IMG/VR virus record: IMGVR_UViG_3300045049_000168
Coordinates: 1-43,324 of that record
Strand: one strand, 5' to 3'
From: a virus
Length of the DNA stretch: 43,324 nucleotides
The stretch's first letter is position 1, and the number at the start of each line of letters is the position of its first letter. Below are positions 1-43,324 of this stretch, in pieces. Below the pieces are notes generated by a model that saw only the letters and a program-made list of their open reading frames with translations, did no database searches and was not told where the DNA came from. The position numbers and the translations under genes are program-made.

Positions 1-122
1 ACCAAAAACGGACCAAATCGAGGCAAACCAGGGCAAAAACAGACCAAAAATTGGTCAGTGTCAAAAACTAGAGCCTTGATTTTAAAGCGATTTCTGGCGG
101 AGAGAGGGGGATTCGAACCCCC
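1..122. repeat. attL: attL: direct repeat with tRNA-Ser 3' end and integrase 3' end
   Basis: This stretch is identical base for base to 43133-43254. Positions 95-122 match the last 28 nt of the tRNA-Ser gene including its encoded CCA. Positions 1-94 match the last codons of the integrase gene and the spacer to the tRNA. Identity stops at 123, where phage-specific sequence begins. A normal attL would carry host DNA outside the core; here it carries integrase sequence, so a related element probably lies to the left. The repeat may extend beyond the window start. Confidence 0.9.
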
Positions 123-162
123 TCCTGAGCTAGGCATGGCGCGGGTTTCCGGCCGGTAGCAT

Positions 163-177
163 ACCAAAAACGGACCA
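163..177. other. candidate integrase arm-type site (P' arm)
   Basis: The 15-mer accaaaaacggacca is an exact third copy of the sequence at 1-15 and 43133-43147, about 40 bp inside the left att core. Lambda-type integrases bind short arm sites on both sides of the core. An isolated copy on the phage-internal side of attL fits such a site. This is inferred from position and repetition only. The rest of 123-385 shows no gene I can support. Confidence 0.45.
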
Positions 178-385
178 CGCCCGCGTCGTCTCATTCCCGG
201 CCCTACGCGCCGTTGCCGCCCGTCGCCTTTGTCTAACCACTCGCCGTTCGTCGCCGGCCGTCTGGGGCTCATCGTGGCTCGTGCCCGAGCCCGGGACGTA
301 ACCGGGTGTTTTCTGCTCGGTCGTGTCCCGCCCTGGTTTGTGTTGTTTTCGATGGTTGCGACCGTCCGGTCCAACGCGCGGACGG

Positions 386-886
386 CTACTTGGCAGACTC
401 TATTTCGATCGACGTGAACGTTTCCTTGAGGCTAGTCGCCTGCGTCAGATCGCCGTCGCTGATGTCGTGCCCCGCCCGGTCGAAGAAGTGGGGTTCGGTG
501 TCGATCACCAGGGTTACCGGCACCTCGCCGGCTGGACTCAGCCAGCGCGCCTGAAATTGATACGGCCCTATTCGTGCGCCACCTAGATGCGGCATAGCCT
601 CGTTGCCGATACGGACACCCCACCCGGTATCGGCAACCTTGAACGTTTCCCGGATGAACCTTTCGAACGTCGGCCGTTCTTTCATGAGGGGCAGGACGTC
701 CTGCGAGAAACTCACTGAACCATCCGCATGAGCGAGTCCGCCCGTCAAGCCCAATGCGCATGCTAGCGCGACATGTGCGAGTGGCGTCCGATGCTTTCGT
801 GTCATTGGTTGAATTGCCGCGTGCCGCGCGTTTCCGGTCTCACTGGTGATTGACAGGCGATGGTACGGGCTATTCTCGGCGGTCAC
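386..886 (-). CDS. hypothetical exported protein
   Basis: The product is 166 residues. I do not recognise its family. A basic stretch followed by a hydrophobic run ending in an AHA-type signal peptidase site lies at about residues 29-54, so the roughly 110-residue remainder is probably periplasmic. The GTG start at 886 has an AAGGAA ribosome binding site just after the stop of the upstream gene, and is preferred. An ATG at 805 would give a conventional 139-residue preprotein but has no visible Shine-Dalgarno sequence. The gene is the last of the minus-strand genes and sits about 260 bp from attL. With its neighbour it is probably the distal end of the late operon, now separated from the holin by the cargo island. 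A role in envelope modification or lysis is only a guess. Confidence 0.6.
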   Translation of the reverse strand: MTAENSPYHRLSITSETGNARHAAIQPMTRKHRTPLAHVALACALGLTGGLAHADGSVSFSQDVLPLMKERPTFERFIRETFKVADTGWGVRIGNEAMPHLGGARIGPYQFQARWLSPAGEVPVTLVIDTEPHFFDRAGHDISDGDLTQATSLKETFTSIEIESAK

Positions 887-904
887 AAGCCGCTTTCCTT
901 GCGG

Positions 905-1123
905 TCATGACGGAAAAATGCGGCGCAGGATGCCGGCCGCGCCGGCACTGTAGACAGCAGCGACGAAAAGCGCGCGAATCGTCCAGGTGACGGCGAGATT
1001 CAGCACCGTACGCCCGAGCGTCTTTTGAATGCGGTCCATAGCGCGAGTCTCTATCGCGTCGACCAAGGCCGTTACATCGTCGGCCGTAAGCACGCGGCGG
1101 CGGCGCTCAAGTTGCGTTTCCAT
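905..1123 (-). CDS. small membrane protein with C-terminal TM segment
   Basis: The product is 72 residues. It has a charged N-terminal half (a run of arginines at 7-10, then an amphipathic helix) and a hydrophobic C-terminal half at about residues 43-66 that would span the membrane. It looks like one of the small membrane proteins commonly found near phage lysis genes, but I cannot assign a function. A GGAGG/AGAGG stretch precedes the ATG at a suitable distance. The next gene begins 18 nt after its stop, so the two are probably co-translated. Confidence 0.6.
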   Translation of the reverse strand: METQLERRRRVLTADDVTALVDAIETRAMDRIQKTLGRTVLNLAVTWTIRALFVAAVYSAGAAGILRRIFPS

Positions 1124-1513
1124 GTCATGCCTCTTCCTCCCGACGCCGGACGCCGAAAGCGTAGTCCGACGAATTGGAGTCTATGGGGCGTCCCACCCAC
1201 CGTCTGTAAGGGTTCGCGGATTTTCATGTAGGACAACGGCGATGAAAATGCTGTGGCGCTTGCCGGCCCGCGCAAGCTGCTACAGCGCCGCTTAGTTCGC
1301 GCGTGGGAATCAGTCTGATAACTGCGCCGGCCACCAAGGCGCTCGGTCGTTTTCGCTACGCTGTATCGATCACGCACGCGCCTCGTGCGATCTTTTGCCC
1401 GCTTCCCTGCGGGCTCTTTCTTGCGCGGATGGGCGAAATCCCTCAGCTCGTACGTTGAAGTGGGCATAGGGTCGTGTGCTATATTCGGCGCCACCGAGGG
1501 TAGTACAAATAAA
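1124..1513. promoter_or_regulatory. intergenic region with promoter for the DUF6402-like cargo gene
   Basis: No convincing gene lies here. At 1397-1414 there is a GCCCGC/GCGGGC hairpin followed by TCTTTCTT, a plausible plus-strand terminator that would insulate the cargo gene from read-through. A promoter-like pair follows: TTGAAG at 1455-1460 and TATATT at 1480-1485 (spacing 19, or 17 if GCTATA is used). It sits about 30 bp upstream of the ATG at 1514. This suggests that the cargo genes have their own promoter and can be expressed in the lysogen. Confidence 0.4.
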
Positions 1514-2812
1514 ATGACAACACCGAAGCGAATTCCATACTTTAAGCCGGAAAAGGTCGGCCTCTTTTCGTCCAGGACGAATTGGAAAAAGGATGTCTGC
1601 AAGCCGCTGAATAATCCGCAGGCTCATGTTCTCATGGACAGGCCGCCTGTCGGCTGGACGCCCCCACCCCCTCCACCGAAGACGGAGGAACCGACAGTCG
1701 CCAATAAGGCTGAGAAGAAGCCCGAAAAGGACGCTTCTGTGCCGCCAAGGCCTGTCGCGCCCCCAGAGAAGAAGGATGGCGAGGACGACGACTGCCGTAC
1801 GCCACCGCCGTTCGACATGCTCGACATCCCTGGTGCAATGAAAAAGATGGGGTTTCCCGTGGCCGCCAAACTTTCGCAGCGCTGGTTCGACGGCAGGGAG
1901 TACGTTTTGAGCGACGACCCGAAGGCCGAGTATCCGTCCGATATGGTGGATACGAAGGATGTCACGTTGGGCTTTGTCCTGGGCTACAAGAAGGTGAAGG
2001 CTAAGTATGAGAGCTTGATTCGAGAGAAAATTTATACCTCAGCTGCGCTTAGTATGGCAACGAAAGCTGTTCATGCCGTCGTCGAAAAGAAATTTGTCGC
2101 CGATGGTGTTGCTTACACGGGCGACATCGACACGCTTAGCTTGTCGAACGGGAATATCCAGGATTTACATCGAGATTTTCAATTTCAACTGGCGTACATC
2201 AGTTCGCTGGATACGTTGAGCGATAGTTACGGACCCACAGACTTGACGGCTTCGCTCGCAAATTTCAACTTGATGGCTGCAATTGCAAACGCATCCGTTC
2301 GCTCCGAGAAGTATTACAGCTACAATGCGGGTGCGCCGGTCTTTTGTTGTAAGTCAAGAGTTGAGATCACGCATATCTACGTGTATGCGAAAGACAGCTA
2401 CTCATTCGCGGATAAACCGGGTCAAAAATCATCTCAGTATCTGGGTCATTGGAATAGGTATGGGATCGTCATGGTTCCTGCCTCGGTTGCAGCTGATTTT
2501 GCCAACGGGTTGTCAGAAAAGCATAGTCCGGACGTAGATTGGGGTGATTCTCCTAATACACCGACACTGATGCCGTATATCTATGATAATGGGTTCAAGA
2601 AGCCGGTCGACATTCTGAATGGTCTGTTTCATGACTTGAGAAAGAAGGATGTTTATTATCCTATTCATAATAGCGACTATAACGCATGGCGAAAAAAGTT
2701 CAAGCGAGGCGGTGATTTCGCGATATATACGGAATTGAGAAAAATCAAACTTCAAAAGCCGATCAAATTTCCCCTGAATGAAATATGCAAGCCGCCAAAG
2801 CAACATTCCTGA
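1514..2812 (+). CDS. DUF6402-like protein (type VI secretion/competition-associated family)
   Basis: The product is 432 residues. After a short N-terminal segment there is a proline-rich, lysine/glutamate-rich linker (about residues 40-90), then a globular region. It opens with a motif around DIPGAMKKMGFPVAAKL and a following RWFDG, which I associate with the DUF6402 family found in Burkholderia and Pseudomonas near VgrG/PAAR type VI secretion genes. The biochemical function of that family is not known to me. The ATG at 1514 is chosen because homology-like sequence starts there and the promoter lies just upstream; the Shine-Dalgarno GAGGG is rather distant. GC content is visibly lower than in the phage structural genes, indicating separate acquisition. 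The downstream gene overlaps by 28 bp. An alternative view is a stand-alone accessory protein with no secretion link. Confidence 0.6.
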   Translation: MTTPKRIPYFKPEKVGLFSSRTNWKKDVCKPLNNPQAHVLMDRPPVGWTPPPPPPKTEEPTVANKAEKKPEKDASVPPRPVAPPEKKDGEDDDCRTPPPFDMLDIPGAMKKMGFPVAAKLSQRWFDGREYVLSDDPKAEYPSDMVDTKDVTLGFVLGYKKVKAKYESLIREKIYTSAALSMATKAVHAVVEKKFVADGVAYTGDIDTLSLSNGNIQDLHRDFQFQLAYISSLDTLSDSYGPTDLTASLANFNLMAAIANASVRSEKYYSYNAGAPVFCCKSRVEITHIYVYAKDSYSFADKPGQKSSQYLGHWNRYGIVMVPASVAADFANGLSEKHSPDVDWGDSPNTPTLMPYIYDNGFKKPVDILNGLFHDLRKKDVYYPIHNSDYNAWRKKFKRGGDFAIYTELRKIKLQKPIKFPLNEICKPPKQHS

Positions 2813-3225
2813 AGGTTGTAAAAATTACTATTGCGATGGCGCTGGTCGTGTGCGCCGCCGTCATCGCATTCGAAATTTTGTTTCCAACCCGGTACTCGGA
2901 CTGCGATAGACACACAAAGCTGCTGCACGGTGGCCCGAAAACCTACGGTGGGAAAAAATTCGATGTCGTCCTTTGCGGAACGGGATGGGATAAAAACCGC
3001 ATGAATGATTGGGTGCGGTTACAGGTGCGGTCTGACGAGGGGGCGCTTCTCGCTCAGCGAAGTTTTCGCGTGGATTGGGACACCAATTTTCCGAGGGAGC
3101 TTGAGTATGGGCCGGACTATCTGACCTACTATGACGCATCTCAGCAGGACGATTTCGAGCACCGGATCAGCATGCCGCCCACTTGGTGGGATTGGGTTCG
3201 GGCCAGACTGCCGTTGCTGAATTGA
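2785..3225 (+). CDS. membrane-anchored partner of the DUF6402-like gene (immunity-like)
   Basis: The product is 146 residues. A single hydrophobic segment at about residues 11-32 would anchor it in the inner membrane. The remainder is a compact aromatic- and aspartate-rich domain, probably periplasmic, with two cysteines (in YSDCD and VLCGTG) that could form a disulfide. It overlaps the 3' end of the DUF6402-like gene by 28 bp, so the two are very probably co-translated. A small anchored periplasmic protein directly behind a competition-associated gene has the look of an immunity or chaperone partner, but this is inferred from layout only. Confidence 0.6.
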   Translation: MQAAKATFLKVVKITIAMALVVCAAVIAFEILFPTRYSDCDRHTKLLHGGPKTYGGKKFDVVLCGTGWDKNRMNDWVRLQVRSDEGALLAQRSFRVDWDTNFPRELEYGPDYLTYYDASQQDDFEHRISMPPTWWDWVRARLPLLN

Positions 3226-3374
3226 CGCGGATGTCTGTAAGAAGCCACTGCTGTCGCTTGGCATCTTCGCCGCAACCAGCTGTCGTCGGCGTGTTTCTGG
3301 CGGGCGGGCCGGTCAAAACGGGTTCGGCATCGCGTATGATGTGCTGGATCAGCTGCTTTTCGGGGGAAATGTAT

Positions 3375-4028
3375 ATGGGGTCCGGTGTCGTGTCTTTCTC
3401 TGACAAGGTTGCTGGTGCATTGATTACTGCTTTGATCGGCTTCGTCGTATGGTTGATACAGCGCCGGTTGGAACCGAGCACGCGCCTTCGATTCTGGGTA
3501 CCGCACGATTTCCTGTTTCAGCTACCCTTTGCCCCGGGTCCTTTGCAGCCGCCGGCGCCCGATGCTCAGGAGCGAGGCGAAACCCAACCCGAAGTGCCGG
3601 AGCAAGCCGTACCACACCAACCATTCGTTATCCGAACGAATACATTGACGGTACAGAATTTGGGGCGAAAGCTCGCCGACAAAGTGCAAATCATCCATGC
3701 GGATCGCCCAGATCATTTTCAAATGCATCCCCGCCGGAACTATGCTGACGAATGCGCACCCGACGGCACTCACATCATTACTATCGATTCACTTGGGCCG
3801 CGTGAAGTTGTCCACGTTCAGTTGCTAAGTTATAGGCACAATCCAGTTCTCGTTGGCGTGCGATCCAAGGAAGGTGAGGCGAAGCCCGTTGGATTTCAAA
3901 TTCAACGTGTATGGCCGAGATGGTTGATAGTGTTGGTTTTGATATGCATGTTTGTTGGTGCTTTTGCTATTTTATATTGGTTGGTGCTTGCGGTAATTTT
4001 CATATCCAGGGCGATCGGGCTATTGTAA
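3375..4028 (+). CDS. hypothetical membrane protein of cargo island
   Basis: The product is 217 residues, family not recognised. One hydrophobic helix lies near the N-terminus (about 10-28, followed by arginines) and two closely spaced helices lie at the C-terminus (about 178-213). They bracket a soluble middle of about 140 residues with a proline-rich start. The ATG at 3375 is chosen because GGGGGA lies 7 nt upstream. The nearby ATG at 3369 is too close to that site. The gene lies 150 bp after the previous gene and converges on 4053-5309 with only 24 bp between stops. Low GC matches the rest of the island. A membrane effector or sensor role is possible but not shown. Confidence 0.6.
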   Translation: MGSGVVSFSDKVAGALITALIGFVVWLIQRRLEPSTRLRFWVPHDFLFQLPFAPGPLQPPAPDAQERGETQPEVPEQAVPHQPFVIRTNTLTVQNLGRKLADKVQIIHADRPDHFQMHPRRNYADECAPDGTHIITIDSLGPREVVHVQLLSYRHNPVLVGVRSKEGEAKPVGFQIQRVWPRWLIVLVLICMFVGAFAILYWLVLAVIFISRAIGLL

Positions 4029-4052
4029 TTCGTGATGCAGGTAATGTCGAAA

Positions 4053-5309
4053 TTATTCGCTGTCGCCCAATAGTCGCTTCACCGAGTTCAGCCCGAACCG
4101 AAGTCGGGGGAACGTCCCGTTTTTCATTGCGGCGTCGAATACTTGATAATATGCGCCTAGAAACAAGCCCTCGTTTGGGCAGAAAAAAGTGTACTGGTCG
4201 AGTTCATGGTAGTCCAGTGGGATACACGGCGGAAACCCTCGTTCAAAGAGATTGCACATAATCTCGGTATATTCATCGTACATATCGCTGAAGAGCTCTC
4301 GCGTCACTGCTAGTGTAAGCAATTGGCGGTTTTTAATGTCGATCGAGATTTCTTTTTTGTCGATGAGCATTCGAAAGGGAACCGTGTTGCGAACGTATTT
4401 GATGGCGCCCGTGATTTGAATAAGTGCTTCCCTCAATCGCTTTGCCGAAATCCGTCGCTTTCTCTCCATCGTTCGACTCATCGATGTTTCGGTGTTTGGG
4501 GAATCTTTTGCCTGGACGATCAGGACAATATCATTTGTGATGACAACAACATCAGCGATTTCCTCCTTGTCATAGTGTCTTAATGGAGCATGGAAGATCT
4601 GCTCGGGCCGGAAAACCCGTTGAAGCAGTAAGATAATGTCGAGTTCTTGGCCCGGACCGGGCTCTGTCCGTACCAGTGAGCTAAATCCGAAGCCGCTGCC
4701 GCCCTGAAACTGATATAGATGTGGGCGTGCATCCGAAACCACGAAGTCTTCGGGGAACAACGGTTCTATGAAGCGCACGCAGATGGCATCGTCGTCATCG
4801 GCTGAAGTCCTCCCACCAAACCAGCCCATTGCCTGTTCGTGAGCGATATTAAAGTTCGCTTGGGCGTTGATGTTCCCGGCGCTGAAGTCGAGGTACTTGG
4901 CATGCTCCAAGCTGATTTTTGCCGCTAGAGGTACGTCGATCTCAGCACGGTAGCCAAGCAGTTCTCGATTATGGTCATCAAACAAGTGCACCAAAACGTG
5001 GGGCCTAGTTACCGCATGTATGAGGTCGGGGGTATCTGAGCCTGAATCCAGCAGCCTCCAGCACACAAGAGGGTTGTCGGAATCATCGAAGAACGCACAC
5101 ATCAAGCCTACAGATGGCTGCCCCGAGATGTCGAAGGGTACGACGTATATTTTGAAGCCGCGATTGATCTTAGCCGGAAGCAGACAGTTTATAGGCAGCT
5201 TGATCACGATTCGCGGAACGCCTTCCCCGTGCAGTCGGAAACTATCAATTCCACCGGGAAATCGAAGGATTTCTTCGCAAAGCTGCGGGTGTTCCGTTGA
5301 AAGCATCAT
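4053..5309 (-). CDS. protein with restriction-endonuclease-like (NERD/Mrr-type) core; candidate defence gene
   Basis: The product is 418 residues. The first about 165 residues look beta-rich and match nothing I know. Residues 221-305 resemble a PD-(D/E)xK nuclease core: helix LLLQRVF, then IADVVVI with Asp253, then VLIVQAKDS with the Q-x-K pair Gln266/Lys268, then a basic helix. NERD- and Mrr-like domains use D...(E/Q)xK in this spacing. The C-terminal 110 residues are mixed. A GGGG ribosome site precedes the ATG at 5309. It lies between the holin gene and the cargo genes, a slot where prophages often carry anti-phage genes. Low GC suggests transfer. Nuclease activity is inferred from the motif only. 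Confidence 0.55.
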   Translation of the reverse strand: MMLSTEHPQLCEEILRFPGGIDSFRLHGEGVPRIVIKLPINCLLPAKINRGFKIYVVPFDISGQPSVGLMCAFFDDSDNPLVCWRLLDSGSDTPDLIHAVTRPHVLVHLFDDHNRELLGYRAEIDVPLAAKISLEHAKYLDFSAGNINAQANFNIAHEQAMGWFGGRTSADDDDAICVRFIEPLFPEDFVVSDARPHLYQFQGGSGFGFSSLVRTEPGPGQELDIILLLQRVFRPEQIFHAPLRHYDKEEIADVVVITNDIVLIVQAKDSPNTETSMSRTMERKRRISAKRLREALIQITGAIKYVRNTVPFRMLIDKKEISIDIKNRQLLTLAVTRELFSDMYDEYTEIMCNLFERGFPPCIPLDYHELDQYTFFCPNEGLFLGAYYQVFDAAMKNGTFPRLRFGLNSVKRLLGDSE

Positions 5310-5380
5310 TATGCATCCCCTATCGGTGTGCGCTCCATTCGCATCATAGTAGCGTAGGAAGTGTATTGCTCCTGTTGGCC

Positions 5381-5836
5381 CTAGCTAGCACCGTGAACAA
5401 TGTTCTGCACGGCAGTTGCCTGAGTCGGCGTGGTCGCGCGGCTCGCCGAGTACGCGCTAACAGCCTTCTCGACCGACCGGCCGGCAACATAGCCGCCGAT
5501 CCCGAGTTTCAGCAAATCCCACATGTCGGGCGGAATCGTGAGCGTCAGGCCCACGTGGAACATCGCCTGTAGATAGGGCGCGACGATGTAGTTATTCGCG
5601 ATGATCGCGACGAACACGAGCATGGTGATCGGCCGCCACGACGCGGCAAGCTTGTTGCCACTCGTCGCCTCGGCCGTAATCACGCCGGCCTGCGTCGTCA
5701 TGCGCTGCAAGTCGCCGGTCAGATACAGTTGCGCGAGTTGCAGCTTCGCCGCGTCCTTTTCTTCCTGCGTCGGGAATCGGTCGATGATGCTGTTGACGAC
5801 ATTCGCCACTGCGGTGATTGGATCGGATGCGCTCAT
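5381..5836 (-). CDS. holin, 3-TM family (GTA-holin-like)
   Basis: The product is 151 residues. It has an N-terminal soluble part with an amphipathic helix rich in Glu/Lys/Gln (about 15-40), a central hydrophobic hairpin (about 67-90, containing SWRPITMLVF and IIANNYIVAPY) and a further hydrophobic segment near 104-120 ending in GGYVAGRSVEK. This order and the SWRP-like and GGYVxGRSxEK-like motifs are typical of the Holin_3TMs family described from gene transfer agents and many proteobacterial prophages. It would permeabilise the inner membrane to release the endolysin. Its ATG follows the endolysin stop by 1 nt with GGAG at 8 nt. No spanin pair follows directly. Confidence 0.85.
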   Translation of the reverse strand: MSASDPITAVANVVNSIIDRFPTQEEKDAAKLQLAQLYLTGDLQRMTTQAGVITAEATSGNKLAASWRPITMLVFVAIIANNYIVAPYLQAMFHVGLTLTIPPDMWDLLKLGIGGYVAGRSVEKAVSAYSASRATTPTQATAVQNIVHGAS

Positions 5837-5837
5837 G

Positions 5838-6350
5838 TCATGCTCCGTTGTGATTGAAGGCCATCAAGAACAGGCGCTTGAACCATCCGTGCCCGTCCGC
5901 GCCGAAGGTGCCCGCCTGCATGTAATGGAATGCGCGGGCCGTCAGGAACATCGCCAGTTGCTCATCGCTCGCGCGATTGGCGGCGGCGAGCGTCACGGGG
6001 CCGATGTCGCCGTCTGCATCCACCCCGAGCATGCGTTGCAGCGTCACGCGTGCGATAGGTTGGCCCTGATTCACGGCCATATCGAAGACGAACAGGCACA
6101 GGGGCCACGGCATTTGATCGCACGAGCACGCATGCCAGTAGTCGGCCGCGTAGATGTCCTGAGCGCCGTCGAGCGCGAGGTTTTCGATGTCGACGTTCGG
6201 ATAGGCCGCGGCAGAGATACCGTACTTCGTGCCCTTGAGCTGGCCGACGTTGACACGCCCCCCGGTCCAGTTGCCGGGGTCGTTCGGGTCGTTGGAATAG
6301 CCCGCCTCGATGCCGACGACGAGCGCGAAGGCGCGTTCGAAGTTGTCCAT
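5838..6350 (-). CDS. endolysin, glycoside hydrolase family 108
   Basis: The product is 170 residues. The N-terminal part has the family hallmark: Glu15 in VVGIEAGYSNDPNDPG, the likely catalytic acid, followed by GTKYGIS. The C-terminal part has a peptidoglycan-binding-type segment (LGVDADGDIGPVT). GH108 enzymes cleave the glycan backbone of murein as N-acetylmuramidases. Length is normal for the family. The ATG at 6350 is chosen over the GTG at 6359 because the Shine-Dalgarno GAGGT sits just upstream of the ATG and would be covered by the GTG start. There is no signal peptide, so export depends on the adjacent holin. Confidence 0.92.
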   Translation of the reverse strand: MDNFERAFALVVGIEAGYSNDPNDPGNWTGGRVNVGQLKGTKYGISAAAYPNVDIENLALDGAQDIYAADYWHACSCDQMPWPLCLFVFDMAVNQGQPIARVTLQRMLGVDADGDIGPVTLAAANRASDEQLAMFLTARAFHYMQAGTFGADGHGWFKRLFLMAFNHNGA

Positions 6351-6360
6351 TGCAGTCACC

Positions 6361-7977
6361 TCATCCCAGGGTTTTCCAATACTGAGACGTGCCGCTGCCC
6401 GCCGCGATTTCTACGCCGCACGTCAGGTTGTAATTGCTCGCCCCGAGGCTCGTATCGACGACAGTGCCGGGGATCATGCTCGCCGCGAGCGGCAGGCCAT
6501 AGAGGCAGCAGGGATAGTAGAAGCCGGAGCTAGGCCCGCGCGTCTGTCCACAAAAAACGCCGCCCTGCGGAATCGGCACGCCCCCCGACTGCGGGCCACC
6601 TTGGAACGCGAGCAGGAGATTGTTCGGCGAAGCAATCGAATAGCTGCTCGCATTGCCGTTGAACGATGCCGCGATCGGCGACGCGTTAGCATGCGCGATT
6701 TCGACGACATGCACGACACTGCCGTTTGAGTTGGTCGTCGTGAAGGGTGAAACCGTCGTTGCGCCACCGCTCGCAATGACCTGGTAGGCGGCGCAAGGGC
6801 ACAGATACGACGGCGTGCTGTTCGAAAAAATCGAGGTCCAACCGCTGTTGGCGGTCAGGTTGCACAAGCCATTGCCGCCGCCGAAGGCGACCAACAGATT
6901 GCCCGTCGTAATGGCGCGCTCCATCGTCACAGTGACGGCGCCCGTAGACGCCACGGCGGCGACGCCTGCATTGACGACGGTCGGCAGGCCGGTGAAGGCA
7001 CCCACGTAGCTGAACAATTGCCGGCCGAGGGCGCCGTCTGTCGCGCGGTAGATATCGCCGACCGTGCCCGATGCTGTCGGATAGCCGGTGCCCGAAGTCA
7101 GACCGATCGGAGACGACCCGCCGCTTGCGGCAATCGTCACGTCCTGCGCGTTGTTCGTGATCGTGATATTCGAACCGGCTTTGATCGTCTTCAGAGCGAG
7201 CGTCGTCGAGGTCGAATCGGTCGCATCGAAAATCTGGCCGGTGCCGGTGCCGACGTTCGATGCCGTCGTGACACTGCCACCGCCGCCCGACGAGGGTACA
7301 GCCCAAGTCGCATCTTCCCGGAGGAACTTCGTCGCGCCGGCAGTCGCGCCAGGATCGGGCACGCCGCCCGGTGCATGCGAGGCGCCCGAGGCGACAAAGA
7401 CCGGGATATCGGCGCCCACGAGCGCGCGGAACGTCGGCGCCGCCGCCGCGCCGCTCGTCGGCCCCATCAATGCCGTATTCGCCGCCTGCGTGTTGTAGGT
7501 TACGTTGATGGTGCCGCTTGTCGTGATCGGCGAGCCGGCGACACTGAAAATCCCCGGCATCGAGACGCCGACGCTCGTGACGGTGCCGCTTGCGCTCGAT
7601 GCTGTCGCGCTCGACTGATAGCTTCGGTCATCCGTGTAGGCCGTAACGGTCGTCGTGCCCGTCGTGATCGTGTAGAGCGGAATTGAGCCGGCCGGAAAAC
7701 CCGAGGTGTTGACGCTTACCGCGCCCGTGCTCGCATTGGCATAGACATAGTTCGTCGCGCTCGCCGTGAGCGTGACGGTGCCGTTTGCAATGGCGTTCAG
7801 GGTCGCGCCTACCGCAAACGTCCCGCCGTAATAGCCCCAAGTGAGCCCCGAGCACGCGCTCGCGTGTCGGCCCCAAAGCATCGACGGCGAGGCCGCGTCG
7901 AACAGCGCGTTCGCGACGGCTTCCTTATTCGCCTGGTTCGTCGCGATCGTGTCGAGCAGCGTTGTACTGTTGGACAT
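6361..7977 (-). CDS. tail fibre / receptor-binding protein
   Basis: The product is 538 residues. It is rich in Ser, Thr, Gly and Ala with few charged residues, as expected of trimeric fibres. A conserved-looking N-terminus (MSNSTTLLDTIATNQANKE, then a WGxxASxCSGLTWGYYGG stretch) probably attaches to the tail tip. It is followed by repetitive beta-rich segments with alternating T/V/G and a cysteine-containing C-terminal domain (from about 310) that would be the receptor-binding part. It lies between the tail-tip protein and the endolysin, the usual fibre position. GAGGT precedes the start by 6 nt. It may determine host range; the receptor is not deducible. Confidence 0.8.
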   Translation of the reverse strand: MSNSTTLLDTIATNQANKEAVANALFDAASPSMLWGRHASACSGLTWGYYGGTFAVGATLNAIANGTVTLTASATNYVYANASTGAVSVNTSGFPAGSIPLYTITTGTTTVTAYTDDRSYQSSATASSASGTVTSVGVSMPGIFSVAGSPITTSGTINVTYNTQAANTALMGPTSGAAAAPTFRALVGADIPVFVASGASHAPGGVPDPGATAGATKFLREDATWAVPSSGGGGSVTTASNVGTGTGQIFDATDSTSTTLALKTIKAGSNITITNNAQDVTIAASGGSSPIGLTSGTGYPTASGTVGDIYRATDGALGRQLFSYVGAFTGLPTVVNAGVAAVASTGAVTVTMERAITTGNLLVAFGGGNGLCNLTANSGWTSIFSNSTPSYLCPCAAYQVIASGGATTVSPFTTTNSNGSVVHVVEIAHANASPIAASFNGNASSYSIASPNNLLLAFQGGPQSGGVPIPQGGVFCGQTRGPSSGFYYPCCLYGLPLAASMIPGTVVDTSLGASNYNLTCGVEIAAGSGTSQYWKTLG

Positions 7978-7981
7978 GGCA

Positions 7982-10900
7982 TTACCTCACGATGCTTGTC
8001 GTGGCGGCGTACCCAAGCACGCCCTGATCGCTGTTTTGCGCGACCGTGAAACTGATCGTGTTGCCGGTCGAGAACCCGTCGGCCGTGATGTTCGCGGCCG
8101 TGTAGGTGTACGTCGAGCCGGCACCCGTGCCGGCGACCGTGACGGTGCGTACAACCGTCGAGCTGTTGAGCACTTGCAGTTGATACGACTCGCTCGATTC
8201 ATCGAGCGGCACGTCGGTGCCGTCGAGCCATTGCGCGCTAACGCGCGCGCGGCGAATCCACGACAGGGAGATATCCGACGTGCTCGCCGCGCTCCCAGGC
8301 CCGGCGACAAACAGGGCGGGCGACAGGGGTTTGACGCGGGCCACGGTCGGCACAACCTTTTGCGCGGCACTCGGCGTCGAGCCGAACAGGTTCAGCAAAT
8401 ACGTTTCGAAGTACATTGCCGCCTTGATATCGGTCAGCAGGACGGGCATCGAGGCAATGCGCGTGCGGTCGAGCAAGACGAACGTCTCGCCCGTTACGTG
8501 CGTGCTCATCGCCCATTCGGTGCCGACACGGCCCCGCAACAGGCCCGACAGGGTGTAGGTATTCGCGGCCGTTTGCGTCGCGTTGCGAAAGAGGATCAGC
8601 TCCCCGCCGAGGTAGGCGGCATTCATGCCCGCAAGGAAATTCGCATACGTGCAGGACGCGAGCGCGCCGCTATAGAGCGTCACGCTAACCGTGCTCAACT
8701 CGTCGGGTTGATTGCCGCCGCCGAACGCGGGCAGGGCGCCGTTTGCGTAGCCGATCACGGCCGCCGCGCCGAGGGTGACGGCCTGCGAAAACGTCACGTC
8801 GTCCCGCGAGATATCGACCATTGCGCCGGGCCACTTGGACGACATGCCGCACGCGGCGAGGTAGAGGCCCTGCGTCGTATCCGTGTCCTGCAACGGGGGC
8901 ACGTCGAGCACGGCGAGAATGGTCGGCCCGCTATAGTCGATCGTCTGGTGTGCGAAGCCCGCCGCCGCGCCGCCCTGAACCGTGTAGGCCGGGCTCGGGT
9001 AGATGTCCGGTTCCTCTAAGGCCGCTTCCCACAGCAATGTCCCCTGGCCGTCGTACTGACAACGCGTAATGCGCGCCGTGTGCGTTTCGCCGTTGCCGTC
9101 CTGGATGGTTGCCACGTCCCCCGGCTCATAGGCGAGGTATTGCAGGCCCGTCGTGAATTTGAACGTTTTACGTCCGACCCAGGTAGACCAAAGAATCGTT
9201 TGCGCGCGCATGAGTGCTTCGTCTCGGGCGAGCACGAACGGCGCTTGCACGGCCAAATCCTTGTTCGAATTGGAAAGCGCGCGGCTCGCGCGTTGTGTAT
9301 TCGGGTTGTAGTCGCTGTCCAGTTCGCTATAGGTGAGCGTGAGCGTGCGCGGCAAGTCGACCTCTTGCGCGATGGTCTGCGTAATCGGGTTCGTGTTGGT
9401 CGTGTCGCCGATCGAGGGCGAGGCGCCGAGGTCTGCATAGGCGAACGTCGCGAACGGCGGTTGCCCACGGCGCACGAATCGAATCAGGCCGTCCGTGTCG
9501 CACGCGTCGAAAAAGTACGTCGTCATGAGCGGCGTCAAGTTGCTGCGCGCGGTCGAATGGTTCGTGATCGCGTAGCCCCATACCTGATCGGTCAGGCTCG
9601 TCACGTCGTATTGCGCGTTTGTCAGGCCCGCGCGATTGCACAGGTCGGCGACGACAGACGAAAGCGCGATCATCTGCGCGTTGAAGCCCGCAACCTGCGC
9701 GTAGAAGGACGAGCCGAATGCAAACGGCGTGAAATACGCCGTGCTGTTCTGCACGGCGAAGCCCGAAAGATTGCCGCTCGTGTCGGCCGGGATGCCGGTA
9801 TCGATGAGCGCCGAGCCGTTCCACATTTTCACGGTACTGGCGCCGTTCAAATACAGTTGCGTGTCGCTCACGCAGTAGCCGGCCGTGGTGAGATCCAGAT
9901 TCACAGCGTCATGCACGAGCTTGGCAACGAGGTTGCCGAACAGATCGAATTGGCAGAGCCAGTTGCCGTAAGTCGCGTCCGACGCGTCGATACCGACCGC
10001 ATAGACGTAGGTGCTGCTTACGCCGACAAGGCGCCACGCGGCGGCCGTGTTGCCGGTGTAGTTCGCCCCGCCGACGTAGATTTGAATCGGGTTCTTCGCC
10101 ATCCCGACGAACGTCGTGACGTACACCGCACCGTTGCGCTTGATCGCGCTCGCGTTCGTGCCGCCGATGTAGGTCGAAATGTTCGTGTTGAACATTGGAC
10201 CCGTGACGCCGTACCACTCGCCATTGGAAACAAGAATGCCCTGCTCGTCGTACGACTGGCAATACCGCACGGGCCAATACGAGCCGAGCACAAACGGTGT
10301 ACTGAGCCATGTCGTACCCCACGGCGACAGCTTGTAGGGCGCCATTTCCACCCGATACAAGGAATCTAGGCCAACTTGAAAGCCGTATGCGTTGCCTGCG
10401 GCATCCGTCTGCACCGAAATGGCGGTGGCGGTGTTCGAGCCGAAAACGGGATGCTGCGTGGTGCTCGTTTGTCCCGTGAGCACGTATTCAAGCGGCGCCG
10501 TCGCCATGACCTCAAACGAGAGCGAGGGCAGGTAATTCCCCCAGTTCGAGAGGTCAAGATTGTTGAAGACGACATACGCAAGGCCGCGGTGCGCGGGCGT
10601 CGCGTTCACGCCAAGCGCTGCCTGCATTGTCGGGTCGGGCAATTGGTTTTCGTCGCCGGGGTAGACGGTGAAATTCGTCACCATCGTGTTTGAACCGCTG
10701 ACCGCCTGGAAATTCGACGGGTTCGACATATCGTAGATGAGCTTGCCATTGGCCCAAATGCGGCGCACGCCCGTTATCGGCCCATCGCACAGAGCCACGG
10801 CAAAGGACATCGCGACCTTCGTTTGCTGCGGTCCCTTGCCGCCCTTGCCCGCGTCCTGCACGTACGGTTGACCCGCCCAAATGATGTTACCCGCGACGCG

Positions 10901-11113
10901 ATAGACGCCGTACACGATCGGGATGGCCTTGCCGTAGGCGCTATCCTGAACGCGAATGTCGGCCGGTTGCGGACCCTTCTGCCGAAAGATCATCGCGCCG
11001 GCAATGCCCCCGAGCATCCAGCCGAGTTCGGCGCCAAGCATCGGCATGCCGAAGAATGAGCCGGCGACACCCCCGACGATCGCGCCGGCCGTCGACAGTG
11101 CGAGCTGACCCAT
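7982..11113 (-). CDS. tail tip / host specificity protein (GTA TIM-barrel/rcc01698-like)
   Basis: The product is 1043 residues. It opens with a glycine-rich hydrophobic stretch (about 7-48) typical of tail-hub proteins that thread the tail tube. A long central region has the features of the large phage tail protein that ends the GTA-type tail-tip series: an EPGDVATI-type segment and a RLLRGRxGTE-like motif (here LLRGRVGTE) near residue 850. A fibronectin type III-like domain occupies about the last 110 residues. It sits after the NlpC/P60 gene with a TAATG overlap, exactly as in that gene set. It would form the central hub and part of the host-contact apparatus, homologous in role to lambda J. 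Confidence 0.87.
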   Translation of the reverse strand: MGQLALSTAGAIVGGVAGSFFGMPMLGAELGWMLGGIAGAMIFRQKGPQPADIRVQDSAYGKAIPIVYGVYRVAGNIIWAGQPYVQDAGKGGKGPQQTKVAMSFAVALCDGPITGVRRIWANGKLIYDMSNPSNFQAVSGSNTMVTNFTVYPGDENQLPDPTMQAALGVNATPAHRGLAYVVFNNLDLSNWGNYLPSLSFEVMATAPLEYVLTGQTSTTQHPVFGSNTATAISVQTDAAGNAYGFQVGLDSLYRVEMAPYKLSPWGTTWLSTPFVLGSYWPVRYCQSYDEQGILVSNGEWYGVTGPMFNTNISTYIGGTNASAIKRNGAVYVTTFVGMAKNPIQIYVGGANYTGNTAAAWRLVGVSSTYVYAVGIDASDATYGNWLCQFDLFGNLVAKLVHDAVNLDLTTAGYCVSDTQLYLNGASTVKMWNGSALIDTGIPADTSGNLSGFAVQNSTAYFTPFAFGSSFYAQVAGFNAQMIALSSVVADLCNRAGLTNAQYDVTSLTDQVWGYAITNHSTARSNLTPLMTTYFFDACDTDGLIRFVRRGQPPFATFAYADLGASPSIGDTTNTNPITQTIAQEVDLPRTLTLTYSELDSDYNPNTQRASRALSNSNKDLAVQAPFVLARDEALMRAQTILWSTWVGRKTFKFTTGLQYLAYEPGDVATIQDGNGETHTARITRCQYDGQGTLLWEAALEEPDIYPSPAYTVQGGAAAGFAHQTIDYSGPTILAVLDVPPLQDTDTTQGLYLAACGMSSKWPGAMVDISRDDVTFSQAVTLGAAAVIGYANGALPAFGGGNQPDELSTVSVTLYSGALASCTYANFLAGMNAAYLGGELILFRNATQTAANTYTLSGLLRGRVGTEWAMSTHVTGETFVLLDRTRIASMPVLLTDIKAAMYFETYLLNLFGSTPSAAQKVVPTVARVKPLSPALFVAGPGSAASTSDISLSWIRRARVSAQWLDGTDVPLDESSESYQLQVLNSSTVVRTVTVAGTGAGSTYTYTAANITADGFSTGNTISFTVAQNSDQGVLGYAATTSIVR

Positions 11114-11526
11114 TACACGACCCCCGGCACGTGGTAGGCCGCTTCGAGTTGCAGGCGGATACGCTCATCGATGCGCGATTCGACGACCTTTCGATTGGGC
11201 AGGTAGGCGTGAATCATGTGCTCGGCGTCGGTCATGATCGCGACGTGCAGAGGCACCGCGTTCCATTGGAAAAGCAGAATGTCGGCGGCCTGCGCCTCGG
11301 CGATCGGGATCGGTTCGACGTGCTGTTCAAGCGCGAACCGCAGACGCCCGTCCGGGCGCTTGCCGTAGGCGGTCGGGTTCTCGCGCGTAAGGTCAAGCGC
11401 CTGCGCGGTGCAGATCACGAGCCCGATGCAGTCGCACGCAATGCCTTTGAGTCGCCCCTGGTGCTGATAGGGCGTGCCGAGCCACGTGCGCGCCTCGGCG
11501 ACGAATTCGGCTCGTGTCACGCTCAT
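11113..11526 (-). CDS. tail-associated NlpC/P60 cell wall peptidase
   Basis: The product is 137 residues. The catalytic cysteine is Cys33 in CDCIGL and the histidine is His94 in VPLHVAIM, followed by a MIHAY segment. This is the order of NlpC/P60 papain-like peptidases of the phage cell-wall peptidase subfamily (TIGR02219-like). It would cut peptide cross-links locally during DNA injection, or process the tail tip. It lies between the DUF2163 gene and the hub gene, overlapping the latter in TAATG. Length is normal for the family. Confidence 0.9.
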   Translation of the reverse strand: MSVTRAEFVAEARTWLGTPYQHQGRLKGIACDCIGLVICTAQALDLTRENPTAYGKRPDGRLRFALEQHVEPIPIAEAQAADILLFQWNAVPLHVAIMTDAEHMIHAYLPNRKVVESRIDERIRLQLEAAYHVPGVV

Positions 11527-11529
11527 GGC

Positions 11530-12624
11530 TCAACCGCCTTGCGGCGTCAACAGGAGGTCGGGGCCGGGGATATACGGTTCCCCCCGGAAGTGGACGATGT
11601 TGTTGTAGCGCGTAAAGCACGTGCCGATCTGTCGATCGCACCCGGCCGTGATCGTGTACGTATCGCCGACAGCGATCGGAAATGGCATTGCCATTGCGAG
11701 GGTCACGACGCCGGGCGAGAACGTTTTGACTTCCATCGAAAAGCCCGCGTTCTGGCCGCTGAGAAATTTGACCGTGCCATAGGCGAAGTAGCCGATCGAA
11801 TAGTTGTAATTGATGAATACCTCTTGCCCCGGATTGTCCGCGCCGTCGAACGTGTACAGGCCCGTGCCGCTCACGGTGTATTGATTCTTGCCTGGGCTGC
11901 CCCCGACTGCGCCCCAGGTGTTGCCGACCGGATCATGAACGCCACCGTCGGAGACGAAGGCGCCGCCAGTCGGCGGGACGATCTGAATCGTGAATGGCGA
12001 GCGCGTCGGGATGCGCCATCCGTGCGTGTCGACAAAGCCGACAGTCGGGCCGACCTGCGTAAGCGTCGGGTCGTTCCAACTCACGGCGCTGTTGACGCTT
12101 GCGACCGAGCCGCCAACCGTGAGCGGGGCAAGGTTCACGGTGCATTTCGAATCGCCGAACGTCGCGCGGCACGTCGGCGAAAACATCTCGCCCTGTTCCT
12201 GTTGCACGATCTGAGCGAGCCCGCGCAACTCGGCCTTATAGGCGCCGTTCATGATCGAGATTTGCCCGATGACGCCGCTGTCGAGCACAACGGCGCCCAT
12301 CGACAAGTCTGCATAGTTGACGAGTTCGCAAACGACCGTCGCGAAATCCCATGCTCCCGACTCTAGGCTCGCCTGCGTGATCGCCGAACTATCGAAGACG
12401 GCTTGCACTTCAAGATTGGCCGTCGACAAATCGCTCGTCATGTCGACTTGCGAATGCGTGTATCCGCCTGCCGCCTTGTATGTGATCCCGTTGTACGTGA
12501 TCGGCTGATCGAGGTCCGTGACCGCGAACTGTTGGCCGTCCTTGCGCGTGACGAGCCAGAGCGTTGCAACGGTTTGCGTGGCGCCTTGCAAGTGCGCGAG
12601 CATCGCGGCGGAAATCGTACGCAT
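11530..12624 (-). CDS. distal tail protein, DUF2163 family, with inserted beta module
   Basis: The product is 364 residues. The N-terminus (ISAAMLAHLQGATQTVATLWLVTRKDG) and the segment ending CRATFGDSKCTVNL are characteristic of DUF2163/BR0599-type tail proteins. The C-terminal part has the CDRQIGTCFTRYNNIVHFRGEPYIPG signature, with cysteines that in GTA homologues bind a metal cluster. An extra beta-rich segment of about 110 residues lies between the two signatures. The ATG at 12624 is chosen because it overlaps the upstream stop as TAATG; an ATG 12 codons upstream would overlap that gene more and adds non-conserved residues. Confidence 0.88.
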   Translation of the reverse strand: MRTISAAMLAHLQGATQTVATLWLVTRKDGQQFAVTDLDQPITYNGITYKAAGGYTHSQVDMTSDLSTANLEVQAVFDSSAITQASLESGAWDFATVVCELVNYADLSMGAVVLDSGVIGQISIMNGAYKAELRGLAQIVQQEQGEMFSPTCRATFGDSKCTVNLAPLTVGGSVASVNSAVSWNDPTLTQVGPTVGFVDTHGWRIPTRSPFTIQIVPPTGGAFVSDGGVHDPVGNTWGAVGGSPGKNQYTVSGTGLYTFDGADNPGQEVFINYNYSIGYFAYGTVKFLSGQNAGFSMEVKTFSPGVVTLAMAMPFPIAVGDTYTITAGCDRQIGTCFTRYNNIVHFRGEPYIPGPDLLLTPQGG

Positions 12625-13487
12625 TACGGCCGTACCTCGATGATCGGAATCGAGCCCCAATCGACGAGCAACCCGCCGTTCGGCCCCTGGCGATCCATGA
12701 CCTGCTTTTTCATGTCGTCAGTATCGAAGCGCGCCGGCACGTCGAATTGCCCTGTCCATTTGAGCGTGTCGGCCGGCTGCGGATACATGGCGCCCGTGCC
12801 GGCGCCGGGCGTGATCGTCTTGCCGGTCGTGTTGACGGCCAACGTATACGCGGCGCCCGCGACGCCCGTTACGCTCGATTGCAGGCCGTTCAGAAGGCCG
12901 GCATCGGCGCCCGTTAGCCCAGACAGGTAGAGCAGGCCCCCGGACGCCAAGCCGGGCAGGGCGGATGCGAGCGTTACGACCGCCGACGAACCCACGGAAA
13001 CGGCCGTTACGGCGGCGCTCGCGAGCGGGGAGAAGGTCAGTAGGCCCGTAGTCGTGTCGAGCGTGTAGGCGGTGCCTACGGCCGTGCCGTTGCGGTATGC
13101 GATGACCGTACCGACGACGGGCTTTTGAATGAGCCGGGTTTCCGACAGGGCGCCGTTCGCGTAGAGCTTGCCGAGTTGGTACACCCCCGGCGTTGCCTGC
13201 GCCGTGAGCACGCCCGCGCCGCCGTCCGTGTAGTCGGTCCAGTCCTTGATTCGAAAGCCGTACGCGCGGCCCTTCACGGTTCGAAAGAACGCGTCGAGCG
13301 CTGCGGTATCGGTCGCGTTCATCGAGCGGCGCCCGACATCGAAGCGGATGCGGGCCTGCGTCCAAGCGACGATGCGCGAATCGCGGCCCGAGTAGATTTG
13401 ATTGACGACCGTTAGATAGGTCGGGCCGACCGTCGCCTTGAACGCGATGTTGTCGGGGAATCGCGGCGATTCGAGAAAGGTAGTCAT
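12624..13487 (-). CDS. distal tail protein, DUF2460 family, with inserted beta module
   Basis: The product is 287 residues. It has the DUF2460 (TIGR02217) pattern: PRFPDNIAFKATVGP at the start, then RIVAWTQARIRFDVG and FFRTVKGRAYGFRIKDW, and a C-terminal PVRFDTDDM-like segment (here PARFDTDDM) followed by VDWGSIPIIEVRP. In GTA-type tails this protein forms the distal tail ring that links tube and hub. About 80 residues between 165 and 245 form an extra glycine/serine-rich beta module, making it longer than the usual about 210. It overlaps the tape-measure stop by 4 nt (ATGA) and the next start by 1 nt. Confidence 0.88.
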   Translation of the reverse strand: MTTFLESPRFPDNIAFKATVGPTYLTVVNQIYSGRDSRIVAWTQARIRFDVGRRSMNATDTAALDAFFRTVKGRAYGFRIKDWTDYTDGGAGVLTAQATPGVYQLGKLYANGALSETRLIQKPVVGTVIAYRNGTAVGTAYTLDTTTGLLTFSPLASAAVTAVSVGSSAVVTLASALPGLASGGLLYLSGLTGADAGLLNGLQSSVTGVAGAAYTLAVNTTGKTITPGAGTGAMYPQPADTLKWTGQFDVPARFDTDDMKKQVMDRQGPNGGLLVDWGSIPIIEVRP

Positions 13488-16246
13488 CCGTTCCTCGCCA
13501 TCGCAAGCTGTGCGTGCCGCATGATCTCGGCCGCTTGTTGTTGCGCCGATTGCCGCGTCGTGCCGGGCGGTACGGCGATGTTCAAATGGAACGTGTTGCC
13601 CGAGCCGCCGTCGCTGCCACTCATCGGCGACACGCGCCCGGATTCGTTGCCCATCATGAGATAGGTCCGATTGGCGACCGTGAGCAATTCGGGGCCGCGC
13701 TCGTTGACTTCGTGCAGGGAACCGGCGCCGACCGGGCCGCCCGACGCCATGCCGGGCAGGAGGTTGAATAGGCCCATGAGCGCGCTAACGCCCTGCGTGT
13801 CGCCGCCCCCGCCGCCCAGGTTCGGCAACGTGAAGTTGTACGAACCGCCGCCGCCACCGCCGCCGCCCGTCAGGCCGATCAGTTGAAAGAGCGCGCCGAA
13901 CAGGCCGCCGCCGCTCCCATTGCCGCCGATGCCGAATAGTTGTTGTGCGAGGTCGTTGGCAACAAGGCGCGTGATCGCCTGTTCGATGCTGTTAGCCATG
14001 TCCAAGAAATTCTGTTTGAGCGTCTTCGTGCCCGACACGGCGTTGTCCATGAACCGCGAAAAGCTGCTCGCAAAAATGTCGTCGAACTTGCGGCCGAGTT
14101 CGTCGGATTGCGCGCCCATCTGTTGCGCCGTCTTCGTCCATTGGTCGGCCATCTCTTGTAGGGCGACAACGCCCGATGCGGCGGCAATGTCACGCATGCG
14201 CGCGGCGATGTCGGCGAGGCGCTTGGCGGCCGTCGCGCGCTCGTTGTCCAGGTCGACGAGGCCCTGCAACTCGCCTTCCTGGCCGGCCTTGACGCGATCG
14301 TTCGTCGTTTCGACCTGTAGGTTGAGCGCCTTTTCGATGGCGTCGGCCTGTACCTTTAGATCGTTCATGCGTTGCTGTGCTTCGGCATTCGCGCGCAATT
14401 GGTCGATGATATTGAGCGTGCCCGTGTCGCCTTGCGCGCGGGCGCGTTCGATGACAGAACGTTTCTCACGATCGAATTCGGCGCCCGCCGTCTCGCCCGC
14501 GCGCCCCTGTTGCTTGGCGAGTTCGGCCGCGAGCTTTTCGACGGCTTCGCGATACGCGTCCGTCTCCTTCGTCATCGCTTCGGTGTTGAGCAGCAGCTTT
14601 TCGCGGTCGGCCTGAAGCGCTTGCTCTTTCTTGTCCGCGAGGTCGTGCGCCTTCGTGAGCGTTTCGACTTTCGTCGCGTGATCCTTGGCGGCGCCCGCGT
14701 AGCGCGTGAGCGTGGCGATTTCCTTGTCGTACGCGTCGCCGACAACCTTCGAATGCGCCTTGATGACCGTCTCTTGCTCGGCGTAGTAGCCGGCGATCGA
14801 AAGCTTGTTGTCGCGGTAGAAGCGCTGTAGCGTTTGCTCTTGTTGCGAGAGAAGGCGATTGGCGTCAGCAATCTGATCTTCGAGGGGCTTTAGATTCGCG
14901 CCAAGGTCCGCGCGTGCACCGCTCGCGGCGCCACGGTCCTTGTACTTCTCATTCGCGGCGGCGATGGCCTTGGCCCGCATTTCGGGCGTCCATCCGCTTT
15001 CGTCCGCACGTCGGTTGATATCGCGGATCGCGTCGGCGCGTTGCTGTTCGCGCGTGCGCGTCTCCTGGATGAGCTTGTCGTAAAACTCCTGGTTTTCGGC
15101 GCTGCGTGTGGCGTGGTCGGCCTTCTGTTGGTCGAGCAGGGCATTATCTTGCTCGCGCATCTTCTGCTTCGTCAGCGCAGTGACGCGGGCCATTGCCTCT
15201 TGCATCTGCTTTGCGTAGATGTCCGCATTCATGGCGCCCGTGGTGCCTTGCATTGCGCCGCGGATGCGGTTGACCTCCTTTTCGGCGTCCGCCAGTTGGT
15301 CGTCTACCGTTTTATTGCGCCCCCACGACAGCATCGAATCCCAGGCCCCGAGCGCGGCGTTCTTCACGCCTTTCCACGCGCGTTCAAGATAGCCAAGATT
15401 CTTGTCGAGGTCGCCGAGGTGTTTGTTCAGCGCTTCGAGCGCGACCAACTCGGCCTGTTCGGTGCGGCCCTGTTCCTCCAAGGTCTTGATGTGCTGATAG
15501 AGCGTGGCGTCGACGAAGTGATATTGCTTGTTCGCCTCCATCGCCCACTTGTCTACGCCGTCGGCCATCTTTTCCATGTTGCGCACGATGGTTTCCGACT
15601 TTTCGCCCGTGAGTTCCGACAGTTTCGCCGCCGCGACGCTCGCGCTTTCGAGCGCGGCGCCCGAGAGCCGGCCGCCAGAAACGAACGCTTGCGCGATCTC
15701 GCGCGCGTTGCCAATCGTGGCGCCCGAGCTTGCCGCGATGCTGCGCGTCATCTCGTTAAACTGGCCCTCCGTGACGCCCGCATAGTTGCCCGTCAACTGG
15801 ATCGCATGGGCGAACGCCGTCGATTCTTCCGCGCCTTTGATGAGCGCAACGGCAAGCGCTGCGAGCGCGCCGACAACAATGCCGATCGCGGCGCCCGTGG
15901 GCGACATGATTTTGCTCATCCAGTCCATGCGCTCGCCGAGAACCATGACTGAGCCGGCCGCGCGCTTGAAATTGCCGGTGAACAGTTCATGCGCGAGCAC
16001 GAGCATTTCGCGGCGTGCACCGACCGTTGTATGCGTCAGGTGCTCCATCTCGTTTGCTGCCTCGCGCACGCCATTCACGCGGCCGATACGAACGTCGCCG
16101 ATACTCTCGATGCTCTTGCGGGCCTTCACTGCGGCCTGATCCATTGCACGCGCGCGCGATTCGACGATCTGCGCGGCCCGCCCCATGTCGCCCTCCAGAC
16201 GCGACGAGCTGGCGTACAGTTCCACGCCGAGTTGACCGAGGGACAT
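13484..16246 (-). CDS. tail tape measure protein
   Basis: The product is 920 residues. The N-terminal region (about 1-220) resembles the prophage tail-length tape measure family (TMP_2) with SLGQLGVELYA and a hydrophobic segment near 118-140. Long charged coiled-coil segments fill about 330-700. Near 760 a lambda gpH C-terminal-like helix region is followed by glycine runs. Tape measures set tail length at about 0.15 nm per residue, so a tail near 140 nm is expected. It follows the two tail chaperone frames, the standard order in siphophages. Confidence 0.92.
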   Translation of the reverse strand: MSLGQLGVELYASSSRLEGDMGRAAQIVESRARAMDQAAVKARKSIESIGDVRIGRVNGVREAANEMEHLTHTTVGARREMLVLAHELFTGNFKRAAGSVMVLGERMDWMSKIMSPTGAAIGIVVGALAALAVALIKGAEESTAFAHAIQLTGNYAGVTEGQFNEMTRSIAASSGATIGNAREIAQAFVSGGRLSGAALESASVAAAKLSELTGEKSETIVRNMEKMADGVDKWAMEANKQYHFVDATLYQHIKTLEEQGRTEQAELVALEALNKHLGDLDKNLGYLERAWKGVKNAALGAWDSMLSWGRNKTVDDQLADAEKEVNRIRGAMQGTTGAMNADIYAKQMQEAMARVTALTKQKMREQDNALLDQQKADHATRSAENQEFYDKLIQETRTREQQRADAIRDINRRADESGWTPEMRAKAIAAANEKYKDRGAASGARADLGANLKPLEDQIADANRLLSQQEQTLQRFYRDNKLSIAGYYAEQETVIKAHSKVVGDAYDKEIATLTRYAGAAKDHATKVETLTKAHDLADKKEQALQADREKLLLNTEAMTKETDAYREAVEKLAAELAKQQGRAGETAGAEFDREKRSVIERARAQGDTGTLNIIDQLRANAEAQQRMNDLKVQADAIEKALNLQVETTNDRVKAGQEGELQGLVDLDNERATAAKRLADIAARMRDIAAASGVVALQEMADQWTKTAQQMGAQSDELGRKFDDIFASSFSRFMDNAVSGTKTLKQNFLDMANSIEQAITRLVANDLAQQLFGIGGNGSGGGLFGALFQLIGLTGGGGGGGGSYNFTLPNLGGGGGDTQGVSALMGLFNLLPGMASGGPVGAGSLHEVNERGPELLTVANRTYLMMGNESGRVSPMSGSDGGSGNTFHLNIAVPPGTTRQSAQQQAAEIMRHAQLAMARNG

Positions 16247-16247
16247 T

Positions 16248-16544
16248 TCAGGCCGCCTTACGGTTGATGGTGCAATTGCCGAACGCGCCGAGGATCAACT
16301 CGGCCTGCGCGTTCGCGTCGGGGAGCAACACGGGCTTTTCCTCGGGGCGTTCGAGGAACGGCATGAAATCGGACGGCTTGCGCGCCTCGCGAATGTCGCG
16401 CCCGCCATAGTTGGCAACGGCAGACGCGACGATGCCGGCCCGAAGGTCGGCCCGAAACTCGCCGATCGGTTCCATGCGATCGAACGCCATCCATTCCGTG
16501 AGTTCTGCCGAATCGAGATTCGCGAGCAGTTGCCGTACGGTCAT
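16248..16544 (-). CDS. tail assembly chaperone, T-frame (DUF4035-like)
   Basis: As a separate frame this encodes 98 residues beginning MTVRQLLANLDSAELTEWMAF, which fits the lambda T-like/DUF4035 chaperone segment (ExxxWxAFDRxEPIGEFRAD pattern). Its ATG overlaps the upstream stop as ATGA. The same frame is open further upstream to the slippery heptamer at 16598-16604. A -1 shift there would join it to the upstream chaperone as a 238-residue fusion, equivalent to lambda gpGT. Both separate initiation and fusion are possible. It would bind the tape measure and recruit tail tube subunits. Confidence 0.8.
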   Translation of the reverse strand: MTVRQLLANLDSAELTEWMAFDRMEPIGEFRADLRAGIVASAVANYGGRDIREARKPSDFMPFLERPEEKPVLLPDANAQAELILGAFGNCTINRKAA

Positions 16545-16963
16545 GCCGAGGGTTGCGGCGAGCCGGAAACAGAAGCGCCGTCCGGGCCGCTCGCGGAGTT
16601 TTTTTCGGCGTCCTCCTGGCTGTTCGCGGCAAGGCCGTTGACGCGTTGCGCGACGATGAAAAGCCGTTCAAGCGCCGCCGCACTCTTGCCGGCGAGTGCC
16701 GACAGATCGGCGGCCGGATCGAACAGAAGCGCGCCGCTTTCGTCGACGGCGGTATTCGCCACGAGTTTCGCGCGCATGTTGGCCGTGTCGACCTCATACG
16801 CACCGGACGCACCGCGTTTCATGAGCGATGCCTCGTACGCGTCGCGTTGCGCGCCCGTCATGGCGCGGATGATGACTGCACCGCCCCATTCGGGCACGTC
16901 AACGGTTTCGGTCGACAGGTCATTCGAGCCGAAAATATCGGCCTTGCTGAGAATCTTCGACAT
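16541..16963 (-). CDS. tail assembly chaperone, G-frame
   Basis: The product is 140 residues. The N-terminus (MSKILSKADIFGSNDLSTETVDVPEWGG pattern with VIIRAMTGAQRDAYEASL) is typical of phage tail assembly chaperones lying between the major tail protein and tape measure, the place of lambda gpG. Its C-terminus is a low-complexity tail after the heptamer A AAA AAC (codons GAA AAA AAC). The heptamer is in the right phase for a -1 shift into the T frame. In lambda the ratio of the short to the fused product is critical for tail assembly. The start has GAGG 4-5 nt upstream. Confidence 0.85.
   Translation of the reverse strand: MSKILSKADIFGSNDLSTETVDVPEWGGAVIIRAMTGAQRDAYEASLMKRGASGAYEVDTANMRAKLVANTAVDESGALLFDPAADLSALAGKSAAALERLFIVAQRVNGLAANSQEDAEKNSASGPDGASVSGSPQPSA
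16598..16604 (-). other. programmed -1 frameshift slippery heptamer
   Basis: On the minus strand the sequence reads G AAA AAA A C with codon phase GAA AAA AAC, giving a perfect X XXY YYZ heptamer A AAA AAC. Slipping back one base leads into CTC CGC GAG and so on, with no stop before the ATG of the T frame, which is in the same phase. Expected fusion: 122 residues from the first frame and 116 from the second. The G-T frameshift is conserved in siphophages, supporting the call. Confidence 0.75.
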
Positions 16964-16973
16964 AGTGCCTCGC

Positions 16974-17606
16974 TTAGACGTACGTAACCGGGCCGGTAAT
17001 CATGAGGTTGACGTTTGCCGACAGCAGCTTGTCGACGCCGCCATCCCACGGGAAGCTTTCGACGAACGCAGAGAACGTCGCGGTATGACCGTTCGGAAGG
17101 GTCAACTTGAACGAGACGACGGCCGCCGAGTACAGGAAATTGCGCAGCGCCGTTTGACCGGGATCGGTCATGTCGAGATCCACGTCGAACGTGAATTGCC
17201 CCGGATCGAGTAGGCCCGGAACGTACTCTTTCGCGGTGCTCGAAAGGTTCGTGGCGTCGAGTTTTGCGACCTTGCCGTCGAAGCCCTTTACGGTCTTGAA
17301 ATTCTTAATGCCGGTCCACGTTACGGGCGTGGCGACCGGGGAGCCCGCGAGCGCGGCGGCGCCCGTCGTGTCGAGCGGCACCGCGAACGTATTCGTCGTC
17401 TTCGCGATCACGGGAAACGTGGCATTGAAACCAGGGGGCGCAGTGGAACCCGAAACCGTCACGACATCGCCGAGCGCAAGGCCGTGCGCGGCAGAGGTGC
17501 AAATCGTCGGATTGCCTTCGGCGATGCTCGAAATCGTCAACGCGCTACCGCTGCCCGTCGCGACTTGCAGGGTAGATCCCTGGGTGGAAATGGCGGTGTT
17601 GCTCAT
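16974..17606 (-). CDS. major tail tube protein with inserted beta module
   Basis: The product is 210 residues. The C-terminal half (GIKNFKTVKGFDGKV, then LDPGQFTFDVDLDMTDPGQTALR and an LPNGHTATFSAFVESFPW segment) is typical of phage tail tube proteins that polymerise into the tail. Residues about 20-90 form a separate beta module with HGLALGDVVTVSG and NTFAVPL, the pattern seen in the FCCH-like modules of many phage structural proteins. The ATG at 17606 is chosen because AGGAG lies 8 nt upstream. Longer readings would run through the terminator hairpin at 17634-17650. Confidence 0.85.
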   Translation of the reverse strand: MSNTAISTQGSTLQVATGSGSALTISSIAEGNPTICTSAAHGLALGDVVTVSGSTAPPGFNATFPVIAKTTNTFAVPLDTTGAAALAGSPVATPVTWTGIKNFKTVKGFDGKVAKLDATNLSSTAKEYVPGLLDPGQFTFDVDLDMTDPGQTALRNFLYSAAVVSFKLTLPNGHTATFSAFVESFPWDGGVDKLLSANVNLMITGPVTYV

Positions 17607-17626
17607 GGTTGGCGCTCCTGTCGGGC

Positions 17627-17650
17627 AAAAAAAGCCCGCGCGAGGCGGGC
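17627..17650 (-). terminator. intrinsic terminator upstream of major tail gene
   Basis: On the minus strand GCCCGC CTCGC GCGGGC is followed by seven T residues. It lies between the DUF3168 gene (stop 17675) and the major tail gene (ATG 17606). Transcripts entering from the head genes must pass it, so either antitermination or a new promoter is needed for the tail genes. Confidence 0.75.
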
Positions 17651-17674
17651 CGGTTGAACGCGGGGCGTGCAGCG

Positions 17675-18025
17675 TCAATGCCACACGGAAAATTCGAAGA
17701 CACGGCGAAACGCCTTTACGTCTTCTTCGTAGAGGTCGTGCATGCTGTTCTTCTGCACGCCCAAAATGGACCATCCCTGCAATGCGGCGAGCACGGTTGC
17801 CGCGAGGTTGACCGCATCGGCATACGAGCGGCCCCAACAGTCGAGTTCGAAAACGGTGTTATCGAGCGGCGGCGTCTGACTGTCGAGCACGTTCGCGACC
17901 GGGCTCGGCATGGTCCGATAGACGACGTACGGCATCGGCATGTCTTGCGCGGCGACGACCGGATAGACCGAACCCGGTACGGCGGCATTGAGCGTGGCGA
18001 ATAGCTGTTCCTCGATCGTGCTCAT
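17675..18025 (-). CDS. tail completion protein, DUF3168 family
   Basis: The product is 116 residues with the DUF3168 pattern: an N-terminal helix IEEQLFATLNAAV, then VYPVVAAQDMPMPYVVYR, and FELDCWGRSYADAVNLAATVLAAL. In siphophages this small protein caps the tail tube (tail terminator, as lambda gpU or HK97 gp10 neighbours). It overlaps the upstream gene by 4 nt (ATGA), and the next gene in the operon is the major tail protein. Length is typical. Confidence 0.85.
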   Translation of the reverse strand: MSTIEEQLFATLNAAVPGSVYPVVAAQDMPMPYVVYRTMPSPVANVLDSQTPPLDNTVFELDCWGRSYADAVNLAATVLAALQGWSILGVQKNSMHDLYEEDVKAFRRVFEFSVWH

Positions 18026-18645
18026 GCCGCCTCCGCGATCGATGCAATGGGCGCGGCAGGACTGCCGAGGTCTACGCGAATGCGGTCGTAAAACTTCCCG
18101 TCAATTAGCCACTTTTGGTAGTAGTCCGTCGCGGCCTTGATTGCTTCGTCCTGCGCGAGCGGCAGAGCCGGGCGCAAAAACGAATGCGGCTGCACCCACA
18201 CGGCGCCGAGCCCTGCGCGGGCTTTCTCGCGGTGCGCTTTGCGCGTGATTCCCGAGGGGCGCGGCGGGACGAACCAATGGCCGAATTCCACCCACGGCCA
18301 GTAATAGGCGTCGACGCTGACGACTTTCCCGCCCCTGACGACGATCCCGCCGCCTTCTTTCGCGGGCCTTTTGCCGCGTCGCACCGTGACGAGATACGTT
18401 TGCCGGTAGGTGCCCGAGAGTTCCGGCGCGTGCTTGCGGATAATCGCGTCCTTCAGGCGCCCCGGCTCCGTGCCGGCCTTGTCCGGGCCTTCGTACACGG
18501 GCGCGAGGTACTTCGCCTGTTGCATGACCCGCGTCGCCATCGCCGCGGCGGCGCCGCGATTGATCTTCGTGGCTGCCTGCTTCGGCAACTCGGCCATGCG
18601 TGCAAGGACTCCCTCCAGGCCGACGATATGCGTCAGGTTAGCCAA
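18022..18645 (-). CDS. HK97 gp10-like head-tail/minor tail component
   Basis: The product is 207 residues. The N-terminal part (VGLEGVLARMAELPKQAATKINRGAAAAMA) and the centre (YYWPWVEFGHWFVPPRPS, then PHSFLRPAL) match the HK97-gp10-like family of minor neck/tail proteins that help join tail to head. The family is usually 130-160 residues; this one is somewhat longer, with an extended basic middle. It overlaps the upstream adaptor by 8 nt and the DUF3168 gene by 4 nt, so the three form one translational unit. Confidence 0.85.
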   Translation of the reverse strand: MANLTHIVGLEGVLARMAELPKQAATKINRGAAAAMATRVMQQAKYLAPVYEGPDKAGTEPGRLKDAIIRKHAPELSGTYRQTYLVTVRRGKRPAKEGGGIVVRGGKVVSVDAYYWPWVEFGHWFVPPRPSGITRKAHREKARAGLGAVWVQPHSFLRPALPLAQDEAIKAATDYYQKWLIDGKFYDRIRVDLGSPAAPIASIAEAA

Positions 18646-18997
18646 GGGTCATGCCCTCCGTCGCGAGCAGCTCGACAATGTGATTGCCCTCGTCGACGTT
18701 CATGCCCACCTGCACGTCGAAAATGCGCGAGCCGTACAGAATGCGGTACGTCGCAACGCGCTTCGGATCGTCAAACATCGGGTCGTAGCGCACCGTAATG
18801 CGGTGCGAAACACCCGACGCGATCGCTTCGCCGGCCATCTTTTCGTAACCGCTCAACGCCTCGATGAGTGCATAGACGTTCTGCGCGACGTTGGTCCACG
18901 TTTCGGGCATGCCGCCGAACGTGTCTTGCGTCGCCGTGCGTTGCTGAATCGTGATGACGCGGTTCAGTTGGCCGGCGCGAAGATGCGATGTCGTCAT
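18638..18997 (-). CDS. head-tail adaptor (SPP1 gp16-like joining protein)
   Basis: The product is 119 residues with the head-tail joining pattern: LRAGQLNRVITIQQRT, DTFGGMPETWTNVAQNVYALI, HRITVRYDP and YRILYGSRIFDVQ. This family forms the ring beneath the connector that closes the head and receives the tail. GAGG lies about 8 nt before the ATG. It follows the connector gene by 10 nt. Length and order are standard for HK97-like phages. Confidence 0.9.
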   Translation of the reverse strand: MTTSHLRAGQLNRVITIQQRTATQDTFGGMPETWTNVAQNVYALIEALSGYEKMAGEAIASGVSHRITVRYDPMFDDPKRVATYRILYGSRIFDVQVGMNVDEGNHIVELLATEGMTLG

Positions 18998-19007
18998 GGC
19001 GCAAACC

Positions 19008-19865
19008 TCACGGCAGAGAGGTCATGTACGGCCAAAGCAAGCTGTCGACGAAGGGCAATTCTTCGACCTTGCCCCGGTTCAAGATCGCGACTTCTTCGCG
19101 GTTCTCGTACATCGAGCCCGCGCGCATGCAGATCCATTGCCGGATGCCGGCCGGTACGACGCCGATGAAACTCTGATCGCTTCCGCTGTCCGTGAAAGTG
19201 ATCCCATTGCCCGAAAGGTCGGTGAAGGTGTAGACCCCGCCCGAAGCACTGGCGACAAAGTAGGGCGTGTCCTCCGCGAGCGGCGTCGGTAGAGCGCCCG
19301 CGCCCGCGTTGTAAAACGAAACCAAGTCGCCAACGTTCCACGTAATGGGGCCGATTACCTTGATCGTTCCGGCCGCTTGATTGACGACTGAGAAGGGTGA
19401 CGCATAGCCCGCGTCGTAATCGATCCAGACAGCCGCAATCTGCGGCAGGGGAATCGGCCAAATCTGCCCGAATTTCAGCGCCACAATGCCCGGCGTCAAT
19501 GCCTTGTTGACCGTGTAAAGCGACGGGTCGGCGACTTGCGTCGCGCCGCTCATGTCCAGGTATTGGACCTGCACGACATCGACTAGCGGCGAGTGCGGCA
19601 GACGAACCGAGAATCCCGGATCGTTGACGAGATCGGCGAACGGCCGGGGCGTGCCGATGCCGGCCATTGGGAATTTGTCGACGATGAGCCGATAGCGCGC
19701 ATGCAAGCATTGCTGACGCGTGCGCGATTCGGCCGCCGCGCGCGCCGCGCCGATGAGCATGCGCAAAACCGAGTCTTGCACGGTCGAGGTTTCGCGCACG
19801 AACGTTTTGACGAACCCGAGACTAACGGGTTCGCCGATCGGGCGTTGCAGGACGATTTCAGGCAT
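19008..19865 (-). CDS. head-tail connector (HK97 gp6-like) with inserted beta module
   Basis: The product is 285 residues. The start (RPIGEPVSLGFVKTFVRE, then a helix ending RMLIGAARAAAESRTRQQ) and the end (AIRQWICMRAGSMYENREE) match the gp6-like connector that binds under the portal. The family is about 190-200 residues; the excess is a beta-rich insert at about 160-245 (GPITWNVGDLVSFYNAG, then GVYTFTDLSGNGITF). The ATG directly follows a run of seven T from the terminator upstream, and no Shine-Dalgarno sequence is visible. How it is translated is unclear. Confidence 0.82.
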   Translation of the reverse strand: MPEIVLQRPIGEPVSLGFVKTFVRETSTVQDSVLRMLIGAARAAAESRTRQQCLHARYRLIVDKFPMAGIGTPRPFADLVNDPGFSVRLPHSPLVDVVQVQYLDMSGATQVADPSLYTVNKALTPGIVALKFGQIWPIPLPQIAAVWIDYDAGYASPFSVVNQAAGTIKVIGPITWNVGDLVSFYNAGAGALPTPLAEDTPYFVASASGGVYTFTDLSGNGITFTDSGSDQSFIGVVPAGIRQWICMRAGSMYENREEVAILNRGKVEELPFVDSLLWPYMTSLP

Positions 19866-19905
19866 AAAAAAACCGGGGCGACGGGTCTATGACCCTTGGC
19901 CCCGG
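19866..19905 (-). terminator. intrinsic terminator after capsid genes
   Basis: On the minus strand CCGGGGC ... GGGT cata GACCC ... GCCCCGG is followed by seven T. The stem has outer arms of 7 bp and inner arms of 4-5 bp. The T run ends at the base before the connector ATG. It would limit transcription beyond the highly expressed capsid genes unless antitermination acts. Confidence 0.75.
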
Positions 19906-19933
19906 CCCTCCTTAGCCGCTGGCGGCGAGCGCG

Positions 19934-20386
19934 TTACCCGACGATCTGGGCGACGCTTGCGGCGTTGAAGTCGGACGCAGGACCGAAGCGCGGCAGGAAC
20001 CCGAAGACGAGCCCCGCCGTGCCGCTCGCGGCCGTTGCGGTCGTGATCGACAGTTGCACATAGCCGAACCCGCCGTTCGTATCGAGTTCCTGCGCATCGA
20101 GATTGATCGCGACTTGCACGTTGCCGCCGCCAGCCGCGGCCAGTTCGGTGATGGCCTTATTCGGCACGTCCTTGGCGTTCGTGCCGCTCGCGTCGGTCGC
20201 CTGTTGAATCTTGGCGTCGATCGTGCCGCCTGCGCCCATCGCGCCGGCCTGCACGACGGCCAAAAACTTCTGGAAGTTGGCAGCAGGCAACCAACCGCTT
20301 ACGGCCGTGCCTGCCGCTTGGCTCGACGGCACGATGGCCCCGAGCAATGCAACCTGTTCGGTCGCCTTGACGTTCATCGGAAACAT
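19934..20386 (-). CDS. putative capsid-associated structural protein
   Basis: The product is 150 residues, mostly small and beta-prone (Ala, Gly, Thr), with the segment WLPAANFQKFLAVVQAGAMG and a C-terminal GYVQLSITTATAASGTAGLV. Such proteins directly after the major capsid gene are often head decoration or stabilising proteins, but I cannot name a family, so this is inferred from position. The ATG at 20386 is chosen because GAGGA lies about 7 nt upstream. It is flanked by a hairpin (20417-20436) and a terminator, suggesting that it is expressed in step with the capsid. Confidence 0.65.
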   Translation of the reverse strand: MFPMNVKATEQVALLGAIVPSSQAAGTAVSGWLPAANFQKFLAVVQAGAMGAGGTIDAKIQQATDASGTNAKDVPNKAITELAAAGGGNVQVAINLDAQELDTNGGFGYVQLSITTATAASGTAGLVFGFLPRFGPASDFNAASVAQIVG

Positions 20387-20416
20387 GGTGAGTCCTCGCA
20401 AGAATCGAGTGATGAG

Positions 20417-20436
20417 CCGGCGCCGTAGGGCGCCGG
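20417..20436 (-). promoter_or_regulatory. strong hairpin between capsid gene and next gene
   Basis: A perfect 8-bp stem CCGGCGCC/GGCGCCGG with a 4-nt loop lies 8 nt after the capsid stop. No T run follows, so it is not a normal terminator. It may stabilise the capsid mRNA 3' end or direct processing. Confidence 0.5.
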
Positions 20437-20444
20437 GTCGCATG

Positions 20445-21749
20445 TCAACGGGCCGCGAGCGTGACGAACGGCGAGCGCGTCGTCTGGCTCTTGGGCGGCG
20501 TCACGGGGTTTTCGAGCTTCGGCGCACCGTCAACGCGGAACGTCGTGCGAAACGCCGTGGCGTCGGCATCGAAATACAGGTGCATCGACGTTGCCGTTTG
20601 CACGCCGCCGCGACTCGTAATCGACCGGTAGTAAGACAGGTCGAGCAACGACACGTCGGACTGCGCCGAGAACGCCGACGCGTGCTCGCTGACGTAGACG
20701 GGGCGCCCCTTCAACATGCCATAGGGCGAGGCGGCCATCGACGACACGCCACCGCCGACCGGCATGTAGATCGGGTAATTGCCGAGCGTCATCGTGTCGA
20801 GCGCGGGAATCACGTCGGGATTGATGAGCCAGATTGCCCGGCGATACGAGCCTGCGAGCAGCCGGCTCATCATGTTTGCGACGTTCGTCGGCGTGAAGGT
20901 CTTCGTTGCTTGCCCCGAATCCTTCGCCTGTACGATCGCCGCCTTACTGTTGAACAGTCCGAGCGGTTGCCCGGCGCCCGTGCCGAACAGGATCGCCTCA
21001 TCGGTCTTCCAGCGAATCGAGGTCGCCGTCTTCTTCGGCAGGTAGGCCGTAAGCGCGTTCGTGTCGTCGAGCAATTCATCGGTGACGGGAACGAGCGCCA
21101 TCAGCTTGTGCAGCCGTTGCGTCGAAACGCCGAGTTTCGGTTTCGTCGCCGTTGCCGCCGTCGCCTCAGCTTGCCAGTAAGCGCGAACGCCGTCCGTGCC
21201 CCAGGGCGTGGTTTCATCCTTCGGGAAGACCATCGAATTCCCGCCGATCGGCGTACTGTCCGTCAGAGGCAACAGCGCATCTTCTTCGAGCGAGAGCGTG
21301 AAAATCTCGCTCGAAAACTCGGGCGGCACGAGAAAGCCACCGTCCGCGCCGCCCGCCTCGTTGCCGAATACCGAAGGCGTCGCCGCGCCGATCACGAGGC
21401 GTTCGTCGAGACGACCGCCGCCGCGTGCCGAGCCGGCGCGCACGGCCGCCGCGAACTCGCCGAACGTTTGCCAGCCACGGCGCGGGTCTTCGAGCCGGTT
21501 GTCACTCACGCTTAAACGCGCGCCGTCCGGGATTTCGACGACCGAGGCCGTTTCGTTCATGGCAACGAGTTGTTCGCGCTCGATCTGCGCGTTGATGCCC
21601 TCGACTTGATCGCGCAGTTGCGCGAACGTGGTCGATTGCTCGGCCGTCAGATCGCCGGTTTCGCTCGCTTGTGCGGCCGTGAGCATGTCGCGCATTTGCG
21701 CGACCAGTCCGGCCTTGCGCTGTTGAAGCGCACGGATTTGCTTATTCAT
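20445..21749 (-). CDS. major capsid protein, HK97 fold
   Basis: The product is 434 residues. Residues 1 to about 75 form a glutamine/arginine-rich coiled coil (delta-type scaffold domain). The Phage_capsid family body follows, with features such as GGFLVPPEFSSEIF, PVTDELLDDTNALTAYL, AILFGTGAGQPLGLF and a C-terminal FDADATAFRTTFRVDGAP. With the S49 protease gene upstream, the scaffold domain is probably removed during maturation, near residues 80-120. The protein forms the T=7-like icosahedral shell in this family. Confidence 0.95.
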   Translation of the reverse strand: MNKQIRALQQRKAGLVAQMRDMLTAAQASETGDLTAEQSTTFAQLRDQVEGINAQIEREQLVAMNETASVVEIPDGARLSVSDNRLEDPRRGWQTFGEFAAAVRAGSARGGGRLDERLVIGAATPSVFGNEAGGADGGFLVPPEFSSEIFTLSLEEDALLPLTDSTPIGGNSMVFPKDETTPWGTDGVRAYWQAEATAATATKPKLGVSTQRLHKLMALVPVTDELLDDTNALTAYLPKKTATSIRWKTDEAILFGTGAGQPLGLFNSKAAIVQAKDSGQATKTFTPTNVANMMSRLLAGSYRRAIWLINPDVIPALDTMTLGNYPIYMPVGGGVSSMAASPYGMLKGRPVYVSEHASAFSAQSDVSLLDLSYYRSITSRGGVQTATSMHLYFDADATAFRTTFRVDGAPKLENPVTPPKSQTTRSPFVTLAAR

Positions 21750-21845
21750 GGGGTGCTCCGTTTAGACGTGCCACGGCCTACGGTCGACGGACCGCATACG
21801 CGCTTCGCGTTGCTTCGGAACGGTGAGCGCGGGCGCCCGCTTGGC

Positions 21846-22796
21846 TTAAGCGCCCAACAAATCGATTTCGCGTTGCATGAGGGCAGCGCGGGAAGGTTGT
21901 TTCGTGATCTGAGCCGGCGCGGTGCCGGCAATGGCTTTCGATAGCTTGCGAACTACGTCGTCGAATGTCGCAACGCCGTCGACCATGTTTTCGCCCTTGG
22001 CGGCGCTCGCACTCATGACGCGGCCTTCGCCCATGCCTTCGCGCACGGTCGCGACATCGACGCCGCGATTCTTCGCCACGCCCCGCGTGAAGGCGCCGTA
22101 ATACGCATCGATGCGCGATTGCATCGCGGCGCGCGCCTCATCCGAGAGCGGCCCGAACGGGTTGCCCTCGGTTTTGTACTTGCCGGCCGAGACGAGCGTC
22201 GTCTCTACGCCTTCTTTTTCGAGTGCCTTGGCGAGGTTTTGATGAGCAGCGAAGACGCCGATCGAACCGACCTCGCCACCAGGGGTAACGTAGAACTCGC
22301 TCGCACTACTGGCGACCCAATAGGCCGCGCTTGCCGCGAGAGAGTTGGCGATAGCGAAAATGGGTTTCTGACTTCGGGCCTGATAGATTTCATTGGCTAA
22401 CTCCATAACGCCGTACACGCTGCCCCCAGGCGAGTCGATATCGAGCAGGATGCCGCCGACCGAATCGTCGGCGAGCGCGGCGCGAAACGTCTGCGTGAAG
22501 CGTTGGATGCTCATAAGGCCCGAGCCGCTTACCTCCTGCATGGGGTTCGTACGTTGAACGCTCGTGCCGTAGAAGGGCAAAACGGCGATGCCGCCGCCGT
22601 TGCCGCCCGCGCTCGTGGCGTCGCCCCGGCGCGCTTCGATTTCCTGCGCGTCGGCGCGTACCTGCGCCATGACCTCGGGCGACGCCTCGCGGTCGGCGAC
22701 AACGCGCGCGATGACCGAGCACATAGCCGAAAGACGCTCGGGCAGAATCGCCCACGGCGTCGAGAGGAATTCGCAAATCAACAAAGCGTGTTTCAT
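21846..22796 (-). CDS. prohead protease, S49/SppA-like
   Basis: The product is 316 residues. It has DSPGG (121-125) for the oxyanion region, the nucleophile Ser156 in NSLAASAAYW and the general-base lysine in SAGKYKTEGNPFGP (about 206-208), the serine/lysine dyad of S49 peptidases. These enzymes process scaffold or capsid during head maturation. The 4-nt overlap with the portal stop (ATGA) and position before the capsid gene confirm the role. Length is typical for the phage S49 type. Confidence 0.93.
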   Translation of the reverse strand: MKHALLICEFLSTPWAILPERLSAMCSVIARVVADREASPEVMAQVRADAQEIEARRGDATSAGGNGGGIAVLPFYGTSVQRTNPMQEVSGSGLMSIQRFTQTFRAALADDSVGGILLDIDSPGGSVYGVMELANEIYQARSQKPIFAIANSLAASAAYWVASSASEFYVTPGGEVGSIGVFAAHQNLAKALEKEGVETTLVSAGKYKTEGNPFGPLSDEARAAMQSRIDAYYGAFTRGVAKNRGVDVATVREGMGEGRVMSASAAKGENMVDGVATFDDVVRKLSKAIAGTAPAQITKQPSRAALMQREIDLLGA

Positions 22797-24397
22797 AACG
22801 CACCTTCTAACGCGAGTTGTGTCAGGCGCATGCGCGCGCTGTCCTCGAACAGTTGTGCATCGAGCGAGGGGCCTTGCGTCTGGATGAATTCGAGCCGTTG
22901 CGTGCAGTAGGCAAGCGCTTCATCCCGCGGAACGTCGAGCGCTTGCGCGACGAACGCGACATGCTTTTCGTACACGTCCACGAGTGCGGCGGCCGTGTCG
23001 GGGCAACGCAACGCGGTCTGCACCATCGCCGTTTCTTTGCGCGCGATGCGCTCGGCGACGGCCGACGCAATGGCGAAGAACCGCATAACGCCCATCTCGC
23101 CCGCCGACGTGGCGCCCTTGCCCGGCCGCGGGGGCTCGGGGGGCGCCGGTTCCTTCTGGCCGGGCAGGGGCGCGGGCGGTGCGGCCGGCACGGCGCCGGG
23201 CTTGGCCGCGTCTTCTTCCGCCTCGTTTTCCTCAACCATGTTCAGCGGGCGAAGCGGTTCGTCGAGCCCGTCGATAGGGTTCATGTGCTCCGCGGCGCGC
23301 GCTTCGTTGCGCGTCATCCAGCCGTCCAAAATGCCGTTGTGATAGAACATCGAACGGCCCGCCGGGTCGCCGCGCAACAGTGCGTCAGTATCGAACGACG
23401 GCAACAGATTTTCGTCCTCGTCAAGAAATGAGTACTTGAGCGCTTCCTCCCAGCGCACGAGCCACGGCATGAGCGAAAACTTCACGAATTCTTCGGACAT
23501 CTGCGTGATATTCGAGAAGGTCGCTCGGTCTAGCTCGCCGATCAAATGCGGCGGGATGCGAAAGAGCCGGGCGATTTCCGACACGCTGAACTTGCGCGTT
23601 TCGAGGTATTGAGCGTCTTGGTTCGTGATCGAAATCTGGTGATACTTCATCCCCAATTCGAGCACGGCCGTTTTGTGGAGATGCCGGCCGGTCTGCGTGG
23701 CCTGGAACTGTTCGCGGAATCGGCGTTTCTGATCGTCGTCCTTGAACTGGCCGGGGTACTCGATCCAACCGCCCGGCGTCGCGTCGTTTTCGAAGTACCG
23801 CATGCCGTAGTTCTGCGCCGCAAGTCCCGTCGCGACCGACTCTCGCGCTGCCTGGATCGGGTTGTAGCCCATGATCCCGTCGCCAGAGAGGCCGCGAAGG
23901 TGGAATATCGAGCCGCGATTGAACGTCGTCAAGGTCTGGTCCATGTTGCGCACGCGATAGCGCCAATTCGTGTCCGACAGCGGTTCGACCGTCACCCGGT
24001 CCGGGTGCAACGGAATAAGGTCGGTGACGATGCCCGCGCCGTTGCTCACGATCTGTGCGAAGGCGTTGCCTCGCAAGGCAACATGCCCCTGCATCATTTC
24101 GCGAAACTCCAACGGGTTCTGAAAATCGTTCGGCCGCACGGCGAGCAACTTGTATAGCCAGTGCTTTTTGTTCGGCTTCTTCGCGCCGTTCGCGCTTTCG
24201 GTGTACAGGACGAACGGCAACATCGACACGGATTCGGCGAGCACGCGCACGCACGCATAGACGGCCGTCAGGCGCATCGCCGCATCTGAGGTGACACTAC
24301 TGGCGGTGCCTTTGAACGGCGCCGGCAGAAACCAATAGTCGCCCCACGGGGAGCGGTCGCCGGTATCGTCGGAATCGGCTCGAATACGCAGGAACAT
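22793..24397 (-). CDS. portal protein, HK97 family
   Basis: The product is 534 residues. It has the portal pattern: AVYACVRVLAESVSMLPFVLY, MMQGHVALRGNAFAQIV, IFHLRGLSGDGIMGYNPI, YFENDATPGGWIEYPG and IARLFRIPPHLIGELDRATFSN. Family members are about 400 residues; here a proline/alanine-rich linker (about 405-445) is followed by an extra helical domain of about 90 residues of unknown role. The ATG at 24397 has GAGGGG upstream and overlaps the stop of the 53-residue gene as TGATG. It forms the dodecameric DNA channel at one capsid vertex. Confidence 0.93.
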   Translation of the reverse strand: MFLRIRADSDDTGDRSPWGDYWFLPAPFKGTASSVTSDAAMRLTAVYACVRVLAESVSMLPFVLYTESANGAKKPNKKHWLYKLLAVRPNDFQNPLEFREMMQGHVALRGNAFAQIVSNGAGIVTDLIPLHPDRVTVEPLSDTNWRYRVRNMDQTLTTFNRGSIFHLRGLSGDGIMGYNPIQAARESVATGLAAQNYGMRYFENDATPGGWIEYPGQFKDDDQKRRFREQFQATQTGRHLHKTAVLELGMKYHQISITNQDAQYLETRKFSVSEIARLFRIPPHLIGELDRATFSNITQMSEEFVKFSLMPWLVRWEEALKYSFLDEDENLLPSFDTDALLRGDPAGRSMFYHNGILDGWMTRNEARAAEHMNPIDGLDEPLRPLNMVEENEAEEDAAKPGAVPAAPPAPLPGQKEPAPPEPPRPGKGATSAGEMGVMRFFAIASAVAERIARKETAMVQTALRCPDTAAALVDVYEKHVAFVAQALDVPRDEALAYCTQRLEFIQTQGPSLDAQLFEDSARMRLTQLALEGAL

Positions 24398-24558
24398 CAG
24401 CTGCCCCTCGTCGCCACGAAGGCGGTTACGACGTTGAGCACGAGAATCAGGGCGCCGACTACGATCAACGCGCGCGGTAGGCCGTAAGCCATTTCGGTGC
24501 CGGCGCCAATCATGCCGATGCCGGCGAGCAGCGCAACGTTCCAAGCAAGCGGGCTCAT
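24397..24558 (-). CDS. small two-TM membrane protein
   Basis: The product is 53 residues: a short start MSPLAWN, one hydrophobic helix (about 6-22), a short turn with EMAYGLPR, then a second helix (about 31-48) ending ATRGS. It overlaps the TerL stop as ATGA and the portal start as TGATG, so it is translated in a coupled chain. Small hydrophobic genes between terminase and portal occur in other Burkholderia-type phages. Function is unknown; it could aid head assembly at the membrane or act in exclusion. Confidence 0.7.
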   Translation of the reverse strand: MSPLAWNVALLAGIGMIGAGTEMAYGLPRALIVVGALILVLNVVTAFVATRGS

Positions 24559-26249
24559 ATCACTGTCAACGAATAGTTGTCGGGCATGGTCGGGAACAGT
24601 TCGGCGTTCGACATTGCGCGGCCCACGCCCATGATGATCGCGACCGGTCCATCGATTTTTTGCTCCGGTTTGTCCTTTCGGGGGTAGATGTTTTCCTTCG
24701 CGTCTTCTTTCGCAACGACGTTGCTCATCATCCAGGCCAGCACGGGGTTTCCGTCGTGGTGAAAGCGACTCGACTTCACGGCCGCCATGACTTCTTTCAT
24801 GGGCGGGCTCATGTTCTGCACGGTTTGCCGGTACTCGACGACGGTCGCGCCGTCTTTTGCGAGTTGATGCGCGAGTTGCGTTGCTCGCCACGGGTCGTAG
24901 ACGACTTCGAGCACGCGAAAGCGCGAGGAATCAGCGCGTACGTCCTCGCGGATGATGTCGAAGTCGATTTCGGCGCCCTCCGTGGCCCGCAAGTGGCCTT
25001 GAATCACCCACTTGCGATAGATGGCCTGATTCGTTTTGTTTTCCTCAATCGCGTCTTCGGGCAGGTAGTACCGGCCAAAGGCGTAGTAGTGGTCCTGGCC
25101 GTTCATTTCGCGCTTGAATAGCTGCACGCAGGCGCAAATGTCGTTCTTGCTTGCCAGATCCAGGACGACCCAACATTCCTGGCCCTCGAATTCGTCGATC
25201 GACAGGCCCTGTTCTGCGCACAAGGCCCATTGCTGCATGTTCATCCACGCGTTGCGCGCGGAGCACCATACGTTCAGGTGCTTTGTCTTGAACCGGTTTT
25301 GCTCAACCGGGTTGAGCGTGGCGCTTCGTTGCTGCGCGGCGAGAAAGTCGCCGTCGACCGAGATGCCGAAATTTGGGTTCGCCTTCGCGAGCACGCGCGG
25401 ATCGGCCCAATCGTCGCCTTCGTCGATGGTGTAGATGATCCCGAACAGGTCGTCTTTCTCAACGAGCCCGTCGAGCACCTTCGTAACCTCCAGGTGCTTG
25501 TCGTAGCACGGCCCCGCGAGGTTGTAGCCGGCTGTCGTGATGATGACGACGAGCGGTTGCTCGCGGGCGCCCATCCCGGTCTGCATCGTGTCGAGCATGT
25601 CGGGCGTGTCGTGCTCGTGGAATTCGTCGATGAGCGCACATGACGGGCTCGAACCGTCGCCGGGCTTACCGATAATCGGTTCCATCTTCGAACCGTCGAG
25701 CGGTCGCGCGAGCGACTTAGCCCAAACCTCGATGCCGGCCGCCGCGCGCAGGCCAGGCGTGCGCTCGATCATCTGCCGCGCCGGCCCGAAGACTTCCCAC
25801 GCCTGCTTTTCGGTCGTCGCGCCGCTATACACTTCGGCGCCGGCTTCGTCGTCGGCAATGAGCATGTAAAGCCCGATGCCGGCGCCGAATTGGCTCTTGC
25901 CGTTCTTGCGGGGTAACTCGGCATACAGTTCGCGAAACCGACGCATGCCGTTCTTGCGCAGTTTCCAGCCGAAAACGCAGACGAGGATGAAGCACTCCCA
26001 CGCTTCGAGGTGAAGCAATTCGCCACGTTTCGCCCATTTGCCTTTGGTGTGCGGCAACAGTTCGATGAACTCACAGGCGCGCTCTGCCGCGTCCGGGTCG
26101 AAGTAGTACGGGTAGCCTTTCGCGCGCGACGCCTTCAAGTCGTCGAGATGGCGCGCGCAGGCCCGTTGCACCCATTTGCACGCGGGAACAGCCCGGCCGA
26201 GAACGGCGCGCGCGTAGTAGTTCGCGGCCGTGACGTGCGGATGGCGCAT
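24555..26249 (-). CDS. terL: terminase large subunit (HK97-type)
   Basis: The product is 564 residues. ATPase domain: Walker A-like LPRKNGKS at 112-119 and Walker B ALIDE with Asp208/Glu209. Nuclease domain: Asp364 in VVLDLASKND, Asp452 in YDPWRA and Asp533 in DGPVAIIM, the three metal-binding acids. It powers DNA packaging and cuts the concatemer. Length and motifs place it with HK97-like TerL enzymes, which cut at cos sites together with an HNH protein (present at 28325-28735). It starts 3 nt after the 41-residue gene. Confidence 0.96.
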   Translation of the reverse strand: MRHPHVTAANYYARAVLGRAVPACKWVQRACARHLDDLKASRAKGYPYYFDPDAAERACEFIELLPHTKGKWAKRGELLHLEAWECFILVCVFGWKLRKNGMRRFRELYAELPRKNGKSQFGAGIGLYMLIADDEAGAEVYSGATTEKQAWEVFGPARQMIERTPGLRAAAGIEVWAKSLARPLDGSKMEPIIGKPGDGSSPSCALIDEFHEHDTPDMLDTMQTGMGAREQPLVVIITTAGYNLAGPCYDKHLEVTKVLDGLVEKDDLFGIIYTIDEGDDWADPRVLAKANPNFGISVDGDFLAAQQRSATLNPVEQNRFKTKHLNVWCSARNAWMNMQQWALCAEQGLSIDEFEGQECWVVLDLASKNDICACVQLFKREMNGQDHYYAFGRYYLPEDAIEENKTNQAIYRKWVIQGHLRATEGAEIDFDIIREDVRADSSRFRVLEVVYDPWRATQLAHQLAKDGATVVEYRQTVQNMSPPMKEVMAAVKSSRFHHDGNPVLAWMMSNVVAKEDAKENIYPRKDKPEQKIDGPVAIIMGVGRAMSNAELFPTMPDNYSLTVI

Positions 26250-26252
26250 AAA

Positions 26253-26378
26253 TCAACGCTTGAACCAATCGCGCAGGCGTTGCCATCGGCCACAGATCCA
26301 GGCACCGAAGCGCGTCCGGTGCGCGTGGTGCGCGAAGTCCGAACAGGACCAGGACAGGCGCACACGGTTCTTTCTCAT
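26253..26378 (-). CDS. small basic protein between terS and terL
   Basis: The product is 41 residues, rich in Arg, Trp, Phe and His, with three cysteines or more spaced along it. Its ATG overlaps the TerS stop as TGATG and its stop lies 3 nt before the TerL ATG, leaving no gap in the coding chain. It may be a real small protein (DNA- or terminase-binding) or serve mainly to couple translation of TerS to TerL. No family is recognised. Confidence 0.55.
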   Translation of the reverse strand: MRKNRVRLSWSCSDFAHHAHRTRFGAWICGRWQRLRDWFKR

Positions 26379-26833
26379 CAGCTTTTACGGACGAATTTCG
26401 CGTATTGCTCGGCCGGGTCGGGCTTCTTCACGCTCACGCGCGATCGACTCGAAGGCGTCATGCCGAATTCGGCCAGCAGCTTAACCATCTGCGCGTGCGC
26501 TTTGTTGGCGATCGCGAGGAACGGCGATTGAATCGGAAAGCCCGAGGGCGCCTTGATGACGGCGCCGAACTTCACAATGTTGTCGTTCGCGTCTTTCCAG
26601 CGGGCGAATGCCTCGCAATACAGGGCCAACGCTGGCGCATCGATAACCGTCAGCAGGCCCGCGTCGTTTAGCTGCTTGGCAACCTCGGGCCATTGCGCTT
26701 TCGCCGCGTCGCTCATCCAATCGGGCATCTGTGCGCCGCTATCAGGCTGCGGCTCATCCTCGTTTAGCGCGCGCTTTCCTGGGTTTCCGCGTATCAGCTT
26801 GAGCGCTGTCGGAGTTGGTTTGCGTCCTGCCAT
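26378..26833 (-). CDS. terS: terminase small subunit, P27 family
   Basis: The product is 151 residues. It begins with MAGRKPTPTALKLIRGNPGK, the P27-type start, followed by WMSDAAKAQWPEVAKQL and ALALYCEAFARWKDAN. The family recognises the packaging site and regulates TerL. The ATG at 26833 matches the conserved N-terminus and has GAGGT upstream; a start 6 codons earlier is possible. The first 80 bp overlap the 3' end of the methylase gene in another frame, which is long for a phage overlap. Confidence 0.93.
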   Translation of the reverse strand: MAGRKPTPTALKLIRGNPGKRALNEDEPQPDSGAQMPDWMSDAAKAQWPEVAKQLNDAGLLTVIDAPALALYCEAFARWKDANDNIVKFGAVIKAPSGFPIQSPFLAIANKAHAQMVKLLAEFGMTPSSRSRVSVKKPDPAEQYAKFVRKS

Positions 26834-28091
26834 GTTGTGATACCTCGTCAAACGTGCGGCCGTCGCCTTCCAGCGTCGCCGTCTTGCCCGTGAATGCTTG
26901 CCATCGCTTCACGGCGACATCGACATACGCTGGGTTCAACTCGACCGCGTGGCAGGCGCGGCCGGTCATTTCGGCGGCGATGATGGTCGTGCCCGAACCG
27001 GAGAACGGCTCGTAGATGGCCTGCCCCGGCGACGAGTTGTTTTCGATCGGCCGGCGCATGCATTCGACGGGCTTTTGCGTGCTGTGGCCGGTTTCCGACT
27101 TCTGAGGCTTGTCGATTTGCCAGAGCGTCGATTGCTTGCGGTCGCCGCTCCAATGTCCCACGCCGCCCTTGCGCACGGCGTACCAGCATGGCTCGTGCTG
27201 CCAGTGGTAGTGGCCGCGACCGATCGCGAACTGCTGTTTCGCCCAGATCAGTTGGCACCGAATTTCAAAGCCGCATGCTTCGAGCGATGCCTGGACGGCG
27301 CTCGCGTGTCGGCCGGCATGCCACACGTAGGCCACATCGCCAGGGAAAAGCGCCCATGCCTCGCGCCAATCGGCGCGGTCGTCATTCAGAACCTTCCCAA
27401 TGGCACCAGCGCCGATGGCTCGATTGCCCATGCCCGAGCATGTGCGCGCAGCTTCGTTGCGCCAGTTGGCGTCATACTCGACGCCATAAGGGGGGTCAGT
27501 AACCATCAGGTGCGGCACGGTGCCGTTGAGCGCCTTCTCTACGGTCAACCCATCGGTCGCGTCGCCGCAAGCCAGCCTATGCCCGCCTAGCCGCCAGACG
27601 TCGCCTGATTGCGTGACGGGCTCGGCCGGCGTTTCCGGCACTTCGTCGGGATCGGTGAGCCCGGTCGTGCGCACGGCCAGCAGATCGGCAAGCTCTCCGT
27701 CCTGAAACCCGAGCAGCGCGAGGTCGTATCCCATACCGCTCAGGTCGCCGATCTCGATGCGCAGCATCTCGGCATCCCATGCGGCGTGCTCGGGGAGCTT
27801 GTTATCGGCGATCCGGTATGCACGCTTTTGCGCTTCGCTCCATCCGGCCGCGATCATGATTGGCGCCTCGGTCCATTGCAGCAGGCCAGCGGCCAGCACG
27901 CGCCCATGGCCGGCGATGATCGTGCCTTCCTCGTCGACCAGCACGGGATTCGTCCATCCCCACTCGCGCATCGACGCGGCGATCTCGGCGACCTGGGCCG
28001 GCGAATGCGTGCGCGTGTTGCGCGCGTAGGGGATCAGCCGCTCGAGAGGCCAGCGCTCGACGCGATCAGCCGGCCAGACTGGCGTCGTCAC
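26754..28091 (-). CDS. ParB-like / DNA N6-adenine (beta-class) methyltransferase
   Basis: The product is 445 residues from a GTG start at 28091 (GGGGG about 8 nt upstream). Residues about 10-130 are a ParB/Srx-like nuclease-fold domain (IPYARNTRTHSPAQVAEIAASM, then IIAGHGRVLAA). The methylase follows: DPPY at 199-202 (motif IV) and FSGSG at 363-367 (motif I), giving the beta-class order IV before I. It modifies adenine (or N4-cytosine) in an unknown sequence, probably protecting phage DNA or marking the packaging region. The C-terminus is basic. Position between HNH and TerS is notable. Confidence 0.93.
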   Translation of the reverse strand: MTTPVWPADRVERWPLERLIPYARNTRTHSPAQVAEIAASMREWGWTNPVLVDEEGTIIAGHGRVLAAGLLQWTEAPIMIAAGWSEAQKRAYRIADNKLPEHAAWDAEMLRIEIGDLSGMGYDLALLGFQDGELADLLAVRTTGLTDPDEVPETPAEPVTQSGDVWRLGGHRLACGDATDGLTVEKALNGTVPHLMVTDPPYGVEYDANWRNEAARTCSGMGNRAIGAGAIGKVLNDDRADWREAWALFPGDVAYVWHAGRHASAVQASLEACGFEIRCQLIWAKQQFAIGRGHYHWQHEPCWYAVRKGGVGHWSGDRKQSTLWQIDKPQKSETGHSTQKPVECMRRPIENNSSPGQAIYEPFSGSGTTIIAAEMTGRACHAVELNPAYVDVAVKRWQAFTGKTATLEGDGRTFDEVSQHGRTQTNSDSAQADTRKPRKARAKRG

Positions 28092-28324
28092 GTTTTGACC
28101 CCCTGTTTCATTTCGCGGCGGCAAAAATTCGACCCCGGCCGCGGTCGCGGCGGGTTTTCCCGTAGAGATTCGGCCCCCCATAGCCGCCCGGCAACGCCCC
28201 GCCGAGGCCCGGCGCCGGCCGCCTGACGGGCTCGCGCGCCGTCGCTCGTGCTCGCGTGTTCCCCGAAGCGCCGGCCCGTTGTAGGCCGTTGTGCGGGCTC
28301 GTTCTGGTTTGTCCGCATGGCGGG
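28092..28324. other. gene-free region, candidate cos site
   Basis: About 230 bp of very GC-rich sequence lie between the HNH and methylase genes, with no open frame I can support. In HK97-like phages with an HNH protein the cohesive end lies between the HNH gene and the terminase genes, so this region is the likely cos. The cut position cannot be read from sequence alone. Confidence 0.4.
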
Positions 28325-28735
28325 CTATTTGCTTGGGCGCGCGTGGGGCGGACGCGGGGCGGGGAGGTTCCCGAACCCGCCGTTTTCGCGCGCGGTCTTC
28401 CGGTCGTGGCACGGTTTCGACATCGCCTGCCAGTTCGATCGATCCCAGAACAGAGCCATATCGCCGCGGTGCGGGATGATGTGGTCGACGACCGAGGCGG
28501 GCATTATGCGACCGACCGCCCGGCATTCAGCGCACTCGCAAAGGGGATGCAAACGAAGAAAGTGCTCGCGAGCCTTGCGCCATTGCCACGTGTACCCGCG
28601 CGCGTTCGCGTTCTCCCGTTTCGCATCGGTGCAGCGTCGGGCGCCGGCAAGATGCGCGGGACAAAGGCCGTGCTTCTCGCGCACGAGCGCGCCGCATCCG
28701 GGTTGCCGACACGGGCGCAACGGATGCGCGGGCAT
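28325..28735 (-). CDS. HNH endonuclease (packaging-associated)
   Basis: The product is 136 residues. The HNH core is Asp84-His85 in VVDHIIPH, Asn101 in RSNWQAM and His110 in KPCHDRKT. Cysteines at 9, 14, 25 and again at 66-71 and 109 probably bind zinc. In HK97 and relatives such a protein (gp74) is needed with TerL to cut cos. It lies a few bases from the 82-residue gene upstream. Length is normal. Confidence 0.92.
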   Translation of the reverse strand: MPAHPLRPCRQPGCGALVREKHGLCPAHLAGARRCTDAKRENANARGYTWQWRKAREHFLRLHPLCECAECRAVGRIMPASVVDHIIPHRGDMALFWDRSNWQAMSKPCHDRKTARENGGFGNLPAPRPPHARPSK

Positions 28736-28739
28736 TGCG

Positions 28740-28988
28740 TTAACTCTGCGTCACTCGCTTGGGATCGTCGGCCGGCGTCATGTCGAAGTAGTACGACTTG
28801 CCGATGACGAGCAACGGAATCACGGCCGGATTGTCGATGACGAACTCGGCCATGCCGGTGGGCGTTGCCGCTTGAAAGCGACGATCGTCCTCGATGGTGT
28901 TGTCGTATTCGCAGTTGAACACTGCTTTGACGCCGCCCCAGGACTGACCGACAACCGCGTTCAAACGCATTTTGCATCGGATCGACAT
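28740..28988 (-). CDS. conserved small phage protein
   Basis: The product is 82 residues, with SIRCKMRLNAVV, FNCEYDNTIEDDRRFQAATPTG, FVIDNPAVI and SYYFDMTPADD. Proteins of this pattern are common in phages as uncharacterised small beta-rich proteins; I know no function. The ATG at 28988 has GGAG about 8 nt upstream. A terminator lies just upstream (29011-29043), so this is the first gene after it and may be the first gene of the late operon. Confidence 0.7.
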   Translation of the reverse strand: MSIRCKMRLNAVVGQSWGGVKAVFNCEYDNTIEDDRRFQAATPTGMAEFVIDNPAVIPLLVIGKSYYFDMTPADDPKRVTQS

Positions 28989-29010
28989 GGTTTTTTCTCC
29001 GGGCGAACCC

Positions 29011-29043
29011 AAAAAAGAAAAGCCCGCGCAGTGCGCGGGCTTT
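29011..29043 (-). terminator. intrinsic terminator (minus strand)
   Basis: On the minus strand AAAGCCCGCGCAC/TGCGCGGGCTTT forms a near-perfect 11-12 bp stem followed by TTTTCTTTTTT. It lies after the 216-residue gene and 22 nt before the next ATG. It ends the moron transcript, and may be read through when late antitermination is active. Confidence 0.8.
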
Positions 29044-29110
29044 GTGTGAGGCGGGATTTCCGAAATCTCGGATATTGATAGACTGGCTGTTAAGGAAAGT
29101 CAAGCAAAAG

Positions 29111-29761
29111 TTATCGCCGGGGCAATGGAGGCATAGGCGGCATCGTTGAGCCCGGGGGCGGCGGAGGCGGCACGAACACGTTGTGCGGTTGAGGCTGCCA
29201 CGCGCTATCCGATGCTTCGAATTCGCGAACGCCAAGGCGCCACATGTTGTGAATATGGTTGAGGTACGTAATGCCGTCCTTCATGCCGAGCAAATTGGCG
29301 GTGTCGGTCGTGAACTTGGCATCTTCTTCCCCCGCAGGGATGAATTGGCCGAACTGCGTTGTCCACGAATCGCCGTGAACCGGATTTGCAACGATGTCGG
29401 AAATCACCTTGCGGTAGCCCTGATGTTGCTGGGGCGGTACGGCGCGAACGAAGCCGGGAGCAAACAAGACGTTGACCTCGCCCTTGTGCTCACCGATGAA
29501 TGCAATCGTTCTGAGGAGGTTTGCGAGATACAACTGCTCAACGACACCGATGACGCGCGTGTCGTGATCACCATCCCAAATTACCGCTACATGGTGTAAC
29601 CGAGCGACGTTCTGCCAAAACGTGCTGCCGGCTTCGTTGAACGTGGTGACGGTGCGAAAAATCGAGTAGTGGTGGCCGCCTAGATCGCCGAGGCCTTCGG
29701 GCTCGTCGTAGATGCAGGCCAGCAGAGTGGAATAGGCGCGAGCGCCCTTTTGCGTTTTCAT
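29111..29761 (-). CDS. hypothetical moron protein with proline-rich tail
   Basis: The product is 216 residues, family not recognised. The body is mixed alpha/beta with many histidines and tryptophans (LHHVAVIWDGDHDTRVIGV, then a helix NLLRTIAFIGEHKGEV). The last 25 residues are proline/methionine-rich (PPPPPPG and PPMPPLP), a likely flexible or binding tail. AGGG lies 6 nt before the ATG. A promoter-like pair and palindrome lie upstream, and a terminator follows, so it is an independent unit: a moron probably expressed in the lysogen. Confidence 0.65.
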   Translation of the reverse strand: MKTQKGARAYSTLLACIYDEPEGLGDLGGHHYSIFRTVTTFNEAGSTFWQNVARLHHVAVIWDGDHDTRVIGVVEQLYLANLLRTIAFIGEHKGEVNVLFAPGFVRAVPPQQHQGYRKVISDIVANPVHGDSWTTQFGQFIPAGEEDAKFTTDTANLLGMKDGITYLNHIHNMWRLGVREFEASDSAWQPQPHNVFVPPPPPPGSTMPPMPPLPRR

Positions 29762-29857
29762 CGCAATCCCTTTTTCGAAGGTTAAGTTGCGTTCTGGCTT
29801 TCGGCTGGAACGCGGTCTGTATCAACGGCTAGCTTTCGACTGCCTATTGACGTGCCT

Positions 29858-29890
29858 AATGTAGCCGAGACTTGCCGTACATAGCAAGTC
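29858..29890 (-). promoter_or_regulatory. promoter with palindromic operator for 29111-29761
   Basis: Minus-strand TTGCTA (29887-29882) and TACATT (29863-29858) with 18-nt spacing make a plausible sigma70 promoter. It overlaps the inverted repeat GACTTGC-N8-GCAAGTC (29869-29890), which looks like a dimer-binding operator. It fires toward the 216-residue gene. Confidence 0.45.
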
Positions 29891-29935
29891 CGGTGTTGCG
29901 CGATTCACAGTGGTATCCTACCGTCCGCGCCCGAG

Positions 29936-29947
29936 TCACAAATGTGA
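29936..29947. promoter_or_regulatory. operator-like palindrome upstream of moron pair
   Basis: TCACAAATGTGA, about 35 bp upstream of the ATG at 29982. The same core (TnACA, two bases, TGTGA) occurs at 35842-35860 and 35931-35949 in the phage control region. This suggests common regulation. Confidence 0.45.
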
Positions 29948-29981
29948 GCGGCGCGAACGAACAAAATATATGAGAGAGCAT

Positions 29982-30452
29982 ATGGGCCAAACAACCTGCG
30001 CAGCCGGGTTCTATCCGGTATTCAAAGAGAACATGGAAGCGATCGGTCTGACCGCACCGCCGAACCTGTTCGCCACGCAAACCAGCACGCTCGGCGCCAT
30101 CGGTCAACTGGCGGGAATCGTCAAGACGATGGGTATGAAGGTCACGCTACGTGAACTCATCGGTGCGGGCGAGATGGTCGAAAAACTCGCATTCCTCGGC
30201 GCGCTCTACGGCGCGTACTACCTCGGCGGCATGGTCGGTAGCCTCATGGTTGCCGGGGATGCCTTCTATAAGTGCAAAGCCGGCCCTGGTGCGGCAGCGC
30301 GCATGCATCAGGCGATACTGGCGTCGGGCGTCGCATCGTTTTCGCCTGCGATGCAACTGTTCCTCATGCACCACCCCGAAGTGTTCGACTTGTCGTCGCC
30401 GAAGCGGGCGACCTACGGCATGCGCGCACGGGCCGGAACCGGACTGAAATAA
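29982..30452 (+). CDS. hypothetical hydrophobic moron protein
   Basis: The product is 156 residues, family not recognised. The N-terminal 60 residues are soluble. Residues about 68-95 are strongly hydrophobic and glycine-rich (KLAFLGALYGAYYLGGMVGSLMV), with a second weak hydrophobic part near 110-128. The ATG at 29982 is preferred to one 15 nt upstream because GAGAG sits 5 nt before it. It overlaps the next start as TAATG. A glycine-rich membrane-active stretch followed by a tiny two-TM protein resembles toxin/immunity or superinfection-exclusion pairs, but this is inference. Confidence 0.6.
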   Translation: MGQTTCAAGFYPVFKENMEAIGLTAPPNLFATQTSTLGAIGQLAGIVKTMGMKVTLRELIGAGEMVEKLAFLGALYGAYYLGGMVGSLMVAGDAFYKCKAGPGAAARMHQAILASGVASFSPAMQLFLMHHPEVFDLSSPKRATYGMRARAGTGLK

Positions 30453-30673
30453 TGAAAGCGTGGCTCATCGATCGCGGCTTGCTGCTCCTATGTGCGGTTG
30501 GATTTGTTGCAGGCGTCATCTTCCTATCGCGCTGGATCGGCAACGAGAACGTGTATTCGACCATCACCACGATTACGGCGATCGCGCTGTGGTTCCGGGT
30601 CGCCCGGTTGACGAAGCTTTTGCGCCAACACGGTATTGACCCGGACGAAGGTCGGACTTCGATGAAGCGATGA
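30452..30673 (+). CDS. small two-TM membrane protein (partner of 29982-30452)
   Basis: The product is 73 residues with two hydrophobic helices (about 8-27 and 36-50) and a basic C-terminal tail (RVARLTKLLRQHG). Start and preceding stop overlap as TAATG, so it is translated with the upstream gene. It could be an immunity or exclusion partner. No family is recognised. Confidence 0.6.
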   Translation: MKAWLIDRGLLLLCAVGFVAGVIFLSRWIGNENVYSTITTITAIALWFRVARLTKLLRQHGIDPDEGRTSMKR

Positions 30674-30707
30674 AAGCATGGTGAATTGAGTTTGTAAGCG
30701 CTGGTTG

Positions 30708-30893
30708 ATGGATACGACATTCAAATTGGTGGATGGGGGGCGAGCCATCCAATGCCTGAACTGCGGCACGACTTCGCACAACCCTACGGACGTAGTACAG
30801 CGGTATTGCGGCTTCTGCCATCGGTTCCATGACGAGACGGAAGACATAGAAGCGTTGGACCGATTGCGCACGATGCACGTCGAGCCGCGCTAG
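30708..30893 (+). CDS. small zinc-ribbon protein
   Basis: The product is 61 residues with CLNC and CGFC pairs 18 residues apart (Cys16/19 and Cys34/37), a zinc ribbon, followed by an acidic helix. No strong Shine-Dalgarno sequence is visible. It ends inside the stop region of the convergent gene at 30890. Function unknown; such ribbons bind nucleic acid or protein. Confidence 0.5.
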   Translation: MDTTFKLVDGGRAIQCLNCGTTSHNPTDVVQRYCGFCHRFHDETEDIEALDRLRTMHVEPR

Positions 30894-31123
30894 GTTTTCG
30901 GCAATTCATCGAACGGCACAAGCGCTGGCGAGGGTAGCGGTATCCAATGCGTTACCCTCGCGCCGTGCGACTCCCATTCGTGCGCACGATGGTTATATCG
31001 GTCGATGTCGACATACCGGGGCCGTTCGGCAACCGTGACGAGCATGTATTCGCTGAAGCCGGCGGTCTTCTCGGGCGGCGTCTTGTCGGTCGTGCGTATC
31101 CAATCGAATGCAGATACTTTCAA
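30890..31123 (-). CDS. DUF551-like small phage protein
   Basis: The product is 77 residues. It contains DWIRTTDKTPPEK near the start and THWIPLPSPA near the end, the W-(I/M)-PLP pattern of DUF551 proteins found in many phages. Function unknown. It ends 4 nt into the convergent zinc-ribbon gene and is the last gene of the leftward early operon. Confidence 0.7.
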   Translation of the reverse strand: MKVSAFDWIRTTDKTPPEKTAGFSEYMLVTVAERPRYVDIDRYNHRAHEWESHGARVTHWIPLPSPALVPFDELPKT

Positions 31124-31127
31124 GCAC

Positions 31128-31358
31128 TCATCCGACCGTCAGTTTCAAGTCGCGCGCAGCGTGGTCGAGCGACCATCGACTATCCGGCGCGGACGGCTTC
31201 CGTTGTGCAAATTCATAGAGCAAGTGACGCATGCCCGAGTTGCAATGCTTCGGGCAAAACGCGGCCGTCCGATCGAAATACCCTGTGAACCATTCCCACC
31301 CATCGGCGTGCAACGCCGCGCCGAGCCGCGTAAACGCGCCGCAGACAACGCACCTCAT
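31128..31358 (-). CDS. hypothetical protein with cysteine pairs
   Basis: The product is 76 residues with CVVC at 3-6 and CPKHC at about 35-39, a probable zinc knuckle, followed by a helical C-terminus. It overlaps the upstream gene's stop by 4 nt (ATGA), so it belongs to the early-left operon. Family and function not recognised. Confidence 0.6.
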   Translation of the reverse strand: MRCVVCGAFTRLGAALHADGWEWFTGYFDRTAAFCPKHCNSGMRHLLYEFAQRKPSAPDSRWSLDHAARDLKLTVG

Positions 31359-31750
31359 GTCTCACCTCCTACCGGTCCGAAATAGCCCGCTGCGTGTCGC
31401 GCAAGCATGTGCAGAACGTATCCAAGGTCGTGATGCGTGTTTCGCCATGCAGGGTTCTCGGCCTTCGGCCGCGCGCTCGCGTGTGCACGTCGGATTTGGT
31501 CCACGCGCGGATCATTCAGGATCGCTTGTGCGCACGCCTGCCAATCGAGCGCCGAGGCGCCCGTGACGACGGCCCAATGCGCGGCGAGGAAATCATCGAG
31601 TGCGCGCTCGTCAGTTTCGTACTCGTGACCGCGACTGCGGGCAATGTTGCGCTGTGCGCGAATCGCGTCGTCGACGATCATGCGGCAAACGATATTCGGC
31701 GGGTTTGCCTGACTGTCGAAAGGCTCGTCCCATTGAACGTATCGGCTCAT
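31355..31750 (-). CDS. hypothetical early protein
   Basis: The product is 131 residues, mainly helical, with a conserved-looking core WDEPFDSQANPPNIVCRMIVDDAI and HWAVVTGASALDWQACAQAI. No family is recognised. The ATG at 31750 overlaps the upstream stop by 4 nt, and its own stop overlaps the next start. Position beside the possible late regulator suggests an accessory role in DNA metabolism. Confidence 0.6.
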   Translation of the reverse strand: MSRYVQWDEPFDSQANPPNIVCRMIVDDAIRAQRNIARSRGHEYETDERALDDFLAAHWAVVTGASALDWQACAQAILNDPRVDQIRRAHASARPKAENPAWRNTHHDLGYVLHMLARHAAGYFGPVGGET

Positions 31751-32397
31751 TGTCCGCTCGCATACTGTGCGCGTGCTGCTACAACGGGCTCGCCGTCGCA
31801 CGCGCCGCGTTCGGCGAAAACGTCGGTCAACGTGTCGAGCGCGCGCATTTCGAGGTGGTAGAGCCGGTCGTCGATCGCGTGGAAATAGTTGTGGTAGTGC
31901 ACATGCGAGCGCCCGAACTGCGCGGCGATAGCCCGCAACGTAATAGGCGTCGTCTCTTTCACGTTGGCGAAGACGCGCGCTACGAGTAGATCGCATTCGC
32001 CTTCGCTGAGGATGTCGAACTCGGCGCGCATGCGATCCGAAAGCGCCTTGATCGCGTCCGTACGGTCGGCACTGAAGGCGAAGCGCCGCAGGCCGTTTGC
32101 GAGGTCTTCATATTCGGTCAACCCATAGCGCGCGCGGATCGTCGCCGCTTCGAGCTGCGGCAGGCGTCGCACGACGGTTTCGCGAACGAGCCGGCATTCG
32201 GCGTGCACCTGTTCATTCGTTAGGCCATCGAAGAACACGACTTTCGGCAACAGGCGATCGCGGTCCCATACGCGCGAGCGCCTCACGTGGTCGCGCAGGA
32301 TGCGCGCACAGGCCGATTCGGGCGACTTCTGGTAGGCGGGCATGCGGTACGCAATCGAGAGCGCGCACGGCACCGAAGCAAAAACGCCGTCGTTCAT
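31747..32397 (-). CDS. putative DNA-binding late regulator (Q-like position)
   Basis: The product is 216 residues. The C-terminal part has a helix-turn-helix-like segment TLRAIAAQFGRSHVHYHNYFHAI, resembling sigma-4 or transposase-type HTH, preceded by helical repeats. It is among the last genes of the leftward operon, which points toward the late genes, where lambda-like phages encode antiterminator Q. The family was not recognised, so role is inferred from place and motif. The ATG at 32397 lies 1 nt after the RusA stop. Confidence 0.5.
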   Translation of the reverse strand: MNDGVFASVPCALSIAYRMPAYQKSPESACARILRDHVRRSRVWDRDRLLPKVVFFDGLTNEQVHAECRLVRETVVRRLPQLEAATIRARYGLTEYEDLANGLRRFAFSADRTDAIKALSDRMRAEFDILSEGECDLLVARVFANVKETTPITLRAIAAQFGRSHVHYHNYFHAIDDRLYHLEMRALDTLTDVFAERGACDGEPVVAARAQYASGQ

Positions 32398-32398
32398 T

Positions 32399-32923
32399 TC
32401 ACAGATCCCCCTGCGTTTCGGCGGCCAACCCGAACGGATCGACCTGCGCGGCGCGCACGTCGGGATTGCGCACGAACGCGTACACCGCGATTTCAACGCG
32501 CGGGTCGGTGGAATAACGTTTGAGCACGCACCCGGTAACGACAAGCGAGTCGTCGGTGTACACAATGCCGTTCATTGCGTCGCTGGCGGCTTTGCCTACG
32601 TTGTCCCAATCGGGCTTGACCTTGGGGACGATCACGCCCGTTCGTGCGTCGCGTTGACGCCATTGCGGCCAGGACGAGGGAATCGGGTAGTACGCGCGCA
32701 CGACGAGGCAAACCGGCTCGCCGACAGGGCGCCGGCCTTGCATCGCAATCTTCGCTTCAATCGCGACGTGCTTTTCGTACTTGGCCGATTTCCGGTCGGG
32801 ATGCATCGCAATGAATGCGCGCGTTTGTCCGTGCTCGTCGTAGCCGACGGCGCGGCGTGAACGGTGCCGGCCTTTGCCGACAGGGATACCGGGCACAACG
32901 AAATGCACGATCGGAGTATTCAT
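32399..32923 (-). CDS. rusA: Holliday junction resolvase, RusA family
   Basis: The product is 174 residues. It has the RusA active site: VKPDWDN with Asp105 and Asp107, then VYTDDSLV with Asp124/125, and an N-terminal GIPVGKGRHR. RusA cleaves four-way DNA junctions made during recombination-dependent replication. The ATG at 32923 is chosen because it starts at the conserved strand IVHFVVPGIP. It is somewhat longer than E. coli RusA (120 residues), with a C-terminal extension after the catalytic core. Confidence 0.92.
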   Translation of the reverse strand: MNTPIVHFVVPGIPVGKGRHRSRRAVGYDEHGQTRAFIAMHPDRKSAKYEKHVAIEAKIAMQGRRPVGEPVCLVVRAYYPIPSSWPQWRQRDARTGVIVPKVKPDWDNVGKAASDAMNGIVYTDDSLVVTGCVLKRYSTDPRVEIAVYAFVRNPDVRAAQVDPFGLAAETQGDL

Positions 32924-32927
32924 GGCG

Positions 32928-33242
32928 TCAGCGCGTCCGTTGATGGTGTAGGTAGCGATGCACGTCCTCGCGCTTCTCGACTTCGTGCACCGAACATGCA
33001 ATGCGGCGAATGTCGCCTGCATCGAACATCATCGAGGCCGCTACGTACACGTGTGCGACTTCCCTTTCGAGCCAATCGCGGTTTGTCGGCCCCTTCGGCG
33101 TGAGCGGGTTTGTGCCTTCGTAGCCGTGGCGAAGCACCTTGCCGATGGCGTGGATCGCTTGGCCCATTTGCTCAGCGAGTAGTGCAAGGCGCTCCGCTTC
33201 GGCTTCGGTCAGCCGGTTGAAGTGGTGCGTTTCGACGATCAT
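32928..33242 (-). CDS. MazG-like / NTP-pyrophosphohydrolase-like phage protein
   Basis: The product is 104 residues with helices LALLAEQMGQAIHAIGKVLRHGYE and NRDWLEREVAHVYVAASM, the all-alpha pattern of MazG-like proteins. The usual EExxE acids are only partly kept (the first helix has Gln where Glu is expected), so catalytic activity is doubtful. It overlaps the upstream gene by 4 nt. An alternative is a structural relative without enzymatic role. Confidence 0.55.
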   Translation of the reverse strand: MIVETHHFNRLTEAEAERLALLAEQMGQAIHAIGKVLRHGYEGTNPLTPKGPTNRDWLEREVAHVYVAASMMFDAGDIRRIACSVHEVEKREDVHRYLHHQRTR

Positions 33243-33835
33243 CGTTTCGCCCCCTCGATGCGCTTGACGTTCACGCCGATGCGTGCAAGCAAACGGGCAT
33301 CGACTTCGGTATTCGCGATATCGGGCAGCAGCGCCATCGCGTGTTCACGCGACAGGCGGCCCTTTTCGATGGCATCGGTAATCGCCGCGGCACGCATGGC
33401 CGGATCGCTGCCAGGCGAGAGGCGCCATTGCGCCGGGCGCCGCTCACACCGCGCGAGCGTGACGACCCGCGCGTAGCACTCGCGAAACGCGACCCGGGCC
33501 GCGATCGCATCGCCGGCCGTGAGCAGGGGCAACGCAACGCCCCATGCGACAGCCATTTCGTCGGTCCAGACGACCGACTGCGACTCGTCGCGCGGCATCA
33601 TCGCCCACGCTTCATCGGGGCCGGGCCGACCGTCGTCAAGCCGCGAAATCACGTCGGCGAGCGTGAGCGCGCCTTTGACCTCGCGCCGGCAACGGTCAAG
33701 CGCGCCGAGCACTTGCGATTCGGGGTACGGCGACAGGTCGGCCGCGAACTGGCGCGCGGCAACGGGCGAGAACACGCGCCCGCACAGTTCGGCCGTCACG
33801 GCGATGGCTTCCAGCACTCGGCTAGTCGTGCCCAC
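33239..33835 (-). CDS. putative replication accessory protein (lambda P-like position)
   Basis: The product is 198 residues, all-helical, from a GTG start at 33835 with GAGG 6 nt upstream. It begins VLEAIAVTAELCGRVFSPVAARQF and contains LSPYPESQVLGALDRCRREVKGALTLADVISRL, a pattern common in proteins that follow phage initiators and are thought to load the host helicase. It overlaps the initiator stop by 14 nt. No ATPase motif is seen, consistent with a lambda P-type loader rather than a DnaC type. Confidence 0.6.
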   Translation of the reverse strand: MGTTSRVLEAIAVTAELCGRVFSPVAARQFAADLSPYPESQVLGALDRCRREVKGALTLADVISRLDDGRPGPDEAWAMMPRDESQSVVWTDEMAVAWGVALPLLTAGDAIAARVAFRECYARVVTLARCERRPAQWRLSPGSDPAMRAAAITDAIEKGRLSREHAMALLPDIANTEVDARLLARIGVNVKRIEGAKR

Positions 33836-35276
33836 GTTGCGCCTCGTTGCGTTCGCGCTCGCGCGCTTCGGCGATGAGTGGGCCGAACGCATTCGCGTTC
33901 GTGGCCGTCCGATCGGCCATTGCTGCTTCGGTGGCCGTCACGGGGCGATGCGTAGCCCATTGCGTATGCAACGACTCGGCGTCGGTCAAGAGCACGCCTA
34001 CCGCATGGCAGCGTTTCACGTAGAACGCGCTCGAGCATGACGCGACGTAGAACCGCGCCACTTCAGGCGCGTCGGCCGCGCCGATGCGTTCGACGAAGTG
34101 GAGCATTTGCGCGTTCACCGTGGCGTTCCGCACGGGTTCGACGCCGTATCGCGCGACAAATGCGGTCGCGTACGCGTCCCAGGTCGGTCCCGTGTCTGGT
34201 CCGTGCACCTTATCCGGCGCGGCTTTCGAGGCTTTACGCCCGGGCTTCGCGTGGGGCATCGCGGGGGACATCGCCGAGGCATCATGCGACGACATGCCTC
34301 GCTCATGTACCCCCGGATGCCCCACGGAATCCTTATCCGACAAGGGTTTGCCGGCATCGAATTCGAGCAGATCGCGTTGCGTTTGCGGTTCTTCCGCGTG
34401 CTCGGTGAAGCGACGCACGCTGGCGAACTCGCTGCGAGCCTTGTCCGGCAAGGGTTCCGCGTCGGTTGGCCCGCTCTCACGCGCGCGCATACGCGTACAC
34501 GGGGGTAACGGCGCGGTAGCGCCGTTAACGCCTTTGACGTTGGGGTTGTTTTTATATCTCCTATCTAATATCTGTGAGGGGTCATGTGTCGGGGATGTAT
34601 CAGTCGATGCTTCTGCGATGTTCGGGGCGATGCCTCGCTGATGTTCGGGTCGATGTTCGCGTTTAGCTTCGCTCATGTTGGGGCTCATGTCTCGCTGATG
34701 TATGGCCTTATGCCTCGGCGATGCCCCCCCTTCATTTTTGCTTTCCTTGACCTTTTTGGGATTCTGTCCGGAGCCAAGCTGGACGGGCCTGATAGCCGCA
34801 TCGAACGCTCTGGAAAACGCCTCACCTTGGGCATTCACCGCCGACCGAATCGCACGAAAAATTCTGCGCTTCAGATTGCAGTCCGGGATCAAGTCCCATC
34901 CCGAACGCCACCCGACTACGTTGTTCGGGGCACGCGGCATCGCTCGTTTGAGCACGTTGGGCAGCCACAGAATTTGATGGTCCCAATCGGCTTCGGCCAT
35001 GCGTAAACCAGAAATCTCACGAAAGCATGCGTCGAAGTCGTCGAGCGACCATCCGAGCGCGTCGGCCAGACCGGCGCGGCTGACCCGGTAGACCCCAGGC
35101 ACCATGCGGGGTTGCAGGGTGTGCGGCCCGGAAAACAGGTAGATGAACAGGAACTGTGCGCTCGGTTGTGCGCGCGAGAGCTTGACGAACTTTTCGTCGG
35201 CCCAAATGCGCATCTCGATCATCTTGAACGGCACCCGCGCGCCTGCGCGTTCGTCGATATTCGCCTTCGCGATCAT
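33822..35276 (-). CDS. replication initiator (lambda O-like), origin within gene
   Basis: The product is 484 residues. An N-terminal winged-helix region (about 15-150, FKMIEMRIWADEKFVKLSRAQPSAQFLFIYL and MVPGVYRVSRAGLADALGWS) probably binds the origin. A long polar linker (about 165-330) is encoded by repeated DNA, the candidate origin. The C-terminal domain (GPTWDAYATAFVARYGVEPVRNATVNAQ and beyond) probably contacts the helicase loader. This is the layout of lambda O. The ATG at 35276 has GGAG 8 nt upstream. It follows the Cro-like gene by 22 bp. Confidence 0.82.
   Translation of the reverse strand: MIAKANIDERAGARVPFKMIEMRIWADEKFVKLSRAQPSAQFLFIYLFSGPHTLQPRMVPGVYRVSRAGLADALGWSLDDFDACFREISGLRMAEADWDHQILWLPNVLKRAMPRAPNNVVGWRSGWDLIPDCNLKRRIFRAIRSAVNAQGEAFSRAFDAAIRPVQLGSGQNPKKVKESKNEGGASPRHKAIHQRDMSPNMSEAKREHRPEHQRGIAPNIAEASTDTSPTHDPSQILDRRYKNNPNVKGVNGATAPLPPCTRMRARESGPTDAEPLPDKARSEFASVRRFTEHAEEPQTQRDLLEFDAGKPLSDKDSVGHPGVHERGMSSHDASAMSPAMPHAKPGRKASKAAPDKVHGPDTGPTWDAYATAFVARYGVEPVRNATVNAQMLHFVERIGAADAPEVARFYVASCSSAFYVKRCHAVGVLLTDAESLHTQWATHRPVTATEAAMADRTATNANAFGPLIAEARERERNEAQRGHD
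34268..34308. repeat. inverted pair of iteron-like sites
   Basis: acatcgccgaggcat (34268-34282) and atgcctcgctcatgt (34294-34308) form an imperfect inverted repeat; both match the iteron unit of the main array. They lie 200 bp from the palindrome on the side away from the array. Confidence 0.5.
34506..34575. other. palindrome and AT-rich region of candidate origin
   Basis: A perfect inverted repeat taacggcgc-ggta-gcgccgtta lies at 34506-34527. Next to it 34545-34575 is strikingly AT-rich (tttttatatctcctatctaatat) inside a GC-rich gene. Together with the iterons beyond it this repeats the order of lambda ori: iterons, AT-rich stretch, palindrome. Confidence 0.65.
34582..34730. repeat. iteron array, candidate replication origin
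   Basis: About six tandem units of 23 bp, each with two half-sites carrying ATG. ATG (or near) positions are 34584, 34595, 34607, 34618, 34630, 34641, 34653, 34664 (TAG), 34675, 34687, 34698, 34710 and 34721, that is every 11-12 bp. A typical unit reads cgatgcctcgctgatgttcgggt (34628-34650). Because 23 is not a multiple of three, the repetition serves DNA, not the protein. It should be bound by the initiator encoded by the same gene. Confidence 0.7.
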
Positions 35277-35298
35277 TGCTTTGTCTCCCGAATGCAGC

Positions 35299-35586
35299 TC
35301 ACTCGGGCGTCTCGACACCGACTTCGCGCGTGCCGAACATCCGCAAGCGCGAGGCGCGAAGGCGCCGCAAGGATTGCTCGTTGATGAGCGCGCTGAACCG
35401 CTGCAAGTCGGTATCGAGCAGGTCGGGCCAGTCGAGTTCGGGGTGCAGCGCGATGAAGAAACGCACGAGGTTATCGGCAATCTTTCCGCGGGCTTTCATT
35501 TGTGAAATCGTTGACGGAGATGAACCGATCAGCAGCCGAACTCGGCGGGGGCCACCCATCTGGGCCAGAATCTTATCCACGTTCAT
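35299..35586 (-). CDS. Cro-like HTH regulator
   Basis: The product is 95 residues. The N-terminal helix-turn-helix is KILAQMGGPRRVRLLIGSS followed by TISQMKARGKIAD, like Cro/YdaS-type phage regulators. The C-terminal half is helical. It is the first gene of the leftward operon, the place of cro in lambda-like phages. No Shine-Dalgarno sequence is visible before the ATG at 35586. It should bind operators in the adjoining 380-bp control region. Confidence 0.75.
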   Translation of the reverse strand: MNVDKILAQMGGPRRVRLLIGSSPSTISQMKARGKIADNLVRFFIALHPELDWPDLLDTDLQRFSALINEQSLRRLRASRLRMFGTREVGVETPE

Positions 35587-35966
35587 GAGAAACGATTAAA
35601 GTCGCGTTGTCGAAAAATTCAAGGAAGACATATTATTGACATCCGTGGTTCCGTCGTCTTGAATTCCGTCCATTCCTTAATTGATCAAGCCGTGGATGTT
35701 ATGCGAAAACTGCTTCGGCATCGACCTTACCTTCGCTGTCTCTCCCGCCAGCAAAGGCGGTCATGGTTCGAACAGTGGCGGCGGTCGGCGCCCCGTGTTG
35801 TAATCGGGTGCGCATATATACCGATGAAAGTCGCACGTAGTTTTACATATGTGAATTTCTCATGGCTGTATTTTTGATGCAATGTCGTGCGATGAGCCGC
35901 GTAATTCCGACTATTGTCGGAATTCGTAAATTTACAAATGTGAAAAACTGAAGCAATTCGTTGACC
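35587..35966. promoter_or_regulatory. genetic switch region with operators and promoter
   Basis: A 380-bp AT-richer region without a convincing gene. A plus-strand promoter candidate is TTGACA (35636-35641) and TTGAAT (35659-35664), spacing 17, flanked by AATTCAAG (35616-35623) and CTTGAATT (35658-35665). A palindrome AATTCCGAC-TATT-GTCGGAATT lies at 35903-35924. The operator-like repeats TTTACATATGTGAATTTCT (35842-35860) and TTTACAAATGTGAAAAACT (35931-35949) lie nearer the exonuclease gene. Transcription to both sides probably starts here. Confidence 0.55.
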
Positions 35967-36863
35967 ATGGATCGTGAGCAATGGCTATCGGAACGAAGAA
36001 GCGGTGTCGGCGGCAGCGATGTCGCGCCGATCTTGGGGGTGTCGCCGTTCAAGACCGCGTACGAGGTTTGGCTTGAGAAGGCGAGTGTCGCGCTGGAACA
36101 GAGTCCGACCGATACCCTGGAACGGGTGCACTTCGGGCGTCTCATGGAAGACATCATCGCCCGCGAGTACGCTCGGCGAGAGGGCGTCAAAGTGCGCCGA
36201 AAGCACGTGCTTTTGCGCCATCCACGTTACCCGTGGATGATCGCAAGCGTCGATCGGCTGATCGACGGCCGGCGTTGCGGCCTCGAATGCAAGAACGTCG
36301 ATGCGATGGCGTTTCGGCTCGGCGACTGGGGCGAGCAGGGCACGGATCAAGTGCCGGACGAATATGTCTTGCAATGCCAGCACTACATGATTGTGCTGGA
36401 CTACCCGGTCTGGCACCTTGCGGCGTGCGTCGGCGGTAACAGGCTCGTGTCGTTCGTCGTCGAGCGTGACAACGAGTTGTCGGAAATGCTTGTCGAGGCC
36501 GAACACGAGTTCTGGCAGCACGTTGAGCGGTGCGAGCCACCGGCAATCGACTACGCGCACCCGACGAGCCAGGGAGTGTTGGCGCGGTTGTACACCGGCA
36601 CTAACGGCGAAACGGTTCTGTTGGGAGAGGACATCGCGCACTGGCACGACGTCAAGGAGCAGGCCGATCGGCTGTCGAAGCAGTACGACGACGTAAGCCG
36701 CGTCGCGCGCAATCACATACTCGAAGCGATCGGAGCCGCGTCGATCGGCGTCCTACCCGATGGCAGCGCCTATCGGCGCAAGGTCATCGAGCGCAAGGCA
36801 TACGCAGTTGAAGCCGCAACCTACGTCGATTGCCGCCACGTGAAGGCAAAGGACAAGCAATGA
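35967..36863 (+). CDS. YqaJ/lambda-exonuclease-like recombination nuclease
   Basis: The product is 298 residues. It has the lambda exonuclease/YqaJ pattern: GVGGSDVAPILGVSPFKTAYE, then HFGRLMEDII with Glu61, ASVDRLI with Asp96, GLECKN with Glu107 and Lys109, and YVLQCQHYMIV. It degrades one strand of double-stranded DNA ends to give single-stranded tails for annealing. The ATG at 35967 is chosen over a TTG two codons upstream. It is followed with a 4-nt overlap (ATGA) by the probable annealing protein. Confidence 0.9.
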   Translation: MDREQWLSERRSGVGGSDVAPILGVSPFKTAYEVWLEKASVALEQSPTDTLERVHFGRLMEDIIAREYARREGVKVRRKHVLLRHPRYPWMIASVDRLIDGRRCGLECKNVDAMAFRLGDWGEQGTDQVPDEYVLQCQHYMIVLDYPVWHLAACVGGNRLVSFVVERDNELSEMLVEAEHEFWQHVERCEPPAIDYAHPTSQGVLARLYTGTNGETVLLGEDIAHWHDVKEQADRLSKQYDDVSRVARNHILEAIGAASIGVLPDGSAYRRKVIERKAYAVEAATYVDCRHVKAKDKQ

Positions 36864-38053
36864 GCCACGTTATCGAGTCGCCGTTTGGCAACGCGCGCGC
36901 GGAACTCGCGCAGACGGCTGGCGCACGCCAGGATCAGAGCCGCGAACTCGCCGAGATGCAGGTCATGTACTTGATGGCGCAGCAGTTTCCGCGTGATCCG
37001 GTTCAGGCAATGGACCGCATCCTGAACGCGTTCACGCGCCCGACGCTCGCCGAAAAGTCGCAGTACGAATACTCGCGCGGCGGCAACGACATACGCGGCC
37101 CGAGCATCAAAGCGATGGAAGCGATTGCGACCGAATGGGGAAACATCGACGTGCGCTGGCGTGTCGTGTCGCGCGGCATCGATCAACGCGGCGTGCCGTT
37201 CTCCGAGGTCGAGGCGACCGCGACCGACACGCAAACCCGCACGCGCAAGCGCATCGGCTTCGTTGTGCCGCACTGGCGCGACACGAAGCAGGGCGGTTAC
37301 AAGCTGACCGACGAGCGCGACATCTACGAGTTGTGCGCCAACATGGCGCAACGGCGCGTGCGTGCCTGTATCGAGGCCGTCATTCCGAGCGACGTTATCG
37401 AAGCGGCGATGGCCCAGGCCGACGCGACGCTCAAATCGAAGGCCGACACGAGCGCCGAAGCGCTCGACAAGATGCTCGCGGCGTTCGAGCCGTTCGGCGT
37501 GACGAAGGCGCAGATCGAACGGCGCATTCAACGGCGCTTGGACGCGATCCAACCGGCGCAAGTGATTTCGCTCAAGCGCATCTACGCGAGCCTGCGCGAC
37601 GGCATGAGCACGGCCGCCGATTGGTTCGAACCCATTGCCGAAGCGGGCTCGCAGATGAGCGGCACGGCGGCGCACTTTGGCGAAGCCGTATCGAAAACTG
37701 AAGCGCTCAAAGCCCGCATGCGCGAGCGCAACGAACGCGACGTGACACCTACCGGACCTGTCGCGGGCGAAAGGAGTGGTGAGGCAGCCGGAGAGACGGC
37801 AACCGAACAGGGCGACCCGCTCGGCGACGACGCGATGCCGTCATACGCCGAAATCGCCGAGACGTTTCGCGAGGCGCACACGATCGAGGATATCGACGCC
37901 GTTGCTGATCTGATTCGCGGCGTCCCCGACGAAGCGCAACGCGACGAACTCGCCGCGCTTTATCGCAAGCGTCGTGAAGAAGTCGGCGCGACGTTGGATG
38001 CAGATCCGCCGCGCGAGCCACAACGCGCACGTACCCGAGGCCGCCGGGCATAG
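36860..38053 (+). CDS. probable single-strand annealing recombinase
   Basis: The product is 397 residues. The centre has SYEYSRGG-like QYEYSRGGNDIRGPSIKAMEAIATEWGN, then RKRIGFVVPHWRDTKQGGYKLTDERDIYELCANMAQRRVRACIEAVIP, as in phage recombinases of the RecT/Rad52 superfamily. The C-terminal quarter is acidic/linker with an RxHTIEDIDA-type end. Pairing with an exonuclease by overlapping start/stop strongly suggests a Red-type system. The family is inferred; a precise subgroup is not recognised. It is longer than RecT (269) because of the tail after residue 270. Confidence 0.7.
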   Translation: MSHVIESPFGNARAELAQTAGARQDQSRELAEMQVMYLMAQQFPRDPVQAMDRILNAFTRPTLAEKSQYEYSRGGNDIRGPSIKAMEAIATEWGNIDVRWRVVSRGIDQRGVPFSEVEATATDTQTRTRKRIGFVVPHWRDTKQGGYKLTDERDIYELCANMAQRRVRACIEAVIPSDVIEAAMAQADATLKSKADTSAEALDKMLAAFEPFGVTKAQIERRIQRRLDAIQPAQVISLKRIYASLRDGMSTAADWFEPIAEAGSQMSGTAAHFGEAVSKTEALKARMRERNERDVTPTGPVAGERSGEAAGETATEQGDPLGDDAMPSYAEIAETFREAHTIEDIDAVADLIRGVPDEAQRDELAALYRKRREEVGATLDADPPREPQRARTRGRRA

Positions 38054-38090
38054 CGCCGGGCGGGGGATCACTGGCAGGGGATGAAACGAC

Positions 38091-38600
38091 ATGGCGACCC
38101 AAAAGAGCGAAGCCGTTGACATGGCGAGCGAAACCGTCGCAGGCGATCTACTCGCGGCGCTCGTGCAGGAATTGAAGGTGCTGCCCGACATTTGGCCGAA
38201 GCTGCCCGAGCACGAACAGAACGAAATCATCGATCGCGTTCGCAGGCGTGTGGGCGACAACGTGCGCAAGGCCGTGCGGCTGATCGCGAGCGAGAAGCGC
38301 GTAACCGTCGCGGCCGACCTGAAAAAGGTTGTGTTCGGCGAGCATATCGAAGCGGTGTTCACGATCGCCGCGCGCGACCCGTCGCGCCTTGAACTGGCGG
38401 ACTCGCGCGGGCAAGCCTGCCTGATCGTCGTCACGGATGCCGGCGCCCATATGGGCGGCCTGGACGACGTGAAGGGCGACCCGGATCAACGCGACTTGCC
38501 TCTGAGCGACGGCGCGGCCGTCATCGAACAAGCGCGGCGCCGCTCGAAACGCAACCCGCCCGATGAACCTGCCGGCGAAGCCAAACCGAATCAGCATTGA
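38091..38600 (+). CDS. conserved hypothetical recombination-operon protein
   Basis: The product is 169 residues. A helical N-terminal half contains LLAALVQELKVLPDIWPKLPEHEQNEIIDRVRRRV and a beta-containing middle contains IEAVFTIAARDPSRLELADSRGQACLIVV. Its tail is polar. Similar proteins commonly follow exonuclease/recombinase genes in proteobacterial phages, but I know no proven function. AGGGG lies upstream of the ATG. Confidence 0.6.
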   Translation: MATQKSEAVDMASETVAGDLLAALVQELKVLPDIWPKLPEHEQNEIIDRVRRRVGDNVRKAVRLIASEKRVTVAADLKKVVFGEHIEAVFTIAARDPSRLELADSRGQACLIVVTDAGAHMGGLDDVKGDPDQRDLPLSDGAAVIEQARRRSKRNPPDEPAGEAKPNQH

Positions 38601-38611
38601 TTGCCCCCGTC

Positions 38612-38670
38612 ACCCGCGCCTCTTGCTCCCCTTGCGACGCTCTTTCGTCGCCGGGCGCGGGTCTTTTTCC
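38612..38670 (+). terminator. possible terminator/attenuator with branched hairpin
   Basis: ACCCGCGC (38612-38619) pairs with GCGCGGGT (38655-38662), enclosing a smaller GCGACG/CGTCGC hairpin, and CTTTTTCC follows. It lies between the 169-residue gene and the next small gene. The long loop makes efficiency uncertain. Confidence 0.45.
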
Positions 38671-38679
38671 GAGGATGCA

Positions 38680-38895
38680 ATGAGTAGGAACGCGAAGCGC
38701 GAGCACGAGACGTTCGCACCCGAGGAAGTGCTACCGATCGATGAGTACGTGCCCGACTATGAATCGAAGTGTCGCAACTGTGGCGTGTCGCCAACCGTGC
38801 TCGGTTCGAAGAACGGAAGGGTCGTATACGCGTCCGGGCTGTGCGGCCCGTGCACGTGGGGTGAGTCTGATTGTGTCGATCCCGACAACTGGTGA
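38680..38895 (+). CDS. small zinc-ribbon protein
   Basis: The product is 71 residues. Cysteines occur as CRNC and later CGPC with a further Cys near the end, typical of zinc ribbons. The ATG at 38680 has GAGG 6 nt upstream; a longer frame starting at 38563 lies inside the preceding gene and crosses the hairpin. Function unknown. Confidence 0.6.
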   Translation: MSRNAKREHETFAPEEVLPIDEYVPDYESKCRNCGVSPTVLGSKNGRVVYASGLCGPCTWGESDCVDPDNW

Positions 38896-38908
38896 TAGGA
38901 GCTGACGC

Positions 38909-39166
38909 ATGACCTTGGACGAAATCATGGCGCTCGAAATGCTCCCGCGTTTCAACGTGACGCTTTCGGTCCGTGTCGATGACCCCGTGGCGGTCTTCAA
39001 CGCCGCGATGGCGAAGCACACCGACGTAGATCCGCAATCGGCGCGTGAGGATTTCGAGAACGACGACGGCTCGATCAACATCGAGGCGTGCTTGCAGTTC
39101 ATCTATGACCCTGGCACGTCGGCGCCCGGCACTGAGCTGGAAGCGACCGACTGCCAGAAAGAGTAG
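38909..39166 (+). CDS. small acidic hypothetical protein
   Basis: The product is 85 residues, strongly acidic (EDFENDDGSINIEACLQF), probably alpha/beta. AGGAG precedes the ATG at 8 nt. Its family is unknown. A DNA-mimic role is conceivable given its charge and place in the early operon, but nothing else supports this. Confidence 0.55.
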   Translation: MTLDEIMALEMLPRFNVTLSVRVDDPVAVFNAAMAKHTDVDPQSAREDFENDDGSINIEACLQFIYDPGTSAPGTELEATDCQKE

Positions 39167-39264
39167 CGACTGTTTCCGGCGGTCGAGTGCCGGACCGGGC
39201 GACCGCCGCAACCGTGCAGCACAAACCTGCGCCGCTTGGCGCTCTGACTGAGAGAGGGCATCAA

Positions 39265-40464
39265 ATGGAAATTGCAACCGCTACCCAAAACAACAACGGC
39301 GGATTCATGAACGGCGCGCACATAGGCCGCCAAGGTTTCAGCAAGTGGACCGCCGACGACACGATTGTCGTCGCGCGTAAGACGCTCGTGCTAATGGCAC
39401 AGGAGAAGATGCCCCTCCTGGCCGCAGCCCGTCGCGCACAAACGCTCGTGGTGCCGGCCGAGCGACATCGCAACCTGCATCAACTGCGCGATCTTCGGGG
39501 CCTTGAACCGGTCCTGCAAAAGCTACGGCGCGAGGTCGAAGAGGCAACGGAGACACCAATCGGACCGCTGCCTCTCACACCAAAAAAACGCATTCGGCGT
39601 GCCCGTAGGGCCGGCACTGCAAATGTCTGGTGGACCGCAGACGAGCGCCGAACGATCGCGGTCGAAAGCAAGCGCCTGCTTTCCGGATTCGCCGACATGA
39701 CTCGGGTCGAAGCGATTCGCAAAGCGATCGAGTACGCGCTTCCGTCCGAGCGGCGCCGCAACATTACGAGCTTCCAACAGGTTGCCTGGATTACGGACGA
39801 GTGGACGGCGATCGAGCAGGAGGAGCGCGCTGAACGCGAGGCGCGCGAGGCACGGGAGCATGACGAGGCCGAGCGACAACAGGCGGCGCGCGAAGCCGCC
39901 GAGCGCGCGGCGATTTCGCGACGAGCGACCGAAGCGACGCGCGTCGAGGCACCCCCGGCGGTGCCTCTCGATCCTGCTTCGTTGCCATTTGACACGCTCA
40001 TCGAGGCAATCGGCACGAAGGTAGCCGGGATGCTCATGCGCTCGATTGGTGAGCATCTACAGGAATCGATCATGCAACGAGTAAGCGAAGCACTCGCGCA
40101 CGTGCAGATCACGGTCCCCCCCGTGATGCCGGCAGGCGTGACGCGGCTGCATTCCGCACCGCGTAACCGAAAACCCCGCGTGCTCGTGGTCGGGCTGCTC
40201 AATCAACAGGAACAGGACATGACGCGGGCAATGGGCGAATTCCTGGACCTGGAATATGCGAAGTCCGAGCACCACAAGACACTTGAAGACCGCGCGAAGC
40301 ACGCTGACCTCGTGGTGTTGATGACGAAATTTATCTCACACAAGCACCAGGAAATCGTACGCCACGTCAACGAGCACATCGTCTATCAGAACGGCGGCGT
40401 GAGCGAGCTTAAGCGCTGGCTCACGCGTTGGGTCAACGGCGAAGTGGCGACGGCCGCGGCCTGA
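39265..40464 (+). CDS. two-repeat DNA-binding-like, coiled-coil and DUF2325-like protein
   Basis: The product is 399 residues. Two copies of a helical repeat start at Trp28 and Trp123: WTADD..ARKTL...AxRRAQ...PxERHRN and WTADE..AVESKRLL...AIRKAI...PSERRRN. They resemble SANT/Myb-like tri-helical modules. A charged coiled coil spans about 180-230. Residues 303-390 (PRVLVVGLLN, SEHHKTLED, ADLVVLMTKFISHKHQ) resemble the Rossmann-like DUF2325 domain. The ATG at 39265 has GAGAGAGGG upstream; a longer frame from 39187 lacks one. Function is unknown. It could sense a signal and bind DNA. Confidence 0.65.
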   Translation: MEIATATQNNNGGFMNGAHIGRQGFSKWTADDTIVVARKTLVLMAQEKMPLLAAARRAQTLVVPAERHRNLHQLRDLRGLEPVLQKLRREVEEATETPIGPLPLTPKKRIRRARRAGTANVWWTADERRTIAVESKRLLSGFADMTRVEAIRKAIEYALPSERRRNITSFQQVAWITDEWTAIEQEERAEREAREAREHDEAERQQAAREAAERAAISRRATEATRVEAPPAVPLDPASLPFDTLIEAIGTKVAGMLMRSIGEHLQESIMQRVSEALAHVQITVPPVMPAGVTRLHSAPRNRKPRVLVVGLLNQQEQDMTRAMGEFLDLEYAKSEHHKTLEDRAKHADLVVLMTKFISHKHQEIVRHVNEHIVYQNGGVSELKRWLTRWVNGEVATAAA

Positions 40465-40473
40465 AGGATGTCA

Positions 40474-40884
40474 ATGAATCGCACCCTGTACGTACTCGAT
40501 GGACACGAGCCGCGCCGCGCGCGGTCGGTGCTGGACTGGATGAAATGGTTTGCCGGCACCGATCGCACAGTCGCACACACGCGCATCGATGGCATCGAAC
40601 TGTCGACCGTGTTCATCGGTATCGATCATGAATTCTCGCCGCACGGCGTTCGATATCACGGACACCGGCCGATGCTCTTCGAAACGGCGGTGTTATCGGC
40701 CGCGAGGTTCGTCCGTGCTCTGCGTTACCCGACGTGGGATGAAGCACTGACCGGGCATTGCCTGCTCGTCGAGTCGTTACAGGATGCGATGCACAGGCGG
40801 CACCTTGAACCCGACGAAGCGATCGACGAGGGCCTAACCCGATGGCTACAACATGGAGTGAACGAGCATGGAAACGCTGAGTGA
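40474..40884 (+). CDS. conserved phage hypothetical protein
   Basis: The product is 136 residues with STVFIGIDHEFSPHG and HRPMLFETAVL, a pattern I recall from many phage and mobile-element proteins of unknown function. AGG lies 6 nt before the ATG at 40474, preferred over the ATG two codons earlier. It overlaps the next gene by 17 bp. Confidence 0.6.
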   Translation: MNRTLYVLDGHEPRRARSVLDWMKWFAGTDRTVAHTRIDGIELSTVFIGIDHEFSPHGVRYHGHRPMLFETAVLSAARFVRALRYPTWDEALTGHCLLVESLQDAMHRRHLEPDEAIDEGLTRWLQHGVNEHGNAE

Positions 40885-41137
40885 AGCTTGGGAGCACTAC
40901 GAACACGAGATCTTGCCGCCGAACTTTGAGGAAGGCCCGCGCGATCTGGTGCAGCACGCGTTCTATCACGGCGTCATAGCGTTATTGATGATCGGACACA
41001 CGCACCGCGACCGCGAGGCAAGCGAAGAAGAGCGTCAGCGCATGATGGAAGGGATCATCCATGAGATTCACGAGTTCAACGCCGGGTGCGAACTGAAGAT
41101 GCTTCTGCACGTGCTCGGCGAGGTGTTGCGCGGGTAG
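40868..41137 (+). CDS. hypothetical small helical protein
   Basis: The product is 89 residues, helical, with many Glu and His (HYEHEILPPNFEEGP, EASEEERQRMMEGIIHEIHEF). No family is recognised. It lies in the recombination operon between the 136-residue gene and the excisionase-like genes. Confidence 0.5.
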   Translation: METLSEAWEHYEHEILPPNFEEGPRDLVQHAFYHGVIALLMIGHTHRDREASEEERQRMMEGIIHEIHEFNAGCELKMLLHVLGEVLRG

Positions 41138-41169
41138 GGCAAACGCGTAGGCACTGAGAGGGGGTGACG

Positions 41170-41445
41170 ATGAGCGAAATGGAAATGCTTGAACGTCTGG
41201 CGGCGTCTATCGCCGCGAATCTAGTGAGGATAGCGCCTCGCGTTCCGCTTGAGGTCCAACTTTGGGACGTGGAAACGATCGCGGCCTATCTCAAACGGTC
41301 GCCGGCATCGACGCGGGACCGCATCGTATGCCTGACCGATTTCCCGAAGGTTATTCGATTGCCAGGGGAGAGGCCCGGTCAGCGTAGCCGCCCGCTTTGG
41401 AAGGCCATAGAAGTGATTCGCTGGGCCGAGTCATATCGCAGATAG
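41170..41445 (+). CDS. AlpA/excisionase-like HTH protein
   Basis: The product is 91 residues. A MerR-type winged-helix pattern LWDVETIAAYLKRSPASTRDRI is followed by FPKVIRLPG and LWKAIEVIRWAES, like AlpA-type regulators. GAGGGGG lies upstream of the ATG at 41170; a GTG two codons earlier is less likely. It may regulate or assist excision. Confidence 0.7.
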   Translation: MSEMEMLERLAASIAANLVRIAPRVPLEVQLWDVETIAAYLKRSPASTRDRIVCLTDFPKVIRLPGERPGQRSRPLWKAIEVIRWAESYRR

Positions 41446-41490
41446 CCGTCCGAAAATCATCGGACAAATAGGTTTCTCACCGGTAGTAGA

Positions 41491-41541
41491 TTGTCATTTC
41501 CTGGCGGGCAACCGCCCCTCTCGGAGGACGGGAAATGACAA
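41491..41541 (+). promoter_or_regulatory. inverted repeat covering ribosome site and start codon
   Basis: TTGTCATTTCC (41491-41501) pairs perfectly with GGAAATGACAA (41531-41541), with a GGCGG-GCAA-CCGCC hairpin in the spacer. The second arm includes the ATG of the next gene (41535) and follows its GGAGG site. It could hide the start in RNA or act as a DNA operator. Confidence 0.55.
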
Positions 41542-41801
41542 GGAATGACGAGCCGCTATGGACGCGCAACGAGCTTGCCGCCTATCTCGGCCTGACTGTA
41601 ACGACGGTCAAAACGTACATGAGCAGGGCGCCCGATCGGTTGCCGCCGCGAGCGGCGACAACCGAAGGCGGCGTACGTTGGAAACCCGGAGTCGTACGGG
41701 CATGGGCCGCGCGCCAACCTGCGCCGGCGACAACGCCGAAGGGCGGGCGCCCGCGCAACGAAATCAAACCGCCGCGCAAGCGAGCCAGGAGCAAACCATG
41801 A
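41535..41801 (+). CDS. excisionase/AlpA-like HTH protein
   Basis: The product is 88 residues. LWTRNELAAYLGLTVTTVKTYMS is a MerR-type helix-turn-helix, followed by VRWKPGVVRAWAAR and a basic tail rich in Lys/Arg/Pro. GGAGG lies upstream. Its start codon sits in an 11-bp inverted repeat. It overlaps the next start by 4 nt (ATGA). Confidence 0.72.
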   Translation: MTRNDEPLWTRNELAAYLGLTVTTVKTYMSRAPDRLPPRAATTEGGVRWKPGVVRAWAARQPAPATTPKGGRPRNEIKPPRKRARSKP

Positions 41802-42079
41802 TCCGCTGGATCACGATTGCAAAATTCGCCGCAGAGACCGGTTACACCCAATGGGCTGTGCGGAAGAAGATTCAAAACGGCAAATGGCCCGCGTCGGTTT
41901 GGCATAAAGCCCCGGACGGCCACGTTTTGATAAACCCCGAGGAGTACGAAAAATGGGTAATCGAAGGGACGCCGGAGGAGTCAGACCGGCCAGCGCTACA
42001 ACGATTGAAATCGACTTCTACTATCAGGGTCGACGGTGCAAAGAGCGGCTCTTGTGGAAACCGACCGAAGCAAATTTGA
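41798..42079 (+). CDS. xis: excisionase (Xis-like)
   Basis: The product is 93 residues. ITIAKFAAETGYTQWAVRKKIQNGKW is followed by WHKAPDGHVLINPEEYEKWV, the typical phage excisionase winged-helix pattern with a DGHVLI wing. It would bend att DNA to favour excision. The C-terminal half overlaps the integrase gene by 127 bp in another frame. Confidence 0.85.
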   Translation: MIRWITIAKFAAETGYTQWAVRKKIQNGKWPASVWHKAPDGHVLINPEEYEKWVIEGTPEESDRPALQRLKSTSTIRVDGAKSGSCGNRPKQI

Positions 42080-43203
42080 AGAAGGCGCGTGAGCGCCGAC
42101 AGCGCATCATCTACGCGATAGCCGATGGCGTTTTCGACTACGCGAGAGAATTCCCCGACTCGAAACGCGTTCGCCAGTTCGCCAAGCATGAGGGCGACGT
42201 TCTCACGGTTAAAGAGTACCTAACGGACTGGCTAGAAGGTCATCGGCTCAAAATAAAAACAAGCACGGCCGAGGGCTACAGCAAGGCAATCAAAAATCAA
42301 CTGATCCCCGCTTTTGGCGCAAAGAACCTTACCGGTCTGAAGGCGGGCGACTTCGAAACATGGCTCGCGAAACGCGACATATCAAACAAGCGCATAGCCA
42401 ACCTGTTGAGTGTCGCACGCAAGGCGCTAGGGGACGCCGTCAAGCGTGAAATCCTAGAGGTCAACGTCCTCGACGGCTATGAATTCCGGCGCCCAGAGAA
42501 GCCGAGCGAAGATGATGATGTCGATCCTTTCACGATCGAGGACATCAATGCAATCATCGCCGCTGCCGTCGAGCCGCAGGAGCGCAATCTTTTTCAGTTC
42601 GCATTTTGGAGCGGTCTACGGACGTCCGAGCTGATCGGCCTGCGCTGGCGTGATATCGATTGGAACCGCGGCGAGGTTCGCGTTAGTCGCGCAGTGACAC
42701 GGGCGGCGCGCAGTGCGAAGGCCGAGGAAAGCACGAAGACAAAGGCCGGCCGCCGCGACGTGAAATTACTTGCGCCCGCGCTCGCCGCGCTCATTGCACA
42801 AAAGCCTTTCTCGCTCCTGCTCGAAGGCGGGGATGTTTTCCTCAATCCGCGAACCGGCAAGCCTTGGTCCGGCGATCAGGTCATACGGGCCGCCTGGGTG
42901 CGCATACTTCGGCGCGCGGGCACGCGGTATCGAAACCCATATCAAACCCGACATACCTATGCCTCGATGATGGTATCGGCCGGCGAAAACCCAGTATGGG
43001 TCGCGAAGCAAATGGGGCATACCGACTGGTCGATGATCGCGCGCATTTATGGCCGATGGATGCCACAGGCAGACCCTGACGCGGGCTCGCGCGCGGTATC
43101 GAAGTTTGCGGGGGAAACGGACCAGAAGACGGACCAAAAACGGACCAAATCGAGGCAAACCAGGGCAAAAACAGACCAAAAATTGGTCAGTGTCAAAAAC
43201 TAG
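41953..43203 (+). CDS. int: tyrosine-type site-specific integrase
   Basis: The product is 416 residues. The N-terminal region (about 15-75, TIEIDFYYQGRRCKERL) is an arm-binding domain of the DUF3596 type; a core-binding SAM-like domain covers about 83-175. Catalytic residues: Arg223 (SGLRTSEL), Lys264, Arg333 (QTRHTYAS, with the usual preceding His replaced), His356 (MGHTDWS) and the nucleophile Tyr366 (IYGRW). The last 30 residues (TDQKTDQKRTKSRQ and so on) are encoded by repeated GACCA-type DNA that probably also serves as arm sites. It lies beside its target tRNA. The start could also lie further in; ATG 41953 keeps the arm domain. Confidence 0.93.
   Translation: MGNRRDAGGVRPASATTIEIDFYYQGRRCKERLLWKPTEANLKKARERRQRIIYAIADGVFDYAREFPDSKRVRQFAKHEGDVLTVKEYLTDWLEGHRLKIKTSTAEGYSKAIKNQLIPAFGAKNLTGLKAGDFETWLAKRDISNKRIANLLSVARKALGDAVKREILEVNVLDGYEFRRPEKPSEDDDVDPFTIEDINAIIAAAVEPQERNLFQFAFWSGLRTSELIGLRWRDIDWNRGEVRVSRAVTRAARSAKAEESTKTKAGRRDVKLLAPALAALIAQKPFSLLLEGGDVFLNPRTGKPWSGDQVIRAAWVRILRRAGTRYRNPYQTRHTYASMMVSAGENPVWVAKQMGHTDWSMIARIYGRWMPQADPDAGSRAVSKFAGETDQKTDQKRTKSRQTRAKTDQKLVSVKN
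43116..43187. other. cluster of candidate arm-type integrase sites in int 3' end
   Basis: GGACCA or AGACCA cores followed by A-rich bases recur at about 43119, 43131, 43142 and 43171, with an inverted TGGTC near 43182. This cluster lies just before the att core and partly within the repeat. Repetition at DNA level explains the odd TDQK repeats of the protein tail. Confidence 0.5.
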
Positions 43204-43254
43204 AGCCTTGATTTTAAAGCGATTTCTGGCGGAGAGAGGGGGATTCGAACCCCC
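43133..43254. repeat. attR: attR: direct repeat copy
   Basis: This is identical to 1-122. It runs from the integrase 3' codons through the spacer into the tRNA-Ser 3' part (43227-43254). Beyond 43254 the intact tRNA continues, marking this as the side where the phage restored the tRNA gene. Confidence 0.9.
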
Positions 43255-43317
43255 GATAGGCGATTAACCTATACACGCTTTCCAGGCGTGCGACTTAAAC
43301 CACTCATCCATCTCTCC
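43227..43317 (-). tRNA. tRNA-Ser (anticodon GGA)
   Basis: Read on the minus strand: 5' acceptor GGAGAGA (43317-43311) pairs with TCTCTCC, followed by discriminator G and encoded CCA. The anticodon loop CTGGAAA gives anticodon GGA (43283-43281). A long variable arm and the T-arm GGGGGTTCGAATCCCCC are present, as for class II serine tRNAs. It reads serine UCC/UCU codons and is the integration target. Confidence 0.95.
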
Positions 43318-43324
43318 GCGGTGA

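Follow-up and report, generated by a model that had tools for sequence, protein, structure and literature searches.

A putative theta-type replication origin built of direct half-sites within a phage initiator gene

A row of tandem repeats lies inside a putative replication initiator gene at about 34.5 kb of a viral genome (IMG/VR record IMGVR_UViG_3300045049_000168), which raises the question of what these repeats do. We analyzed the whole stretch of 43,324 nucleotides, hereafter called the window; the coordinates of the relevant features are collected in Table 1. From sequence comparison, we consider it probable (about 0.82) that the element is a phage theta-type origin located in its own initiator gene, which would be bound at its half-sites, opened and assisted by a loader in the manner proposed below.

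Table 1. Features of the putative origin locus in the window.
Feature	Coordinates	Strand	Remarks
Initiator gene	33822..35276	-	484 aa, ATG at 35276
N-terminal winged-helix domain, presumed iteron-binding	34782..35228	-	residues ~17-165
Main iteron array	34583..34732	-	13 half-sites, 11/12-bp steps alternating
AT-rich putative unwinding element	34546..34574	-	29 nt, 24% GC by count
Conserved block with 9-bp-arm palindrome (34506-34527)	34485..34541	-	codon identity in relatives
Second array	34250..34326	.	inverted repeat, 33-nt arms; missed by the initial annotation
C-terminal domain	33867..34199	-	residues ~360-470, PHROG 11527 / O-like 391
Downstream gene, PHROG 6028	33239..33892	-	candidate helicase loader, P analogue

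A PHROG search matched the initiator gene to O-like and DnaD-like helicase-loader/initiator families. Two close relatives of the initiator were found, L002 (64% identical) and L003 (66% identical); a distant DNA search of the phage collection with the initiator gene gave zero matches, and a first scan of genome contigs with A1 returned no relatives. The AlphaFold model of the N-domain had a pLDDT of 82, and its top viral fold match was a 'replisome organizer' (E 4e-9); comparison with PDB folds gave weak matches of the CRP-type winged-helix class, and a PDB sequence search with the N-domain and the downstream protein revealed nothing meaningful. The N-domain was 69% identical to that of L002 and 36-46% identical to those of phage initiators bearing 12-bp in-gene repeats. 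In a Pfam scan of the initiator, the Rep family was absent and no plasmid Rep profile was matched. Elsewhere in the window, positions 26754-28526 of the minus strand encode a 590-aa protein in which a ParB-like domain is fused to a DNA methyltransferase (PHROG 620, 498).

The autocorrelation maximum of the 43-kb window was found at period 23 (54/92 matches at position 34603), as compared with a maximum of 50 in the 60 second-order Markov simulations that served as the null. The main array is made up of six 23-bp units, one of which is 22 bp long, and one half-site. The trinucleotide ATG on the plus strand (CAT on the coding strand) was present at 34584, 34595, 34607, 34618, 34630, 34641 and 34653 in the first part of the array and at 34675, 34687, 34698, 34710 and 34721 in the second part; between the two parts, the half-site at 34664 is degenerate (TAG). 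ATG is kept at 12/13 half-site steps, with one extra, off-register ATG at 34702. The intervals are 11 and 12 bp by turns, and the single 1-bp loss coincides with the degenerate half-site. The longest run of ATG at this spacing comprised seven in the window and at most four in the simulations. The initial annotation had described six 23-bp repeats with two ATG half-sites each, at 34506-34730; the periodicity was borne out, except that one half-site lacks its ATG, and the second array falls outside that interval.

Such a periodicity could also arise from repetition at the protein level or from a low-complexity linker. The linker is poorly conserved, and the DNA repeats of relatives encode KPSxKPSx peptide repeats, as this explanation would predict. 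However, the half-sites of the main array occupy all three codon phases and the peptide encoded across it is not repetitive, so the array is out of step with the codons. Directly after the N-domain, most relatives sharing this domain carry abutting 12-bp direct repeats in codon phase (AAGSCTTYC+NNN; KAFDKAFGKPSPKPSPK), and in most of these (CAGGAA)n comes next. When a fixed motif and exact 12-bp steps were used for counting, at least three abutting exact units were present in 17 of 28 nonredundant genes with the same N-domain. Inside the relatives' arrays, 112/149 Pro and Ala codons ended in T versus 186/1205 elsewhere (odds ratio about 17, p ~ 3e-50); the count was pooled over related sequences, so the p-value overstates independence, while the effect is large. 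P exchanges with A and S with F in the encoded peptide, yet the silent third base remains T; selection thus acts on DNA, as the initial annotation had concluded from the codon phase. A protein-level cause of the 23-bp periodicity was rejected as largely refuted by the codon phase and the fixed third bases, and we regard it as extremely unlikely. In the initiator linkers of L093-L119 and L155, codon-phase tandem 12-bp iterons with the third base frozen as T were followed by (CAGGAA)n, which encodes QEQEQE peptides. The Citrobacter phage Chris1 'protein O', the pPE4 'primosomal protein' and IMG/VR relatives have the same N-domain and an array at the same position, with CAG-led repeats after it in many; their 12-bp units are in codon phase and differ in sequence from that of the window. 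The C-domain of Chris1 and pPE4 is DnaT-like, unlike that of the window.

The 12-bp units of these relatives indicate that the half-site is the natural unit in the N-domain family, and the window's phage has an 11/12 alternation in place of the relatives' 12-bp step. An alignment to related phages, which had been suggested earlier as a check, revealed that L002 and L003 retain the place of the array, its 22-23-bp period, the AT-rich element and the palindrome. In both, CAT recurs every 22-23 bp and the iteron appears partly palindromic (core GGTCSGACC); half-site alternation was not seen, and the binding of a single subunit to each half-site may therefore not apply to the whole family. These relatives keep alive a model in which the iteron is one dimer-bound 23-bp site, direct or pseudo-palindromic, with an incidental half-site rhythm in what would still be an in-gene origin, and several C-domain relatives with 22-23-bp units lacking halves are consistent with it. 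The regular ATG steps of the window, the coincidence of its lone missing base with its lone degenerate half-site, and the 12-bp units of the N-domain relatives all count against this model, which we regard as possible but not likely.

The initial annotation had further inferred from the near-helical spacing that the half-sites would all face the same side of the DNA. At 10.5 bp/turn, the 13 half-sites had a mean resultant of 0.12, being spread round the whole helix, and their phase drifted by about one full turn over the main array; a common face would require a helical repeat close to 11.5 bp (mean resultant 0.98). Because 11/12-bp steps spiral round the helix at 10.5 bp/turn, the one-face arrangement was rejected. 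A bound protein would either follow a superhelical path or under-twist the DNA, and under-twisting, if true, would couple binding to melting.

On the coding strand, the repeats are followed by the AT-rich stretch and then by the palindrome; the recognition of a lambda ori order inside an O-like/DnaD-like initiator gene is in agreement with the sequence comparison. The coding strand of the AT-rich element is purine-rich and carries the heptamers CAGATAT-TAGATAG-GAGATAT, and similar heptamers were found in L002 and the Actinobacillus phage pPE4. The AT-richness is only moderate, as the wider 42 nt around the core are 38% GC and fall outside the window's most AT-rich stretches. The palindrome, TAACGGCGC-GGTA-GCGCCGTTA, has perfect 9-bp arms, and the window contains palindromes of this kind at three sites. 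In the palindrome block, 14/15 and 15/16 codons were identical in the comparisons with L002 and L003, against 65-70% gene-wide (p about 0.01-0.02 each, the two tests being non-independent), and the 21-nt core around the palindrome has the same letters in all three phages. A separate region at 35838-35950, with 27.5% GC over 40 nt, ranks among the most AT-rich in the window and contains another perfect 9-bp-arm palindrome at 35903; it is possibly an early promoter or operator region.

The second array lies about 270 bp downstream of the main array. Its arms are 82% complementary, are separated by an 11-nt loop and face each other, each with three half-sites at 11/12-bp spacing. The corresponding 77-nt hairpin had a z of -7.7 versus shuffles, and the same segment gave -2.1 in L002 and 0 in L003; since the hairpin is weak in the former and absent in the latter, a role in mRNA structure is less likely than one as an initiator site. 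At the place of the second array, L002 and L003 each carry their own type of iteron in inverted form. Their iteron sequence differs from that of the window, and both arrays change together; the window lacks the L002 iteron, and matches to its own iteron in L002 do not exceed chance level. Because each phage writes both arrays in its own iteron sequence, the most plausible reading is that both serve as sites for one initiator. Also inside the initiator gene, a 21-nt inverted repeat (81%) around CCTTGTCCGRCAAGG occupies 34325-34345 and 34439-34459, and two direct 18-nt copies are also present, 108 bp apart.

The inverted second array resembles an operator or handcuffing site more than an origin, and repeated binding sites are able to serve regulation. 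The repeats might accordingly be operators for autoregulation or for phage partition, with replication starting elsewhere. The main array, however, lies in the gene, where an AT-rich stretch and the conserved palindrome follow it in the order of an origin, and this arrangement recurs across many phage initiator genes; we consider the operator or partition explanation very unlikely.

We found the C-domain paired with several unrelated N-parts among relatives. Most of the tested nonredundant C-domain genes have, within the gene and immediately before the part that encodes this domain, tandem repeats with units of 15 to 23 bp, for example the F116-like 22-bp repeat GGTCGGAAAAAAATCCGA; in most, the repeats exceeded all shuffles, with periods that include 17, 21, 22 and 23 bp. 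The initiator protein is thus modular, its N-domain and iterons being swapped together against a shared C-domain. In nearly all related loci, the PHROG 6028 gene is directly downstream of the C-domain, and the window has the same arrangement of C-domain, in-gene tandem repeats and PHROG 6028 gene that defines the initiators with a PHROG 11527 C-domain. The predicted fold of the downstream protein is weakly like those of replisome organizers, the G39P N-terminal part and replication P proteins, which makes it a reasonable candidate for a helicase loader.

Many of the origins have CAG-led repeats on the coding strand after the iterons: (CAGGAA)n, CAGAGANTACNA, CAGGTAACCAGTAAT and CAGATAA. Strand-specific repeats of this type were observed just upstream of the C-domain in L020, L055, L185, L203, L184 and others. 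The linkers were strand-biased, with CAG chains in 23/70 and CTG chains in 8/70, compared with 15 and 11 of 71 for the control region; the enrichment is clear by eye in many DUEs and statistically not strong. CAG chains are absent in the window, where a single CAG heptamer precedes a TAG and a GAG heptamer. Primases of E. coli, P. aeruginosa and Y. pestis prime efficiently at the complement, CTG (PMC5204125). CAG-led repeats may mark primer sites, their complement being the start trinucleotide of gammaproteobacterial primases; given the modest statistics and the single CAG in the window, we offer this as a suggestion only.

From the arrays, their conservation at the DNA level, the co-variation of the two arrays, the modularity and the linkage to the next gene, all of which can be read in the sequences, we infer how binding, its stoichiometry, melting, loading and origin activity might proceed. 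The N-terminal winged-helix domain would bind the head-to-tail row of about 13 half-sites 11-12 bp apart, with one subunit on each, and oligomerization of the initiator along the row would strain and open the adjoining AT-rich element. The C-domain and the P/G39P-like product of the next gene would then recruit the host replicative helicase. The same initiator would bind the inverted second array, whose probable role is looping, handcuffing or loading in the opposite direction. A more far-reaching version, which we regard as rather unlikely, is that the initiators form a continuous head-to-tail filament on the abutting 11-12-bp half-sites and, to keep every subunit on one face, under-twist the DNA to about 11.5-12 bp/turn; the twist strain beside the strand-specific CAG-led repeat would then open the origin and set the first primer sites in advance.

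To place the element among known systems, we compared it with the origins of lambda, SPP1 and iteron plasmids. The four iterons of lambda ori are inverted repeats of 18-19 bp, spaced 20-24 bp apart and bound by O dimers; they lie inside gene O together with a 40-bp AT-rich region (PMC5043065). As in lambda, the putative origin lies between the N- and C-terminal parts of the initiator gene, the iterons are followed by a purine-asymmetric AT-rich stretch and a palindrome, and the loader gene, a candidate here, comes next. Unlike the inverted lambda iterons, the half-sites of the window are direct and 11-12 bp apart, and the downstream protein belongs to PHROG 6028 rather than PHROG 109. Neither the N-domain nor the C-domain aligned to lambda O in profile comparison. 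TIGR01610, the O N-terminal domain, was matched by lambda O and not by the initiator; the two proteins share a PHROG 391 match in their C-terminal parts, which is a weak bridge. Direct homology to lambda O was rejected on the profile comparison, the C-terminal bridge apart. The earlier designation as a lambda-type origin is supported for place and order and not for kinship; by analogy, the element would work like a lambda or SPP1 origin, while membership of the lambda O family is not supported by sequence.

SPP1 oriL (G38P-G39P) has direct repeats and an AT-rich DUE in the initiator gene and uses a dedicated helicase loader, and another origin region, at a different place in the SPP1 genome, is bound as well (PMC6316719); direct-repeat in-gene origins are thus not new. 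Judged by that published description, the window differs in that its second array is inverted and only about 270 bp away. Iteron plasmids have direct-repeat iterons by an AT-rich DUE and a winged-helix initiator (PMC5043065, PMC10797057), and their iterons are generally helix-phased (PMC5043065). The window resembles the RK2, P1 and F plasmids in its direct repeats adjoining an AT-rich stretch and its predicted winged-helix initiator. Unlike in these plasmids, the half-sites lie on average 11.4-12 bp apart and their positions drift around the helix, and the array is inside the initiator gene. Across the phages compared, tandem one-turn direct repeats appear as a family trait, unlike the textbook lambda origin.

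According to a 2024 review, the lambda O-iteron structure is unsolved and there is no evidence of plasmid Rep filaments (PMC10797057). A phage family with abutting one-turn in-gene repeats lends itself to testing if an origin is melted by twist strain. The two natural iteron types of the window and L002, together with their closely related N-domains, constitute a natural pair for mapping the residues of iteron recognition, and the codon-level signature allows origins of this kind to be sought in unannotated phages.
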